From assembly GCA_902621855.1 (NCBI GenBank), contig CACNNQ010000001.1, positions 1 through 64,000 of the forward strand: a stretch of DNA of 64,000 nucleotides, written 5' to 3'. The translations under genes and the position numbers were made by a program. The notes under the pieces were generated by a model. The model searched no databases and was not told the origin of the DNA. It saw only the letters and a list, made by a program, of their open reading frames with translations. This DNA is from an uncultured Alphaproteobacteria bacterium (GTDB taxonomy: Bacteria; Pseudomonadota; Alphaproteobacteria; HIMB59; GCA-002718135). The first letter of the stretch is position 1. Every line of letters starts with the position of its first letter. Shown one piece after another: positions 1-64,000 of the stretch.

Positions 1-350
1 CAAATAGAATTAAAAAAAAACAGAAAAATCAATTAGAAATAGTTTATAACAACTTATATAAAGCCGTCAAAAATCAAGACACAGAAAGTATAATTAAATA
101 CGATCTCGAATTCCATAAAACAATATTGTATTCAACTGAAAATCCAATACTTTTATCGTTGAACTCACTAATTAATCATATTTTAAAATATAATTTTGAA
201 TTAAATCAAATGCAAAAAGATGCTTATGAAGTATGGAAAATAGCTCTCCCTCTGCATAATAAGTTAAAAAATCAAATAATTTCTCATAAAGCAAAACAGG
301 CAAGAAGAACAATGTATGCTATTATCAACAATACTAACAAAATATCGTAA
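1..350 (+). CDS. GntR-family regulator, FCD domain (5' truncated)
   Basis: The reading frame is open from base 3 to the stop at 350, so this is the C-terminal part of a longer gene whose N-terminal helix-turn-helix lies outside the window. The visible residues look like an FCD ligand-binding domain: a D-x-x-FH segment (DLEFHKTIL, about bases 102-128), then helices ending in a histidine (ISHKAKQARR) at the usual place for a metal or ligand contact. FCD regulators commonly respond to sugar acids. It sits directly upstream of, and codirectional with, a sugar-acid operon, and a matching operator follows it at 381-391. It is probably the local regulator. The family call is fairly secure; the ligand is unknown. 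Confidence 0.75.
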   Translation, partial: NRIKKKQKNQLEIVYNNLYKAVKNQDTESIIKYDLEFHKTILYSTENPILLSLNSLINHILKYNFELNQMQKDAYEVWKIALPLHNKLKNQIISHKAKQARRTMYAIINNTNKIS

Positions 351-380
351 AATTTAAATCAATATTTAAATATATTTCAA

Positions 381-391
381 TTGTCAGACAA
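381..391. promoter_or_regulatory. Candidate FCD/GntR operator upstream of operon 1
   Basis: TTGTCAGACAA is a perfect 5-1-5 palindrome and fits the FadR-subfamily half-site pattern TnGTnnnACnA. It lies between the FCD regulator and the binding-protein gene, 44 bases before the ATG at 436. A near-identical site, TTGTCATACAA, lies upstream of operon 2. Confidence 0.65.
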
Positions 392-435
392 AATAAAATA
401 GAATACCCTAAAATTATTATAATTTGGAGGAATGT

Positions 436-1833
436 ATGAAAAAAAATAAATTAAGTCATTTGCCGCCGATTAAAAAACTAAATTTAACTCGAAGGCATTT
501 TGTTAAAGCTACATCTGCATTAGTTGGAGCAGGTATGCTAAGCTCATATGGTCTGCCATTGTATGCTGCGCAAAACGTAGAAGAAATGATGGCAATGTAT
601 AAAAGTGCAAACATGGACTGGGAATCACAAAAAGGAAGTAAAATTGTTTTATCTGGTTTAGAACATCCATGGATGCAATCAATTGAACCATTGTTACCTC
701 ATTTTACTAAGCTTACAGGAATAGATGTACAAGTTCAAAAACAAAGTGAATCTGAATACGTTGCTGAGGTTCCAGTTAAACTTGGAGCTGGAAATCCAAC
801 ACCAGATGTTTATATGGTTTGGTCTTATGGTCAAGCTGCTGATGCAGGATGGTTGGAGTCATTAGACCAACATTTTGATAATCCAAATCTTTTTGATAAA
901 AACTGGTACGATCTGAACGATATTTTTTCTAGTGCTCGATCCTTTCCTATTTGGAACGATGGAGAGTCTTATGTAATGTCCATTACAGCTGAAGCTCAGA
1001 CAATGTTTGCAAATCAAAATATGCTTGATGCAATAGGAGCAAATGTTCCAATGACATTTGATGAGTTACTTGAAACTGGAAAAAAATTAAAAAATGATGA
1101 TCATGCTGGGGTTGCTATGCGTTCCAAAGCGGATGGAAGCGCTGGTACTTGGCCATGTGGAGGTTTTGTTTTCTCAAATGGTGGAGTGGTAATGGATAAT
1201 GGTGTATGCGTTCTTGACAGTGCTGAGGCAATAGAAGCAGTGCAATATTATGGACAAATACTTAATGAAGCAGGACCATTAGGAGTTGGTAATTATCATT
1301 GGTATGAGTGTTTAAATGATTATATGCAGGAGGTTGTTGCAATAGGAATGGACTCCAGTAACTTTGCAACTGATATTGAAAATCCTGAAAAAAGTAATGC
1401 AGCTGGCCATACTACTTATGGAGCTATGGTTAGTGGACCTGGAAAGCAAGCTAAGCCAAATATGTGGCACTGGATGGCGGGTATTAATTCTAAATCTCAA
1501 AATAAAGCTGCAGCCTTCTTGTTTTTAACATGGGCAAATAGTAAACCTACTTGTTTAATGAGTTCAGCTTTAGGTTTAGCAACTACTAGAACATCCGCAT
1601 GGGAGTCAGATGGTTTTAAATCAGCTTTTGGCACTCAAGCAGCAACAGCTGCATTAACTAATCTTCAAAATGCTGATGGAAAAATCATGAAAGATTGTTG
1701 GTTCCATCCTCAAGGTGGTGAAATACTAACTCCATGGGGCATTGCTATCAATGAAGTTGTCACTGGAACAAAAACTGCTGATAAAGCAATGAAAGATGCA
1801 ACTCAAAAAATAAATAAAGCATTAGGCGTTTAA
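436..1833 (+). CDS. Sugar ABC transporter substrate-binding protein (family 1), Tat signal
   Basis: This periplasmic binding protein captures a sugar or sugar acid for the two permeases that follow. The ATG at 436 is preferred over a TTG at 424 because GGAGG (426-430) sits at normal spacing before it. The N-terminus has a twin-arginine motif, TRRHFVKA (residues about 18-25), a hydrophobic stretch and an A-x-A-like cleavage region near residue 45, so export in folded form by Tat is likely. The 465-residue length is normal for family 1 binding proteins. The downstream KDGal pathway genes suggest galactose, galactonate or a related compound; the substrate cannot be read from sequence alone. Confidence 0.9.
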   Translation: MKKNKLSHLPPIKKLNLTRRHFVKATSALVGAGMLSSYGLPLYAAQNVEEMMAMYKSANMDWESQKGSKIVLSGLEHPWMQSIEPLLPHFTKLTGIDVQVQKQSESEYVAEVPVKLGAGNPTPDVYMVWSYGQAADAGWLESLDQHFDNPNLFDKNWYDLNDIFSSARSFPIWNDGESYVMSITAEAQTMFANQNMLDAIGANVPMTFDELLETGKKLKNDDHAGVAMRSKADGSAGTWPCGGFVFSNGGVVMDNGVCVLDSAEAIEAVQYYGQILNEAGPLGVGNYHWYECLNDYMQEVVAIGMDSSNFATDIENPEKSNAAGHTTYGAMVSGPGKQAKPNMWHWMAGINSKSQNKAAAFLFLTWANSKPTCLMSSALGLATTRTSAWESDGFKSAFGTQAATAALTNLQNADGKIMKDCWFHPQGGEILTPWGIAINEVVTGTKTADKAMKDATQKINKALGV

Positions 1834-1844
1834 ATTTAAATATT

Positions 1845-1874
1845 AAACACCCTTTTTTTAAAGGGTGTTTTTTT
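1845..1874 (+). terminator. Intercistronic hairpin between binding protein and permease (operon 1)
   Basis: An 11-bp perfect stem pairs 1845-1855 (AAACACCCTTT) with 1860-1870 (AAAGGGTGTTT) around a TTTT loop, and Ts continue to 1874, one base before the permease ATG at 1875. It has the form of an intrinsic terminator or attenuator. Its 3' arm also holds the only SD-like sequence (AAGGG, 1861-1865) for the permease. It probably lowers permease expression relative to the binding protein. Confidence 0.75.
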
Positions 1875-2771
1875 ATGAATAGTTTTAAAAAGCAAAGAAC
1901 TAAATTTATAGTACTTATGTTAATGCCTGCTACAATTTTGTTAGTAGGCCTAACTTTATTTCCTTTTATAGTTAGTCTAATACTTAGTTTTACAGATTAT
2001 TCTTTACTAAGACCTGGTCAAACAAAATTTATTTTTCTTGATAACTATATCGAACTAATGACAACAGATGAGTTTTGGATAGCCCTTAGAGTTACTGTAG
2101 TTTTCACAGTTTTAGCCGTACTTTTGCAAGTTATTATTGGAGTTTTTATAGCAAATTTATTACACCAAGAAACTCATAATATTTCTTTTTTAAGGACAAT
2201 ATATTTATTACCTTTAGCAATTACTCCAATTGCAGCAACATTTACATTTCGATTAATGTTTAACCCATCTCTTGGAGTATTTAATTATTTTATGAAGTCA
2301 CTCGGTTTTCCTCCACAAGCATGGTTAGCATCACCTTCAACAGCATTATTTTCTTTAATAGTTGTTGATACATGGCAATGGACACCATTCATATTATTAA
2401 TATGTCTTGGAGGATTGGCATCTTTACCAAATGAGCCATTTGAAGCAGCAAAAGTTGATGGAGCTTCAAATTGGCAAATATTTACAAAAATAACTATACC
2501 AATGCTTTATCCATTTATCGGTTTAGCTTTGTTATTTAGATCTATCGATGCATTTAAAACATTTGATATCATTTATGTTCTTACTTCTGGAGGTCCAGGT
2601 ATTTTAACTAGAACACTTAACCTTTATGCTTTCAAGCATGGAATAGAATTCCTATCTATGGGTTATGCAGGCTCAATTGCTATCATAATGTTAATAATCA
2701 CAATAGTAGTTGCACAAATATTTCTTCGAAAAAATAATTTGTTAAAACCTAAAGATACTTTTAAAAGATGA
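1875..2771 (+). CDS. Sugar ABC transporter permease (MalF/UgpA type)
   Basis: This inner-membrane permease has 298 residues and about six hydrophobic segments. The cytoplasmic EAA loop is clear (EAAKVDGASNWQIF, about residues 193-206, followed by ITIPML); this is where an ABC ATPase docks. It pairs with the next gene, which it overlaps by four bases (ATGA). The ATG lies directly after the U-tract of the intercistronic hairpin. No cognate ATP-binding gene is present in the operon. Confidence 0.92.
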   Translation: MNSFKKQRTKFIVLMLMPATILLVGLTLFPFIVSLILSFTDYSLLRPGQTKFIFLDNYIELMTTDEFWIALRVTVVFTVLAVLLQVIIGVFIANLLHQETHNISFLRTIYLLPLAITPIAATFTFRLMFNPSLGVFNYFMKSLGFPPQAWLASPSTALFSLIVVDTWQWTPFILLICLGGLASLPNEPFEAAKVDGASNWQIFTKITIPMLYPFIGLALLFRSIDAFKTFDIIYVLTSGGPGILTRTLNLYAFKHGIEFLSMGYAGSIAIIMLIITIVVAQIFLRKNNLLKPKDTFKR

Positions 2772-3574
2772 ATAAGTTAACAAGAAGAATTATTTTATAC
2801 GCATTTGCAATATGGAGTTTTTTTCCCTTATATTGGCTGTTAAATACAAGTTTTAAAACTTCAAAAGATGCTCTAGCAAGGCCGCCAACATTTATATTCA
2901 AACCAATACTTGATAATTATTTAGATGTGATTAGCAATAATGAGGTTTGGAATTATTTTGTTGATAGTTTGATAGTTGCCATGGGTACTACTTTTTTTGG
3001 ATTATTAATTGGTATCCCTGCAGCGTATATTCTTGCTAGATTTAATTTTAAAGGAAACGCGGATTATGGATTTTGGATATTATCAACAAGAATGACTCCG
3101 CCTATAGCTATGTTAATTCCCTTCTTCATCATGTATTTAAAATTAGGTATTTTGGATACACATATTGGATTAATAATAGCTCATGTTGGTTTAAATCTTT
3201 CCATTATAGTATGGTTGATGAGAGGGTTTTACGAAGAAATACCAATGGAGATTGAAGAAGCCTCCTATGTTGATGGAAGCAGTTATTTTCAAACTTTTTA
3301 CAAGATAGCACTACCATTATCTTTACCAGGAATTTCTGCTGTTGGAATAATTACTTTTCTATTTTCATGGAATGAATTTCTATTTGCACTTGTGCTTGGA
3401 GATAGTGTTGTCAGAACATCACCTGTGGGTTTATATGGATTTGTAGGGTATCAAAAGATATATTGGGGGCAGTTATCAGCTTCAGCATCATTACTTTTAA
3501 TTCCAGTATTGTTTTTTGTTTTTTTATTTCAAAAACCCCTTATTAAAGGACTAACATTAGGATCTTTTAAATAG
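2768..3574 (+). CDS. Sugar ABC transporter permease (MalG/UgpE type)
   Basis: This is the second half of the membrane channel: 268 residues with an N-terminal hydrophobic segment, further membrane segments and an EAA loop (EEASYVDGSSYFQTF, then KIALPLS). The ATG overlaps the stop of the preceding permease, implying translational coupling and a 1:1 ratio. The next gene, an SDR dehydrogenase, begins one base after the stop, so transport and catabolism share one transcript. The ATPase must come from elsewhere in the genome. Confidence 0.92.
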   Translation: MNKLTRRIILYAFAIWSFFPLYWLLNTSFKTSKDALARPPTFIFKPILDNYLDVISNNEVWNYFVDSLIVAMGTTFFGLLIGIPAAYILARFNFKGNADYGFWILSTRMTPPIAMLIPFFIMYLKLGILDTHIGLIIAHVGLNLSIIVWLMRGFYEEIPMEIEEASYVDGSSYFQTFYKIALPLSLPGISAVGIITFLFSWNEFLFALVLGDSVVRTSPVGLYGFVGYQKIYWGQLSASASLLLIPVLFFVFLFQKPLIKGLTLGSFK

Positions 3575-3575
3575 A

Positions 3576-4313
3576 ATGAATAAAATAGACTTGAATAACA
3601 GAACTGCAGTTGTGACAGGTGGAGTGCAAGGTTTCGGTTTAGCTGTAGTAGAAAGGTTCATTGACTCAGGCGCTAAGGTTGTAATTTGGGATAGAGATCA
3701 GAAATTACTGGATGATTTAAATATAGATAATACTATAAAAATTAATATAGATATTTCAAATTTCGATAATGTTTCATCTGGTTTCAAATTAACTTTAGAA
3801 AGAGTAGATAAAGTTGATATACTAGTTAATAATGCAGGTATCGCAGGACCTACTGTTAAATCATGGGAATATCCCAATGATGATTGGCAAAAAATAATGG
3901 ATATAAATTTAACAGGTACGTTTAATTGCTGTAAAGTCATTGTTCCTCATATGATAAAAAATAACTATGGAAGAATAATCAATGTAGCATCTATTGCTGG
4001 TAAGGAAGGTAATCCGAATGCAATGCCTTATAGTGCATCAAAAGCTGGTGTAATAGCTTTAACTAAATCATTAGGTAAAGAATTAGCAGATAAAAATATA
4101 GCTGTTAATTGTATAACTCCAGCTGCTGCAAAAACGAGAATATTTGATCAAATTAGCCAGGAGCATATAGATTATATGCTTTCTAAAATTCCAAGAAATA
4201 GATTTGTTTTAGTTGATGAGTTAGCTTCTATGGTTTCTTGGATGGCTTCAGAAGAAAATTCATATACAACTGGATCTGCATTTGATCTAAGTGGTGGAAG
4301 AGCAAGTTTTTAA
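3576..4313 (+). CDS. SDR-family dehydrogenase, probable sugar dehydrogenase
   Basis: This 245-residue classical short-chain dehydrogenase has the cofactor motif TGGVQGFG (14-21), NNAG (85-88) and the catalytic set S139, Y152, K156 (YSASK). It lies between the permeases and a sugar-acid dehydratase and is followed by KDGal kinase and KDPGal aldolase genes. By context it is the best candidate for the first oxidation, such as galactose to galactonolactone with NAD(P). No lactonase is present in the operon. SDR specificity is not readable from sequence, so the substrate is an inference. Confidence 0.85.
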   Translation: MNKIDLNNRTAVVTGGVQGFGLAVVERFIDSGAKVVIWDRDQKLLDDLNIDNTIKINIDISNFDNVSSGFKLTLERVDKVDILVNNAGIAGPTVKSWEYPNDDWQKIMDINLTGTFNCCKVIVPHMIKNNYGRIINVASIAGKEGNPNAMPYSASKAGVIALTKSLGKELADKNIAVNCITPAAAKTRIFDQISQEHIDYMLSKIPRNRFVLVDELASMVSWMASEENSYTTGSAFDLSGGRASF

Positions 4314-4316
4314 TTT

Positions 4317-6050
4317 ATGAGCAAAAAAAATAAATTTAGATCATCTGAATGGTACAATTCTAAAACTCACAGAAGAGACACATTTGTTCATAGAGGATGG
4401 ATGAGAAATCAAGGTCACCCCAATCATCTTTTTGATGGAAGGCCAGTTATAGGAATTTGTAATACCTGGTCTGAACTTACACCATGTAATGGACATTTTA
4501 GGGAAATTGCTGAGTCTGTAAAAAAAGGTGTATTTGAAGCTGGGGGATTTCCATTAGAATTCCCTGTATTTTCTGCTAGTGAATCAAACTTAAGACCAAC
4601 AGCGATGCTTTTCAGAAATCTAGCAAGTATGGATGTAGAGGAAGCAATTAGAGGTAATCCTATCGATGGTGTCGTTTTACTAATGGGATGTGATAAGACT
4701 ACACCATCTTTACTTATGGGAGCAGGAAGTGTTGACTTACCGACTATAGGTATTTCAGGAGGGCCAATGTTGAATGGACATCATAGAGGAGAAACAATTG
4801 GTTCTGGAACAGGAGTATGGAAATTGGACGCTGATTTAAACGCAGGAATTATATCAGAAGATGATTTTATCGACGCTGAAATTTCTATGAGTCGTTCAAA
4901 AGGTAATTGCATGACTATGGGCACTGCATCTACAATGGGTAGTATGGTAGAAGCCTTGGGAATATCATTACCTGGAAATGCAGCTATTCCAGCTGTTGAT
5001 GCAAGAAGATATTCTTTATCATACATGTCTGGAAAAAGAATAGTTGAAATGGTCAAAGAAAATTTAACATTCTCAAAAATAGTAACTAAAAAATCTTTTG
5101 AAAATGCTATAAAAGTTAATGGTGCTATAGGAGGATCAACAAACGCAGTTATACATCTTGCAGCTGTAGCGGGAAGATTGGAAATAGATCTTAACTTAAA
5201 TGACTGGGAAAGATGTGGAAAAAACATACCAACAATTGTTAACTTACAACCATCAGGAAAATATTTAATGGAAGATTTTTATTATGCAGGCGGTGTACCT
5301 TATGTAATAAAACAATTACTTGAAAGAAAACTTTTAAATGAAAATGAAATGACAGTTAATGGAAAAACAATTTTAGAAAATAATAAAGATGCTAAGTGTT
5401 GGAATACTGACGTCATTAAAGATTTCAATGAGCCGCTTATATCTGATGGGGGAATTAAAATACTTAAAGGAAATATTGCTCCAAATGGTGCAATTATAAA
5501 ACCATCTGCAGCTTCAGAGCACCTTATGAAACACAAAGGTAAGGCAGTTGTTTTTGAGTCAGTTGAAGAATTACATGATAAAATTGATGACCCAAATCTT
5601 GATGTTGATGAAAACTCTATATTAGTCTTAAAAAATTGTGGTCCTAAGGGTTATCCTGGTATGGCTGAGGTTGGAAATATGAGGCTACCTCAAAAAGTTT
5701 TAAAAAAGGGTATAAGAGATATGATTAGAGTATCCGACGCTAGAATGAGTGGTACAGCATTTGGCACTGTTATTCTCCACACGTCTCCAGAAGCTGCTGT
5801 AAAGGGACCATTAGCAGCGGTTCAAAGTGGAGATATGATTGAAGTAGATGTTTATAAAGGTATTATGAATCTTTTAGTAGATCAGAAAATTATTGATGAA
5901 AGATTAAAGAATTATAATCCTATACTTCCAGAAATCAAAGGGGGCTATCAAAAAATGTATGTCGATCATGTTATGCAAGCTGATAAAGGCGCTGATCTTG
6001 ATTTTCTTGTTGGTAAAAGAGGAGCAGAAGTAAAAAGACATAGCCACTAA
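4317..6050 (+). CDS. IlvD/Edd-family sugar-acid dehydratase (arabinonate/galactonate type)
   Basis: This 577-residue Fe-S dehydratase removes water from an aldonic acid to give a 2-keto-3-deoxy acid. The N-terminus (RSSEWYNS, HRGWMRNQGHP, FDGRPVIGI) and internal segments (NTWSELTPCNGH, GCDKTTPSLLMGA, GNCMTMGTASTM) closely match the L-arabinonate dehydratase group rather than branched-chain IlvD. The cysteines in TPCNGH, MGCDKT and KGNCMT are the conserved cluster positions. The kinase and aldolase just downstream point to KDGal as product, so D-galactonate is a likely substrate. L-arabinonate and D-fuconate are alternatives. Confidence 0.9.
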   Translation: MSKKNKFRSSEWYNSKTHRRDTFVHRGWMRNQGHPNHLFDGRPVIGICNTWSELTPCNGHFREIAESVKKGVFEAGGFPLEFPVFSASESNLRPTAMLFRNLASMDVEEAIRGNPIDGVVLLMGCDKTTPSLLMGAGSVDLPTIGISGGPMLNGHHRGETIGSGTGVWKLDADLNAGIISEDDFIDAEISMSRSKGNCMTMGTASTMGSMVEALGISLPGNAAIPAVDARRYSLSYMSGKRIVEMVKENLTFSKIVTKKSFENAIKVNGAIGGSTNAVIHLAAVAGRLEIDLNLNDWERCGKNIPTIVNLQPSGKYLMEDFYYAGGVPYVIKQLLERKLLNENEMTVNGKTILENNKDAKCWNTDVIKDFNEPLISDGGIKILKGNIAPNGAIIKPSAASEHLMKHKGKAVVFESVEELHDKIDDPNLDVDENSILVLKNCGPKGYPGMAEVGNMRLPQKVLKKGIRDMIRVSDARMSGTAFGTVILHTSPEAAVKGPLAAVQSGDMIEVDVYKGIMNLLVDQKIIDERLKNYNPILPEIKGGYQKMYVDHVMQADKGADLDFLVGKRGAEVKRHSH

Positions 6051-6055
6051 AACAA

Positions 6056-6967
6056 ATGGAAAAGTTCAATCAAAATACTAACATTATTTTAGTAGATTGG
6101 GGTACAACAAATTTAAGAGCATATTTATTTAGTATAAAAAAAAATAAAGCTATAAAATTTTATAATTCCGACGAAGGAATTACTAAATTAAGATTAAAAA
6201 ATGATTATCTTGAAATTTTGGAAAAAATTTTAATAAATTTTAAAGTAAATTTAAATATTCCAATTTTTTTAGCTGGTATGGTGGGTAGTAAAAATGGTTT
6301 AGTTGAAATACCTTATAGAACAACCCCAGCTTCAAAAAAAAATATAGGTCAAAATATTATTTCTAAAAAAATGAAAAATATGAAATTATTTTTCATACCA
6401 GGTCTTTCTTACCATAAGAAAAAATTTTTTGATGTTATAAGAGGTGAAGAAACAATAGCCATAGGGGCAATGAAAATTAAAAAAGATAAAAATTTTTTTA
6501 TTTGTTGCCCAGGCACTCACTCAAAGTGGATAAAAATTAAAAACAATAAAATTATATTATTTGAAACCTATCTTACAGGTGACTTATTTTCTTCTATCTC
6601 TAATAATACTATTTTATCTAAATCTATGAGTAAATCAGGAAAATTTTCTAAAAAGTACTTCTTATTTGCCTTAAAGGCTATTAAGGAAAGTTCGTTATCC
6701 TATATGTTATTTAAAGTCCGAACAATGAATTTATTTAATCAATCAAACCAAATTGAAAGTGAATCGTATTTATCAGGATTAATCATAGGTGAAGAAATAA
6801 AAAATGTTTCAAAAAAAATAAATAAAAATAAAGTATATTTAATTTCTGAAGGTAAATTGTTGAAATTTTATTTGCTTGCTTTTAATTTTTTTAAAATAGA
6901 ATATAAAATTTTAGATTACAAAAAAGCATTCATTTCAGGGGCTAAAGAGTTATATGAACAACTTTAA
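6056..6967 (+). CDS. dgoK: 2-dehydro-3-deoxygalactonokinase
   Basis: This protein phosphorylates 2-keto-3-deoxygalactonate to KDPGal using ATP. The N-terminal phosphate-binding motif DWGTTNLRAYLF (about residues 14-25) is diagnostic of the DgoK branch of the ASKHA fold, and GMVGSKNG, a GEET segment and CCPGTHSKW are typical of the family. The 303-residue length is normal. It starts five bases after the dehydratase stop and overlaps the aldolase by 14 bases, so the three catabolic steps are coupled. The gene is more A-rich than its neighbours, with many lysine and asparagine codons. Confidence 0.9.
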   Translation: MEKFNQNTNIILVDWGTTNLRAYLFSIKKNKAIKFYNSDEGITKLRLKNDYLEILEKILINFKVNLNIPIFLAGMVGSKNGLVEIPYRTTPASKKNIGQNIISKKMKNMKLFFIPGLSYHKKKFFDVIRGEETIAIGAMKIKKDKNFFICCPGTHSKWIKIKNNKIILFETYLTGDLFSSISNNTILSKSMSKSGKFSKKYFLFALKAIKESSLSYMLFKVRTMNLFNQSNQIESESYLSGLIIGEEIKNVSKKINKNKVYLISEGKLLKFYLLAFNFFKIEYKILDYKKAFISGAKELYEQL

Positions 6968-7574
6968 AAAATTTAAAGAATATTTATTAATCAAAAAAAT
7001 TATAGTTATACTTAGGGGTATTTCTGTAAATAATTTCGAGGATTATATTAATCTTTTAATAAAATATAAACTTAATATTGTTGAAGTTACTTTAAATACT
7101 CCACACGCTCATGAAATTATAAAATCTTTAAATACTAAATATCCTGAAATTTATCTAGGTGCTGGTACAGTTACTGAGAGTGAGCAAGTTAAAAAACTTT
7201 CAAAACTAGGAGTTAGGTTTATAGTTTCTCCAAATTGTGATGAAAAAGTTATTAAAGAAAGTTTAGACAATAATTTAGTTCCAATACCAGGTGTTTTTAC
7301 AATAACTGAAGTTTTCAATGCAATTAAATATGGTGCTAAAATTCTTAAATTATTTCCAGCTGATGATAGAGGCTTGAGTTTAATCAAAAACTATAAAGCA
7401 GTTATTCCTAATGATATTTCTTTCTTACCAACTGGTGGAATAAATCATGAAAACATAAATAGTTATCTCAAAATAGCGATTGGAGTTGGTCTTGGAAGCT
7501 CATTATATAAAGAAAACATCAAAATTCAAGATTTTGAAAACAATTTAAAAAAATTCGCACAATTGCTAAATTAG
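6954..7574 (+). CDS. dgoA: KDPG/KDPGal aldolase
   Basis: This class I aldolase cleaves 2-keto-3-deoxy-6-phosphogalactonate to pyruvate and glyceraldehyde 3-phosphate. It has 206 residues, the usual length of the Eda/DgoA fold. The active-site glutamate is in VEVTLNTP and the Schiff-base lysine in LKLFPA; GAGTVTE and PTGGIN complete the phosphate site. The DgoK partner makes KDPGal more likely than KDPG. It is the last gene of operon 1, ending two bases from the stop of the opposing FAD oxidase gene. Confidence 0.9.
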   Translation: MNNFKKFKEYLLIKKIIVILRGISVNNFEDYINLLIKYKLNIVEVTLNTPHAHEIIKSLNTKYPEIYLGAGTVTESEQVKKLSKLGVRFIVSPNCDEKVIKESLDNNLVPIPGVFTITEVFNAIKYGAKILKLFPADDRGLSLIKNYKAVIPNDISFLPTGGINHENINSYLKIAIGVGLGSSLYKENIKIQDFENNLKKFAQLLN

Positions 7575-7576
7575 AT

Positions 7577-8947
7577 TTAATCAAAAATTTTTCCTGGATT
7601 CATAATATTATTTGGGTCTAAAGTTTTTTTAATTGATTTCATTAATGGTATATTTTCTGGATGTTGTTTTATAAGATATTCCTTCTTATGCATTCCAATA
7701 CCATGTTCACCTGTAATCGTACCATCTAAACTCAAACATTTATCTACAAGTTTATTACTAAATTTTCTTATTATTTCATAATCATCTTTTTTATTTGGGT
7801 CGTACATTATTGTAGTATGAAAGTTACCATCTCCAACATGGCCAACCATAGGTGCTTTAAGTCCATATTTTTGAATTTCATTTTCTGCAAATTTTATACA
7901 TTCTACTAAGTTAGAAATCGGTACACATATGTCTGTAGTATAAACTCGAATGTTATTTTTTTGAGATTTTACAGAATAGTAAACTTCATGTCGGGCTTTC
8001 CATAGTTTGTTCCTGTCTTCAGTAGTTCTTGCCCACTTAAATTTATTTCCCCCATTATTTTCAGAAATTTGTTCTACTAATCCAATATGTTCTTTATTTG
8101 AAACTTCACTTCCATGAAATTCAAAAAATAATGTTGGTTTTATTTCCAAGTTTTTAAGATCAGAATATTTAATACTAATATCCATTTGATCTTTATTTAA
8201 CATCTCTATTCTAGCAATAGGAACTCCATATTGTATAATTTCCTGTGATGTTAAAACAGCTGACTCCAAATCAGGAAATTGACATACAGCACTCATTATA
8301 CTCTCTGGAATAGGCGATAAACGTAAACAGATTTCAGTTATAATTCCAAGGGTCCCCTCTGATCCAACAAATAAATTTGTTAAATTATAACCAGCTGAAG
8401 ATTTTTTTGTTCTTGTTCCAGTTTGAATAATTTTTCCAGATGCAAGAACTACTGTAAGTCCTGTAACAACTGTTTTCATAGTTCCGTATTTAACAGCCAT
8501 AGTTCCTGAAGCAGATGTTGCAGTCATTCCTCCAAGTGATGCATTTGCTCCTGGATCAATTGGAAAAAAAACTCCTTTATCTTTTAAGGTTTCATTTAAT
8601 TTTTCTCTAGTCACAAAAGCTTGAACACGACAATCAAAGTCACTCTCGTTTATTTCTAAAATATTATCCATTTTTTCTAAAGATAATGAAATGCCATCAC
8701 TATTGCCAAGAACGTTTCCTTCAAGGGATGTAGCAGTACCAAATGGTACGATAGGTGTTTTATATTTGTCACAAATTTTGACTATTTCAGAAATTTCCTT
8801 ATTAGATTCAGGGAAGACAACACACTGGGGCAACACAGGATCGTATATATCTTCACCTCTTGAGTAATTTGTTCTTACTGACTCTGAAAAGGAACATTTG
8901 ACACCAAGTAAATTTTCAAGTTCTTTTTGCAATGATACGTTTTTCAT
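7577..8947 (-). CDS. FAD-linked oxidase, GlcD/D-lactate dehydrogenase (cytochrome) type
   Basis: This 456-residue flavoprotein has an N-terminal PCMH-type FAD domain (PFGTATSLEGN, DPGANASLGGM, SAGYNLTNLFVGSEGTLG) and a C-terminal oxidase domain with the metal-binding HVGDGNFH and the terminal GEHGIGMHKK motif. Relatives oxidise D-lactate, glycolate or other D-2-hydroxy acids and pass electrons to cytochrome c or quinone. No partner Fe-S subunit (GlcF) is adjacent, which favours the single-chain Dld type. It is divergent from the Ldh_2 gene, with 44 bases between start codons, and may share a 2-hydroxy-acid role with it. Confidence 0.88.
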   Translation of the reverse strand: MKNVSLQKELENLLGVKCSFSESVRTNYSRGEDIYDPVLPQCVVFPESNKEISEIVKICDKYKTPIVPFGTATSLEGNVLGNSDGISLSLEKMDNILEINESDFDCRVQAFVTREKLNETLKDKGVFFPIDPGANASLGGMTATSASGTMAVKYGTMKTVVTGLTVVLASGKIIQTGTRTKKSSAGYNLTNLFVGSEGTLGIITEICLRLSPIPESIMSAVCQFPDLESAVLTSQEIIQYGVPIARIEMLNKDQMDISIKYSDLKNLEIKPTLFFEFHGSEVSNKEHIGLVEQISENNGGNKFKWARTTEDRNKLWKARHEVYYSVKSQKNNIRVYTTDICVPISNLVECIKFAENEIQKYGLKAPMVGHVGDGNFHTTIMYDPNKKDDYEIIRKFSNKLVDKCLSLDGTITGEHGIGMHKKEYLIKQHPENIPLMKSIKKTLDPNNIMNPGKIFD

Positions 8948-8991
8948 GTAATATTATTAATATACCAAAATTAAGTAAAATAATATTCATA

Positions 8992-9987
8992 ATGACGTCA
9001 ACAAAACTAAGTCTCGAAGAAATATATAAATTAGCATATGATTCATTAACAAAAAATGGATGTGACGATTATAATGCACAAACAGTTGCTACAACTGTAA
9101 CCCATGCTGAAAGAGACGGAAGTGTCTCACATGGTTTGTTTAGAATTCCTGGTTATATTTCTTCTCTAAAAAGTAAAAAAGTTAAAGGAAATGCAAGACC
9201 CAAAATAAAACTATTAACTCAAAATGTTGTTCAAGTAGATGGTGATTATGGATTTGCACCAACATCTATTAAAGTTGGAATACCTAAATTAGTAGAGGTT
9301 TGTAATAAACATGGTGTAGGGGTACTGACAATTAAAAATACTCACCATTTCGCTGCTCTTTGGCATGAAACAGAGTCCTTGGCTGAAAAAAATTTAATTG
9401 GAATTGCTTGTACTGCTTATAAACCTAGCGTCGCACCAGCAGGAGCAAAAAAACCACTTTTTGGTACAAATCCTATTTCTTTTGCCTGGCCCAGAAAAAA
9501 CAAAACCCCTATTGTTTATGATATGGCAACTTCAACAATGGCTATGGGAGAAGTACAGGTTGCTGCAAGAGATGGGCATAAAGTGCCAATGGGAACCGGA
9601 CTAAATAAGAATGGTGAAAAAACTGATAATCCTTCTGAAATAGCAAATGGTGGTGTTCTGCTAACTTTTGGAGATTATAAAGGCTCTGCGATTGCTATGA
9701 TGATAGAGCTATTAGCTGCAGGTTTAGTTGGTGACTTATTTAGTTTTGAAGCTAAAGATGAAGATAATAATGATGGAGGTCCAGCAAGAGGAGGGGAATT
9801 TATTATTGCATTATCACCAGACTTAATTGCAGGGGAAAATTGGAATGAACATGCCGAAAGTTTTTTTAATAAAATGAAATCTTTGGATGGAGTTAGATTA
9901 CCTGGAGAGAGAAGACATAAAAATAGATTAAACAATTCTACAAGAAACATAAATTCAGATTTAGTAAAAAAAATTAAATCTCTTTAA
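8992..9987 (+). CDS. Malate/L-lactate dehydrogenase family (Ldh_2) oxidoreductase
   Basis: This 331-residue NAD(P)-dependent enzyme belongs to the Ldh_2/MDH2 fold, which includes ureidoglycolate dehydrogenase and 2,3-diketogulonate reductase. The ATG at 8992 (MTSTKLSLEE) fits the family N-terminus; an in-frame ATG at 8932 would extend into the opposing gene. Landmarks are HAERDGSVSHGLFR, the NTHHFAALW catalytic region, GTNPISFAWP and DMATSTMAMG. Together with the divergent FAD oxidase it suggests turnover of a 2-hydroxy or 2-keto acid. It begins an apparent operon continuing through the serine hydrolase and DMT permease. Confidence 0.88.
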   Translation: MTSTKLSLEEIYKLAYDSLTKNGCDDYNAQTVATTVTHAERDGSVSHGLFRIPGYISSLKSKKVKGNARPKIKLLTQNVVQVDGDYGFAPTSIKVGIPKLVEVCNKHGVGVLTIKNTHHFAALWHETESLAEKNLIGIACTAYKPSVAPAGAKKPLFGTNPISFAWPRKNKTPIVYDMATSTMAMGEVQVAARDGHKVPMGTGLNKNGEKTDNPSEIANGGVLLTFGDYKGSAIAMMIELLAAGLVGDLFSFEAKDEDNNDGGPARGGEFIIALSPDLIAGENWNEHAESFFNKMKSLDGVRLPGERRHKNRLNNSTRNINSDLVKKIKSL

Positions 9988-9995
9988 TATCTCAT

Positions 9996-11171
9996 ATGAA
10001 AGATCTAAAACATAAAATAAAGAAATTTATTGAAAATGAAAAATACCAAGGAATAGAGTGGATTATACAAAATAAAGATAATGTATATTTTGATAGAGTA
10101 GGCTATTTAGATTTAGAAAGCAAAACTCCATTTCCTGAAAATACAATTTATCGAATATGGTCCATGACTAAACCAATAATCTCTATTGTTATTTTACAGA
10201 TGATTGAGGAAAAAAAAATTAATTTAAATGATCCAATAAATTTATATTTACCAATTTTTAGTAATCTTACAGTTTTAGAAAACAACTATTCTTCTATAAA
10301 AGATATAAAGAAAGCTGATACTTTACCCACCATTAAAAACTTACTTCTTCACACCGCTGGTTTTTCATATAACTTTCTTGGTGATCTCATTGGTAATGAA
10401 TATCATAATTTGCAACTATTCTATTCTGAAAACACTACTTTAGAGGAAGAAATAAACTCATTAGCAACCATTCCGTTGTTGTATGAACCAGATAGTAGAT
10501 GGGTTTATAGTGTTTCAATTGATATTTTAGCTCGTATTATTGAAATTGTTTCACAAAACTCACTAGAATTTGAATTAAAACAAAGAATATTTGATCCTTT
10601 GAAAATGGAAAATACTGCTTTTTCAATTAAAAAAGAAGATGTACCAAAATTAATGACATCTTATCATTATGATGAAACAACAAATAAATTAATTCCACCA
10701 AATGTTAACCCAAGATATATTTCAAATTATGGATATCCATTACATAATAAAAAATTTTCTAGAGGAGGAATAGGCTTATATTCAACAACTAATGATTATA
10801 TGAAGTTTGTTAATATGCTAAGGAAAGGAAGATCTGATGATAATATTAGTATAATTTCAAAAGAAACATTAAATCAAGCTATTCAAAATCAAATTTCATT
10901 ATCATTTTTACCTTTTGAAATTAAAAATTTTGATGTTGAATATTTGACAGAAAATTTGTTTGATCCATATGGGTGGGGATACGGATTTAGAACTTTAATG
11001 AAAGAAACTAAATTTAAAAATAAAGGAGAATTTGGTTGGTCTGGAGCAGCTTCAACATATTTTATGGTAGATCAAAAAAATTCAATAACTGCAGTATTAA
11101 TGACTCAAGTATTTCAAGGTGACCCAAATTTGCACAAAGAATTTTATGATTTCATCTACTCCAATATGTAA
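9996..11171 (+). CDS. Serine hydrolase, class C beta-lactamase / esterase fold
   Basis: This 391-residue protein has the nucleophile motif S56-M-T-K59 in IWSMTKP and a Y-S-V-S element matching the catalytic Tyr motif of the beta-lactamase/EstB fold. RGGIGLYSTTNDYMKF and GYGFR match this family's later blocks. There is no signal peptide, so it is probably a cytoplasmic esterase, lactonase-like hydrolase or amidase rather than a resistance enzyme. It lies eight bases after the Ldh_2 gene in the same operon. Its place in a sugar-acid region makes ester or lactone hydrolysis a reasonable but unproven guess. Confidence 0.85.
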   Translation: MKDLKHKIKKFIENEKYQGIEWIIQNKDNVYFDRVGYLDLESKTPFPENTIYRIWSMTKPIISIVILQMIEEKKINLNDPINLYLPIFSNLTVLENNYSSIKDIKKADTLPTIKNLLLHTAGFSYNFLGDLIGNEYHNLQLFYSENTTLEEEINSLATIPLLYEPDSRWVYSVSIDILARIIEIVSQNSLEFELKQRIFDPLKMENTAFSIKKEDVPKLMTSYHYDETTNKLIPPNVNPRYISNYGYPLHNKKFSRGGIGLYSTTNDYMKFVNMLRKGRSDDNISIISKETLNQAIQNQISLSFLPFEIKNFDVEYLTENLFDPYGWGYGFRTLMKETKFKNKGEFGWSGAASTYFMVDQKNSITAVLMTQVFQGDPNLHKEFYDFIYSNM

Positions 11172-11182
11172 AGAAAGTAATT

Positions 11183-12037
11183 TTGAAAATTTCAACAACA
11201 ATTATTGGAATCATTTTTGCAATTCTAGCATATTTCTCATTTAGTCTTTTAGATGCTATTCAAAAAACAGCCGTAATATATAATTCAGTTTTTCAAATAT
11301 TATTTTTAAAGTACTTTTTTACCCTTTTTTTATCTAAAGCGGAGTCTATTAGAAAAAAAAATATTTATTTTTATCAAACTCAAAACATTAAATTACAAAT
11401 TATTAGAAGTTTTTTATCAATAATTGAGTCAGGGTGTTTTGTTTTATCATTCAGATATTTAACATTAGCTGACGCACATAGCATTGGATCACTTACACCA
11501 GTAATTGTAGTCGGGTTGTCTGCAATTTTCCTAAGAGAAAAGGTCAGTGCTAAAACATGGATAGCAATTTTTTTTGGTTTCCTTGGTGTTTTAATAATAA
11601 TGAGACCAGGCTTATCTATTTTTGATAGCAAATCACTAATTCCTTTAGTTGCAGCTTTTTTTCTAAGTTTATACCAGATTTTGACAAGAAAAGCGTCCGA
11701 ATACGATCCTTCTGAAACATCTCTTTTTTATACCTCAATAGTAGGAATAATATCGATGTCATTTTTAGTACCTTTTTTTTGGCAACCAATGCAATCATTT
11801 TCATATTTACTCTTTGTTGGCATCGGGATCTTTTTCTCTTTTGGAATTTACTTTCAAATTATAGCTCTAAGTTATTCTAAAGCTAGTATAGTTCAACCAT
11901 TTCATTATACATTGATTTTATGGGCAATTATTTTAGGCTACTTAATTTATGATGATATACCTGACTTTTTTACAATTACAGGTGCAATTATAATTACAAC
12001 GTCAGGAATATACGTTCTAAGATCTAGTAAAAATTAA
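11183..12037 (+). CDS. EamA/RhaT-type drug-metabolite (DMT) permease
   Basis: This 284-residue integral membrane protein has about ten hydrophobic helices and the duplicated EamA architecture. The first repeat ends with REKVSAKTWIAIFFGFLGVLI and the second with a comparable C-terminal stretch. The start is TTG at 11183; an AG-rich stretch just upstream is a weak ribosome site, and no better in-frame start preserves the first helix. It follows the serine hydrolase by 11 bases and is likely to move the small acid or sugar handled by the neighbouring enzymes. Direction and substrate are unknown. Confidence 0.87.
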   Translation: MKISTTIIGIIFAILAYFSFSLLDAIQKTAVIYNSVFQILFLKYFFTLFLSKAESIRKKNIYFYQTQNIKLQIIRSFLSIIESGCFVLSFRYLTLADAHSIGSLTPVIVVGLSAIFLREKVSAKTWIAIFFGFLGVLIIMRPGLSIFDSKSLIPLVAAFFLSLYQILTRKASEYDPSETSLFYTSIVGIISMSFLVPFFWQPMQSFSYLLFVGIGIFFSFGIYFQIIALSYSKASIVQPFHYTLILWAIILGYLIYDDIPDFFTITGAIIITTSGIYVLRSSKN

Positions 12038-12050
12038 AATTATTATCTAA

Positions 12051-12061
12051 TTGTCAAAAAA
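12051..12061. promoter_or_regulatory. Degenerate FCD-type operator before xylulokinase
   Basis: TTGTCAAAAAA matches TTGTCAnACAA at all but one defined position (A for the C of ACAA), and flanking TAATT/AATTA preserves dyad symmetry. It ends 24 bases before the xylB start. It could be a weaker third site of the regulator seen at operons 1 and 2. In such A-rich sequence chance is a real alternative. Confidence 0.3.
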
Positions 12062-12085
12062 TTATTTTTTAAATAAGATATATAT

Positions 12086-13549
12086 ATGTTTATTGGAATT
12101 GATTTAGGTACATCATCTGTAAAAACTATACTTATTGACCATGATCAAAATATAATATGTTCCACTAATTCAAGTCTTTCTATACAATCATCAAAAGACG
12201 GATACAGTGAACAAAATCCAGAAGATTGGATTAATGCAACATTAGATTGTCTTGCAAAACTACAATCATTAAATTCAAAAGAATTTCAAGAAACAATATC
12301 TATTGGAATTTCAGGTCACATGCATGGAGCAACACTGTTAGATAAAGATGAAAAGATAATTAGGCCCTGTATTTTATGGAATGATACTAGATCATCAAAG
12401 GAATGTATTGAATTTGAAAATCAAGATTTTGATGTTCGTAATATTTCAGGAAATATAACTATGCCGGGCTTTACTGCACCAAAAATTAATTGGATTAAAA
12501 ATAATGAAAAAGAACATTTTAAAAAAATACATAAAGTTTTATTACCAAAAGATTATCTTCGTTTCTACTTAACTGGAGAATATTATTCAGAAATGTCAGA
12601 TGCATCAGGAACATTATGGTTAAATGTTTTAAATAGAACATGGTCTAATAAATTATTGGCTTGCTCTTATTTGGAAGAAAAACACATGCCAAAACTTGTT
12701 GAGGGTAATGAAAATACTGGCTATTTAAAAAAAAGTTTAGCACAAAAATTTAATTTTAAGAAAAATGTTTCTGTAGTAGGTGGAGCAGGTGATAATGCTG
12801 CAGCGGCTGTAGGAATGGGAATAACGAATATAGATCAATCTTTTATTTCTCTTGGCACCTCAGGTGTTTTTTTTACTCCAACAGAAAATTTTTTGAGTAA
12901 CACTGGAGATGCAGTTCATTCATTTTGTCATTGTTTACCAGATAAATGGCATCTTATGTCAGTTATGTTGAGCGCCAGTAATTGTCTAGATTGGATTTGT
13001 TCAATAACAAATACAACAATACCGAGTGCCCTGCAAAATGTTGAAAAATTCTATAATGAAGATGGGCTGTCTCTAAATTCTTCTTATTTTTTGCCATACC
13101 TTTCTGGAGAGAGAACACCACATAATGATCCAAATGTTAGAGGTTCATTTCATTCATTAAAAACTTCGACAAATCCATCTGAATTACAATATGCAGTAAT
13201 AGAAGGTGTAAGTTTTGGGATTTTAGATGGTGTAAACTCTATTTTAAAAATAAACTCTAATTTTGAAAATATATTTATGGTTGGTGGTGGATCTAAAAGT
13301 AAATTTTGGAATCAATTAATTTCAACATTATTAAATAGAACATTAAGTATATGTGATCAAAGTGAATTTGGAGCTGCCTTAGGTGTAGCTAGATTAGCAA
13401 TGTTTGCAGATTCTAATATTACAGACAAAAAGAATATAGTAAAGGAAATCAAAATTCGAGAGAAATTCAATCCTAATGTCAATAAATCAGATGTTTTATT
13501 AAAAAGATATCAGCATTGGAAAAATATATATCTAGAAAATAAAATATAA
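12086..13549 (+). CDS. xylB: Xylulokinase (FGGY family)
   Basis: This 487-residue FGGY carbohydrate kinase phosphorylates D-xylulose to xylulose 5-phosphate. It shows the N-terminal phosphate loop GIDLGTSSVKTIL, the substrate motif SGHMHGA (characteristic of xylulokinases), WNDTRSS, the GGAGDNAAAAVGMG block and the C-terminal GGGSKSKFWNQ adenine site. It stands 48 bases after the DMT permease with no clear SD sequence. It faces operon 2 tail to tail. The polyol dehydrogenases of operon 3 (xylitol/sorbitol and mannitol/arabinitol families) could supply xylulose, so it likely connects the polyol genes to the pentose phosphate pathway. Confidence 0.9.
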   Translation: MFIGIDLGTSSVKTILIDHDQNIICSTNSSLSIQSSKDGYSEQNPEDWINATLDCLAKLQSLNSKEFQETISIGISGHMHGATLLDKDEKIIRPCILWNDTRSSKECIEFENQDFDVRNISGNITMPGFTAPKINWIKNNEKEHFKKIHKVLLPKDYLRFYLTGEYYSEMSDASGTLWLNVLNRTWSNKLLACSYLEEKHMPKLVEGNENTGYLKKSLAQKFNFKKNVSVVGGAGDNAAAAVGMGITNIDQSFISLGTSGVFFTPTENFLSNTGDAVHSFCHCLPDKWHLMSVMLSASNCLDWICSITNTTIPSALQNVEKFYNEDGLSLNSSYFLPYLSGERTPHNDPNVRGSFHSLKTSTNPSELQYAVIEGVSFGILDGVNSILKINSNFENIFMVGGGSKSKFWNQLISTLLNRTLSICDQSEFGAALGVARLAMFADSNITDKKNIVKEIKIREKFNPNVNKSDVLLKRYQHWKNIYLENKI

Positions 13550-13556
13550 TAAAGTC

Positions 13557-13575
13557 AACTAAATATAAATTAGTT
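13557..13575. terminator. Weak hairpin between convergent xylB and operon 2
   Basis: AACTAA (13557-13562) pairs with TTAGTT (13570-13575) around a seven-base loop in the gap between two convergent genes, touching the stop of the permease. It is short, A/T only and not followed by a strong T-tract on either strand, so it is only a possible bidirectional transcript end. Confidence 0.3.
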
Positions 13576-14374
13576 ATTCTTTATATATAAATCTTTTAAT
13601 AAAATTTATAATAACAAATACAAAAAGCAGTGGTGGTAAGGCTAATAATATTGCAGATGCATTAATAACTCCCCATGGAGTTTCAAATCCTAAACTTGTA
13701 AAACTTGCTGCAACAACAGGAAGTGTCACATTTCGAGAAGACAAAGATAATGCTATTAACAGTTCATTCCAAGTTATAACAAAAGTAAATACAATAGCGC
13801 CAACTAGAGATGGAGATGCAACAGGTAATGCTATTTTTCTAAAAATTTCAAAATATGTACAACCTTCAATCTCTGCTGCTTCTTCAATATCTCGGGGTAC
13901 ATACTCAAATGCGGGAATAGACAACCATATTATTGAGGAAATAGTTATTGGTAGGTACGTAATAATTATAGCTGTTTTAGTATCATACATTCCTAAATCT
14001 AAAAAAATACCAATAAAAGGTATGGCTATAGCAACTGGAGGCATAAATCTTATCGATAGATAAAAGAAACGTAAATCATCAGATCCTCTTGGTTTGTATC
14101 TTGCAATTGCATACGCAGCTGGTATACCAACAATAATTCCTATAAGTAAAGAAACTCCAACAATTATTGTGCTGTTCTGTATTCCTCTTAGTATTGAGTC
14201 AGTTGTCAAGACAGTTACATAGTTTTCTAAAGTGGGTTTAAAAATCAATTTAGGGATTGGGTGAATTATATCTTTTAGTTCTTTAAATGAACCTAGCAAA
14301 GCAAAAAGTATTGGAGTTATAGCAAATAGTAGAAGTAAAAATATAATTAAAGTTGATGATATATTTTTTTTCAT
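13574..14374 (-). CDS. Sugar ABC transporter permease (MalG type), operon 2
   Basis: This 266-residue inner-membrane permease has the EAA loop EEAAEIEGCTYFEIFRKIALP. I start it at the ATG at 14374, whose ATGA overlaps the stop of the preceding permease; the longer frame would need a TTG at 14398. It ends the operon, with no ATPase or enzyme after it. It forms the channel with the MalF-type partner upstream. The substrate is not apparent; the shared operator with operon 1 suggests a related sugar or sugar acid. Confidence 0.9.
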   Translation of the reverse strand: MKKNISSTLIIFLLLLFAITPILFALLGSFKELKDIIHPIPKLIFKPTLENYVTVLTTDSILRGIQNSTIIVGVSLLIGIIVGIPAAYAIARYKPRGSDDLRFFYLSIRFMPPVAIAIPFIGIFLDLGMYDTKTAIIITYLPITISSIIWLSIPAFEYVPRDIEEAAEIEGCTYFEIFRKIALPVASPSLVGAIVFTFVITWNELLIALSLSSRNVTLPVVAASFTSLGFETPWGVINASAILLALPPLLFVFVIINFIKRFIYKE

Positions 14375-15252
14375 TGTTCTTTTTGAGCTCTTTTCCAAAT
14401 AAATGTAAAAATTACTAAAGTTATAATAACCATGGCTACACTCATCGCAGATGAATAAGAAATTTCTCCTCTAAGACCTATACCTTGCTGATACGCATAA
14501 AGATCAAGAGTTTCAGTGGTAATACCTGGGCCACCCTTTGTCATTGTATAAATTAGATCAAATGATCTTAGTGATTCTATAGCTTTGATAAGAATAATAG
14601 TAATTAGACTCCCCTTGAGCATTGGAAAGGTAATAAAATAGTGCAATTGCCATCTTTTAACTTTATCAATTTTTGCAGCTTCAATTAGATCTTTCGGTAA
14701 AGTTTCAAGTAAAAATAAAAGTATTACTCCAAAAAATAAACCCCATTGCCAAATATCAACAAATGCAACACTCACAAGAGCAAGATTTGGGGAAGCTAGA
14801 TATTCTATTGGGTTTAAATTAAGTGCTATAAGAGGAGTATTTATTAGACCCATTACTGGTGAAAGCATAAATCTCCAAATTAATCCAGCTGATACCTTTG
14901 GCAGCATAATAGGCATAATCAAAATAATAGCTAAAAAAATTCTGTATTTTTTTTCAGAGTATTCAAATAAAATAATAGAAACAAATATAGCAAGTATTAA
15001 AGAGCCAACAACAGTAATTAGTTCCCAATATAAAGAAATTTTTAAAGCATTTATAAACCTTCTGTCTTGGAACATTTCGAAATAATTCTGCAAACCTATA
15101 TAATCACCATTTAAGAATCTTAATGACTTATCCTGTAATGAATAGTTTATTGCTCCAATCATTGGAAAAATTACAACAGCTAAAAGTATAATTACACTTG
15201 GTAATATACAAAATAAAATAAAATGATTTTTTTTCATTAATTGATAATACAA
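14371..15252 (-). CDS. Sugar ABC transporter permease (MalF type), operon 2
   Basis: This 293-residue permease has about six membrane segments and an EAA loop that is degenerate at its centre (EAAKIDKVKRWQLHYF; the usual DG is DK). Two starts are possible. The TTG at 15252 has GGGGAG five bases upstream; the ATG at 15237 (MKKNHF) has no ribosome site at normal spacing. I favour the TTG. That GGGGAG lies in the 3' arm of the hairpin at 15258-15284, so translation may depend on the hairpin opening. It couples to the next permease by a four-base overlap. Confidence 0.88.
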   Translation of the reverse strand: MYYQLMKKNHFILFCILPSVIILLAVVIFPMIGAINYSLQDKSLRFLNGDYIGLQNYFEMFQDRRFINALKISLYWELITVVGSLILAIFVSIILFEYSEKKYRIFLAIILIMPIMLPKVSAGLIWRFMLSPVMGLINTPLIALNLNPIEYLASPNLALVSVAFVDIWQWGLFFGVILLFLLETLPKDLIEAAKIDKVKRWQLHYFITFPMLKGSLITIILIKAIESLRSFDLIYTMTKGGPGITTETLDLYAYQQGIGLRGEISYSSAMSVAMVIITLVIFTFIWKRAQKEQ

Positions 15253-15257
15253 TACAT

Positions 15258-15284
15258 CTCCCCACTTTTTTGAAAAGTGGAGAG
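15258..15284 (-). promoter_or_regulatory. Intercistronic hairpin that buries the permease SD (operon 2)
   Basis: Read on the minus strand, CTCTCCACTTTT (15284-15273) pairs with AAAAGTGGGGAG (15269-15258) around a CAA loop: 12 pairs including one G-U. There is no T-tract after it, so it is not a classic terminator. The GGGGAG ribosome site of the downstream permease is inside the 3' arm. Binding-protein mRNA stabilisation and reduced permease translation are the likely effects. Confidence 0.7.
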
Positions 15285-15299
15285 TGTAAATTAAATAAA

Positions 15300-16577
15300 T
15301 TAGTTAGATTTTTCTAAATATTTAATTGCGTATTCTTGAACTTCATCAAGTGAAGCTTGAACATCAGTTCTTGTTCCACTGAAAAGTTCTTCTAAAACTA
15401 ATCCTAGTTCATCACCAATAGCTGGCCATTCAGGAATTTTCCAAATTAGTAGAGATGTTTTTGGACTAGTTGCTTTGACAGCTTCATTAAAATCATCAGG
15501 CATTAAGCTTGTAAACTTTGGATTAGAAGCAGATGATTTTCTAGCTATGTCATAAATACCTTCATCTAATCTCATAGCTTCCATATCTTGCCCAGTTGCC
15601 CATCCTATTAATTCACCAGCCATAACTTTTTCACATTCAGTTCTGGTTCCAGGTTTAGAAATAGCAAGACCATGAGCAAATCCTCCTGATAATATTGGTG
15701 AAGGTAAATCAGCATAGCCAACTTTACCTACTACGGAAGACTTTTCTTCATCTTCTACCCAAGCACCAAAAACATCATTGGCAGTCATCATAGCAACTTT
15801 ACCTGCACGAAAAGCTTCAATTTGATCACTCCAAGTACCTGTTCTAGCTCCTGGAGGTGCGTAATTAAATAGCTCCATGTAATATTTTGTTGCCTCAACT
15901 GCAGCTGATGAATTTATATTCGGTGAACCATCAGCATTTGTCCATTCTCCTCCAAAACCTCTGTGGTAAGGATTCCATCTCCAGACATTCATTCCTGAAC
16001 CTCTTTGACCTCTTTGAGCCCATCCATACATATTTGGAGCATCAGTTAATGCTTTAGCTAATTCTAACATTTCATCAGTGTTCGTTGGAACTGAAAGACC
16101 TTTTTCTTCAAATATATCTTTACGATACATTAGAACATCCTGGCCACCCATAAAAGGAGCAAAATAATTAGTTCCATTTATATTACCGATAGAAATTTTT
16201 CCTTCTTGGAAATCATCCATATTAGCACCTGAAGGAAAATATTTATCAAGAGATTCAACCCATCCACCCTTAACAAATTCAGCAATATTTGCTTCATCCA
16301 CATAGTATACTTGATAAGCACCAGCTCCTGTAGAAGCATCTACTCTACTTTGTGATCTTCTTTCTTGTTCACCAAGTGTTGTCACATTCACCTTTAGACC
16401 CATCATTGCTTCAAAATCAGCTTTATGCTTCTCCATGTGAACCATTGCTGGGTGTCCTTGAATTAAAACATTCAATTCACTTACTTCACCTTTACAAGCA
16501 TTGGCATTAGCACTAAAGCTTAATGCACTAAATCCCAATAAAGTAAAAATAAAGCCTAATAATTTTATAAATCTCAT
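15300..16577 (-). CDS. Sugar ABC transporter substrate-binding protein (family 1), operon 2
   Basis: This 425-residue periplasmic binding protein has a Sec signal peptide (MRFIKLLGFIFTLLGFSALS, then an ANA-A-type cleavage site). The ATG at 16577 is chosen because GGGAGG lies just upstream; an in-frame ATG four codons earlier is itself part of that ribosome site. Family features include the YYVDEANIAEFVKGGWVESL and WRWNPYHRGFGGEW regions, the latter rich in aromatic residues suited to stacking on sugars. It opens operon 2, divergent from the fatty acid hydroxylase gene. Substrate unknown. Confidence 0.9.
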   Translation of the reverse strand: MRFIKLLGFIFTLLGFSALSFSANANACKGEVSELNVLIQGHPAMVHMEKHKADFEAMMGLKVNVTTLGEQERRSQSRVDASTGAGAYQVYYVDEANIAEFVKGGWVESLDKYFPSGANMDDFQEGKISIGNINGTNYFAPFMGGQDVLMYRKDIFEEKGLSVPTNTDEMLELAKALTDAPNMYGWAQRGQRGSGMNVWRWNPYHRGFGGEWTNADGSPNINSSAAVEATKYYMELFNYAPPGARTGTWSDQIEAFRAGKVAMMTANDVFGAWVEDEEKSSVVGKVGYADLPSPILSGGFAHGLAISKPGTRTECEKVMAGELIGWATGQDMEAMRLDEGIYDIARKSSASNPKFTSLMPDDFNEAVKATSPKTSLLIWKIPEWPAIGDELGLVLEELFSGTRTDVQASLDEVQEYAIKYLEKSN

Positions 16578-16625
16578 ATTACCTCCCATAAATAAGATTG
16601 AATAGAAGGAAGCTATTACATTTCA

Positions 16626-16640
16626 AATTGTATGACAATT
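16626..16640. promoter_or_regulatory. Candidate FCD/GntR operator upstream of operon 2
   Basis: AATTGTATGACAATT is a perfect 6-3-6 palindrome. In the direction of operon 2 its core reads TTGTCATACAA (16638-16628), differing in one base from TTGTCAGACAA before operon 1. The core ends 50 bases before the binding-protein ATG at 16577, close to the 44 bases in operon 1. It lies in the divergent region shared with the hydroxylase gene. Confidence 0.65.
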
Positions 16641-16737
16641 AAAAAAATATACAAAATATCAATTAAAAAAGTTATTGAAATACCTCAAAAATTAAAAAAA
16701 ATATTGAATTTTTGTTATTTTTTATTAGTTAATTATT

Positions 16738-17727
16738 GTGGGTACAAATAAATATAATATAGATAAAAAAGGTAACTGGATACCAAACGAACCCCTTAAG
16801 CCAGTTCCATTATTTACAACATCTAAACCTTTTGAAATCCTAAAGTGGATATTTGGATGGCCAGGATACTTATTTCCTTGGTTAAGTATTTATTTAGCAA
16901 TGGCTGTAATAACTTATCTTTTCTTTTATCCGTCTTTAAATGAAACAGTAAACTATAACATTTCTTGGACATCACAAATTTTTTTTAAAAACCTAATAAT
17001 TATTCTTATTGTTTTTGGAGGTTTCCATACTTATCTTCATACTTTTGAAGCTCAAGGAGATGACTACAGATATAATATAAAAAAACTTCAAACAAATAAC
17101 AATTTTTGGTTATTTAAAAATCAAACAATTGAAAATATATTTTGGACATGTGTTAGTGGCTGTCTTGTTTGGACGCTATATGAAATTTTATTTATTTGGA
17201 TGTATTCTAACAATATGTTGAGTACTATCAGCTTTCAATCAAATCCAGTATATTATTGTCTTTTATTTTTTTTGATACCTATCTGGCAAGTTTCATATTT
17301 TTATTTTAGTCATCGTTTAACTCATTGGAAGCCACTTTATAAATGGGTTCATTATCTTCATCATAAAAATGTTAATACCGGTCCATGGTCGGGACTTTCA
17401 ATGCATCCAGTTGAACATATTATTTATTTTGGGACTTGTTTGATTCACTTAGTAATACCTTCAGATCCACTTCACGTTGTTTGGCACTTAATGTTTAATG
17501 GTTTAGCACCAGCAGCAGGTCATTCTGGTTATAATGAAATATCTAACAAAAAAGATGGTGATAATAGTCTTCCTCATGCATCATACTTTCACTATTTGCA
17601 TCATAAATATTTTGAATGTAATTACGGGGAACTTCTCTTCCCATTTGATAAATGGTTTGGAACCTTTCATGACGGTACGAAAGAGTCTGGTGAAAAAATA
17701 TTTGGTACGCGCAAGTTAAAAGAATAA
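16738..17727 (+). CDS. Sterol desaturase / fatty acid hydroxylase superfamily membrane protein
   Basis: This 329-residue membrane di-iron enzyme has several hydrophobic segments and the histidine clusters of the superfamily: HRLTH, HYLHHKNVNTGP, SMHPVEH and, near the C-terminus, HYLHHKYFECNYG. These bind two irons and hydroxylate or desaturate a lipid or hydrocarbon chain. The start is GTG at 16738 with no strong ribosome site. The substrate could be a membrane lipid or a carotenoid-like molecule. It is divergent from operon 2 and ends five bases before the opposing mannitol-family dehydrogenase, so it is not part of a transport operon. Confidence 0.85.
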   Translation: MGTNKYNIDKKGNWIPNEPLKPVPLFTTSKPFEILKWIFGWPGYLFPWLSIYLAMAVITYLFFYPSLNETVNYNISWTSQIFFKNLIIILIVFGGFHTYLHTFEAQGDDYRYNIKKLQTNNNFWLFKNQTIENIFWTCVSGCLVWTLYEILFIWMYSNNMLSTISFQSNPVYYCLLFFLIPIWQVSYFYFSHRLTHWKPLYKWVHYLHHKNVNTGPWSGLSMHPVEHIIYFGTCLIHLVIPSDPLHVVWHLMFNGLAPAAGHSGYNEISNKKDGDNSLPHASYFHYLHHKYFECNYGELLFPFDKWFGTFHDGTKESGEKIFGTRKLKE

Positions 17728-17732
17728 TTATT

Positions 17733-19133
17733 TTAATACCGACTTTTTAAATTCTCTATTTCACTTTTAAGTAATTCATTAAACTCTTTATACTTTTGAG
17801 GGATATCGCCCCATAATTCTTTACAGGAAATAAATTTATTATCATTATCTAAATAATTTTTAATCCAACTCCATTTTGGCTCGTAATAATCAAAAGCTAT
17901 TTCCTTGTTGTTAATTTTGATCATAAAAATATACCAGCTTGCTATTGAGGAAATTAAAAACTTTGGTAGAATATTTAACTCAAAACATTTTTTTATAGAT
18001 GGTAAAATAAATATTGGAAATTTTCCAACTCCATCCATTACAAGTCTTTCTAGTTTGTCCCCAATATATTTATTTTTAAATCGATTATGGATTAATTGCA
18101 TATACTCTTTTAAATCTAATGGAAGATTTTTTCCTAATGCAGGTATGATTTCTTTTTCTTGAATATTGTAAAAATATTCTTCTAGCTCTTTGTCATTAAT
18201 AGCTTCATCATATGTTCTATAACCTTTGAGAACACCGAAATATGCTAATGCCACATGACCAGCATTAAGAATTCTTATTTTTATTTCTTCGTATGGAATG
18301 ACATTTTTTACAAATTCCACACCCACTTTTTCAAGCTTTGGTCTTTTTCCAATAAAATTATCTTCAATAACCCATTGAATAAAAGGTTCAGCCATAACAC
18401 TACAATTTTCTTTTATTTTAAATTTAGTAAAAATTTCTTCTTTCAATTCATTTGGTGATCTTGGAGTAATTCGATCTACCATGCATGAAGGGAAACTTAC
18501 ATTTTTATTTATCCATTCTAAAAGCTCAAATTCTTTTTTTTTATCTACATATGTTTTAAGAGTTTTTTCTAACATCTTACCATTTTCTCTAATGTTGTCA
18601 CAACATAGTAACGTAATAGCTTTGTTGCATGACAATTTTCTAACTTTTAATGCATTAACTAGATACGAGAAAATTATATCTCTCTCTTTATCTTCTAAAT
18701 TATTTTTTATCTTCTCATTGTGTAAATCAAGTTCATTATTTTCAGAAATATAATAACCACTTTCAGTCACTGTCATTGTAACAATTTCAATAGAAGGATT
18801 ACTTAATACATTTTCTGCATCTATTTGATCACTGCTCCAATCAAATAAGTTGATTAAAGAATGTATTTCTTCAAAATTCTCTTCGCCATTTGTAGAAATA
18901 GTTTTTAGTATGTATTTACCTTTTCTTTCACCAAGTAACTTAAAATACTCACTTTCACTTTTACGTAAATTTACTCCTATTATACCCCAATTTAGATCAT
19001 TGGTTTTTTCTAGGTATTTATTAATATAAAGTGCTTGATGGGCTCTATGAAAGTTTCCTACGCCTAAGTGTACAATTCCAGCTTTACAATCATTTCTATT
19101 AAAAGATGGCTCTAAAAGTTTATTTTCATTCAT
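17733..19133 (-). CDS. Mannitol dehydrogenase-family polyol/hexuronate dehydrogenase
   Basis: This 466-residue protein belongs to the long-chain dehydrogenase family of mannitol 2-dehydrogenase, D-arabinitol 4-dehydrogenase and fructuronate reductase. It has the N-terminal nucleotide motif GVGNFHRAHQALY and the family catalytic array K-x4-N-x2-H (KIRILNAGH). The ATG at 19133 overlaps the stop of the preceding gene by eight bases; a TTG at 19136 is possible. It is the last gene of a polyol transport operon, so a reaction such as arabinitol to xylulose or mannitol to fructose is likely. The exact substrate is not determined. Confidence 0.88.
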   Translation of the reverse strand: MNENKLLEPSFNRNDCKAGIVHLGVGNFHRAHQALYINKYLEKTNDLNWGIIGVNLRKSESEYFKLLGERKGKYILKTISTNGEENFEEIHSLINLFDWSSDQIDAENVLSNPSIEIVTMTVTESGYYISENNELDLHNEKIKNNLEDKERDIIFSYLVNALKVRKLSCNKAITLLCCDNIRENGKMLEKTLKTYVDKKKEFELLEWINKNVSFPSCMVDRITPRSPNELKEEIFTKFKIKENCSVMAEPFIQWVIEDNFIGKRPKLEKVGVEFVKNVIPYEEIKIRILNAGHVALAYFGVLKGYRTYDEAINDKELEEYFYNIQEKEIIPALGKNLPLDLKEYMQLIHNRFKNKYIGDKLERLVMDGVGKFPIFILPSIKKCFELNILPKFLISSIASWYIFMIKINNKEIAFDYYEPKWSWIKNYLDNDNKFISCKELWGDIPQKYKEFNELLKSEIENLKSRY

Positions 19134-20163
19134 CAATATGAATTTGTAATTTCACATCTGTTGGTCTGTGTTCCGCAGCTCTTTCAAATGCAGCAACACT
19201 TTCTTCAAATTTGAATGTATGTGTAATCATTGGTTTTACGTCTATTTTACCACTTCCTAGCAACCTTATAGAAGGTTCATATTGGTGAGAATATCTATGA
19301 ACAGTTTGATATTCTAAACCTTTTGCAAATAAAATTGCCCAGTTCATTGGGACGGGTTCAGCATTATTACCAATTAACACAACATGGGCACCTGGAGAGC
19401 AACAAGAAAAAATAGCTTCATATGCCTTCACTGCGCCGCTGCATTCAAAAAACCTATCAACTCCCCATCCATTTGTGTCATCCATAATTCTTTCCGACAA
19501 ATTTTCCTTTGATAAATCTACCGGTATTAAGTCTGGGTAGTTCTCACACATTTTTAATTTTTCAGAAAGTATATCAGCTATATAAACTTTAGAACATCCT
19601 CCTGCTAATGCTGCTAATCCAGTTACTAATCCTATAGGTCCACAACCCATGACTAATCCAATTTGCCCAGGTTTGATTTTTGCTTTTGTCACACCTTGCA
19701 TACCAACTGCCAAAGGTTCGACCATTGCACCTTCAGCATATGACAAATTATCTGGAATTTTAAAAACCATATCACCAGGAAAAATTACTTCTGGCGCAAG
19801 ACATCCATGAATAGGGGGCGTCGCCCAAAATTTAACTTTTTGGTCATAATTATACATTCCTAGTTTATACTCTTTAGATTTTTTACTAACAACTTGAGGT
19901 TCAATACAAACTCTATCACCTTCTTTTAAAATTTTTTCATTTTTTCCAACCTCAATAACAGTTCCTGACCCTTCATGACCTAATACCATTGGTGCATCTA
20001 CATGCCATTGACCTATTTTTCCATGTTCATAGTAATGAATGTCCGATCCACAAATTCCAACTGTATGCATTTTGATTTTAACATCATCAGGACCAACTTC
20101 TGTTGGGAGATCAATATCACGTAAGTTTAACTCTAATTGTTTTTCTAATACTAAAGCTTTCAT
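19126..20163 (-). CDS. Zinc-type sorbitol/xylitol dehydrogenase, MDR family
   Basis: This 345-residue NAD-dependent polyol dehydrogenase starts at the ATG at 20163, preceded by AAGGA at good spacing. Catalytic zinc ligands C38 (GICGSD) and H63-E64 (GHEGSG) are present, as is the Rossmann motif GCGPIGLV. The segment that normally carries four structural-zinc cysteines reads VSKKSKEYKLGMYNYD, with all four replaced, so only the catalytic zinc is expected. The start is within four bases of the small membrane protein's stop. Xylitol or sorbitol is the most likely substrate. Confidence 0.9.
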   Translation of the reverse strand: MKALVLEKQLELNLRDIDLPTEVGPDDVKIKMHTVGICGSDIHYYEHGKIGQWHVDAPMVLGHEGSGTVIEVGKNEKILKEGDRVCIEPQVVSKKSKEYKLGMYNYDQKVKFWATPPIHGCLAPEVIFPGDMVFKIPDNLSYAEGAMVEPLAVGMQGVTKAKIKPGQIGLVMGCGPIGLVTGLAALAGGCSKVYIADILSEKLKMCENYPDLIPVDLSKENLSERIMDDTNGWGVDRFFECSGAVKAYEAIFSCCSPGAHVVLIGNNAEPVPMNWAILFAKGLEYQTVHRYSHQYEPSIRLLGSGKIDVKPMITHTFKFEESVAAFERAAEHRPTDVKLQIHIDE

Positions 20164-20165
20164 TT

Positions 20166-20345
20166 TTATCCTTTCCAAATAACAAATACTATCCAGGCTA
20201 TACCAATTCCAATAGCTATATTAATTGATAAAATATTTTCTAAAAAACGCATCCATAATAATTGTAATGCAACGAAACTAATTACTCCAATAAAAAGTCT
20301 ATCAAACCAATTTGTATCAATAGGAATAAAGCCTTTTTTTCTCAT
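20166..20345 (-). CDS. Small membrane protein of polyol transport operon, function unknown
   Basis: This 59-residue protein with two hydrophobic segments (about residues 16-31 and 37-57) carries a charged and aromatic N-terminus (MRKKGFIPIDTNWFDRL). I do not recognise its family. The ATG at 20345 lies one base after the stop of the preceding permease, and the dehydrogenase follows two bases after its own stop, so it is translated within the transport operon. Position and coupling suggest an accessory subunit or assembly factor for the importer. A longer frame from 20366 would overlap the permease and is less likely. Confidence 0.7.
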   Translation of the reverse strand: MRKKGFIPIDTNWFDRLFIGVISFVALQLLWMRFLENILSINIAIGIGIAWIVFVIWKG

Positions 20346-20346
20346 A

Positions 20347-21201
20347 TTAGCCCTTGACTGCTCCAAATGTTAATCCAGCCACAATATACCTTTGTACTAA
20401 AAATAAAAAGATTAAAGCAGGAATCATTGATACTAATGCTACTGCTGCCATAGTTCCCCAATTCGTACCAGTTGTAGTAACAAATTCAGAAAGACCTGTT
20501 GGAATTGTTCTGGCGTATACACTAGTCAGAGTTGAAGCTAATAAATATTCATTCCATGCAAATAAAAAACTTAGAAGTGATGTAACAGCTATTCCTGGCG
20601 CTGCGAGAGGAATTATTAATTTCCAAAACACTGTAAATAGACTTGCTCCATCAACAATCATAGCCTCATCCAATTCTTTAGGAATTCCATCGATAATGCC
20701 TTTTAAAAGCCAAATAGCAAAAGGTAAATTAAATACACAGTATAATAAAATTAGACCAATTTTAGTATCAAACAGTGCAAAATCACCAAATTTAAATACT
20801 GTTGAAAATAATAAAAACAACGGTAGCATAAATGCAGCAGGTGGTGCCATCCTATTTGTCATTGTCCAGAAAAATATACTTTCAGAACCAGGTAATTTAA
20901 ACCTTGAAAGTGCATAGGTTGCCATTAATGCTAAAACAGTTACTAAAGCAGCATTAGAGGTAGCTACAATAATAGAATTTAAAAGATAATCCGAATAAAT
21001 CCCATCAATAAAAGGTTTGGTAAAATTTTTCCAATGAATTTTTTGGAAAAATGTTGGGCTTAAATTTGGCTTTCCAAATAATTCAACTGGTGTCCTTGTT
21101 GAAACTAAAACCATCCAATAGATAGGAAACAAAGTAATTAAAGTCAGTATTGACCAAAGAATAGTAGTGCTAATTTTAGAAATTATTTTTCTAATTTTCA
21201 C
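20347..21201 (-). CDS. Sugar/polyol ABC transporter permease (MalG type), operon 3
   Basis: This 284-residue permease has an N-terminal membrane helix and the EAA loop [15 protein letters not shown] followed by KLIIPLA. The GTG start at 21201 has GAGGT five bases upstream and overlaps the previous permease by 11 bases. It pairs with the MalF-type gene. The linked sorbitol/xylitol and mannitol-family dehydrogenases indicate polyol import, as in the smo/mtl operons of other alphaproteobacteria. Unlike those, no ATPase gene (SmoK type) follows. Confidence 0.92.
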
Positions 21202-22072
21202 TTTTACCTCTTGAAACCATTACACTATAAAGTAACCAACAAATTACTATTGTAATATATAAATATAAAATAGACATAGCCGATCCAAAACCATAAAATC
21301 TTTTTTCAAATACTTCTTTCCATATATGGATTCCAGTAAATCTAGTTGCATACCCTGGACCACCTCCTGTAAGCATCCAAACTTCATCAACAATTTTTAA
21401 TGAATCCATTAAACGAATAAAAATGACAACAATTAAAACAGGTACCATCATAGGAATAGTTATATAGATAAATATTTGGAAATTATTTGCTCCATCAATT
21501 TTAGCAGACTCATAAGGGTCTTGAGGGAGTGCACTTAAGCCAGCAAGTAAAGTAAGTGTTACAAATGGTGTCCAATGCCAAATATCCATTATTACTATCA
21601 TCCAAAAAGCTTGATCAGCGTTCAATCCATAATTTAGAGTATAACCAAAGAAATCTTTTAAGAAGTGAGGAAGAGGACCTAATCCCTGAACAGTAAATAA
21701 TTTGAATATTGAACCTACAACAATTGGAGCAATAACTAGAGGTAAGGTATGAACCCCTCTAAAAAAAGATTTGAGTGGGAAAGAGCTTAATAAAGAAAGA
21801 GCTAATAAAAAACCTAAACTTAATTCAAAGAAGAGTGTTACAACAGCAAACCTGATTGAGCGCCAAATTGAACTCAAAAAAACTTCATCAAAAATAAGTT
21901 GACGGTAATTATATCCAAATCCTTCAAATTGCATTGAAGGATCAACTGCTAAAGGATTCCATTTAAAGAAACCAACATACAAAACGTAAAAAAATGGAAC
22001 AAGACCTACTAATATTAAAATTAGTATAGTTGGCGATAAAAGTAACCAACCTGTTCTATTATTAGAAAACAT
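21191..22072 (-). CDS. Sugar/polyol ABC transporter permease (MalF type), operon 3
   Basis: This 293-residue inner-membrane permease has about six helices and the EAA loop [14 protein letters not shown], followed by ITIPMM. It forms the channel with the MalG-type partner, which overlaps it by 11 bases. The region before the ATG at 22072 is pyrimidine-rich (the 3' arm of a hairpin) and lacks an evident ribosome site, so translation may be weak or depend on readthrough from the binding-protein cistron. Confidence 0.92.
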
Positions 22073-22079
22073 ATAAAAG

Positions 22080-22102
22080 AGGAGGCAATATATGCCTCCC
22101 TT
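22080..22102 (-). terminator. Intercistronic hairpin between binding protein and permease (operon 3)
   Basis: GGAGGCA (minus strand, 22099-22093) pairs with TGCCTCC (22087-22081) around a five-base loop. The stem can extend as AAAG/CTTT past a one-base bulge, and TTTTAT follows on the transcript before the permease ATG. It resembles an intrinsic terminator or 3'-end protector that would favour the binding-protein message. Confidence 0.65.
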
Positions 22103-22113
22103 TATTATATTAA

Positions 22114-23538
22114 TTAACCTTGATAACCAAGGTCGCCCATAACTTTATCAAGAGCTTCACAAGCCCCATCTAAAGCTGCCTCTGGAGTCATTTCACCAGC
22201 TAGAGCCTTATAAATGAAAGGATCAATAGCAGCTCTTCCTGCTCCGTGGAATGGGAATGGAGGTGCACCAGCATACAAGAAGCCAGTATCTCTCATCAAA
22301 GTAAAGTATCCATCAGCTTGCTCATCAACAGCCATTACTTTTGGATCAGCATATGTTGCTTTGTGAGTAATACGTCCACCAGCGATAGCCCAATCAGCTT
22401 GCACTTCATTTTGAGCAATAAACTGAAGCCAAAGCATTGTAGCTTCAATATTTTTTGACGAGTGTGGAATACCATAAGCACCACCATCAAAATAACCAAT
22501 GTAACCATTTCCAGCAGCAGCTTGTGTCATAACACCTGGTGCAGTTGGAGGTAACATAACTCCTACATTTCCTACAACAGCTGATTTTTCAGCATCTGTT
22601 GCAATCCATGCAGCGTTTTCACCATAAACCCAACCTTGTGCAGCTCTTCCAGCTGCAAAAGACGCACCAACTTCACTCCATGTACTTTGTAAAGCTTCAG
22701 GTGGAGCGAATGGTAAAAGTTGTGTCCAGAAGTTTAGAGCAGCTTTTGCTCTTCCACCATTTAGCTGTCCACCATTTTCAACACATGATTGATAAGTATC
22801 CATATTAACACCCCAGTTATATAAACCGAAAGATGGTCCAATAGATTCTAAAAATTCATATGTAGATGCTGGGTGACCAGTGTGTCCTTGAACTGTAGTT
22901 CCCCAACATTCCATTCCATTATCAGCACAGTAATGAGTAAAGAATTCAGCATTATCTCTGTATTGATCAAATGAAGTTGCTGGTGACAAACCATATCCAT
23001 ATTGTGCTCTGAAAGCAGCCTTTGCATCTGCAGCTTCAAATAAATCTTTTCTATAGAGATATACTTTAATGAATGCTTCCATCGGAACACCAAATACATC
23101 ACCTGATCCATCTTTGAAGTAATCTATGAAAGTTGTGAAGTCATCAAGACTAACACCTGGTGCTTGAAGATCTGGATTATTAGCTAACCCTTCTGTAATG
23201 TTCACTAAAAAATCTCTGTTTAAATAATCATAAACAATATCTTGTTCAATGTACACAAAGTCATAGATACCAGAATTTGCTTCCATATCTTTAATTGCTT
23301 TATCGTACATTGAATCCCAAGAAGTATTTTCTAATTGAACTTTAATTCCTGTTAATTCTTCAAACTGTTTTGCTAAAACCTCCCCAGCAAATTGACCTGG
23401 AGGTGTATTTTCAGCTACACCTTGAAGTACTGTACCGGCATAAGGAGCACCTGCCTTTTTCCACCATTCAGCATGACCGCCAGCCATAGCTGAGAATGAA
23501 AAAATAGATGCAACTATTGCGATAAATAATTTTTTCAT
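22114..23538 (-). CDS. Sugar/polyol ABC transporter substrate-binding protein, operon 3
   Basis: This 474-residue periplasmic binding protein has a clear Sec signal peptide ([19 protein letters not shown]). The strong ribosome site AAGGAGG just before the ATG and its more GC-rich codon use than neighbouring genes suggest very high expression. The mature protein has many aromatic residues and the family 1 layout. Its operon ends with two polyol dehydrogenases, so mannitol, sorbitol, arabinitol or xylitol is the likely ligand. It is the promoter-proximal gene of operon 3. Confidence 0.92.
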
Positions 23539-23556
23539 TATTCCTCCTTATTAAAT

Positions 23557-23580
23557 AATAAACATAAACATATGTTTATT
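23557..23580. promoter_or_regulatory. Perfect palindrome in the 5' leader of operon 3
   Basis: The arms AATAAACATA (23557-23566) and TATGTTTATT (23571-23580) are exact 10-bp inverted repeats separated by AACA. The site lies between the likely promoter and the AAGGAGG ribosome site of the binding-protein gene. It is a strong candidate operator, or a hairpin in the leader RNA. It does not resemble the TTGTCAnACAA sites of operons 1 and 2. Confidence 0.55.
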
Positions 23581-23597
23581 TTTTAAACACTACTTAG

Positions 23598-23603
23598 ATT
23601 ATA
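23598..23603 (-). promoter_or_regulatory. Likely -10 element of operon 3
   Basis: On the minus strand this reads TATAAT exactly, with a weak -35-like TTGCAT 18 bases upstream. Transcription would begin near 23591, just before the palindrome at 23557-23580, the classic position for a blocking repressor. Promoter calls in such A+T-rich DNA are uncertain. Confidence 0.4.
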
Positions 23604-23740
23604 ACTTTTATCAACTACTTTATGCAATAAATTGAATATTAATTCATTATGTTGAAAAATGTATATTTTAAGTATTTAAATATTGTTTTATTAGTTATTT
23701 ATGATCTTATTATGAATAATATTCTCAACTGGAGGTCAAA

Positions 23741-24505
23741 ATGATTTTAGAACGATTCAAAATTACCAATAAGGTTGCAATTGTTACAGGAGGAACCAGA
23801 GGTATTGGTCTTGCCATAGCTCACGCATTGGGCGAAGCTGGTGCAAAACTTGTAGTAACTAGTAGAACTGATAAATTTGGTGGTTTAGATAGTTTAAAAA
23901 AAGCCGGATATGATGTTTCTTTTTTTGAAAGTGACATAACTGATAAAACTGTCCCACAAAAAATCATTGATTACACTTTAAATAAGCATGGTGTAATTGA
24001 CATACTGGTAAATAACGCTGGAGTTGCTCAACATGGTGAGATGGAAGAATTTACCGATGAGTTGTTAGATAAAATAATGAATGTAAATGTGGATTCAGTC
24101 TTTAGAATGTGCCGATCTGTTTTAACTCCAATGAAAAAACAAGGCAGTGGAGTAATCTTAAATATAGGTTCTATATCAGGATTGGTATCTAATATACCAC
24201 AGCCTCAAGTAGCTTACAATGCATCAAAGGCTGCAGTACATATGATGACTAAAAGTTTAGCAAGTGATTTTGCAGATAAAAATATAAGGGTAAATGCAAT
24301 TGCTCCTGGTTATTTTAGAACTGAAATGACTAAACTCTCAAAAGAGACAGAACATTGGTATCCAACTTGGGATCAAATGACACCATTAAATCGAATGGCT
24401 GAGACAGAAGAAATTGGAGCAGCAGCACTTTTTTTGTGCAGTCCAGCTTCAAGTTATGTGACAGGTGAAGTTTTAGTGATGGATGGTGGATATACGACTA
24501 GATAG
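23741..24505 (+). CDS. SDR-family dehydrogenase
   Basis: This 254-residue classical SDR has TGGTRGIG (17-24), NNAG (91-94) and the catalytic S144, Y159, K163 (YNASK), and ends in VMDGGYT. GGAGG lies eight bases before the ATG. Close relatives are annotated as glucose, gluconate or polyol dehydrogenases. It is divergent from operon 3 and followed one base after its stop by a GMC oxidoreductase, so both probably act on the same imported polyol or sugar. Substrate unassigned. Confidence 0.87.
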   Translation: MILERFKITNKVAIVTGGTRGIGLAIAHALGEAGAKLVVTSRTDKFGGLDSLKKAGYDVSFFESDITDKTVPQKIIDYTLNKHGVIDILVNNAGVAQHGEMEEFTDELLDKIMNVNVDSVFRMCRSVLTPMKKQGSGVILNIGSISGLVSNIPQPQVAYNASKAAVHMMTKSLASDFADKNIRVNAIAPGYFRTEMTKLSKETEHWYPTWDQMTPLNRMAETEEIGAAALFLCSPASSYVTGEVLVMDGGYTTR

Positions 24506-24506
24506 A

Positions 24507-26132
24507 ATGAACAAATATTCTGATTATATCGTTATTGGAGGAGGGGCATCAGGATGTGCGGTTACACATAAACTTTTAAACGCTAATCAGACTGTTAATT
24601 TGATAGAATCTGGTTATTCTCATCATAATTTTCTTTTAGATGTTCCTGCTGGATTTTTTAAATTAATTAATAATTCAAAATATGCGACATATCATAAAAC
24701 TAATCCTCAAAAACATCTAGAAAATAGGATTAACATTGTTCCTCAAGGCAATGTGTTGGGAGGAGGTACCTCTATCAATGCTCAGGTTTATATGAGAGGT
24801 AGAGCAGAGGATTACAATGAATGGAATGATATATTAAGAATAAACAATGACTCAGCAAAATGGGATTGGGATACAGTTCTTCCTTATTTTAAAGAAATGG
24901 AGAACAACTCTAGAATTGAGAATAAATATCACAGTAAAAAAGGAAGATTAAAAGTATCAGATTCTTTACATGTTGATTCTCTCTCTTATGATTTTATTAA
25001 TTCTGTTGCATCTCTTGGAGTCGAAATCACTGATGATTTTAATGGTGAACATCAAAAAGGCGTAGGTCTATATCAATTTATGAATAGTAATGGCAAAAGA
25101 TGCTCGGCCGCTTATGCTTTTATAGAGTCTGAAATGAAAAATAAAAATTTAAAACTTTCATTACAAACTACAGTTAAAAAAATAATAATTGAAAATAATA
25201 AAGCTTTAGGAGTTGTTGTTGAAAATAGACATGGCAGAGAAGAAAATATTTATGCAAATAAAGAAGTAGTTTTAGCCTCAGGTTCATTCATTACGCCAAA
25301 AATATTAATGCTTTCTGGTATTGGTGATGAAGATGAGCTCAGTAAATTGTCAATAAAATGTAAAAATCACTTACCAGGCGTTGGTAAAAATCTAATGGAC
25401 CATCCGGAATGCCCATTAATTGCAAAAGCAAATGGTAAGTATGGTTATTACAAACAGGGTGTAGGATGGAGAATGTTAAAGAATGGTCTTGAGTTTTTAT
25501 TATTTGGAACAGGAAGAGTAAATTCAACAGGTGTAGAAGCAGGTTCCTTTGTTAATCCTTTAAACCTATCAGACTTATCATACATCCAAGCTTTTTTTGT
25601 ACCAAGTATATATATGAATTCTGATACAATTGGGGTTATTGAAGATAATTATGGAATGTCTATAACAACAGTTGTTACTAAACCTAAGTCTAGAGGTTAT
25701 GTAAAATTAAAATCTTCAAATTTTAGAGATCCACCAGAAATAGAACTTAATTTATTAAAGCATGAGGATGATTTAAAAATGATGATGGCAGGTCAAAGAT
25801 TTTTCCTTGAAGCTTTTAGGAAAGGGCCACTGGCTAAGAAAGTAGAGAGAGTCATAATTCCAGATATAACAAATTTATCAGACGAAAATCTTGAAAAACA
25901 CTGTAAAAAATTTGTCAGAACTAACTATCATCCATCTGGTACTGCAAAAATGGGAGCAGATAATGATAAAATGTCAGTCCTTGATTCTAAACTAAAAGTA
26001 AGAGGAATAGAAAATTTACGTGTTTGTGATTTATCAGCTATGCCAAATATCAATTCTGGAAATACATCTGCTCCAGCAATGATGATTGGTTTAAGATGTG
26101 GAGATTTTTTAACACAACCTATTATTAATTGA
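24507..26132 (+). CDS. GMC-family FAD oxidoreductase (choline dehydrogenase-like)
   Basis: This 541-residue flavoenzyme has an N-terminal dinucleotide motif (YIVIGGGASGCAV), the GMC signature region GNVLGGGTSINAQVYMRG and the C-terminal catalytic block NYHPSGTAKMG followed by MPNINSGNTSAP. GMC enzymes oxidise alcohols such as choline, polyols or sugars and donate electrons to the respiratory chain. The ATG at 24507 is one base after the SDR stop. Its context with an SDR and an aldose isomerase argues for a sugar or polyol substrate rather than choline; no betaine aldehyde dehydrogenase is near. Confidence 0.88.
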   Translation: MNKYSDYIVIGGGASGCAVTHKLLNANQTVNLIESGYSHHNFLLDVPAGFFKLINNSKYATYHKTNPQKHLENRINIVPQGNVLGGGTSINAQVYMRGRAEDYNEWNDILRINNDSAKWDWDTVLPYFKEMENNSRIENKYHSKKGRLKVSDSLHVDSLSYDFINSVASLGVEITDDFNGEHQKGVGLYQFMNSNGKRCSAAYAFIESEMKNKNLKLSLQTTVKKIIIENNKALGVVVENRHGREENIYANKEVVLASGSFITPKILMLSGIGDEDELSKLSIKCKNHLPGVGKNLMDHPECPLIAKANGKYGYYKQGVGWRMLKNGLEFLLFGTGRVNSTGVEAGSFVNPLNLSDLSYIQAFFVPSIYMNSDTIGVIEDNYGMSITTVVTKPKSRGYVKLKSSNFRDPPEIELNLLKHEDDLKMMMAGQRFFLEAFRKGPLAKKVERVIIPDITNLSDENLEKHCKKFVRTNYHPSGTAKMGADNDKMSVLDSKLKVRGIENLRVCDLSAMPNINSGNTSAPAMMIGLRCGDFLTQPIIN

Positions 26133-26185
26133 TAATTTTTGTTTTATTTAGACGACTAAATTGATACGATTTTGAGAAAATAATT

Positions 26186-26195
26186 TACTTAAGTA
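26186..26195. promoter_or_regulatory. Palindromic site before the rhamnose isomerase-like gene
   Basis: TACTTAAGTA is a perfect 10-bp palindrome. It overlaps a second, wider inverted repeat, AGAAAATA (26175-26182) with TATTTTCT (26194-26201). It lies about 20 bases before the GTG at 26215 and directly upstream of GGAGG. It may be an operator; low-complexity chance symmetry is possible. Confidence 0.3.
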
Positions 26196-26214
26196 TTTTC
26201 TAAATGGAGGTCAG

Positions 26215-27504
26215 GTGTTTAAAGCTGTTCAATCTGATATTATAAGTAATGAGAATAAAAAAAGCATTGAAAATTTAAAATATGATTTTGATTATATATA
26301 TACAAAATTGACTAAACAAAATATTGATGTTGAAAATATAAAACATCAAATTAAAAATTTTCAATTAGCACTACCAACATGGGGTGTAGGTACAGGAGGA
26401 ACACGTTTTGCAAGATTTCCAGGAATAGGGGAGCCTCAAAATATTTTTGAAAAAATTGAAGATTGTGCAGTAATAAATGATCTTGTTGGCATAACACAAA
26501 AAGTTTCTCCTCATTTTCCATGGGATAAAGTAAGTGATTATAAAGAATTAAAAGAATTTGCAGATAGCTTTGGAATTGGTTTTGATGCTATAAATTCAAA
26601 TACATTCCAAGATGATGGCAGTAGTGAAATATCTTTTAAATATGGAAGTCTCACAAATTCTCAATTATCAGTTAGAGAAAAAGCAATCCAAGTAAATATT
26701 GATTCTATCAATGCTGGGAAAATTCTTGGCTCTAAGGGTTTAACAGTTTGGATTGGAGATGGAGGAAATTTTCCAGGTCAAATAAATTTTTCTAATTCAC
26801 TGGACAGGTACATTGAGTCAATGAAGATAATTTATCTGTCATTACCTGATGATTGGGTAATCTATTTAGAGCACAAACCTTATGAACCAGCTTTTTATTC
26901 AACAGTTATTAGTGATTGGGGAACAAGTTATGTATGTGCTAATGAATTAGGTCAAAAAGCTAAATGTTTAGTGGATCTTGGTCATCATCTTCCAAATACA
27001 AATATAGAAATGGTGGTATCAAGACTAATAGATAAGAACAAGCTTGGCGGGTTTCATTTTAATGATAGTAAATTTGGTGATGATGATCTTGATAGTGGAT
27101 CAATAAATCCCTATGAATTGTTTCTGATATTTAATGAATTAACTTCTGCGTCGATAAAGGGCAAATTAAATAATATAGCTTATATGATTGACCAATCTCA
27201 TAATATTACAGATCCAATTGAAAGTCTCATTTTAAGTGCTAACGAAATCTTATTTAATTATGTAAAATCACTATTAGTAAATTACGAAGAACTCGAATAT
27301 TATCAAAATAAAAACGATCCTATTAAATGCATGCAAATTCTCAAAAATGCTTTTAAAACAGATGTCACACCTTTAATAGGAATGGTAAGATATGAACAAT
27401 CTAATGCTATTGACCCAATATCTGTTTATAGAACCTTAAATTATAAATTGAATAAATCTAAAATTAGAAAATTGTCCCAGGGTAATTCGTCAGGTATAGT
27501 ATAG
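26215..27504 (+). CDS. rhaI: L-rhamnose isomerase, type 2 (RhaI-like TIM barrel)
   Basis: This 429-residue aldose-ketose isomerase resembles the Pseudomonas stutzeri enzyme throughout: PTWGVGTGGTRFARFPG, TVWIGDGGNFPGQ, the metal ligands in LEHKPYEPAFYSTV and LVDLGHHLPNTNIEM, and GGFHFNDSKFGDDDLD. That family is broad, acting on rhamnose, lyxose, mannose, allose and ribulose-type sugars. The GTG start has an ideal GGAGG. No rhamnulose kinase or aldolase is adjacent, so it may interconvert another sugar made by the SDR/GMC pair. Confidence 0.9.
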   Translation: MFKAVQSDIISNENKKSIENLKYDFDYIYTKLTKQNIDVENIKHQIKNFQLALPTWGVGTGGTRFARFPGIGEPQNIFEKIEDCAVINDLVGITQKVSPHFPWDKVSDYKELKEFADSFGIGFDAINSNTFQDDGSSEISFKYGSLTNSQLSVREKAIQVNIDSINAGKILGSKGLTVWIGDGGNFPGQINFSNSLDRYIESMKIIYLSLPDDWVIYLEHKPYEPAFYSTVISDWGTSYVCANELGQKAKCLVDLGHHLPNTNIEMVVSRLIDKNKLGGFHFNDSKFGDDDLDSGSINPYELFLIFNELTSASIKGKLNNIAYMIDQSHNITDPIESLILSANEILFNYVKSLLVNYEELEYYQNKNDPIKCMQILKNAFKTDVTPLIGMVRYEQSNAIDPISVYRTLNYKLNKSKIRKLSQGNSSGIV

Positions 27505-27528
27505 TGATATTAAATAAATTTATATTAA

Positions 27529-28104
27529 TTACTCTTTAAATAGAAATATATTTGAATTTATTTTAATTTTATCCTTTAATATTGTAGTGTTTTTCCAATT
27601 TCCAGTTCCTATATTAAAATCATTTCTAGAAAATTTTAATTCACTTTTAATTTGAACTAAATCATTAGTTAATCTTATAACTAAAAGTTCAGTATTTACC
27701 AATCTAGTTATTCCCTTAATAGTTAATTCAATATCTAAATTTAATTTTTCTTCATTATTATACGCAAATTTCTTAGTATCAATGACGCCAATGGGATATT
27801 TGTCAGAGTTAAAAAAAATATCACTAAGTATTAAATTTTTATATTTTTTATAATTCATTTCTAAACTATTAATATTTACAGATAAGATTGCTTTGTTGTT
27901 TTTTTGATCCAAAGTATCTATTTCTACAAAACCATCAAAAGTGTTAAATTTGCCCATTACATTTTTTGCAAGTAGAACGGGTACTTCAAAAGTTATTTCA
28001 GATATTTTTTTATCAAGAATCCATCTTTCCTTCGCAAAACCATAAGAAGAAAAACAACTAAGAATTAATACTAAATATATTAATTTTTTAACTGTTTTCT
28101 TCAA
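27529..28104 (-). CDS. YceI-family periplasmic lipid-binding-like protein
   Basis: This protein has about 191 residues, a signal peptide (VKKLIYLVLILSCFSSYGFA) and the YceI pattern of a lipocalin-like barrel: KKISEITFEVP, VMGKFNTFDGFVEID, SDKYPIGVID, LTIKGITR and LKFSRNDFNIGTGNWK. The family binds isoprenoid-type ligands in the periplasm. I place the start at a TTG at 28104, overlapping the RNase HI stop by 17 bases, because it gives a clean signal peptide. The longer frame from 28155 would add an implausible N-terminal extension. Confidence 0.82.
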   Translation of the reverse strand: MKKTVKKLIYLVLILSCFSSYGFAKERWILDKKISEITFEVPVLLAKNVMGKFNTFDGFVEIDTLDQKNNKAILSVNINSLEMNYKKYKNLILSDIFFNSDKYPIGVIDTKKFAYNNEEKLNLDIELTIKGITRLVNTELLVIRLTNDLVQIKSELKFSRNDFNIGTGNWKNTTILKDKIKINSNIFLFKE

Positions 28105-28519
28105 TGTACTTTCTTGCAAGAGAATCAGCTTTTTCATTAAATTCATTATTTGCATGACCTTTGACCCAATTCCACTTAATATTGTGCTTTAAAATTTCTT
28201 TATCTAATTGAACCCATAAATCTTTATTTTTAACTGGTTTCTTATTTGATGTTTTCCACCCATTCTTTTTCCAATTTAGTATCCATCTTTCAATACCATC
28301 TTTCAAATATTTACTATCAGTAAATATTTCCAAATTACTTCTATTTTTAAAATAGGAGATTGACTTTATTGCTGCTGTCAGTTCCATACGGTTATTAGTT
28401 GTGATATTCTCACCTCCATTTAAAAAAACCACATCATCAGAATTAGAAAAAATAACAGCTCCCCATCCACCAATACCTGGATTTCCAGAGCATGCACCAT
28501 CTGTATAAATTTTTATCAT
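28088..28519 (-). CDS. rnhA: Ribonuclease HI
   Basis: This enzyme degrades RNA in RNA-DNA hybrids. It has 143 residues, typical of bacterial RNase HI, with catalytic carboxylates in YTDGACSGNPG, NRMELTAAI and FTDSKYLKDGI and the late WVKGHANNEFNEKAD block. It follows the homoserine kinase gene by two bases and overlaps the YceI gene. A separate RNase HII gene is present at 54,103-54,717. Confidence 0.95.
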   Translation of the reverse strand: MIKIYTDGACSGNPGIGGWGAVIFSNSDDVVFLNGGENITTNNRMELTAAIKSISYFKNRSNLEIFTDSKYLKDGIERWILNWKKNGWKTSNKKPVKNKDLWVQLDKEILKHNIKWNWVKGHANNEFNEKADSLARKYIEENS

Positions 28520-28521
28520 AG

Positions 28522-29469
28522 TTAAAAAACTTTATTTAATTGATGCCAATTCAAAATATTTAAATATTGATATGGATCTTTTTTTACAACTACTGCATCA
28601 TTAGGATGAAAAATAAAATCATGCAATCGTGTTACTAAAATCCTTACTGCAGCAATTCTTAATATTAAATTAAAAGCTTCAATTTCAGATTTTTCTAAAT
28701 TTCTTGATAAATTGTATCCCTGTATAACTGAATTAAATAAATCTTTATTAAAACTACTTCCATTATTTTCAAAACACCAATCATTTATTACAATACTTAA
28801 ATCGTAAAGAAAAAAATGATAACATGAAAAATAAAAATCTATAACTCCGGTTATTTGTCCTTTATCAAAAAATACATTATCCCTAAATAAATCTGCATGA
28901 ATTATTCCTGATGGAAGATTTTTTGGCCATGCTTTTTCTAAAAATTTTATTTCAATATCTAGAGTATTATAAACTTCATTAAATTCTGCATTATTTTCAT
29001 TTTTACATTTATTAAAAATTTTTCTTAGTTCTGAAATATTTAAACTATTATATCTTTTCTTATTAAAATTACTTGAACAATGATGAAGCTGACCAACAAT
29101 TTTTCCAATTTCATGACAATCATTTTTATTTGGTACATTAATTTTTTTACCTTCTATAAATGAAATTATAATTGCTTTTTTACTTTTTAGAGAATTAATT
29201 ATTTCTCCCTTTTTATTTTTAATTGGTTGCGGACACTTAAAATTTTTTTTATTTAAAAATATTTTTAATTCTATAAAAAATGGTAGATCTTCATCATTTA
29301 CTCTTTTTTCAAAAATAGTAAGTATGTAAGGAACTCCATTACAAACTACTTTATAATTTGTATTTTCTATACCCTCTACAATTTCACTGTATGTATCTAC
29401 ATTACCTAAATCATAACCTGATATAAAATTATTTATTTCATCTCTATTTAATCTTGTAAATACTGCCAT
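28522..29469 (-). CDS. thrB: Homoserine kinase (APH-fold type)
   Basis: This 315-residue kinase phosphorylates homoserine in threonine synthesis. It belongs to the aminoglycoside phosphotransferase fold used for ThrB in many proteobacteria, shown by the N-terminal MAVFTRLNRDEI, GIENTNYKV, the catalytic IIHADLFRDNVFF and the metal-binding GVIDFYFSC. The ATG at 29469 lies two bases after the IspH stop. The ispH-thrB-rnhA order is a familiar alphaproteobacterial arrangement. Confidence 0.93.
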   Translation of the reverse strand: MAVFTRLNRDEINNFISGYDLGNVDTYSEIVEGIENTNYKVVCNGVPYILTIFEKRVNDEDLPFFIELKIFLNKKNFKCPQPIKNKKGEIINSLKSKKAIIISFIEGKKINVPNKNDCHEIGKIVGQLHHCSSNFNKKRYNSLNISELRKIFNKCKNENNAEFNEVYNTLDIEIKFLEKAWPKNLPSGIIHADLFRDNVFFDKGQITGVIDFYFSCYHFFLYDLSIVINDWCFENNGSSFNKDLFNSVIQGYNLSRNLEKSEIEAFNLILRIAAVRILVTRLHDFIFHPNDAVVVKKDPYQYLNILNWHQLNKVF

Positions 29470-29471
29470 TA

Positions 29472-30413
29472 TCAATTTTTAAGTGATTGAGGTACTTTAA
29501 AATATATATCTTCTTTTTGATAATGTGCCTCATTAATTTTTATTTCAAAATTATCTTTTAGTTTATTTAACAATTTTTCAACTAATATCTCTGGAGAAGA
29601 TGCACTTGCTGTAATACCAATATTATTGATGTCTTCAAAAATATTTAGATTAAGTGAATCTACATCTTCAACTAAAATGGCTTTTTTAGATCCATAATTT
29701 TTTGCCACTTCAACTAGTCTTAATGAATTTGATGAGTTACTAGCGCCAATAACCAAAAAATAATCACAATTTTTTGCAATTTTTTTAACTGCTTCTTGTC
29801 TGTTTGTAGTTGCATAACAAATATCATTTTTCTTTGGTTCAATTACATTTTTAAATTTTCTTTTGATTTCTTTTATAATGTCTTTGGTATCATCTACCGA
29901 TAATGTTGTTTGAGTTACATATGCTACAAAACTATTCTGATTCAATTGAAGGTTTTTAACATCCTCCTTCTTTTCAACTAGATAAATTTCTCTATTGCTT
30001 TGCCCCATAGTCCCAATAACCTCTGGATGGTTTCTATGACCTATTAAGATTACGGGTAAATTTTTTTTATCAAAGTGTTCAACTTCTTTGTGAATTTTAC
30101 TTACCAATGGACATGTAGCATCAAAGTAAAGAAGTTTTAATTCCAGAGCCTCTTTTGGAACACTTTTGGGAACACCATGTGCTGAAAAGATAACCGGTCT
30201 ACTCTTATCCTTTATTTCATTTAATTCTTCTACAAAAATTGCACCTTCAGATTTTAAATTTTCTACGACATACTTGTTGTGAACAATCTCATGTCTTACA
30301 TAAACTGGTTGACCATATTTATTTAATGCTTCTTTAACCATTTCGATAGCCCTATCGACACCAGCACAAAAACCCCTTGGACCCGCTAAGAAAATATTAA
30401 GTTTTTTATTCAT
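29472..30413 (-). CDS. ispH: 4-hydroxy-3-methylbut-2-enyl diphosphate reductase
   Basis: This is the last enzyme of the MEP isoprenoid pathway, an Fe-S reductase making IPP and DMAPP. Its 313 residues contain the three cluster cysteines in GFCAGVDRAI, DATCPLVSKIH and NDICYATTNRQ, plus HEIVHNKYVV and SAHGVPKSV substrate histidines. It heads the ispH-thrB-rnhA operon and is divergent, 50 bases away, from a lipoprotein gene. Another MEP enzyme, IspE, is at 59,047. Confidence 0.95.
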   Translation of the reverse strand: MNKKLNIFLAGPRGFCAGVDRAIEMVKEALNKYGQPVYVRHEIVHNKYVVENLKSEGAIFVEELNEIKDKSRPVIFSAHGVPKSVPKEALELKLLYFDATCPLVSKIHKEVEHFDKKNLPVILIGHRNHPEVIGTMGQSNREIYLVEKKEDVKNLQLNQNSFVAYVTQTTLSVDDTKDIIKEIKRKFKNVIEPKKNDICYATTNRQEAVKKIAKNCDYFLVIGASNSSNSLRLVEVAKNYGSKKAILVEDVDSLNLNIFEDINNIGITASASSPEILVEKLLNKLKDNFEIKINEAHYQKEDIYFKVPQSLKN

Positions 30414-30463
30414 TTATTTAACAATATTGTAATCTTTGATAATTTTATAGTAATACAATAATT

Positions 30464-30946
30464 GTGAAAAAAATCTCATTATTTTTTGTATTAATTTTGC
30501 TATTTGGATGTCAGCAAATCACTAATAATTCTAATAAATTCGTTAAAATTGATTGTCCAAACGTATTTTTTTCTTCTGAAAATAAAGTTTATTCTGAAGG
30601 AAACATAAATAATTTAGATTTAGGACAAATTAACTTCAAAGCATCATTAAATAACTATGCTTTTACTAATGACTGCTTTTTTGACTCAGTAAATAATAAT
30701 TACAATTTAGATTTATTAATTTTAATTGAACCACTCAATCCTAAAGAAAATATAATAACTCTACCCTTATTTGTAATTTTATACGATAAATCAGATAACG
30801 TAATAGGTAGACAGTATTTTAGAGTACAAAAAGAATTTAATCCGTTAGATAAAATTAATGAACTAAATACTACAATTAATTTGTTAACACCTAAGGAAGA
30901 TGAATTATATTCAATTACCATTGGTTTTATAAAAATATATAATTAA
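30464..30946 (+). CDS. Putative lipoprotein, function unknown
   Basis: This 160-residue protein has a type II signal sequence: a short charged start, a hydrophobic run and the lipobox LFGC at about residues 13-16. The GTG at 30464 begins the signal directly. The rest is predicted beta-rich with no motif I recognise. It lies between ispH and the atp operon, facing the latter tail to tail with two bases between stops. It is probably anchored to the outer or inner membrane. Confidence 0.7.
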   Translation: MKKISLFFVLILLFGCQQITNNSNKFVKIDCPNVFFSSENKVYSEGNINNLDLGQINFKASLNNYAFTNDCFFDSVNNNYNLDLLILIEPLNPKENIITLPLFVILYDKSDNVIGRQYFRVQKEFNPLDKINELNTTINLLTPKEDELYSITIGFIKIYN

Positions 30947-30948
30947 AT

Positions 30949-31434
30949 TTAATTTTTAATTGTATTATTCAAATCTTGAATTGATTCATTAATTAATTCA
31001 GATTTTTTTCCCTTAGTAAGCTTATTTTTCAAAATATTAGCAGTAGTTTTAATAGCTATATCTGTAATATAATCTTTAATTGAACTTTTAGTATCTCTTA
31101 CTAATTGTTCAATTTTATTTTCAGCCAGTAATTGCCTTTTTTTAATTTGGTCAGTTAATTTGAAGCTTGATATATCTTTTAACTCAGAAATTTTTTGGTC
31201 AGATTCTTGCTTTAGATTTTGTATTTCTTTTTCTACTTTAGCTTCTCTTTCTTTAAGTTCATCTAAAGCTTTTTGAGCCTCATTTTTAATATTTTCTACC
31301 TCTTCTAATTTAATTTTAATATCATTTATTTGGGCATCTAAGCTTGATGTAAGAATTTTTCGTACCGGATTAAAAATGGCAGCAATAAATAAAATAAAAG
31401 ATACTGCTACCCAAAATTGAGGATCCGAAAACAT
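30949..31434 (-). CDS. atpF: ATP synthase F0 subunit b
   Basis: This 161-residue stator subunit has one N-terminal membrane helix (WVAVSFILFIAAIF) and a long charged coiled coil that links F0 to F1. It is the last gene of the F0 operon and its ATG overlaps the stop of b' by one base. Two unequal b-type genes are typical of alphaproteobacteria and photosynthetic bacteria. The F1 genes are not in the window. Confidence 0.9.
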   Translation of the reverse strand: MFSDPQFWVAVSFILFIAAIFNPVRKILTSSLDAQINDIKIKLEEVENIKNEAQKALDELKEREAKVEKEIQNLKQESDQKISELKDISSFKLTDQIKKRQLLAENKIEQLVRDTKSSIKDYITDIAIKTTANILKNKLTKGKKSELINESIQDLNNTIKN

Positions 31435-31925
31435 TAGTTTAAACTCACTTTATTTGTTTCAATTACTTTATTAAGATCACTATCTGATAGCTCAATATCT
31501 GTAATTTTTCCAAGAGTAAGCTTTGTAATATTAGCTATTTCATTATTAATATTTTTTATTTGATTGTCTTTATTTTTTTTGATTTCTTTTTCTGCATCTA
31601 AAACTTTTTTCTCTAATTCTCTATCTAGGGCAAATAGTTGAGAAGAAGCATCCTCTTGCAAATTATTAATTGTATTTTTTATTTTTTCATCAGTTTCTAG
31701 TTTAGCTCGATTGATTTGATCGTTTATTTTTTTTTCAATTTCCATTGCCTGTTCTTGTAGCTCTTTTGCTGAAGATAAATTTTCGTCAATTTTGTTTTGT
31801 CTTTTCTCCAAAACTGTAGCAATCCTTGGAAGTGATACTCTCCATAAAAAAACAAATAAAAATGTAAAGAATACTGCTAACCAAAAGAGCTGAGAAACAA
31901 AAAACTCTGGATTTAATTGAGGCAT
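31434..31925 (-). CDS. atpX: ATP synthase F0 subunit b'
   Basis: This 163-residue second b-type stator subunit has an N-terminal membrane segment (FFVSQLFWLAVFFTFLFVFL) and a coiled coil rich in Lys and Glu. It pairs with the atpF product to form a heterodimeric stalk. It follows the c subunit by 17 bases. The symbol atpX is one of several in use (also atpG or atpF'). Confidence 0.9.
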   Translation of the reverse strand: MPQLNPEFFVSQLFWLAVFFTFLFVFLWRVSLPRIATVLEKRQNKIDENLSSAKELQEQAMEIEKKINDQINRAKLETDEKIKNTINNLQEDASSQLFALDRELEKKVLDAEKEIKKNKDNQIKNINNEIANITKLTLGKITDIELSDSDLNKVIETNKVSLN

Positions 31926-31942
31926 TGATTAATTATTAAGTT

Positions 31943-32167
31943 CTACCCAAACAAAATAACTAAAGCAATAACTAGAGCGAAAAGTGCAATCGCTTCAACT
32001 AGTGCGAAACCTAACATTGTCATTGTAAAGACTTCACCTCTTGCTGCAGGATTTCTTCCAACTGCCTGAATAAAAGAAGAGAAAATATTCCCAATTCCAA
32101 TACCTGATCCAATAACACCGATAACGGCTAAGCCCGCTCCGATTACTTTTGCTGCTTCAATTTCCAT
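31943..32167 (-). CDS. atpE: ATP synthase F0 subunit c
   Basis: This 74-residue proteolipid forms the proton-driven rotor ring. It is a helical hairpin: a glycine-rich first helix (GAGLAVIGVIGSGIGIGNIF), the polar loop with RNPAAR that contacts F1, and a second helix with the proton-carrying Glu in ALVEAIALF. The ligand motif looks proton-type; I see no clear sodium-binding pattern. GGAGG lies before the ATG, as expected for the most heavily expressed F0 subunit. Confidence 0.95.
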   Translation of the reverse strand: MEIEAAKVIGAGLAVIGVIGSGIGIGNIFSSFIQAVGRNPAARGEVFTMTMLGFALVEAIALFALVIALVILFG

Positions 32168-32185
32168 AAGTCCTCCTATTTAAAA

Positions 32186-32920
32186 TTAATGTAAATGATA
32201 AGCATCGTTAATATATAAACACGTAAGTATTGCAAACACATATGCTTGCAAAAAAGCAATTAAAATTTCCAATCCTGTTAAAGCAACTATGAAAGCTAAA
32301 GGAAAAACACCTGTAAAAAATGGCATTGAAACAACAAAACCAGCAAATACTTTTAGTAGAGTATGACCTGCTAACATGTTTGCAAACAATCTAACTGATA
32401 AACTAATAGGCCGAGATAAGTAAGAAATAACCTCAATAGGTATCAAAAGTGGATGCATGTAAAATGGGACACCTGGTATATAAAAGAAACTAAAAAATTT
32501 AATACCGTGGTTAATAAATCCTAATATAGTTACACCTATAAATACTAGTGCCGCTAAGGCAAAAGTAACAATAATATGACTCGTGAAGGTAAATTGATAT
32601 GGTATCATACCAACCATATTTCCAATTAAAACAAACATAAATAAAGAGAAAACAAATGGAAAATATTTTTTTCCATTATCTCCCACAGTATCAGAAAGTA
32701 ACTGAGCAATAAAATTATACATTAATTCTGAAATAAGTTGCATTCTTGAAGGAACAATGGATCTTGTATTAACTGTTAAAGTTAAAAATAAAGTAATCAC
32801 TAGAACAGTAATTAACATAGCTAAAGATGAATTTGTAAAAGATATATTATACCCAGCAACTTCAATATTAGATAAAGGATCAATTTCGAATTGTTTAAGT
32901 GGACTATCTTTTGCTGCCAT
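32186..32920 (-). CDS. atpB: ATP synthase F0 subunit a
   Basis: This 244-residue stator channel subunit has five or six membrane helices. The essential arginine is in ISLSVRLFANMLAGH, and the C-terminal helix block LEILIAFLQAYVFAILTCLY is characteristic. It forms the two proton half-channels against the c ring. It lies between atpI (21-base gap) and atpE. Confidence 0.95.
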   Translation of the reverse strand: MAAKDSPLKQFEIDPLSNIEVAGYNISFTNSSLAMLITVLVITLFLTLTVNTRSIVPSRMQLISELMYNFIAQLLSDTVGDNGKKYFPFVFSLFMFVLIGNMVGMIPYQFTFTSHIIVTFALAALVFIGVTILGFINHGIKFFSFFYIPGVPFYMHPLLIPIEVISYLSRPISLSVRLFANMLAGHTLLKVFAGFVVSMPFFTGVFPLAFIVALTGLEILIAFLQAYVFAILTCLYINDAYHLH

Positions 32921-32941
32921 TATATTTATTGAATATTAAAT

Positions 32942-33229
32942 TTATTTATGCTTTTCAATGCGACGCATTACACGATAAACGTTCAAAAATCCAGCTAATG
33001 CGCCAAATATGAAGAAAATAATTAGACCTATTGGTTTAGTATTAAAATAATTATCCACAATAAGCCCAATTCCAACTCCAACTACAAGCGCTGCAATAAT
33101 TTCAGTACTAATTTTAAATCCAAAACCAGCGCCACTCTCTTTTTTTCTAATATTAGGTTTTTTATTTTTGTTATCTAGATTATCAATTTTTTTACTTATC
33201 TCTTCTAAATTTTTATTTTTAAAGTTCAT
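32942..33229 (-). CDS. atpI: ATP synthase assembly protein I (AtpI/AtpQ-like)
   Basis: This 95-residue small membrane protein opens the F0 operon. A charged N-terminus is followed by two hydrophobic segments: STEIIAALVVGVGIGLIVDN with a central glycine pattern, then PIGLIIFFIFGALAGFLNVY. This matches the AtpI family, which helps c-ring assembly. Its start overlaps the end of smc by 11 bases. Confidence 0.85.
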   Translation of the reverse strand: MNFKNKNLEEISKKIDNLDNKNKKPNIRKKESGAGFGFKISTEIIAALVVGVGIGLIVDNYFNTKPIGLIIFFIFGALAGFLNVYRVMRRIEKHK

Positions 33230-35864
33230 TTTGAGTATCTTGCTCTTTTATCTCGATTGCTTTCTCAAGATCAACAGAAACTAATTGAGATACACCTTTC
33301 TCAGGCATAGTAACTCCAAATAATCTATTTACCCTAGCCATTGTCATCCTATGGTGAGTTATTACTAGGAATTTTGTTGAAGAAGTTTTTGCTATTTCTT
33401 CAACTAATGAACAAAATCTATCAACATTTGTATCATCTAATGGTGCATCAACCTCATCAAGTACACAAATTGGTGCTGGGTTTGATAAAAAAACTGCAAA
33501 TAATAATGATAAAGCCGTAAGTGCTTGCTCACCTCCTGATAACAAATTTAAGTTTTGTAATTTTTTTCCAGGAGGACTTGCAAATATTTCTAAGCCTGCA
33601 TGAAGCGGATCCGATTCATCAGTAAACTTTAAATATGCTTTTCCACCACCAAATAATCTTGTAAATAATTTTTGAAAATTTTCGTTTACTATACCGTATG
33701 CTGCAAGTAAACGTTGTCTGCCTTCAGTATTTAATGAATTAATTGCTTCTCTTAATTTAGAAATTGCACTTAAAAGATCACTTTGATCTTTCTTAATAGA
33801 ATCTACTCTTTCTTCTAAATCTTTAGCTTCTTGCTCTGCTAAAAGGTTCACACCCCCTAGACGTTCTTGCTCTGCAATAAGTCGTTCTAATTTTTTCTCC
33901 AATTCATTTATATCACCTAAAACTTTATTTGGATCTATTTCTCCAATATTAAAAAGTTCTTCAAGATTTACATTCAGTCTTTCTTTTACTTGAATAGAAA
34001 GTAATTTTATTGCCTCATTAATAGTGTTAATTTGACCCTCAGTTCTTATTCTTTCTTCTCTTAATTCATTTAATTTAATTTCTTCTAACTTTAATTTTTT
34101 ATTAATTTCATTTGTATTTTGTTCAGTTGTTCGAAGTTGATCTGCAATTTTCTCATAAGAGTTTTTATTTTGATCAATTAATTTTTGAATTTTAATTTTT
34201 TCACTTGATACATCTTCAGGAACAGACTGTAAGCTAGACAATTCATTTATTAGTGAACTTTTTCTTGAATTTAGTTCATCTATTCTTTGATTTGCCTTAA
34301 TCGAAATATCATTCCACTGTTTTTCCTCTACACTAAGCTGTTTAATTCTTCTATTTTTTAGTTGATCTAAGATTGCTTTTGTTGAATTGTTTTGTTTGCC
34401 TTTAGATACATATCCATCCCATCTCCAAATTTCACCTAATTTACTTACTAATATCTGACCAGGTTTCAAACTTTTTTGAATTTCTGTAATATTTTCTTTA
34501 TTTTCAATCAATCCAATAAATTCTAATTTTTTTTGTAAATTATCTGGAGCTTTAATCAGTGAAGAAAATTTAGTTATTTCTGAATCAAAGTTAGATTCTT
34601 CAACTTCAAGTTTTCTCCAAAAACTAGTTTGCTCCTCATCAATTGATGCAATTAACTCATCAGAAAATACAGCCGCAATGGCTTGTTCTAGACCGTCTTC
34701 AAAATCTAAATAATCGATTATTGGATTGTTATTTTTTTTATTAGAACTTAAGTCATTATCTAGTTGATTATCCGATTGAATAAATAAGTCACCTTGCTGT
34801 TTTAATAGTATAGATTTTTCATCTCTTACTCTTTCTAAGTTTTGTTTTGCATCATCATATAAATATTTTTCTCTATCAATATCATTTTTAATTTGTTCAA
34901 TTCTTACTTTTGTTTCATCCAGAGCAATATTTGCTCTCTCAATTTCCTTTTCTTGGTTTTCTAAATTAAGGGAATATTTTTGTAGTTCAGCTGCAACTTT
35001 TCCTTCTTCTAATCTCAAATTTGGTAACATTTCTTGAGATTTTTCATATTCTAAATTTAACTTTGCTACAATTTGTGTTTGTTCATTTACAATATTTGTT
35101 TCAGACTGAATCTTTTCGTTAGCGATTATTAATTTGTTCTTTTCTTCAATCCATTTTTTATAAAATAATCTTGCTCTAGCTTTCGTAATATCCTTTTGAA
35201 TATACTTATATCTTTCAGCTTGTTTTGATTGTTTTTTTAAAATTGTTAGTTGTTCATCTTGTGCTTTTAATACATCTTTAACACGTTCCAAGTTATTTTC
35301 AGTTGCATTTAACCTTAACTCAGCTTCATGTCTTCTTGAATGCAGTCCTGTTATTCCTGCTGCTTCTTCAAGCAATGTTCTTCTTTGCTCAGGTTTCGCT
35401 GCAATAATAGCTCCAACTCTACCCTGACTTACCATCGATGTTGAACGAGCACCAGTTGCAGCATCTGCAAATAATAATTGAACATCCTTCAGCCTCACTT
35501 CTTTGCCATTTACCCTATACTCCGATCCTTCACCTCGCCAAATTCTTCTTGTTACTTCAATTGCATCAGTCTGATTAAAAATACTTGGAGCTTTTCTTTC
35601 TTTATTATCAAGATCTATTGTAACTTCTGCAATATCCCATGCGGGTCGATCATCTGTTCCATTAAATATAACATCATCTAGCTCACTCCCTCTCATTTGT
35701 TTAGGTGACAGTTCTCCCATAACAAATCTAAAAGCCTCAACAAGATTAGATTTACCACATCCATTTGGACCAACAATACCGGTAAGGCCATTTTCTATGC
35801 GTATTTCAATGGGTTCTACAAAAGACTTAAAGCCTTTGACTTTAAGTGTCCTAAAATTAATCAT
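33219..35864 (-). CDS. smc: Chromosome segregation ATPase SMC, short form
   Basis: This protein compacts and helps segregate the chromosome. The 881-residue chain starts at the ATG at 35864 (a TTG sits one codon earlier). Walker A is GPNGCGKS (32-39), the ABC signature LSGGEQ is near 775-780 and Walker B (CVLDEVDAP) near 800-808. A hinge-like region lies around residues 375-500. Typical bacterial SMCs are about 1150-1190 residues, so the coiled-coil arms are much shorter. It overlaps atpI and follows dsbA by three bases. Confidence 0.92.
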   Translation of the reverse strand: MINFRTLKVKGFKSFVEPIEIRIENGLTGIVGPNGCGKSNLVEAFRFVMGELSPKQMRGSELDDVIFNGTDDRPAWDIAEVTIDLDNKERKAPSIFNQTDAIEVTRRIWRGEGSEYRVNGKEVRLKDVQLLFADAATGARSTSMVSQGRVGAIIAAKPEQRRTLLEEAAGITGLHSRRHEAELRLNATENNLERVKDVLKAQDEQLTILKKQSKQAERYKYIQKDITKARARLFYKKWIEEKNKLIIANEKIQSETNIVNEQTQIVAKLNLEYEKSQEMLPNLRLEEGKVAAELQKYSLNLENQEKEIERANIALDETKVRIEQIKNDIDREKYLYDDAKQNLERVRDEKSILLKQQGDLFIQSDNQLDNDLSSNKKNNNPIIDYLDFEDGLEQAIAAVFSDELIASIDEEQTSFWRKLEVEESNFDSEITKFSSLIKAPDNLQKKLEFIGLIENKENITEIQKSLKPGQILVSKLGEIWRWDGYVSKGKQNNSTKAILDQLKNRRIKQLSVEEKQWNDISIKANQRIDELNSRKSSLINELSSLQSVPEDVSSEKIKIQKLIDQNKNSYEKIADQLRTTEQNTNEINKKLKLEEIKLNELREERIRTEGQINTINEAIKLLSIQVKERLNVNLEELFNIGEIDPNKVLGDINELEKKLERLIAEQERLGGVNLLAEQEAKDLEERVDSIKKDQSDLLSAISKLREAINSLNTEGRQRLLAAYGIVNENFQKLFTRLFGGGKAYLKFTDESDPLHAGLEIFASPPGKKLQNLNLLSGGEQALTALSLLFAVFLSNPAPICVLDEVDAPLDDTNVDRFCSLVEEIAKTSSTKFLVITHHRMTMARVNRLFGVTMPEKGVSQLVSVDLEKAIEIKEQDTQNEL

Positions 35865-35867
35865 CAA

Positions 35868-36479
35868 CTATTGTGATAATATTTTATCAATGATTTGTCT
35901 AAACTCTTTTATATTTTTATTACCCGAATAAACAATGCCGTTTACTATAAATGAAGGAGTACGATTAATATTAAATTCTCTTTGTGCATTCATAACTCCT
36001 TCTAAAATATCGTTTTCTAGATTTATGTCACTTAAGCAAGCATCAAATTCATCTTGTTGCATGCCACCACTTTGCATGATCTTGTATAATTCAGACCTAG
36101 TTTTAGAATGATCTCTCATTACCCAGTTTTTTTGGAGTTTATAAAGAGCATTCATATAATCATATCTAACGTCTTCTGGTACACAACTAAGAATCATGCT
36201 ACCTGCTAATGCAGGATAATTAAATGGAAAATCTCTAAAGACAAACTTAACTTTACCTGTATCAATATATTCACTTTTTAAATCATCTAAAGTTTCATTA
36301 TGAAAATCAGCACAGTGACTGCAAGACATTGATGCGTACTCAATAATTGTTACGGGTGCTTCTGGCTCACCTATATAAAAGTCGTTTTCTTGTATTTTTA
36401 AGATAGAATGATCAGCTGAATAAAGATTAAATGATAAAAATAGATATAAGATTGATAGGATTGAAATTTTAAAATACAT
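35868..36479 (-). CDS. DsbA-family periplasmic thiol-disulfide oxidoreductase
   Basis: This 203-residue exported thioredoxin-fold protein has a signal peptide (about residues 1-21) and the active site C53-S-H-C56, within the run of small residues typical of the DsbA/DsbG-like thioredoxin_4 group. Later blocks FRDFPFNYPA and NRTPSFIVNG (cis-proline) support the fold. It is likely to oxidise or isomerise cysteines of exported proteins. It sits between the DUF721 gene and smc, a conserved alphaproteobacterial neighbourhood. Confidence 0.9.
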   Translation of the reverse strand: MYFKISILSILYLFLSFNLYSADHSILKIQENDFYIGEPEAPVTIIEYASMSCSHCADFHNETLDDLKSEYIDTGKVKFVFRDFPFNYPALAGSMILSCVPEDVRYDYMNALYKLQKNWVMRDHSKTRSELYKIMQSGGMQQDEFDACLSDINLENDILEGVMNAQREFNINRTPSFIVNGIVYSGNKNIKEFRQIIDKILSQ

Positions 36480-36480
36480 A

Positions 36481-37005
36481 TTATTTTGAGTCTTTTGCTA
36501 TATTTAATCCCAAATCTACAAGTGACTTTTTTAAGTCACTATTTTTTAAATTTTCTACCTCACTATTGAGATCATTTATATCATCTTTGCTTAAAGTGTA
36601 TTTTTGCTTCATAGTATAATTTTTAATATCGTTATGTTTAGTTATGTAGTTTTGTTGAATTCTCAAGTCTGAAATAGCTTTAAAACCAAAATAACTATTT
36701 ATTTTCTCAAGAATTGTACCTTTAAAATGTTCAAACTCTATTGAAGCTGCTGGTGAAACGCTAACATTTAGATAATTTTTGAAAATAGGTTCTCCTATAT
36801 CATTTTCAGTGTCTTTTGTTCTAGTTATACTAGTTGGTTCACAATAATCCTTAAAATAAGACCCAACAATTTTAGACCAATTAGAGTGAATTACAAAATC
36901 AATTTTTCCATGTTTATTTGAGTAATTTTTATTAATTTTTTTTACCGCGTCACCTATGGTCTGTGGAATAAAGACTCTGTTTTTTGAATTATTATTTGTA
37001 ACCAT
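36481..37005 (-). CDS. DUF721 / DciA-like protein
   Basis: This 174-residue protein has the DUF721 pattern: VIHSNWSKIVGSYFKDYCEP, then a beta-rich segment with LNVSVSPAASIEFEHF and KINSYFGFKAISDLRIQQ. DciA-type members help load or act with the replicative helicase. The C-terminal 40 residues are charged and probably helical. The gene is divergent from mutY by 39 bases and leads into dsbA and smc, a setting shared by many alphaproteobacteria. The family call is good; the function in this organism is inferred. Confidence 0.82.
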   Translation of the reverse strand: MVTNNNSKNRVFIPQTIGDAVKKINKNYSNKHGKIDFVIHSNWSKIVGSYFKDYCEPTSITRTKDTENDIGEPIFKNYLNVSVSPAASIEFEHFKGTILEKINSYFGFKAISDLRIQQNYITKHNDIKNYTMKQKYTLSKDDINDLNSEVENLKNSDLKKSLVDLGLNIAKDSK

Positions 37006-37044
37006 TTAAAATATTAATTTATATTACCTAAATATGAAAGCAAT

Positions 37045-38094
37045 ATGTTTACACAAGAAAATCAAGTAAAAAAATTTTTATTAAAATGGTATTCTCAAAA
37101 CGCCAGACAGTTACCATGGCGTAATCAGAATGAAAAAAATTTGATAAATCCATACTTTGTATTTGTTAGTGAATTTATGCTTCAACAAACATCTGTAAGC
37201 ACTGTAAAAAACAAATTTCAGGAATTTATTATTACATGGCCAAATATTCAAAAATTAGCTCAAGCTTCAGAAAAACAAATATTAAAATTTTGGTCCGGTC
37301 TTGGATATTATACTCGGGCAAGAAATTTATTAAAATCAGCAAAATTAATTAAAAAAAAACATAATTATAACATTCCACAATCATATGAAGAGCTAATTTT
37401 ACTCCCTGGAATTGGTGATTACACAGCTAAAGCGATTTTAGGAATTGCTTTTAATAAATCTGTAATGCCACTTGATGCAAATATTGAGAGAATATTAGTT
37501 AGATTGCATGCTATTGAAAAACCAATTAGTAAAGTGAAAAACAAACTTAAAGATATATCAAAAAAATTCATATCAGATAAATACTCTTCAAACTTAATTC
37601 AGTCTTTTATGGATTATGGGTCATCAATATGTCTTCCTCGAAATCCTAAATGTGAAATTTGCCAAATAAATAAAATTTGTCAATCATATAAAAAGAATTT
37701 GCAGCTAAAAATTCCTTTAAAACTAAAAAAGATAATTAATAAGCCAATGAAATATACAAGAGCATATGTAGTTGTAAATGAAAAGAACGAAATACTTGTA
37801 AGAAGTAGACCTAGTAAAGGTATGTTAGCATCTATGCTTGAAGTACCAAACGATGAATGGGTGAATAATAAAAATTTATTAATTACTGATCATGACATAA
37901 GGCAAATAAAAACAAAATTAAAATCAAAAGGTATATTTGAATATTCTTTTAGTCATTTTGATTTGAAAACAGAAATTTTCTTTGGAAACGTAAAAAAAAC
38001 AAAGATATCTAATGGTAACTGGATTAAAAAATCTGCTTATTCTAATTCCAGGATGCCAACTATAATGAAAAAAATAGTAGAAATGGCAGAATAA
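37045..38094 (+). CDS. mutY: A/G-specific adenine glycosylase
   Basis: This enzyme removes adenine mispaired with 8-oxoguanine. It has 349 residues with the catalytic E43 (SEFMLQQTSV), the helix-hairpin-helix LPGIGDYTAKA, catalytic D144 (PLDANIERI) and a complete 4Fe-4S loop C196-x6-C203-x2-C206-x5-C212. The C-terminal NUDIX-like domain (RAYVVVNEKNEILVRSRPS) recognises 8-oxoG. It ends one base before the stop of purQ on the other strand. Confidence 0.95.
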   Translation: MFTQENQVKKFLLKWYSQNARQLPWRNQNEKNLINPYFVFVSEFMLQQTSVSTVKNKFQEFIITWPNIQKLAQASEKQILKFWSGLGYYTRARNLLKSAKLIKKKHNYNIPQSYEELILLPGIGDYTAKAILGIAFNKSVMPLDANIERILVRLHAIEKPISKVKNKLKDISKKFISDKYSSNLIQSFMDYGSSICLPRNPKCEICQINKICQSYKKNLQLKIPLKLKKIINKPMKYTRAYVVVNEKNEILVRSRPSKGMLASMLEVPNDEWVNNKNLLITDHDIRQIKTKLKSKGIFEYSFSHFDLKTEIFFGNVKKTKISNGNWIKKSAYSNSRMPTIMKKIVEMAE

Positions 38095-38095
38095 T

Positions 38096-38860
38096 CTAGG
38101 CAAAGAACTTTTTTGCATTCATAAAAATTTTGTAACCATCTGCAAATTTTTTAGATGAATTATTTTGCCAATTAGGAATTTGATAATGATAAAAAGCTCT
38201 TTCAGGATGAGGCATCATTGCAAGCACATTACCATTTTGATTAGTTAAAGCAGCTATATCATATTTAGAACCATTAGGATTAAAAGGAAATTTACCTTTT
38301 GCTAATTTTTTATTGCTCTCCATGTATTGCAAACCAATAAGATTTTTAGTTTTAATATTTTTAAGAAGATTTTGAGGTATCATGAATTGACCCTCTTGAT
38401 GTGCAACAGGCAAATTTAAAGTACTAATATTTTTAAGCCATGGTGATTTATCATTAGTCACTTTTAAAAGTACCCATCGACACTCATAATTTCCAGATTT
38501 GTTTTCAATCATTGCTACTTCAGGATCTTTTTTATTTACATTAGGAACCAAACCAAGGTTAATTAATATTTGGCATCCATTACAAATTCCTATGATTAAT
38601 TTATTTTTTAATGTAAAATCTATCAGCTGATCATATAAATTAGTCATAATTTTTTTTGCCATTGCATTTCCTGAACCTGTATCATCGCCATAAGAAAAAC
38701 CACCAGGTATAGCAAATACTTGATAATTATTAAGCTGTTTAGGATTTTGAAGCAGATCATTAATATGAACAATTTTTCCATTAAAACCAACTACTTCAAA
38801 AGCATGTAGAGTTTCATTTTCACAATTAATACCATAACCTGATAAAACTAATACGTTCAT
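38096..38860 (-). CDS. purQ: FGAM synthase glutaminase subunit PurQ
   Basis: This 254-residue class I glutaminase supplies ammonia to PurL. The nucleophile C93 lies in GICNGCQILINLG; the oxyanion loop is PGGFSYGDD and the catalytic His-x-Glu is PHPERAFYH. The ATG overlaps the stop of purL by four bases, giving coupled synthesis. It has insertions relative to the roughly 225-residue Bacillus-type PurQ and resembles the glutaminase domain of the large fused enzymes. Confidence 0.93.
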   Translation of the reverse strand: MNVLVLSGYGINCENETLHAFEVVGFNGKIVHINDLLQNPKQLNNYQVFAIPGGFSYGDDTGSGNAMAKKIMTNLYDQLIDFTLKNKLIIGICNGCQILINLGLVPNVNKKDPEVAMIENKSGNYECRWVLLKVTNDKSPWLKNISTLNLPVAHQEGQFMIPQNLLKNIKTKNLIGLQYMESNKKLAKGKFPFNPNGSKYDIAALTNQNGNVLAMMPHPERAFYHYQIPNWQNNSSKKFADGYKIFMNAKKFFA

Positions 38861-41787
38861 AAGCCTTTAATATTTTGTTTATATGACTTTGCAAAATCTG
38901 AAATTTTACCTCTAATAATCTTTTTGCTATCTTTAAACTCAATTACATCTGCACCCGTACATTCACCTATAATTTCGTAATTTGAATTGTAAAATAATTT
39001 TTTAAAATCGGTAAAATGGTTTTTTTTAATGGAAACAAGGATTCTACTTTGTGTTTCAGAAAATAAAAATTGATCAACTGAAATTTTATCTTTAAGTTTT
39101 AGATTAATTGTTAAACCTTTTTTTGATGCTATAGCCATTTTCGTAATTGCAATTCCAAGTCCACCCAAATCTATTCCGATTGCAGAATTTATAATTCCTA
39201 ATTTATTAGCCTTTTCAAAATTTTTATATGTTTGAAGTGCATCTTTACTATTTACAACTGGATTTTTTGATTTTTGATGACCTATAATTTTGGAGTAAAC
39301 ACTATCCTCTAATTCATTAAAGGTTTTACCCAGAATTAATAATATATCACCATCATCTGGTGTTATTTTTGTTAGATGTGAAATTTTGTCTACTACTCCA
39401 ATAGAAGAAATAAGCAATGTTGGAGGTATTGAAATTTTTACTGAGTTCCCAGTTTTATTGAAACCTTTAAAATCATTAAACATACTATCTTTTCCTGAAA
39501 TAAAAGGTGTTTGGTAAGCAACCGCATAATTATAACAAGCTCTTGCTGCTTCTTTCAATTGATGCAGCCTATCAGGTTCATCAGAGCTGCACCAACAAAA
39601 ATTGTCAAGAATTGCAATTTTTTTTGAGTTCGCACCACTTACAATTAAATTTTTATATGCTGTATCAATAGAGCATCCAGCCATATCATACGGATTGGTT
39701 TCTGCGTATTGAGGATAAGCAGCTTGAGAAAGTGCTATTGATTTTTCATCATCAAATAGGGGTTTGATAGCCGTAGCATTTCCAAAAACTCTACCTACGC
39801 CTTGTAATGGTTTTATAATGGATGTCGCTTGCACCTCGTGATCATATTGCGTTGCTATAAATTCTTTTGACACAATATTCGGGCTAGAGAGAAGTTTGTG
39901 TAATTTATCTATCAAAGAACTTTTTTTGATTATTTTTTTATTTTCTTTTTTAATTTTTGGCAAAGATGTTTTTAAATTTAATTTAGGATAACCTTCATGA
40001 AGAAATTCCATATCTAAATTAAGAATTTGAGTTTTATTGTATTTTACTATAGCTTTTTCTTTTTTAATAAATTTACCAATTATTGTTGCTTCCACACTCC
40101 TCGCATTAAATTTCTTTATAACTTTTTTTACATTAGCTGGTGGCACTGCTAGTGTCATTCTTTCTTGAGATTCAGAAATCCAAATCTCCCAAGGATATAA
40201 TCCTTTATATTTGAGAGGAACCTTTTCAAGATTAACTATAAAACCGCCACTCTCTTTTGCCATCTCTCCTATTGATGATGATAATCCTCCAGCACCATTA
40301 TCTGTTATACTTGAGTAAAGATTTTGATCACGTAATTCTCTAATGATTACATCAGACATTTTTTTTTGTGTTATTGGGTCACCAATTTGGACTGCAGAAA
40401 CTGGACTATTGGGATCTAATTCCTCTGATGAAAATGTTGCACCATGAATACCGTCTTTTCCAACTCTACCTCCAGCCATTAGTATAATATCTCCTGGATT
40501 AGCTTTTTTCTTATGCGATGGTTTCCCTTTTATTTTTTTTGGAATAATCCCAACTGTTCCACAAAATACAAGAGGCTTTCCTGCAAACCGATCATCAAAA
40601 TACACATTACCTTGAGGAGTAGGAATACCTGAACAATTTCCACCAACTCTAACACCACTAATAATACCCTTTGCAATAAAATTTGCTGGAAGCATTGGAT
40701 CCTTATTTTTTTTTTGACGGTACAATTGATAATTTTTATTCGGGTTTGCTAAATAATATGCATACGTATTTGCTATAGGTTTTGCCCCTTTTCCAAATCC
40801 AAGACAATCCCTGTTAACACCAACAATTCCAGTTATCGCTCCACCAAATGGATCCAAGGCTGAAGGTGTATTATGTGTTTCAACTTTATGACAAATAATC
40901 CAATCTTTATTGAATTCTATTCCGCCGGCATTATCCGTAAAAAGAGAAACACAAAAATTATCTTTTCGTAACTGAATAATTTTTTCTGTAGCGCCTTTAA
41001 TGTATTTTTTAAATATACCTTCTTGAATATCATCAATTTTAGCTGAAAAAATTTTGTGTTTACAGTGCTCTGACCAGGTCTGTGCTAATGTTTCAATTTC
41101 TACATCTGTTGGTTTACGTTTTATAGTGGAAAAATAATTTCTTATGACTTTTAAAGATTCTAGATCTAGACCAAGTGTTCCTCTCCTAGATTTATCATTT
41201 TCTTCAATACCAAGTTTTCCAATGAGACTGAGATGATAATCAGAAATATCTAAATTAATTTCTTTTTTACTATATTTTTTTTTCGGTAATTTTACCTTTT
41301 CTATTTTAAACTGATTTTTTTTAAAATTATTTAAATATTTTTTAAATGGATAAATCTTAATTGTTTGAATTAAGGGATTTGCTTCATTTTTAGATATTTT
41401 GGTAATATCTTCTTTTCTTCCTTTTATTAAAATAATTTTTGTTGAACCAAGTTCAAAGCTTTTAAAACTACTTTTTAGATTATCTTTGATTATTTCTTTT
41501 ACAGTTGTTGCTATATTATCAGTTACGCCTGGTAAAAATTTTATTTCTACAACCCAGTTAAAATTACTATAACTAGATAAAACCTTATCTACATTTTTTT
41601 TAGTTAATATTGTTTGAGAAACTTCATTAGAAATAAGTTTACTTATTTTAGTAAACTTTTGATCATCAAGATTTGTCGAAAAGAAATATCCATCTATTAT
41701 TTTGATGGATTTATTATTATGTTCTTTTTGTAGTGAACTTTCTTTCCCTGTCTTCTCAATGGAGAGAATTTGAATTGTATTTGTCAT
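38857..41787 (-). CDS. purL: FGAM synthase, large PurL subunit with N-terminal PurS-like region
   Basis: This enzyme converts FGAR to FGAM in purine synthesis. At 976 residues it is longer than the Bacillus-type PurL (about 740): the first 150 residues form a PurS-like region (FLPGVTDNIATTVKEIIKD), followed by the linker, two AIR-synthase N/C repeats and motifs such as TLAQTWSEHCKHKIFSA, VETHNTPSALDPFGGA and SGKDSMFNDFKG. The glutaminase is separate (purQ). It is thus an intermediate form between the small and the fully fused PurL. It is divergent from purM by 73 bases. Confidence 0.93.
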   Translation of the reverse strand: MTNTIQILSIEKTGKESSLQKEHNNKSIKIIDGYFFSTNLDDQKFTKISKLISNEVSQTILTKKNVDKVLSSYSNFNWVVEIKFLPGVTDNIATTVKEIIKDNLKSSFKSFELGSTKIILIKGRKEDITKISKNEANPLIQTIKIYPFKKYLNNFKKNQFKIEKVKLPKKKYSKKEINLDISDYHLSLIGKLGIEENDKSRRGTLGLDLESLKVIRNYFSTIKRKPTDVEIETLAQTWSEHCKHKIFSAKIDDIQEGIFKKYIKGATEKIIQLRKDNFCVSLFTDNAGGIEFNKDWIICHKVETHNTPSALDPFGGAITGIVGVNRDCLGFGKGAKPIANTYAYYLANPNKNYQLYRQKKNKDPMLPANFIAKGIISGVRVGGNCSGIPTPQGNVYFDDRFAGKPLVFCGTVGIIPKKIKGKPSHKKKANPGDIILMAGGRVGKDGIHGATFSSEELDPNSPVSAVQIGDPITQKKMSDVIIRELRDQNLYSSITDNGAGGLSSSIGEMAKESGGFIVNLEKVPLKYKGLYPWEIWISESQERMTLAVPPANVKKVIKKFNARSVEATIIGKFIKKEKAIVKYNKTQILNLDMEFLHEGYPKLNLKTSLPKIKKENKKIIKKSSLIDKLHKLLSSPNIVSKEFIATQYDHEVQATSIIKPLQGVGRVFGNATAIKPLFDDEKSIALSQAAYPQYAETNPYDMAGCSIDTAYKNLIVSGANSKKIAILDNFCWCSSDEPDRLHQLKEAARACYNYAVAYQTPFISGKDSMFNDFKGFNKTGNSVKISIPPTLLISSIGVVDKISHLTKITPDDGDILLILGKTFNELEDSVYSKIIGHQKSKNPVVNSKDALQTYKNFEKANKLGIINSAIGIDLGGLGIAITKMAIASKKGLTINLKLKDKISVDQFLFSETQSRILVSIKKNHFTDFKKLFYNSNYEIIGECTGADVIEFKDSKKIIRGKISDFAKSYKQNIKGL

Positions 41788-41860
41788 TATGAGTACGAAT
41801 CAACTTATTTTACTATATTAATAGTTTACTCGTTAACGATTCGTTTAAAACTAATTAAAT

Positions 41861-42895
41861 ATGACAACATATAAAGAAGCAGGGGTAGATATAGAAAATA
41901 CAGATGCCCTTGTCGAAGACATTTCTCAACTAAGCAAATCAACAAATAGAAATGGAAATTTTGATAAAATTGGTGGATTTGGTGGCATTTTTGATCTTAA
42001 AAATTGTGGATATGAAGACCCTTTATTGGTTTCTGGAACAGATGGCATAGGGACAAAAATATTACTAGGTATTGAAACTGACATTTTAGATGGTTTAGGT
42101 CATGATCTCGTTGGTATGTGCCTTAATGATATTCTTTGCCATGGTGCAGAGCCATTATTTTTTTTAGATTACTATGCTTCTTCTAAGATCAATAGAAATT
42201 CTTTTTTAAAAATTATGAAAAGCATCACTGAAGCTTGCAAGATAAATAATTGTTCTCTTATTGGGGGTGAAACCGCAGAGATGCCAGGGCTTTATAAAAA
42301 AGATGATTTTGATTTTGCTGGATTTTGTGTTGGAGCAGTAGAGAGAAAAAAAATTTTACCTAAAAGAGATATAATGAAAGAGGATGATATACTATATGGG
42401 ATTAGATCTTCTGGCTTTCATTCAAATGGATATTCTCTTATTAGAAAAGTTTTAAAAGATAAAAATATAGATCTACATAAAAAAACAGAATTTAAATCAT
42501 CTTATGAAACAAATGCAGCAGCTTTAATGGCTCCAACAGAATTATATTTTCCTTTTCTCAAAAAAATTTTAACAACAAATCTTATCAATGGTATTTCACA
42601 TATAACAGGTGGAGGTATTATCGGTAATGTACCAAGAATGCTATCTGAAAATTTATCAGCAAAGATTGATAAAAAATTTATTTGTGATGAAGAAATTTTT
42701 CAATGGTTTCAAAGTTTAGCTAACATGACAGATGAAGAAATGTTGAAGACCTTTAATTGTGGATTAGGTTTGATAATGACTATTTCAAAAAATAACTACA
42801 AAGAATTTGAGCAGTTAATAAAAGATGAAAATTTAGATATTTTTGAAATTGGAAAAATAGAATTTAACAAATCATCAAGGTGCACAATTAGTTGA
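41861..42895 (+). CDS. purM: AIR synthase (phosphoribosylformylglycinamidine cyclo-ligase)
   Basis: This enzyme converts FGAM to AIR, the step after PurL. The 344 residues show TYKEAGVDIENTDALV at the start, GTDGIGTKI, the HGAEPLFFLDYYA segment, GGETAEMPG and the late HITGGGIIGNVPRML. It opens the plus-strand purM-N-F-D-C run. Its last codon and stop overlap the TTG start of purN. Confidence 0.95.
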   Translation: MTTYKEAGVDIENTDALVEDISQLSKSTNRNGNFDKIGGFGGIFDLKNCGYEDPLLVSGTDGIGTKILLGIETDILDGLGHDLVGMCLNDILCHGAEPLFFLDYYASSKINRNSFLKIMKSITEACKINNCSLIGGETAEMPGLYKKDDFDFAGFCVGAVERKKILPKRDIMKEDDILYGIRSSGFHSNGYSLIRKVLKDKNIDLHKKTEFKSSYETNAAALMAPTELYFPFLKKILTTNLINGISHITGGGIIGNVPRMLSENLSAKIDKKFICDEEIFQWFQSLANMTDEEMLKTFNCGLGLIMTISKNNYKEFEQLIKDENLDIFEIGKIEFNKSSRCTIS

Positions 42896-43461
42896 AAAAA
42901 TTACAAGTTGCTATTTTCATATCGGGAAGAGGTTCAAATTTAGAATCACTAATACATTCATCATTTAAAAAACAAAGTTTAGTAGAGGTTCAATTAGTCG
43001 TCTCTAATAACTCCAAAGCCAAAGGCTTAACTATTGCCAAAAAAAATAAAATTACGTTCATACATTTTATTCCAAGAAAAAATTTCGAAAACAAAGTCAT
43101 GAAGTACTTAAAAAATATAGATATCATTTGTTTGGCTGGTTTTATGCAAGTTTTAGATTCAAAATTTGTAAGGCAGTGGCGATCGCGATTAATCAATATT
43201 CATCCATCATATCTTCCAGCTTTTAAAGGCTTAAATGCTCAGGATCAGGCAATAAAGGCTAAAGTGAGATATTCTGGTTGTAGTGTTCATTATGTTACCC
43301 CAAAAATTGACTCTGGAAAGATTATATTGCAAAAAAAAGTAAAGATTTTGAAGAAAGATAATACCGAATCACTCTCAAAGAAAATATTGATAGAAGAGCA
43401 TAAGATTTATCCAAGAGCATTACAGATGGTTGCAAAAAAACTTTTAACAAGACAACAGTAA
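42892..43461 (+). CDS. purN: GAR formyltransferase
   Basis: This enzyme transfers a formyl group from 10-formyltetrahydrofolate to GAR. The 189 residues contain FISGRGSNLESL, the catalytic LAGFMQVL...INIHPSYLPAFKG block (Asn and His) and the DSGKII Asp region. The start is TTG at 42892, overlapping the purM stop (TTGA), so translation is probably coupled. purF follows one base after its stop. Confidence 0.94.
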   Translation: MKKLQVAIFISGRGSNLESLIHSSFKKQSLVEVQLVVSNNSKAKGLTIAKKNKITFIHFIPRKNFENKVMKYLKNIDIICLAGFMQVLDSKFVRQWRSRLINIHPSYLPAFKGLNAQDQAIKAKVRYSGCSVHYVTPKIDSGKIILQKKVKILKKDNTESLSKKILIEEHKIYPRALQMVAKKLLTRQQ

Positions 43462-43462
43462 G

Positions 43463-44950
43463 ATGAAAAATCGACTAGATTTCCTAAAGAAATTCAAGGT
43501 AAGGCAATCTCATGTTCCCAGATTTAATGAGGAGTGTGGTGTTTTTGGAATAAGTGGAACCAAAGATGCTGCAGCTTTAACAGCTCTTGGTTTGCATGCG
43601 TTGCAACATCGTGGTCAAGAAGGGTGTGGCATTGTAAGTTATGATGGAAACTCTTATCACTCAGAGAGAAAATTTGGATTGGTTGGAGATAATTTTACGA
43701 AGAAACACTCACTAGATAAACTAAAAGGAAAAATTGCAATCGGACACAATCGTTATTCAACAACGGGTGGTGAAACAATAAGAAATATACAACCTTTTTA
43801 TGCTGACCTTCATGGTGGAGCTATTAGTATTGCTCATAATGGTAATCTGACTAATGCACTCCTTCTAAGAGAACAAATGGTGCGTGAAGGAGCAATATTT
43901 CAAACAACATCAGATACCGAAACAATTGTTCAACTTGTAGCTCGTTCAAAAAAAAGAGATATTTTAAATAAAATTATTGATGCTTTAATGCAAATTCAAG
44001 GTGGTTATGCTTTATCAATCATTGCTAATGGTACATTAATTGGCGCAAGAGATCCATTAGGTATTCGCCCACTTGTTTTAGGTAAATTTAAAAATGCATT
44101 TATCCTCGCCTCTGAAACTTGTGCTTTAGATATTATAGGTGCAAAATTTATCCGTGAAATTGAAAATGGTGAAGTTGTAGTTATTAAAGATAATAAAGTT
44201 GAAAGTAGAAGACCATTTCCAAAAAAACAAATTAAACCATGTGTTTTTGAATACATTTATTTTTCGCGGCCAGATAGTATTTTAAAAAACAAAACTGCCT
44301 ATGAATACAGAAAAAATTTAGGCACATACTTAGCAAAAGAAACCGATATAAAACCTGATGTTGTAGTGCCAGTTCCTGATTCTGGTGTTCCTGCTGCGCT
44401 TGGTTTTAGTCAAGAGTCCGGTATTCCTTTTGAGTTAGGATTAATACGAAATCATTATGTGGGGCGGACATTTATTGAGCCAACTCAGCAAATTAGAAGT
44501 TTAGGCGTAAAGTTAAAACTAAATCCTAACCAAAGTTCTATCAAAAAAAAGAAAGTTGTTTTAATTGACGATTCGTTAGTTCGAGGAACAACATCCACTA
44601 AGATAATAAAAATGCTTTATGATTTTGGCGCAAAAGAAGTCCATATGCGTATTGCTTCACCTGCAATAAAATATCCTGATTTTTATGGGGTTGATACTCC
44701 GACCCAAGAAGAATTATTGGCTGCAAACAAAAATTTAGAGGAAATGCGTAAATATATTGGGGCTAAATCGTTGAAATTTTTATCATTAGATGGTCTGTAT
44801 CAAGCTCTAGGTTATGATCAGAGAGATAATGATAATCCTCAATTTACAGACCATTATTTCACAGGAGAGTACCCGGTCAGGCCTTTAGATTACTTGAATG
44901 ATGAAAACTTAAAAAAACTATCGTTTTTAAGTCTTGCTTCAAATAACTAA
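43463..44950 (+). CDS. purF: Amidophosphoribosyltransferase
   Basis: This enzyme catalyses the committed step of purine synthesis, PRPP to phosphoribosylamine. In the 495 residues the N-terminal nucleophile is C25 in EECGVFGI, preceded by a 24-residue propeptide removed on maturation. The glutaminase site (GHNRYSTTG) and the PRPP loop (VVLIDDSLVRGTTS) are intact. I see only two or three of the cysteines needed for a structural 4Fe-4S cluster, so the cluster-free form is possible. Confidence 0.95.
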   Translation: MKNRLDFLKKFKVRQSHVPRFNEECGVFGISGTKDAAALTALGLHALQHRGQEGCGIVSYDGNSYHSERKFGLVGDNFTKKHSLDKLKGKIAIGHNRYSTTGGETIRNIQPFYADLHGGAISIAHNGNLTNALLLREQMVREGAIFQTTSDTETIVQLVARSKKRDILNKIIDALMQIQGGYALSIIANGTLIGARDPLGIRPLVLGKFKNAFILASETCALDIIGAKFIREIENGEVVVIKDNKVESRRPFPKKQIKPCVFEYIYFSRPDSILKNKTAYEYRKNLGTYLAKETDIKPDVVVPVPDSGVPAALGFSQESGIPFELGLIRNHYVGRTFIEPTQQIRSLGVKLKLNPNQSSIKKKKVVLIDDSLVRGTTSTKIIKMLYDFGAKEVHMRIASPAIKYPDFYGVDTPTQEELLAANKNLEEMRKYIGAKSLKFLSLDGLYQALGYDQRDNDNPQFTDHYFTGEYPVRPLDYLNDENLKKLSFLSLASNN

Positions 44951-44970
44951 TAAATGAATTATTCTTATTC

Positions 44971-46248
44971 ATGAATGTTCTTGTCATTGGTAATGGTGGA
45001 AGAGAACACGCATTATGTTATGGCATAAAACAATCTCCTAGTTGTTCTAATTTATATTGTATTCCTGGAAGTGATAGTATCAGTGAGATTGCCTCATCAA
45101 TTAACATAGATGTTAATGATCATGATGCTATTCTTCAATTTTGTCTAGAAAGTAAAATTGATCTAGTGGTGATAGGTCCAGAACTACCTTTAACTAAAGG
45201 ATTATCAAACCTTTTAATGAACAATTCTATATTAGTTTTTGGTCCTGATCAAATGGGAGCTGAGCTAGAAAAATCTAAAAAGTTTACAAAAGATATTTGT
45301 AAAAAATTAAATATTGCAACAGCTGCCTATGACGTATTTGACAACTATGATGACGCCTTAATTTTTTGTCAAAACCAATCCTATCCTCTTGTGATTAAAG
45401 CTGATGGTTTAGCAGCAGGAAAAGGAGTTATTATTTGTCAAACAATGGAAGATGCAAAAGATGCACTGATTAAATGTTTTAAAGATAATTCTTTTGGTGA
45501 TGCTGGTTCAGTTGTTGTTATTGAAGAATTTTTAGTTGGTGAAGAGGTAAGTCTATTTTCACTTGTTGATAAAAATGGATTTGTGTTACCTCTTACAACA
45601 GCACAAGATCATAAAAAAATCTTGGAAGGAGAAAAAGGGTTAAACACTGGTGGTATGGGTGCCTACACACCTGTTCCTTCTATTTCATCAAATAAAATGA
45701 ATGAATTATCCAAAACATTTGTTGAGCCTATTGTTCAACATCTTGCTGAACAAGGCATCAACTATCAAGGAATGTTTTATGCAGGATTAATTCTAACAGA
45801 TAAGGGTCCAAATTTACTCGAAATTAATGTTCGTTTCGGCGATCCCGAAACACAAGCAATTATTCCACTATTAGAAACAGATTTATTAGAACTCCTTCAT
45901 GCATCAGCGATAGGTACCTTAAATGAAATAAAAAAAATTAAGTGGAAAAATGATTATGCCATGACAGTAGTAATGGCTGCTGATGGTTATCCTGAGGATT
46001 ATAAAAAATTCACATCAATTAATAATTTAGAAAATCTTACTTTATCAACGGATGACTATCTATTCCATGCAGGAACAATGCTTAAAGAAAACAAATGGCT
46101 CTCTAATGGTGGGCGCGTCTTAAATATCTCTAGTACGGGCAAAGACTTAAAAACTATTAGAGAAACTATTCACAATATAATTAATCAAATTAATTGGGAT
46201 GAGGGATATTATCGAAAAGATATTGGTTGGAGATATATTGATGAGTAA
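44971..46248 (+). CDS. purD: GAR synthetase (phosphoribosylamine-glycine ligase)
   Basis: This ATP-grasp ligase joins phosphoribosylamine to glycine. The 425 residues show the N-terminal VIGNGGREHALCY, the ATP-grasp GLAAGKGVIIC, TAQDHKKI and GGMGAYTP, and the metal-binding EINVRFGDPETQ. It follows purF by 20 bases and overlaps purC by eight. Confidence 0.95.
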   Translation: MNVLVIGNGGREHALCYGIKQSPSCSNLYCIPGSDSISEIASSINIDVNDHDAILQFCLESKIDLVVIGPELPLTKGLSNLLMNNSILVFGPDQMGAELEKSKKFTKDICKKLNIATAAYDVFDNYDDALIFCQNQSYPLVIKADGLAAGKGVIICQTMEDAKDALIKCFKDNSFGDAGSVVVIEEFLVGEEVSLFSLVDKNGFVLPLTTAQDHKKILEGEKGLNTGGMGAYTPVPSISSNKMNELSKTFVEPIVQHLAEQGINYQGMFYAGLILTDKGPNLLEINVRFGDPETQAIIPLLETDLLELLHASAIGTLNEIKKIKWKNDYAMTVVMAADGYPEDYKKFTSINNLENLTLSTDDYLFHAGTMLKENKWLSNGGRVLNISSTGKDLKTIRETIHNIINQINWDEGYYRKDIGWRYIDE

Positions 46249-47137
46249 TTCTTTTTTAGTTGAAGGAAAAACAAAAATTATTGAGAAAACAAATGATCAA
46301 AATATCATTCGAATTGTAACAAAAGATTTTTTAACAGGTGGTGATGCAGCGAAGAAAGAGGAAATTAAAGATATTGGAATTCAAAAGACAAAACAAACAT
46401 GTAATGTTTTTACTATGCTAACCAAGGCAGGTATTGCAACATCATTTATTGAGCAAGATTCGCCAAATAGTCTTTTAAGTCATAACTGTAATATGCTTCC
46501 TTTGGAATTTGTAGTTAGACGTTATGCTTGGGGAAGTTATTTAAGTAGAAACACTCAATTTGCAAAAGATAAAAGTAATCCTCATCAATTTGAAAACTTA
46601 GTTTGGGAAATATTTCATAAACAAGCCGTTGTTATCCCTCCGCATGTTTCAGAACCTGTGCAAATGGATGAGAGTGAAGCGAGAAGACAATTTTTGAAAG
46701 ATGGAAAATGGGAAGAGGGTGTATTTACGGATCCATTTGTAAAAGCTGGAGAAGAATGGGAATTATTTTCTGCCAAACAACCTATAACAAGCAAAAGCTT
46801 GATGAAGACTAAAAAATTATTGTCTGATCAAGAATTAGAAATAGCTATTAATGGAATTATTCTTCCAAGTTTTGAGCTTATTGAAGAAAAATGGAAAACT
46901 ATTAAGACAATTGATGGTCCTATACATTTAGTCGATATTAAATTTGAGCTTGGCTTTAAAGTATCGGATAACTCGTTAGTTTTATCTGATGTTGTTGATA
47001 ATGATAGTTGGCGAATATGGCCTGGAGGAGATCCCAATAAACAATTAGATAAGCAATCTTTTCGTGAAGGAGAGGATTTAGTAAATGTTGCTAACAAATA
47101 TCAACTGGTAACACAACTAACTGACCAATTTAATTAA
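46241..47137 (+). CDS. purC: SAICAR synthetase, long form
   Basis: This enzyme converts CAIR and aspartate to SAICAR. The ATG at 46241 gives MSNSFLVEGKTKIIEK, a normal family N-terminus, and overlaps the purD stop by eight bases. The 298 residues are longer than the usual 235-255 residue bacterial enzyme, with an insertion after the RRYAWGSYLSRN segment (about residues 100-170). LVDIKFELGF, LSDVVDNDSWRIWP and the C-terminal extension are family blocks. It ends the plus-strand purine run; purB and purH are not in the window. Confidence 0.92.
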   Translation: MSNSFLVEGKTKIIEKTNDQNIIRIVTKDFLTGGDAAKKEEIKDIGIQKTKQTCNVFTMLTKAGIATSFIEQDSPNSLLSHNCNMLPLEFVVRRYAWGSYLSRNTQFAKDKSNPHQFENLVWEIFHKQAVVIPPHVSEPVQMDESEARRQFLKDGKWEEGVFTDPFVKAGEEWELFSAKQPITSKSLMKTKKLLSDQELEIAINGIILPSFELIEEKWKTIKTIDGPIHLVDIKFELGFKVSDNSLVLSDVVDNDSWRIWPGGDPNKQLDKQSFREGEDLVNVANKYQLVTQLTDQFN

Positions 47138-47145
47138 AGTTAAAA

Positions 47146-48189
47146 TTATTTTTCAATAATCGTTATATGACCCATTTTTCTTTTATGTTTAATTTGTGTT
47201 TTTAAATAATCATAAAAAAATTCATTATCTTTAAATGTTTTATTTCGGTACGGTGATATCTCATCACCAATTAAATTAATCATTTTGGCATTATACAATT
47301 TTTTAGTCCCAATTTTTTCTAAGCCACATACTGCTCGTACATGATTTTCAAATTGACTAATATTATGAGAATTCATTGTCAGATGTCCAGAATTATGAAC
47401 ACGAGGAGCAATTTCATTAGCATATAAATTATCATTAGTATCAATAAAAAATTCTACACATAACGTTCCAATATAACCTAATTTTTCTACAACGTGTTTT
47501 GCCCACTCAATTGATTTTATTCGTATGTCATCAGAGATATCACTTGGTATTGTTGAATATTTTAAAATTTGTTCTTCATGAACATTCTCAATAGGATCAT
47601 AGATCTCATAACTATTTTGATCAAAACGAGTAATGACGACTGAAATTTCTTTTTTAAGATGAATAAGTTTTTCTAAAATATATTCTTTTGTAAAATCAAT
47701 CTCTTTCGTAATATCATCTACAGTGTTTAATTTATACTGACCTTTACCATCGTATCCTAACGTTGTGGTTTTTAACAAACCAGGCAGCAAGTCTACATTT
47801 TCACTCACATCCTTTTCATTTTTGATAGCTACATATTTTGTTGTAGTTATATTATTATCATTGAGAAATTTTTTTTCTGTTTCTCGGTGTTGAATGAGTT
47901 GATTAATTTCAGGTTTTGGTAAAACTTTTTTCTTTTCATTAATTTTTTTTAATATTGCGAAGGGAATATTTTCAAATTCATATGTAACTAGATCAACTTC
48001 ATTAATAAAATTATTTATTGTTGTATCATCATCATACTGACCAAAAATAAATTTAGACGCAAAGTGTTTCCCGGGTGCATCAGGATCATCACTTAATATG
48101 ACGGTTTGTATGTCTATTTTTTTTGCAGCATCTGCTAAAAGACTTCCTAATTGTCCACCACCGATAATGCCAAGTGTGGGTGTATTCAT
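47146..48189 (-). CDS. purK: N5-CAIR synthetase
   Basis: This ATP-grasp enzyme carboxylates AIR at N5. The 347 residues start with the characteristic GIIGGGQLGSLLADAAKK and include PGLLKTTTLGYDGKGQ, the NEIAPRVHNSGHLTMN metal block and CGLEKIG. It follows purE by three bases on the minus strand. Confidence 0.94.
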   Translation of the reverse strand: MNTPTLGIIGGGQLGSLLADAAKKIDIQTVILSDDPDAPGKHFASKFIFGQYDDDTTINNFINEVDLVTYEFENIPFAILKKINEKKKVLPKPEINQLIQHRETEKKFLNDNNITTTKYVAIKNEKDVSENVDLLPGLLKTTTLGYDGKGQYKLNTVDDITKEIDFTKEYILEKLIHLKKEISVVITRFDQNSYEIYDPIENVHEEQILKYSTIPSDISDDIRIKSIEWAKHVVEKLGYIGTLCVEFFIDTNDNLYANEIAPRVHNSGHLTMNSHNISQFENHVRAVCGLEKIGTKKLYNAKMINLIGDEISPYRNKTFKDNEFFYDYLKTQIKHKRKMGHITIIEK

Positions 48190-48192
48190 GAC

Positions 48193-48684
48193 TTATGGTT
48201 TTTGTTTAACAGCTTTTGATTGTTTTGTTCGGTAATTTATTAAATTTTTCTTAATGTCTTTATTCGTAAGAGCAATAATGGAAGCTGCATATAAACCGGC
48301 ATTCATAGCGCCGTCCTCACCAATTGCTACACTGCCAACAGGAATACCTTTGGGCATCTGTACTATTGATAATAAACTATCCAATCCTTTTAATTTACGA
48401 CTTTCTACAGGTACGCCGATTACAGGTATAGTTGTTAATGACGCAATCATTCCTGGTAAATGTGCAGAGCCTCCAGCACCAGCAATAATGACAGAAAAAT
48501 TATTGTCTTCCGCCGATTTGGCAAATTTAAACATTCTCTCTGGTGTGCGGTGTGCAGATACAATTTTAGTTTCAAACTTAACTTTCAGTAATTTTAAAAT
48601 TTTTTCACAATTTTTCATGGTAGCATAATCAGATTGACTACCCATCACAATTGCTACTTTATGTTTAATTGATGTTGAATTCAT
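48193..48684 (-). CDS. purE: N5-CAIR mutase
   Basis: This enzyme moves the carboxylate from N5-CAIR to CAIR. The 163 residues contain [15 protein letters not shown], the substrate loop [10 protein letters not shown] and [12 protein letters not shown], matching class I PurE, as expected with PurK next to it. It follows guaB by 43 bases, probably in one transcript guaB-purE-purK. Confidence 0.95.
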
Positions 48685-48727
48685 TTTTGTTTTTATTTTA
48701 TCAATTCAATGATGATTCGATACATTA

Positions 48728-49834
48728 TTACATAATTACATCATGCACATTACTCTCACGTGCACCAGCTTTTGATATAAAAACAAATTTACAATTTCCT
48801 TGCATTTTTTTAATTGTTTGGTGGCCTGTGTATCCCATTGATGATTTAAGACCTCCAACAAGTTGATAAACAAGATCTTTTGTTTTACCTTTATAAGGAA
48901 CCATTCCTTCAACTCCTTCAGCAACAAGTTTTTTTGCATTTTTCGTTTCTTCTTGTGAGTAGCGATCAAATGATCCTTTTTGCATAGCACCAACCGAACC
49001 CATGCCACGATAAGATTTATATTTTTTTCCCTTAATGGATAAAAGTTTTCCAGGTGACTCTTCTGTTCCTGCTAACAATGAACCGATCATACATGCTGAT
49101 GCCCCTCCAGCTATTGCCTTCGCAATGTCACCAGATGTTTTAATGCCTCCATCTGCAATAACAGGAATCTTGTATTTCTTTGCCACTTCAAAGGTGTCCA
49201 TCACAGCGGAAAGTTGTGGAATTCCAACTCCAGTGACAATTCTTGTGGTGCAGATTGATCCAGGACCAATACCTACTTTTATAATATCAACGCCAGCATT
49301 GATTAAATCTTTTGCAGCTTTTTTAGTAGCAATATTCCCAACGACGAGTGGAATTTTTTTTAGAATTTTTTTTGCTTTATCAATAAATTGAAGTGTGGTT
49401 TTAGTATGAGCATGTGCTACATCTATAAAGATAATATCAACACCAGCTTTTAATAAAGATTGCAATCTTAAGTAGGCATTATTTTCAACACCGATGGCAG
49501 CACCAACAGCAATTTGGTTATTTGAATTAGTGACAGCTTGTTTATAAAAGTTTTTATTAATTTTATAATTATGAACTTTAAGGACTTCATTACTTTGTTT
49601 TTCGATAGGCATATTTCGGTGAATTACGCCAAGACCACCATTAAGGGATAAGTTAATGGCCATTTTGTTTTCTGTAACCGTATCCATTGCTGCAGATATT
49701 ATAGGTATATGTAATTTTAAGTTACCAAGATTGGTTGAAGTTATAACATCTTTAGGCTTAATTTCAGAATAGGCAGGGGAAAGAAGTACGTCGTCAAAAG
49801 TAACTGAATAATTCGTATTTATTTTATAGACCAT
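48728..49834 (-). CDS. guaB: IMP dehydrogenase lacking the CBS (Bateman) module
   Basis: This enzyme oxidises IMP to XMP, the first step to GMP. The catalytic loop GPGSICTTRIVTGVG (Cys at about 195), YRGMGSVGAM, the Arg-Tyr flap in GSFDRYSQ and the C-terminal RESNVHDVIM identify IMPDH rather than GMP reductase. Only about 35 residues separate HRNMPIEKQ from VGAAIG, where normal enzymes carry a CBS pair of about 120 residues. The total of 368 residues compares with about 488 in E. coli. The ATG at 49834 is preferred to a TTG at 49840. Adenine-nucleotide control through CBS is therefore absent. Confidence 0.93.
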   Translation of the reverse strand: MVYKINTNYSVTFDDVLLSPAYSEIKPKDVITSTNLGNLKLHIPIISAAMDTVTENKMAINLSLNGGLGVIHRNMPIEKQSNEVLKVHNYKINKNFYKQAVTNSNNQIAVGAAIGVENNAYLRLQSLLKAGVDIIFIDVAHAHTKTTLQFIDKAKKILKKIPLVVGNIATKKAAKDLINAGVDIIKVGIGPGSICTTRIVTGVGIPQLSAVMDTFEVAKKYKIPVIADGGIKTSGDIAKAIAGGASACMIGSLLAGTEESPGKLLSIKGKKYKSYRGMGSVGAMQKGSFDRYSQEETKNAKKLVAEGVEGMVPYKGKTKDLVYQLVGGLKSSMGYTGHQTIKKMQGNCKFVFISKAGARESNVHDVIM

Positions 49835-49952
49835 TTCCAAATGTATTTATTTTGTTTCGATTTGTTAAGTAAATAGTTCATAATTTGAAATAAAAAGACC
49901 TAAAATCTAATTTCTAGTTGTAATAAAGAATAAATTTATATTATATTTTCTT

Positions 49953-50843
49953 ATGAAATTTATATTTTTCTTCTTAACTATTATTCTTGTCAATGTAGGT
50001 TTTGCTTCTGATAAAAAAGAAGGCAGATTTTTTGAAGATCAGCCAGATGTTACCGATGATTATCAAATTCATTTTATTTATATGCTCGATAAAAACGGCA
50101 AAGATAATGAACTGGACATAAATGGTGAGATGGAGAGCATGGTGGAAGAGATGAACGAGAAAATGTTTGAATTAACAGGTAACAAACAAAAATATAAACT
50201 TGATTATAGACTGGATGGTAAACTGGATATTTCGTTTGTAAGATTAGATGTAAAAGGAAGAAAAGAAGGGTGGAATAATAACTATCCTGATTTTTTTATT
50301 CAAAATCTTGGATTTAATAATCCCAAAAAATTATATTTTTCTTTTGTCGACAGTTTTACGCATAGGGATAGTGGTCAAATGGGTTCTCATTCAGGCTATA
50401 CCTTTATGAAAAGAGCGGGATCTAGAGAAGATATAATTAAAATTACCATTCATGAACTTTTACACGGGCAAGGATTTTCTTGGAAATGTACAAAAGGCAA
50501 TACGAATGGTCATGTATCTGGCCCAAGTGTTTTAAGTAATGAAAACAATCAATATATTTTAGGTAAGATGATTTATGAGCACGGTGATGATAGTTGTCCA
50601 GATTTAAAAGATTCTATTTATATGACACCAACATCAGCTGATCCCTTTGATCCACTTCCAATGGTCTGTCATTTAGCAGAGAGATCAGGGAGAGCACACG
50701 GAGGCACTTACGGATTTGAAGATCAGTGGCCAGCAAGATACGATCATAAAAAATTTAAAAAAATACGAAAGAATTCTTATTGGTGCACCTATAAATTGAA
50801 TGAATTTGCTGATCCAATGTGGTTTAAAAAGTGGAAAAAATAA
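49953..50843 (+). CDS. Secreted putative zinc metalloprotease, family not recognised
   Basis: This 296-residue protein has a signal peptide (about residues 1-18). The central motif HELLHGQGF (167-175), within ITIHELLHGQGFSWKC, has the HExxHxxG form of zinc proteases of the metzincin type, but the usual third ligand position holds W177 instead of His or Asp. Four cysteines (179, 215, 239, 278) could form two disulfides in the periplasm. I cannot assign a known family. The gene stands alone, divergent from guaB by 118 bases and facing a GNAT-like gene. Confidence 0.7.
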   Translation: MKFIFFFLTIILVNVGFASDKKEGRFFEDQPDVTDDYQIHFIYMLDKNGKDNELDINGEMESMVEEMNEKMFELTGNKQKYKLDYRLDGKLDISFVRLDVKGRKEGWNNNYPDFFIQNLGFNNPKKLYFSFVDSFTHRDSGQMGSHSGYTFMKRAGSREDIIKITIHELLHGQGFSWKCTKGNTNGHVSGPSVLSNENNQYILGKMIYEHGDDSCPDLKDSIYMTPTSADPFDPLPMVCHLAERSGRAHGGTYGFEDQWPARYDHKKFKKIRKNSYWCTYKLNEFADPMWFKKWKK

Positions 50844-50861
50844 ATAAAATAAAAAAAAATT

Positions 50862-51341
50862 TTAAATTTTATATTCAAAGTTTTGTGTTGTTGGATTAAT
50901 TTTAATTAATCTTGCACCATTTCTTATGTGATAATGTGTGGCAACAGGCGTTAATGGTGAAAGGGTAACGATACTTTCAAATTGTTCTTTTGATTTAATA
51001 TATTTTTGTAATTCCTTCATTATTTTCTTTCCAGCACCTTTTTTGAAAGACCAAACTGTATAAGCGATTGGAATAGAAGCTTCATCTTCCTTAACGCTCA
51101 TTAAATCCATTTCCTTAATGGTTGCAGGAATTTCATTCGTAAAAGCAAAACAGGCAATCCCTTCAATATCATCCTTATATTTGAGACCAAAAATTTTTCT
51201 ACCTTTTGAGGTACGAAATTTGTTATCAAGTTCTGGACGGACGGGATCATCAGTTGGATTAACACTTTCTAGTTCAACTAGTTCTGTTTTTTTGATCCAA
51301 CTAAAGAAATCAAATTCGTATTTGTATCTGCCAATTTTCAT
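50862..51341 (-). CDS. GNAT-like acetyltransferase, putative
   Basis: This 159-residue protein has a probable GNAT core: a central beta segment, then VWSFKKGAGKKIMKELQKYI, which has the G-x-G-K/x-x form of the acetyl-CoA loop and helix, and a late HYHIRNGARLIKI that resembles the C-terminal GNAT block. No substrate can be assigned. It lies between the HExxH protein (convergent) and the MATE gene (divergent, 119 bases). Confidence 0.6.
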   Translation of the reverse strand: MKIGRYKYEFDFFSWIKKTELVELESVNPTDDPVRPELDNKFRTSKGRKIFGLKYKDDIEGIACFAFTNEIPATIKEMDLMSVKEDEASIPIAYTVWSFKKGAGKKIMKELQKYIKSKEQFESIVTLSPLTPVATHYHIRNGARLIKINPTTQNFEYKI

Positions 51342-51460
51342 TTAAAGTATGTAATGCTTTATAAGATTTGATAAATAAAGATAGTGAATATTTTGATAGG
51401 AAAGTCGCCTTAATTACTTATTATCAAATTTTACCACTATAAATTCTTGTTACACTTAAA

Positions 51461-52774
51461 ATGTCATCAAAATCATCCATTCCAAATATTTTTAAATTAT
51501 CTATCCCTATTTTTTTTGCAAATTTAGTCATTCCTTTTGTGGCTATTGTTGATACGGGTTTAATGGGTAATCTTGATAATGCTAGTTATTTAGTTGCAAC
51601 CAGTATAGCGGCAAGTGTCTTTTCCATTCTTTTTGGGAGTTTTGGTTTTTTACGATCAGGTACGGTTGGAATGATCGCACAAGCAGATGGATCCAATGAC
51701 TATGAAGAAATTATAAATATTTTTTTACGTAATATTACATTTGTTATTATAATTTCCCTCTTATTAGTTATTTTTCAAACATACATATATAATTTTTCCT
51801 TATCTATTTTTGAGTTATCGAAGGAAACAAAAATATACTTTAAAGATTATTTTACCTTTCGTATTTACTCCTCTTTTGGTGAGCTAACGATTTTTGTGAT
51901 CACAGGATTGTTTATTGGTTTACAAAAAACAAAAACATCTAGTCTCATTGTAGGTTTTTATTCCATTGCAAATATAATTTTCAGCTTAGTTTTTGTTTTA
52001 TATTTTAACTTAAATGTTTTAGGCGTTGCGTTAGGGACGCTTGTAGCTTCAACACTAACAACAATAATCTTTTTATTTTATACATTCTATGACTTAAGCA
52101 ACATGACTAAATTGAAATTTGATACTAAAAAAATTTTCAATTTCAATAAAGTTAAAAATATTTTTAATATAAATTTTAATATATTTATTAGATCTATTCT
52201 TCTTTCTTTTTCTTTTTTATATTTTACTTATCTTGGAACATCCATCAGTGAAGAAACTGTTGCTGCTAATGTAATATTGCTTAATCTTATTATGCTTTCT
52301 TCCTATGTTCTTGATGCTTATGCCTTTTCTACAGAGGGTATTGTGGGGTATTCTATTGGATCCAAAAATAAACAATTATTAAAAGATGTCATAAAAAATT
52401 CCTTTATCCTAAGTACTGCAACTGGTCTGTTGATATGTATAATCTTTTTCTTTAGTAAAAATTATTTCATTATTACGATGACAGATTTACCTGATATTCG
52501 AGAGATTAGTTTTTCATTCTCCTACTGGGTAATCATTATTCCTTTTGCAGCTTCTTTTTGTTTTCAATTTGATGGTATCTTTGTTGGTGCATCACAAACA
52601 ACAGAACTACGAAATGCAATGATCGTCTCTGTCGCCATCTATATTGTTGTCTCTTTCTTTTTAATAGCAAGTTTTGGGAATACAGGATTATGGCTGTCTC
52701 TTTGCCTTTTCTTTATTGCAAGAGCACTCACTTTGTTTGTCTATATGCCGAGAATTTATCAGCGTTTAGCATAA
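51461..52774 (+). CDS. MATE-family efflux transporter (DinF-like)
   Basis: This 437-residue inner-membrane exporter has about twelve helices. MATE features are PIFFANLVIPFVAIVDTGLM near the N-terminus, a first-half GFLRSGTVGMIAQADGS block and the pattern repeated in the second half (DAYAFSTEGIVGYSIGS). The DinF branch often exports cations or drugs using proton or sodium gradients. It ends five bases before the ccrM stop on the other strand. Confidence 0.9.
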   Translation: MSSKSSIPNIFKLSIPIFFANLVIPFVAIVDTGLMGNLDNASYLVATSIAASVFSILFGSFGFLRSGTVGMIAQADGSNDYEEIINIFLRNITFVIIISLLLVIFQTYIYNFSLSIFELSKETKIYFKDYFTFRIYSSFGELTIFVITGLFIGLQKTKTSSLIVGFYSIANIIFSLVFVLYFNLNVLGVALGTLVASTLTTIIFLFYTFYDLSNMTKLKFDTKKIFNFNKVKNIFNINFNIFIRSILLSFSFLYFTYLGTSISEETVAANVILLNLIMLSSYVLDAYAFSTEGIVGYSIGSKNKQLLKDVIKNSFILSTATGLLICIIFFFSKNYFIITMTDLPDIREISFSFSYWVIIIPFAASFCFQFDGIFVGASQTTELRNAMIVSVAIYIVVSFFLIASFGNTGLWLSLCLFFIARALTLFVYMPRIYQRLA

Positions 52775-52779
52775 AAATA

Positions 52780-53850
52780 CTAATTCAATTTATCTTTGCG
52801 GTAATTAGATCGTATGTCATCAAGTAGGACTGATTTAGACTTATTTTTTACATGCCAAAAATCCCATCCATTGCAACTCGGTAGTCCTTGTATCTTTGCT
52901 CCCATTTGATGAATAGAGCCTGTTAAATCTTTTATTTTAAGTGTACCATCAATACTAACCGTTGCTTTAAAGCGTTCTTTTTTATCAGTTAATACTGCAC
53001 CTGGTGGGATAATTCCTTGCTCGACTAATTCACCAAAAGGTACTTTTGGTAATTCTTTTCTACTTTTAGCAATAGTAACAACTTCTTCTTTCAACACTTT
53101 TGTATTCTTTAATCGTTCTTTTGAAAGTTTAACGTAGTCTTTATCTTTTTCTATGCCAATAAAGTTACGTTGTAATTTTTTTGCAACAACAGCGGTTGTC
53201 CCACTTCCAGAAAAAGGATCAAGAACAAGATCACCTTTGTTAGTTGAGGCTAATAGAATTCGGTAGAGGAGAGCTTCTGGTTTTTGTGTTGGGTGCGATC
53301 GTTGATTGTTATCTTTACGTAATCGCTCTTTGCCTGAGCAAATAGGAATATACCAGTCACTTCGCATTTGTTTTCCTTCATTTAGTTCTTTGAGGTTTTG
53401 ATAGTTAAATGTGTATTTTGCCTCTCTTGAGGTTGTGCACCATAAAAGTGTTTCATGGGCATTTGTGAAACGTGTACCACGAAAATTAGGCATCGGATTA
53501 GTTTTATGCCATATAATATCATTTAAAATCCATAAACATTCATCTTGAATTTTAGAACCTACTCGCAATATATTATGATAACTCCCTATAACCCAAAGAG
53601 CCCCACCTTTTTTTAAAACTCTTTTACATTCACTCAGCCAAGCATTGGTAAATTGATCATACTCTTCATAAGTACTAAATTTATCCCAATCTTGTGTAAC
53701 AGCTTCGACTGTTGTTTGATCAGGTCTGTATAAAGTATCCTTTAATTGAAGATTATAGGGTGGATCAGCAAAAATAAAATCAACAGAATGGTCTTTTAAT
53801 TTTTTCATTTCCTGAATGGAGTCACCTAAAATAATTTGATTTTTTTTCAT
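52780..53850 (-). CDS. ccrM: CcrM-type adenine DNA methyltransferase (GANTC)
   Basis: This 356-residue beta-class N6-adenine methyltransferase has DPPY at residues 29-32 before the AdoMet motif [10 protein letters not shown], as in the beta order. [16 protein letters not shown] and [13 protein letters not shown] are close to the Caulobacter enzyme, and a C-terminal RAMA-like domain (from about residue 270) matches CcrM. It methylates GANTC and in relatives acts in cell-cycle control. There is no partner restriction gene, so it is a solitary regulator. Three GAATC sites lie just upstream. Confidence 0.93.
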
Positions 53851-53862
53851 ATTTCAAAAAAA

Positions 53863-53916
53863 GAATCATTAATCTGTTATGGAATCTGGTCAATAAAGTT
53901 ATCAACAGGATGAATC
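53863..53916. promoter_or_regulatory. Cluster of three GAATC (GANTC) sites upstream of ccrM
   Basis: GAATC occurs at 53863-53867, 53882-53886 and 53912-53916, within 54 bases directly before the ccrM start. At this base composition one GANTC is expected every 350-400 bases. CcrM methylates GANTC, and its Caulobacter promoter is controlled by such sites. They are likely autoregulatory. Confidence 0.6.
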
Positions 53917-53952
53917 ATTTTAATGGGATAATATAGATATAATTTGATATTT

Positions 53953-54009
53953 AATTGAAAAGGGGTCCGAAGACCCCCTGAAATTTTCCATCAATTGGGA
54001 GGAATGATG
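53953..54009 (+). ncRNA. Structured leader or small RNA, unassigned
   Basis: In the 252-base gap between ccrM and rnhB, AATTGA (53953-53958) pairs with TCAATT (53991-53996), enclosing a GGGGTC/GACCCC hairpin (53962-53967 with 53972-53977) capped by CGAA. A ribosome site GGGAGG (53997-54002) follows at once, then two ATGs. TATAAT at 53938-53943 could be the promoter. It does not match a riboswitch or small RNA I know. It could be a 5' leader or an independent RNA. Confidence 0.4.
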
Positions 54010-54027
54010 AAATTATTATTAATATAA
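54004..54027 (+). CDS. Seven-codon mini-ORF, possible leader or gene remnant
   Basis: ATG-ATG-AAA-TTA-TTA-TTA-ATA-TAA (residues MMKLLLI) follows an excellent GGGAGG ribosome site; the second ATG has the better spacing. Reading past the stop gives a short hydrophobic stretch ending in two stops, so it could be the remains of a signal peptide. No codirectional gene follows, since rnhB is on the opposite strand. Translation is only predicted from the ribosome site. Confidence 0.3.
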   Translation: MMKLLLI

Positions 54028-54102
54028 TATTTGTCGCATCTTTTTGTAGCATAATAACATGATATTTATTATGCAAAATATGCATGGTAATATTGTAATT
54101 AT

Positions 54103-54717
54103 TCATTTTTTTAATAAAGATTTAATTGGTTCAAATGATTTTCGATGAAACTGAGTAACACCGTATTTATGTATTGCTTCAATATGTTTTTTAGTTCCAT
54201 AACCTGCATTTTTTTTCCAATTATAAAATATAAATTTTGCATCAAGCATACTCATCAGTCGATCACGGTGAACTTTTGCAATAATAGATGCACTTGCAAT
54301 GGATAAAGATTTTTTATCACCACTAATGATGGATTTTTCATTTTGGTAATCTAATGAAAAGTTTCCATCAATAATAAGATGTGGATTTTCAAAATTAAAT
54401 TTATTTATTACTCTTTTCATTGATAATTTTGTTGCTTCCAAAATATTAATTTGATCTATTTCTTCAACACTTGCAAAACCGAGGTAATATTGAAGTTTTT
54501 TTTCTTTTTGTAATTTTTTGAAAAATATAAATAATTTTTCTCTCTGTTTTGCAGTATGTTTTTTTGAATCAGTTATGGGTATTTCTGATTCTAAATCATC
54601 ATAATTAGAAAAATAGCATCCACAACTGACTACTGGGCCTGCTAATGGACCTCTGCCCACTTCATCTAAACCAATTACAGGTCCATCAATTGATTTTTCT
54701 ATAGAAAAATCAGTCAC
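54103..54717 (-). CDS. rnhB: Ribonuclease HII
   Basis: This enzyme cleaves RNA-DNA junctions and removes single ribonucleotides. The 204 residues contain the catalytic motif GLDEVGRGPLAGPVV, ITDSKK, the SIIAKVHRDRLM block and YGTKKHIEAI. The start is a GTG at 54717 overlapping the moaB stop by one base (TAGTG). In many alphaproteobacteria rnhB is next to ccrM, as here. Confidence 0.94.
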   Translation of the reverse strand: MTDFSIEKSIDGPVIGLDEVGRGPLAGPVVSCGCYFSNYDDLESEIPITDSKKHTAKQREKLFIFFKKLQKEKKLQYYLGFASVEEIDQINILEATKLSMKRVINKFNFENPHLIIDGNFSLDYQNEKSIISGDKKSLSIASASIIAKVHRDRLMSMLDAKFIFYNWKKNAGYGTKKHIEAIHKYGVTQFHRKSFEPIKSLLKK

Positions 54718-55244
54718 TATTTTTCATTTAATCTTGGCATGATTTCGACAAAGTTACAGGGCTTATGTCTAATATCTAATTGATATTTTAAAATTTCATC
54801 CCAGCCATCTTTGCACGCACCTGTTGAACCAGGTAAACAAAAAACATATGTACTATTTATCAAGGCTGCGACAGCTCGTGATTGAATTGCCGACGTACCA
54901 ATTTTTTTAAAACTAACTTGGCGAAATAATTCTCCAAACCCATCAATATGTTTACTAGCAATAGCTTTAACAGCTTCTGGTGTTGTATCTCTTCCTGTTA
55001 ACCCAGTACCGCCAGTTGTAATAATGCAATCAATGTCCTCTTCTTTCGACATTGTATCTAAAGTATCTTTTATTTGAGATACATCATCTGGGATAATTGT
55101 ACGTTTAATTACTGTATGACCGCCATCAATTATGCGCTTTTCCAATGTATCTCCAGATGTATCATTGTCTTTCGTTCTTGAATCTGAAATTGTAATTATA
55201 GCAATGTTTATGGAAACAAATTCTAGAGAAGTATCAATTGGCAT
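54717..55244 (-). CDS. moaB: Molybdenum cofactor biosynthesis protein B (MoaB-like)
   Basis: This 175-residue MoCF-domain protein binds molybdopterin. Family blocks are AIITISDSRTKDNDTSG, CIITTGGTGLTGRDTTPEA and CLPGSTGACKDGW. The protein is usually linked to molybdopterin adenylation. No other Moco gene is present in the window. It lies between rnhB and the lytic transglycosylase gene, six bases from the latter. Confidence 0.9.
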   Translation of the reverse strand: MPIDTSLEFVSINIAIITISDSRTKDNDTSGDTLEKRIIDGGHTVIKRTIIPDDVSQIKDTLDTMSKEEDIDCIITTGGTGLTGRDTTPEAVKAIASKHIDGFGELFRQVSFKKIGTSAIQSRAVAALINSTYVFCLPGSTGACKDGWDEILKYQLDIRHKPCNFVEIMPRLNEK

Positions 55245-55250
55245 AACTTA

Positions 55251-56999
55251 TTAATAAAGTGGATCATTTCCATTTGCCAGCATTTTTAAGGAACGCATTT
55301 CCTTATTATTTTTATTTTGGTAAATCCAGTATTTTGTTAAGATCTTTTCTATGAACCATCTTGTTTCTCTTGAAGGAATACTTTCCATAAAAAAGAGTGA
55401 GTCTTCCATATAGTTTGTTTCTTTTTTCCATTTTTGTAAATTACCCGGACCGCCATTATACGCCGCAGCAAGAAATATTAAATTTCTGGAAACAACTTCT
55501 AAATCAAGTAGGTAATTAAGATATTCTTGACCAACTTCTAGATTAATTTCAGGATTTTTAAGAATATTGCTATTACTTCTTTTTACATCCTTACTCTTTG
55601 TTATAAATTTAGCAGTTGAGGGAAGAACTTGCATTAAACCCATCGCACCATCTTTACTTTTAGCAGTCGTATTAAACATAGATTCCTGATGCATAAAAGC
55701 ATGGAGCAATTCTTTTTCTAATTTAAATCCATCACGTGGTTTCCAAACACTTGTTGGATAGTAAAGATGTATAGGTACATCCATACCAAATTGCTCTAAT
55801 TTGTTAACGATTTTAAGTTGTGTATAAGCAAGGTCAAAATTCTCAGCTATACTTATTGACTCCTGAGCAATTTCTTTATTTAGGACAGAATTAATATGAA
55901 CAATTTCTTTTTCTAATTCATTTGCTAATCCAACCTGTATTAAAGTTTGTAATCTTCTACCGGCAGGCAGATTCAAAAGTTTACTATTATTTTTATTTAA
56001 ATTTGGATATTTTAACCACGAAATTTTTTCTTGAACACCTAATATTTCTAGAGCCAACATACCATAAAAACTATTAGGATTATTTGAAGCTCTTTTTAGC
56101 CAAAAATTAATTTCATTATATTTCCCAAGTTTTGCGTATGATCTTGCCGTCCAAAAACTACCAGATGTTTGATGCCAAGCATCATCTTTTAAGCTTATAG
56201 AAAAAAGTGAGAAAAAATGAGCAGCTTCTTCATACCTCTCTATTCTCCAAGAAGATAAACCTGCAGTCCATGCAGCATAGGGCACATATTGAGCTGAATT
56301 TACTAAAGCCTCTGAAGCATATTGTATTGCAAGTTTATCTTTACTTGCAAGAAAGTAACCTTTTGCAATCAGTTCTTTTTGTTGATCAATTTCTACTTGA
56401 TCAAGCAATAATTTAACATCACGCTGATTAAGTAATTGAAGTGCGCCTGTAGGCCATCCTCTATTCACTCTTGATTTGATACCATTAATTAACTTTCTTT
56501 TCTCAGCTCTTTGATTATTGGAAAGTTTTTTATTGGATTTATATTTAATTTTTTTATTATTATTTACTGTTTCAGATTCAATACCCAAGGGTAATGATGG
56601 CTTAGTTGGACTTTTATAGCCTGGAGGCATTCTTTTAATAGCTAACCGATATATTCTTTTTGCTTGTGGATGATCATTGTATTTTTTTAACCAATAATAG
56701 AGTTCTAAATATTGAGATTTATAACAATTTGGATGCAAAAATTTTTGGGCGTAAATGTGTCCGAGCAATATTTTATTTTTTATTTTTAAAATATAGTTAT
56801 TAGCTGTTTTCCATTTACATTGTTCTTGAAAGAAATAAGCTTGCTGATAGTTATTTACATCTGATTCACTTAATACTTTAGAGGAAAAAATGTTATTATA
56901 TTTTTCTGATATATCTGTTTGAAATGCGTGTGCTATTGGTATTAGATAAAAAAAACTAATAAAGTACATTATTATAAATTGAATATATTTAAGTTTCAT
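55251..56999 (-). CDS. slt: Soluble lytic murein transglycosylase
   Basis: This 582-residue periplasmic enzyme cleaves peptidoglycan with formation of 1,6-anhydromuramate. It has an N-terminal signal peptide (about residues 1-25), a long superhelical TPR-like domain (about 150-400) and a C-terminal SLT domain with the catalytic Glu in FMHQESMFNTTAKSKDGAMG and the later YLAAAYNGGPGNL. The start overlaps the UDG gene end by 11 bases. Confidence 0.92.
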   Translation of the reverse strand: MKLKYIQFIIMYFISFFYLIPIAHAFQTDISEKYNNIFSSKVLSESDVNNYQQAYFFQEQCKWKTANNYILKIKNKILLGHIYAQKFLHPNCYKSQYLELYYWLKKYNDHPQAKRIYRLAIKRMPPGYKSPTKPSLPLGIESETVNNNKKIKYKSNKKLSNNQRAEKRKLINGIKSRVNRGWPTGALQLLNQRDVKLLLDQVEIDQQKELIAKGYFLASKDKLAIQYASEALVNSAQYVPYAAWTAGLSSWRIERYEEAAHFFSLFSISLKDDAWHQTSGSFWTARSYAKLGKYNEINFWLKRASNNPNSFYGMLALEILGVQEKISWLKYPNLNKNNSKLLNLPAGRRLQTLIQVGLANELEKEIVHINSVLNKEIAQESISIAENFDLAYTQLKIVNKLEQFGMDVPIHLYYPTSVWKPRDGFKLEKELLHAFMHQESMFNTTAKSKDGAMGLMQVLPSTAKFITKSKDVKRSNSNILKNPEINLEVGQEYLNYLLDLEVVSRNLIFLAAAYNGGPGNLQKWKKETNYMEDSLFFMESIPSRETRWFIEKILTKYWIYQNKNNKEMRSLKMLANGNDPLY

Positions 57000-57699
57000 T
57001 GTCTAACTTTTGTTGTAATATTTGTAAATCTTCCCAAGCTGCTCTTTTGTACTGAGGAGATCTTAATAAAAAAGCTGGATGATATGAAACAATTGTATGA
57101 ATTTTCTTATTTAGTTGCATAGACTCATATTCATGTAATTTTCCTCTTAGTTTAGCAAGAGTAAGTGGAGTTGATAGAATTGCTTTTGCTGCCACTCCAC
57201 CTAACAGAAATAAAAAATCTGGACTTACAATGTTTATTTGTTTTTGAAGAAAGGGTAAGAATGCTAAGATTTCTTCATCTGTTGGAGTTCTATTTTCAGG
57301 AGGTCTCCAATTAACAACATTAGTAATATATACATCATTTCTTGTAAGCTTTATTGCATTAAGCATTTTATTTAAAAGTTGTCCTGCTCTCCCTACAAAT
57401 GGTATCCCCTGTTCATCTTCATCACGACCTGGAGCTTCTCCAATAAACATAACTTTTGCATCGAGATTACCATCATAGACAACTAATTTTTTTGCTGTTT
57501 TTTGAAGAGGTGATTGATATTTTTTAATTTCATCTATTAGAATTCTTATTTCTAACAATTTATCTTCATTTATGCTATTTGCACTATCTTCAGGTGCTTT
57601 TTGCTGTTTATCAAACCAATTTCTTGGAGAATCTTGAAGAAAATAATTAACACCAGAATTCTTAATAAATTCTAAATTTTTTTTATCTGATTGATTCAT
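56989..57699 (-). CDS. Uracil-DNA glycosylase, family 4/5 type, cysteine-free
   Basis: This 236-residue enzyme removes uracil from DNA. Motif A is [17 protein letters not shown] (about 87-103), followed by [14 protein letters not shown] and the C-terminal [10 protein letters not shown]. In most family 4 members four cysteines bind a 4Fe-4S cluster; here the chain contains no cysteine, with Ser at 63 where the first cluster Cys is expected and Phe where another sits. It is otherwise intact, so it is likely an active cluster-free form. It is divergent from the TPR gene. Confidence 0.87.
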
Positions 57700-57758
57700 G
57701 CTAAATTAAGATTATCTATTTGTATTGTAACTATTTATTTTTTTAAATAATTAATTTG

Positions 57759-59057
57759 ATGAAAAAACTACTGATATTCTACTTAATCACAGCATTTTCA
57801 ATGCCAGTAATGGCATATACAAGCTCTAATTTTCTAATTTCTCAATTAGCATATAAAAACCATGATTATGAAACAAGCTTATTTGACTTCAATATTGACA
57901 CTGCAAAATATCCAAATAACGACTTATTGGATAAATTAATAGCATCAGTTATCTTAGAAAACTTAGAGTTTGCTAATAACATTTCTGATAATATTCTAAA
58001 ATTTGAAAAAAATAATCAGGAGGCCTATTTAGTAAAACTCGTAAATTTATTATTAGATAATAAATCCAATGAAATAAAAAAATTATATTCTGATACTAAG
58101 ACTAAAAATGATTTAATAGATTTTATTTTTTTTAACGACGATTTGTTAAAAGACAACCAAACAATAAGTAAATCTATTATTGATATCGTTACTTCATCAT
58201 TTTCAAATTCAGATGGTTATAGTCTTAATTACAGTTTTTTATTATTTTATACTTCTCTTGCAAGAATGATTGATATTTCCAATGATAGAGCGACATTGAT
58301 CAAAGGTGAATTATTTCAAAAGATTGGCAACGATAAAGATGCAAGATTAATGTTTAAAGAAATAAATCAAGATAGTGATTTTTATTTAGATGCTCAAATA
58401 AATCTAGCCTTAAATTACTCATTTTATTTATCTTATGATGAAGCAATTAAAAATATAAATAAATTATTAGAAAAAAATAACAATTTATATCCAATAAAAA
58501 AGATACTTGCAGATACACATCGTATTGAAAAAAATTATAAATTTGCAATTCAACTATATAATGAAATGATTGAGAGAAATGAAAATGATCTTTGGAGTAT
58601 CTATTATTTAAGAGGAATTTGCTTTGAGCGTTTAGGTCAGTGGGACAAAGCAGAAAAAAACTTTTTAAAATCTTTAGACTTAAAACCGGATTCACCAAAT
58701 GTTTTAAATTATCTTGCTTACGGATGGGTTGAAAGAAATATCAGACTAGATCAATCTTTAGAAATGTTAAAAGCAGCCTATGCTGCTAATCCTGAAAGTT
58801 CATATATAATTGATAGTCTTGCTTGGGCATATTTCAAAAAAAATAATTATACTGAAGCGGCAAAATTAATGGAGAAAGTAATTGATATTGCACCTGGAGA
58901 AGCAATATCTCTAGACCACCTTGGTGATATCTATTATGCTATGAATAGAAAGAGAGAAGCAATTCACTTTTGGCAACAGGCACTAGAATTAGCTGAACCA
59001 GAAGACGAAATAACTGAAGATGTTCAAAGCAAATTAGATAAAATAAATGCTGGATAA
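57759..59057 (+). CDS. TPR-repeat exported protein
   Basis: This 432-residue protein has a signal peptide (MKKLLIFYLITAFSMPVMA). The C-terminal half holds tetratricopeptide repeats with the usual A/G and Y/P positions: SIYYLRGICFERLGQWDKAE, NVLNYLAYGWVERN, SYIIDSLAWAYFKKNNYTEA and SLDHLGDIYYAMNRKREA. I start at the ATG at 57759 rather than the TTG one codon earlier. It overlaps ispE by 11 bases. TPR proteins in this position are common upstream of ispE in alphaproteobacteria; the partner is unknown. Confidence 0.85.
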   Translation: MKKLLIFYLITAFSMPVMAYTSSNFLISQLAYKNHDYETSLFDFNIDTAKYPNNDLLDKLIASVILENLEFANNISDNILKFEKNNQEAYLVKLVNLLLDNKSNEIKKLYSDTKTKNDLIDFIFFNDDLLKDNQTISKSIIDIVTSSFSNSDGYSLNYSFLLFYTSLARMIDISNDRATLIKGELFQKIGNDKDARLMFKEINQDSDFYLDAQINLALNYSFYLSYDEAIKNINKLLEKNNNLYPIKKILADTHRIEKNYKFAIQLYNEMIERNENDLWSIYYLRGICFERLGQWDKAEKNFLKSLDLKPDSPNVLNYLAYGWVERNIRLDQSLEMLKAAYAANPESSYIIDSLAWAYFKKNNYTEAAKLMEKVIDIAPGEAISLDHLGDIYYAMNRKREAIHFWQQALELAEPEDEITEDVQSKLDKINAG

Positions 59058-59883
59058 AATTATTGAAAAATCACCTGCCAAAATAAATTTATTTTTAAAA
59101 ATTATTAATAAAAGAGAGGATAGTTTTCATAATATTAGAACTGGAATAACTTTTCTCAACCTTTATGATGAGATTACTGTTCAAGCTCATAGTAAATTTG
59201 AAGTAAACTACACAGGAATATTTGCTCCAAAAAAAAATCTTTTTGAAGATTGTATTATTAGTAGATTATTTACTTATATAAATGAGGACAAGCCCAAACT
59301 TCTTTTTTCTGTATCAAAAAATTTTCCTTATCAAGCTGGTCTTGGGTCAGCATCTTCGAATGTAGCTACTGTAATCAAAATTTTAGAAAATTTAGAATTA
59401 ATAGAAAAAAGAAATATATTTGATTACGCTGATTTAGGTTCTGATATTCCAGTTTTTTTGAATCAAAGGGATGCTCTAGTTAGAGGTAAAGGTGATTTAA
59501 TAGCTAATGTACATTTTCCAAAATATTATTTCTTGATAATAAAACCATCTTTCCAATGTTCAACAAAAAAAATGTACGACTCATTTCAATCTGCTGATTT
59601 TGATTATAATGCTGACTTTGACTTAGAAGAAATTAACGATCAAGACTCAGGGAATGATTTTGAAAAAATTCTAATAAAAAATGAACCTGAATTTTTATCT
59701 ATGTTTAATTTTTTAAAGGGTTTTGAGGAAGTTATATTCTCAAGATTAACTGGAAGTGGATCTTGTATTTATAGTGTATTTGAAAAAAAAGAGCATGCTA
59801 TAAATGCACAAAAAAAATTCCAACAAAGTTTTTCTAATTTGTGGACACATGTATGTGAAAATAATTTGACTAACTTATTTTAA
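59047..59883 (+). CDS. ispE: 4-diphosphocytidyl-2-C-methyl-D-erythritol kinase
   Basis: This GHMP kinase of the MEP isoprenoid pathway has 278 residues with the N-terminal SPAKINLFLKI, the ATP motif YQAGLGSASSNVATVIK and DLGSDIPVF, then LTGSGSCIYSVF. It overlaps the end of the TPR gene and ends 14 bases inside the 3' end of the convergent DNA ligase gene. Confidence 0.93.
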   Translation: MLDKIIEKSPAKINLFLKIINKREDSFHNIRTGITFLNLYDEITVQAHSKFEVNYTGIFAPKKNLFEDCIISRLFTYINEDKPKLLFSVSKNFPYQAGLGSASSNVATVIKILENLELIEKRNIFDYADLGSDIPVFLNQRDALVRGKGDLIANVHFPKYYFLIIKPSFQCSTKKMYDSFQSADFDYNADFDLEEINDQDSGNDFEKILIKNEPEFLSMFNFLKGFEEVIFSRLTGSGSCIYSVFEKKEHAINAQKKFQQSFSNLWTHVCENNLTNLF

Positions 59884-61438
59884 ACTCTTTCTTGAATTCT
59901 TCAATTGATAGTATTTCATTAAGAGGTTTGTCCCATCTAATTCTATGAATTCGAGGAAAACGCATTGCAACGCCTGATTTATGTCTATTGCTTGGGAAAA
60001 CATCATCAAAGGCAACTTCTAAGATTATTTCTTTTTTTACTTCTCTTACTGGACCAAATCTATTTGTAGTATTATTTCTTATAAATTTATCTAAATCTAT
60101 CAGTTCTTTGTCTGTATAACCTGAATAAGCTTTTCCGATAGGTACTAATTCTTTTTCTTTCCAGACACCAAAAGTAAAATCTGAATAATAAGAGGATCTC
60201 TTGCCATGCCCTCGTTGAGCATACATTAAAATAGCATCAACTAGTTTTGGATTTTTTTTCCACTTGTACCAATACCCCTTTTTTCTCCCAGGTAAATATT
60301 CACTACTTTTAAGTTTAATCATTACACCTTCATTTAAGTCATCATTAAAGTTATTTTTGTATTTTGCTAATTCTGTCCAAGTTGAAAAATTAATAATACA
60401 AGATAGATCAATTCGATTCGTTTTATTTTCTTTTTGAAATTTTTCTAAATATTTTCTTCTCTCTAAAAGATATAATTTTCGTAGATCCTTTCCTTTGTAA
60501 AAAAGGATATCATAGGCGCGTATAAAAACAGGATATTTTTTTTGAAGATCTTTTGATGCTTTTTTTCTATTTAACCTTTGTTGTAGATCATTAAAACCAA
60601 GAGGTTGAAAATTCTTTCCTACAAGTAATTCCCCATCAATAACTGCATCACCTTTCGTAAATTCAATTATTTCTGGGAAAGCAGAAGAAATATTTTCACC
60701 TGTTCGTGAATATAGTGAAACACTTTTTGATGAAACCATAAGTTGTACTCTAATTCCATCCCATTTATATTCGGCTTGAAACTCATTAGCATTTAATCTT
60801 TTAAAATCTTTTTCCTCATCAATTGGATTAGCAAGCATCATTGGATGAAATAATTTTCTAAAATCTATTTTAGGTTTTGATGTTTTATTTTTTAACCATT
60901 CAAATAGATCTTTGTATGGAAATTCTAGACCATGCCAAATTTCTTCAATCTCATTTACAGATTTATTATACTGATCAGCCAAGGCAGTTTTTACTAATCT
61001 TTCAGAGACGCCAATGCGTAATCCTCCTGTACAAATCTTAATCAAAGTCCACCTTTCATTATTCGATAATTGACTCAAAATTTTACTAAATTCTGCATTG
61101 ATTTCAGATTTTTTAATTTTTTTTATATTTTCTATTAAAGTAGATAAACTTAGTGACTTACCTTCTTTTTTAGTTGGCCAAATTAATGATATTGTCTCTG
61201 CTAAATCTCCTACATAATCGTAAGAAAAATCAAACAAATTCTGATCCACTTGTTCATAGACTATTTCTCTGAGTTTAGATGCTTTAATAAATTGAAATGA
61301 AAGTTGGTCAGATAAAATTGCAAGTGCATATGCACTATTGATATCCAGTGATTTAAAATAATCTTGAAGTAGCTTAATTTTAGTATTTCGACTTGGTGTT
61401 AAAATTAAATTATGAAGTAAGGAAGAAAATTTTTTCAT
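59870..61438 (-). CDS. ATP-dependent DNA ligase (helicase/exonuclease-linked)
   Basis: This ATP-dependent ligase has 522 residues. The adenylation motif is K225-W-D-G-I-R, followed by VIDGELLVG (motif III), the GVMIKL motif and WYKWKKNPKLVDAILM near the C-terminal OB domain; an N-terminal helical domain occupies about residues 1-190. The bacterium's main NAD-dependent ligase would be elsewhere. It overlaps the exonuclease gene by four bases and, with the helicase, forms a known ligase-associated DNA damage response set. Confidence 0.93.
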   Translation of the reverse strand: MKKFSSLLHNLILTPSRNTKIKLLQDYFKSLDINSAYALAILSDQLSFQFIKASKLREIVYEQVDQNLFDFSYDYVGDLAETISLIWPTKKEGKSLSLSTLIENIKKIKKSEINAEFSKILSQLSNNERWTLIKICTGGLRIGVSERLVKTALADQYNKSVNEIEEIWHGLEFPYKDLFEWLKNKTSKPKIDFRKLFHPMMLANPIDEEKDFKRLNANEFQAEYKWDGIRVQLMVSSKSVSLYSRTGENISSAFPEIIEFTKGDAVIDGELLVGKNFQPLGFNDLQQRLNRKKASKDLQKKYPVFIRAYDILFYKGKDLRKLYLLERRKYLEKFQKENKTNRIDLSCIINFSTWTELAKYKNNFNDDLNEGVMIKLKSSEYLPGRKKGYWYKWKKNPKLVDAILMYAQRGHGKRSSYYSDFTFGVWKEKELVPIGKAYSGYTDKELIDLDKFIRNNTTNRFGPVREVKKEIILEVAFDDVFPSNRHKSGVAMRFPRIHRIRWDKPLNEILSIEEFKKEFKIS

Positions 61439-62424
61439 TCCATTTCCTCATCGCTTCTTCCTTTGATGGAAAGGGGTTTTGATGAAAGATTTTGCGTCTT
61501 ACAATAATAAACCAATGCATCTTCCTGGCCATGTGTAATAAGAATATTTTTCGCTTTTGATTTTTTAATTGTATCTAGTAATTCATTCCAATCGCTATGA
61601 TCACTAATGACTAATGGTAGTTCAATGCCTTGTTGTTTTGCTCTTTGCTTAACAGTCATCCATCCACTTGCCATGCAAATAATAGGATTAGGAAATCTTC
61701 TTGACCAACGGTCCTTTAACGCCGATGGAGGTGCAATAATTATTTTACCTTCGTATAAGTTTTTATCTTTTGAAGAAACTTTTTCAAATTTTCCAATATT
61801 AATTTTCTCTTTTGAATAGTATTGACACAATTTTTCTAGAGATCCATGAATATAAATAGTCTCATTATAATTATTCTGGCGCAAAAGATTCATTACTCTT
61901 TGTGCTTTTCCAAGTGCATACGCACCAACAATATGACAATTATTTCTATTTATTTTTACAGAGCGAATTAGTTTTTGTATTTCATCTTTTGGATCTGGAT
62001 GTTGATATATAGGTAAACCAAATGTTGCTTCAGTAATTAATGTATCACATCTAACTAATTTAAAATTTTTACATGTTTCATCTTTTCCTACTTTATAATC
62101 ACCTGTTATTACTAGACGATGATTATTTTTTTCAATTAAAATCTGAGCACTACCTAAGATATGTCCTGCAGGGTAGAGAGTAAAATCATAGTTTTTAATT
62201 GAGTATTTTTGGCCATACTGAAGAGGAGTAAATTTCTTCGCACATTTATCCCCATAGCGAATTTTCATTATGTCTATTGTTTGCCTAGTAGCAATAACAT
62301 GATCATGTCCAAATCGGGCATGATCTGCGTGACCATGTGTAATAATTGCTGTTTTTTTCGGTAATATTGGATCTATATGTACATTTATATCTTTGATAAA
62401 TAATTGATGATTAATAAAATCCAT
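61435..62424 (-). CDS. Ligase-associated MBL-fold DNA exonuclease (Snm1/Pso2-like)
   Basis: This 329-residue metallo-beta-lactamase nuclease has the metal site H30-G-H-A-D-H35 (THGHADHARFG) and a beta-CASP C-terminal part with SDHSDWNELL and LITHGQEDALV. The middle GDYKVGKDETC and ITEATFGLPIY blocks are typical. It is thought to process DNA ends for the ligase. Its ATG (62424-62422) abuts the ATG of the divergent helicase. Confidence 0.92.
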   Translation of the reverse strand: MDFINHQLFIKDINVHIDPILPKKTAIITHGHADHARFGHDHVIATRQTIDIMKIRYGDKCAKKFTPLQYGQKYSIKNYDFTLYPAGHILGSAQILIEKNNHRLVITGDYKVGKDETCKNFKLVRCDTLITEATFGLPIYQHPDPKDEIQKLIRSVKINRNNCHIVGAYALGKAQRVMNLLRQNNYNETIYIHGSLEKLCQYYSKEKINIGKFEKVSSKDKNLYEGKIIIAPPSALKDRWSRRFPNPIICMASGWMTVKQRAKQQGIELPLVISDHSDWNELLDTIKKSKAKNILITHGQEDALVYYCKTQNLSSKPLSIKGRSDEEME

Positions 62425-64000
62425 ATGAATATAAATAAATCGAATCCCTTATTATTACACCCCCTAAACAAGTGGATGAAGAAAAAAAAATGGTCTTGGT
62501 TTCCACATCAAATTGAAACATTTCGGCATGTTTGTAGTGGATCTGATGTTGTTGTATTTGCTCCAACTGGTGCTGGCAAAACATTAACAGGATTTATTAA
62601 TCCAATAGATGATTTAATAAAATTAAAAAAATTTAAAGGTCTTCATACACTTTATATCTCTCCATTAAAATCTCTTGCAAACGATATTGTAAGAAATTTA
62701 GAGAAACCTATTAAAGAGCTCAATTTAAATATTTCATTTCAAGTAAGAACAGGCGACACAACACCATATAAAAAACAAAAACAAAAACAAAAACCTCCTA
62801 ACATTCTTATTACAACTCCAGAGTCACTTGCATTATTAAATTCTTATGAGAATGCGAAAGAATTTTTTCATAATCTAAAATATATAATTATTGATGAGAT
62901 ACACACTTTTTTGGATAATAAGAGAGCTGATCTTCTAAGTTTAAATATTGAAAGATTACAAACTTTCTCTCCAAATTTACAACGAATAGGGTTGTCTGCG
63001 ACTCTCAAAAATAAACAAGATGCCAAAAAATGGCTTTGTCGCAAAAAACCAAAAATAGTTTCTTTTGAAAATTCAGTTTTACCTAAGATTAAAATTCTAG
63101 AATCAAAAGAACGTATTCCTTGGTCTGGTCATATGGCTACGTATTCTATTAATGAAATCTATAAAGAAATAATGAAATCAAAATTAACTATTATTTTTGT
63201 TAATACGAGGGCGCAAGCTGAATATATGTTTAAAAACTTATGGCTAATTAATAATAAAAAATTAAAAATTGCTGTCCACCATGGGTCATTAGAAAAAAAC
63301 TTACGTTTAAAAGTAGAAAATAATCTTAGCAAAGGATTAGTTGACTGTGTTGTTGCGACCTCTTCTTTAGAGCTTGGATTAGATTATGGAGATGTAGAAA
63401 AAATTATTCAAGTTGGAGCACCTAAAGGAATTAATAGATTATTACAGCGTGTGGGAAGATCGAATCATAATTTAAATACACCTTCAAAAGCAATTTTAGT
63501 GCCAACTAATCGTTTTGAATTTATCGAAGCAAAAGCTGCTATTGAAGAAATAAAAAAAAATAACTTAGATAAAATTGATTTGAAAGAGGGAAGTTTTGAT
63601 GTTGTAGCTCAGCACATTTTTGCAACGGCTTGTGAAGGACAATTTAATATCAATAATCTCTATTCAGAAATTATCAAAGCTTATCCATACAAAAAACTAA
63701 AACTTAATGATTTTAAACAATTGATTAATCTCATACAAGATGGTGGATATGTTTTAAAAAATTATGATCAATTTAAGAGAATCTTCCAACTGAGAGAAAA
63801 TAAAAATATTTATAAGCTAGTAAATAAAAGAGAAATACGAAAATACCGCATGAATGTTGGAACAATAATTGAAAATCCGATGTTAAAAATAAAACTTGGG
63901 ACAAAAACGTTAGGGAATATAGAAGAAGTTTTTATTCAAAATCTATCTCAAGGTGATTCATTTATATTTGCTGGTCAAGTACTAGAATTTCAATCAATGA
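62425..64000 (+). CDS. Ligase-associated Lhr-type DEXH helicase (3' truncated)
   Basis: The frame is open from the ATG at 62425 to the window end (525 codons), so the C-terminus is outside. Walker A is APTGAGKT, Walker B DEIH, motif III SATL, and the helicase C-terminal half contains VHHGS, TSSLELGLDYGDV and LLQRVGRSNH, as in Lhr-like superfamily 2 helicases. The N-terminus LHPLNKWMKKKKWSWFPHQ fits relatives and supports this start. It probably unwinds DNA for the ligase and exonuclease. Confidence 0.92.
   Translation, partial: MNINKSNPLLLHPLNKWMKKKKWSWFPHQIETFRHVCSGSDVVVFAPTGAGKTLTGFINPIDDLIKLKKFKGLHTLYISPLKSLANDIVRNLEKPIKELNLNISFQVRTGDTTPYKKQKQKQKPPNILITTPESLALLNSYENAKEFFHNLKYIIIDEIHTFLDNKRADLLSLNIERLQTFSPNLQRIGLSATLKNKQDAKKWLCRKKPKIVSFENSVLPKIKILESKERIPWSGHMATYSINEIYKEIMKSKLTIIFVNTRAQAEYMFKNLWLINNKKLKIAVHHGSLEKNLRLKVENNLSKGLVDCVVATSSLELGLDYGDVEKIIQVGAPKGINRLLQRVGRSNHNLNTPSKAILVPTNRFEFIEAKAAIEEIKKNNLDKIDLKEGSFDVVAQHIFATACEGQFNINNLYSEIIKAYPYKKLKLNDFKQLINLIQDGGYVLKNYDQFKRIFQLRENKNIYKLVNKREIRKYRMNVGTIIENPMLKIKLGTKTLGNIEEVFIQNLSQGDSFIFAGQVLEFQSM

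Follow-up and report, generated by a model that had tools for sequence, protein, structure and literature searches.

The window, a stretch of 64,000 nucleotides from an uncultured alphaproteobacterium, belongs to the HIMB59/AEGEAN-169 group, and the closest relatives that bear names are MarineAlpha5 records and single-cell genomes, AG-337-I02 among them. It encodes a ccrM gene preceded on the same strand by rnhB, with the following features in and around the gap between the two:

52780..53850, minus strand: ccrM, encoding a GANTC adenine methyltransferase of 356 aa with N6_N4_Mtase and RAMA domains.
53863..53867, minus strand: proximal GATTC, at -17 from the ATG, overlapping a weak -10-like hexamer (TTAAAGATTCT in relatives).
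53865..53870, minus strand: AATGAT, the weak -10-like hexamer from the consensus scan, 17 bp from the -35 and overlapping the proximal GANTC.
53882..53886, minus strand: middle GATTC, at -36 from the ATG, just downstream of the -35 hexamer and 19 bp from the proximal site.
53888..53893, minus strand: TTGACC, likely sigma-70 -35 hexamer; weak on its own in the consensus scan, with TTGAC conserved.
53898..53908, plus strand: GTTATCAACAG, a DnaA-box-like element (TTATCAACA) between the distal and middle sites, with one mismatch to TTATCCACA.
53912..53916, minus strand: distal GATTC, at -66 from the ATG, flanked by two TTATC-type elements.
53926..53931, minus strand: TTATCC, a second DnaA-box-like half element upstream of the distal GANTC, in a block of at least 0.9 identity.
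53963..53979, minus strand: hairpin GGGGTC-CGAA-GACCCC, seen in the sequence and by folding, and not called by the consensus scan.
54103..54717, minus strand: rnhB, the upstream neighbor, from the ORF list.

The product of the ccrM ORF aligns with Caulobacter CcrM along almost its entire length (PDB 6PBD; E 5e-125, residues 5-351), has the Pfam domains PF01555 and PF18755, with RAMA C-terminal, and carries the motifs DPPYNLQL and NPMPNF. Its best NCBIfam match is NF050803 (DnaMtaseCcrMCaul), at 559 bits and thus under the 830-bit cut-off. The name of this model suggests that the cut-off is specific to the Caulobacterales, and exceeding it is therefore no defining trait of the wider CcrM family. 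By homology, the enzyme would methylate the adenine of GANTC; indirectly, this is consistent with the depletion of GANTC across the window (117 observed for 179 expected). A ccrM match was found in 93 of the 110 genomes of the family.

The upstream rnhB is on the same strand in 67/70 family loci, and a match to it was found in 63 of 68 loci elsewhere in the class. The hairpin is probably the terminator of rnhB, parting it from the ccrM promoter. The gap (53851-54102) measures about 252 bp in most of the genus and 62-67 bp in other members of the family; the extra DNA here holds the GC-rich hairpin, and the ccrM control region is kept in long and short gaps alike. Folding of the ccrM leader RNA revealed nothing unusual (z -0.42).

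The initial annotation had drawn attention to three GAATC sites directly before ccrM, at a density about twenty times that expected. Both observations hold. The sites lie at 53863-53867, 53882-53886, and 53912-53916 of the forward strand and read GATTC on the ccrM strand. Three sites in 54 bp amount to 55/kb, compared with 1.96/kb in intergenic regions, 1.66/kb overall, and 2.1-2.65/kb expected from base composition. An excess of about twentyfold (21- to 28-fold) is therefore a fair statement, for a segment whose edges were chosen to end on sites. The genomic densities come from 464 kb of C1, the contig that carries ccrM itself. Counting GANTC over the intergenic regions, a check proposed with the annotation, singles out the ccrM region as the only one of 159 in these 464 kb with at least three sites. 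In the same sequence, just 2 of 479 predicted genes have at least three in the 100 bp upstream, the other being G000:C1:107397-109070 (minus strand). A loose version of the triple-site pattern has 8 matches genome-wide; three are in the checked 464 kb, where the one at ccrM alone is wholly intergenic. A fourth GANTC (GAGTC, 53819-53823) lies within ccrM at codon 10; most of the close clade retains it, whereas the clade at 80% identity does not.

Could such a cluster arise by chance in AT-rich DNA? The motif is short and the segment was delimited by its sites, but a single region in 159 reaches three, and the fixed positions of the sites across relatives refute this reading, whose probability we consider negligible. 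The comparison of relatives, which the annotation had also proposed, gave a strong result, with fixed spacing in 70 relatives and a homologous layout in the sister family. Among 70 upstream regions, drawn from the 110 family genomes, the proximal GATTC is present in 70, the middle one in 66, and the distal one in 68. All three sites occur in 64 loci; the middle one is absent in 4, the distal one in 2, and the proximal one in none. Wherever the middle site exists (66 loci), it is exactly 19 bp from the proximal one, and the variable base of GANTC is T in 203/204 sites. With sequences weighted to about 12 effective ones, identity is 0.95 at the distal, 0.89 at the middle, and 1.00 at the proximal site. 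It is also 1.00 at TTGAC and at the DnaA-box-like TGTTGATAA, which is invariant in the family between the distal and middle GATTC; outside these blocks it is 0.63 upstream and 0.75 in the spacer. The composite GATTC-N3-9-TGTTGATAA-N4-9-TTGAC occurs in exactly one copy in each of 86 of the 110 family genomes and sits at ccrM wherever this gene is located, whereas the reversed control has no matches. In G109, a 93%-complete genome of genus g6, the CcrM-like match is partial (40% identical) and the composite is absent; ccrM may therefore have been lost or replaced there.

How do these sites relate to the promoter? In GcrA/CcrM-type promoters, a GANTC is expected no more than about 40 bp from the sigma-70 start, at or close to the -10 and -35 elements. 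By consensus scan and family conservation, the GANTC positions fit the predicted -35 and -10 of a ccrM promoter. The -10-like hexamer reads AAAGAT in most relatives and lies in the conserved TTAAAGATTCT block, so placed that the target adenine falls within it. Constraint on the core promoter could explain part of the conservation seen at the proximal and middle sites. Taken further, this would mean that the GATTC words are simply part of the -35/spacer, the -10, and the DnaA box region, and that their methylation has no regulatory role. The proximal site, on the -10, is indeed the best kept, and the near-constant T fits a promoter word of fixed sequence better than a freely varying GANTC. However, the distal site is outside the core promoter and is still found in 68/70 loci, GANTC is otherwise depleted, and its enrichment before ccrM extends across the class in varied contexts. 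We therefore regard constraint on the core promoter alone as quite unlikely. An overlap with LexA sites was named as a confounder in an earlier study (PMC7987155); the conserved site words here read ATTC, not GTTC.

The arrangement extends beyond the family. In the sister family, where the rnhB-ccrM gap is 60-73 bp, 16/18 loci have two GATTC-type sites 18-19 bp apart near the start. The proximal GATTC is among the elements found there, and most of the 16 paired loci have GTTATCAACAG just upstream, in the opposite orientation. The CcrM of this family is only about 51% identical, yet the pair is retained. We also compared 68 alphaproteobacterial ccrM loci that lie beyond the HIMB59 order and are not phylogenetically independent. 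GANTC numbers 3.28 per 150 bp at these ccrM promoters against 0.52 at 246 other nearby promoters, figures that are approximate, since gene starts come from a simple ORF caller. At least two sites are found in 81% of the ccrM promoters and 9% of the others, at least three in 68% and 3.7%. The pattern TTGAC-N0-8-GANTC occurs in 43/68 ccrM promoters but only 3/246 others. The spacing of adjacent sites has its mode at 11 bp in the class, so the 19-bp pair is best seen as the lineage form of a class-wide arrangement. A recurrent core promoter in the class, TTGACG-N2-3-GANTC-N6-TGANTCA (loci L099-L126 and L229-L268), has a GANTC pair at 11 bp whose second member lies at an extended -10-like TG.

In PMC7987155, ccrM was predicted to be a core target of GcrA across the class, from 13 species, one per alphaproteobacterial order. 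Since this prediction dates from 2021, the general idea of GcrA control of ccrM is not new. Figure 6 of that study agrees with our data in that GANTC is conserved before ccrM in numerous alphaproteobacterial orders; the passage concerned describes neither a TTGAC-GANTC promoter geometry nor the HIMB59-order composite. Caulobacter GcrA is recruited by methylated GANTC, and mutation of these sites reduced the activity of four promoters by 60-80%, although some of the promoters bound by GcrA did not respond to such mutations (PMC3667746). Sites between the -10 and the -35 are associated with a distinct timing class (PMC4287350). The promoter described here resembles the GcrA/CcrM sigma-70 promoters of mipZ, podJ, and tipF (PMC3667746, PMC4287350) in having GANTC in or near the -35 and -10, in a lineage where the GcrA family is present. 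It differs from them in that the target is ccrM itself and the dependence on GcrA is predicted. Caulobacter ccrM is "most probably" regulated by methylation (PMC3973325); it has been described as active on hemimethylated DNA and silenced once methylation is complete (PMC2217572).

The annotation had gone on to suggest that the same loop as in Caulobacter works here, with an arrangement of its own. The second half of this claim stands: the pair is spaced at 19 bp instead of the usual 11, a DnaA-box-like element accompanies it, and there is no sign of control by CtrA. The identity of the loop is not established: GANTC clusters precede ccrM throughout the class, and GcrA control of ccrM, predicted for many orders, was reported as lost in freshwater Caulobacterales (PMC7987155). 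The Caulobacter ccrM promoter, which is activated by CtrA (PMC2217572, PMC3973325), has in common with this one the GANTC in the promoter region and a suspected methylation feedback. Here, in contrast, the sites are at the -35/spacer and the -10, with 19-bp spacing and a DnaA-box-like element, and neither a CtrA ortholog nor a conserved CtrA site was detected. With a CtrA query, the best matches in seven genomes of the order were 29-33% identical, against 75-84% in two control alphaproteobacteria. The site TTAA-N7-TTAA occurs in 3/70 family and 0/18 sister-family loci. Control of ccrM by CtrA is thus unsupported. GcrA-family proteins occur in 107 of the 110 family genomes, most of which have a full-length copy and a second, short one.

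From these observations, we favor as rather probable a reading in which ccrM is transcribed from a sigma-70 promoter whose activity is adjusted by GANTC methylation; GcrA would sense this methylation, and DnaA might link the promoter to replication. The promoter would combine a TTGACC -35 and a poor -10 with GANTC built into its working parts: one site in the spacer by the -35, one on the -10, and one upstream beside the DnaA-box-like element. CcrM would methylate the three sites and the passage of replication would leave them hemimethylated. GcrA, a sigma-70 cofactor, would read this state and alter promoter opening by RNA polymerase, so that ccrM transcription would respond to the level of CcrM. 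The role held elsewhere by CtrA would probably fall to DnaA, or to another factor, at TGTTGATAA. Against this reading stand the failure to find full-length GcrA in this incomplete genome (most relatives have it), the loss of the middle site in 4 loci and of the distal one in 2, the poor -10, and the mismatch in the DnaA-box-like element. Methylation, the binding of GcrA and DnaA, and the direction of the effect are all predicted, and the sign of the loop could go either way: GcrA is in most cases an activator, but for Caulobacter ccrM full methylation is described as ending transcription (PMC2217572). The retention of the sites in relatives suggests that CcrM probably helps set its own production.

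A negative loop could also work without GcrA. Full methylation in the -10 and spacer might directly lower the binding of RNA polymerase or of a regulator, and transcription of ccrM would therefore be confined to the period after fork passage in which its promoter is hemimethylated. The behavior described for Caulobacter ccrM (PMC2217572) and the target adenine inside the -10-like hexamer are consistent with such a mechanism. Yet nearly every family genome encodes GcrA homologs, the layout matches promoters of the GcrA type, and for this -10 any direct effect of m6A is hypothetical. We find this mechanism unlikely, if less so than pure promoter constraint.

As a putative DnaA box, the element TTATCAACA is invariant and has one mismatch to the standard box; a search for the box of this lineage and for an oriC found no clear DnaA-box array. 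DnaA itself is present. The 11-mer GTTATCAACAG is found at a single place in the entire genome. The TTATCC half element is non-coding here and overlaps the end of rnhB in compact relatives. Might the rnhB-ccrM gap, with these TTATC-type boxes and GANTC sites, be an origin of replication instead of a promoter? The DnaA-box-like elements adjoin GANTC, several TTATC words occur in the sister family, and this contig has a weak GC-skew minimum near 72 kb. However, the 11-mer forms no array, some of the sister-family TTATC words are rnhB codons, and in the complete sister-family genome (G139; 1,410,127 bp) the skew minimum is at about 290-350 kb, with ccrM at 713 kb. The skew rejects an origin at this position for the sister family, and we deem one very improbable here. 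In the same genome, hemE, tried as an origin marker, is off the skew minimum.

As part of the promoter, the DnaA-box-like word suggests a coupling of ccrM to replication. This is in line with an older prediction of DnaA motifs before ccrM where CtrA sites are absent (PMC2877005). Our case shares with it the motif and a lineage without a CtrA site, and differs in having one invariant box-like word, interleaved with GANTC, once per genome. A possible though doubtful extension is that DnaA and a methylation-reading GcrA, acting on interleaved sites, form one integrated device in a streamlined lineage without CtrA. If so, replication initiation would time the methyltransferase, and the methyltransferase would feed back on replication initiation.

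Our literature search, mostly outside subscription journals, found no paper joining HIMB59 and CcrM. To what was known, we add the positional geometry of 68 class loci, the occurrence of the composite once per genome, and, for the HIMB59 order, the fixed 19-bp pair together with an invariant DnaA-box-like word. Positional evidence over many families suggests that CcrM autoregulation is built into the ccrM core promoter throughout the Alphaproteobacteria. It also hints at a way in which abundant marine lineages that lack CtrA could time the methylation of their DNA. Both the composite and the TTGAC-GANTC geometry offer concrete sites for testing.

Finally, no full-length GcrA turned up in this genome (88.5% complete), where the search detected only a short GcrA-like protein of 74 aa (L008:1459-1683; G000:C2, about 216,900). 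This protein covers positions 115-164 of the 173 in the NCBIfam GcrA profile, i.e., the C-terminal part alone, which is the sigma-interacting one, and lacks the DNA-binding part of GcrA; the short copies found beside full-length GcrA in most family genomes are like it. It might compete with GcrA at sigma-70 or modulate it. By visual reading, its gene also has TTATCAACA and GAATC upstream (L008, upstream of 1683).
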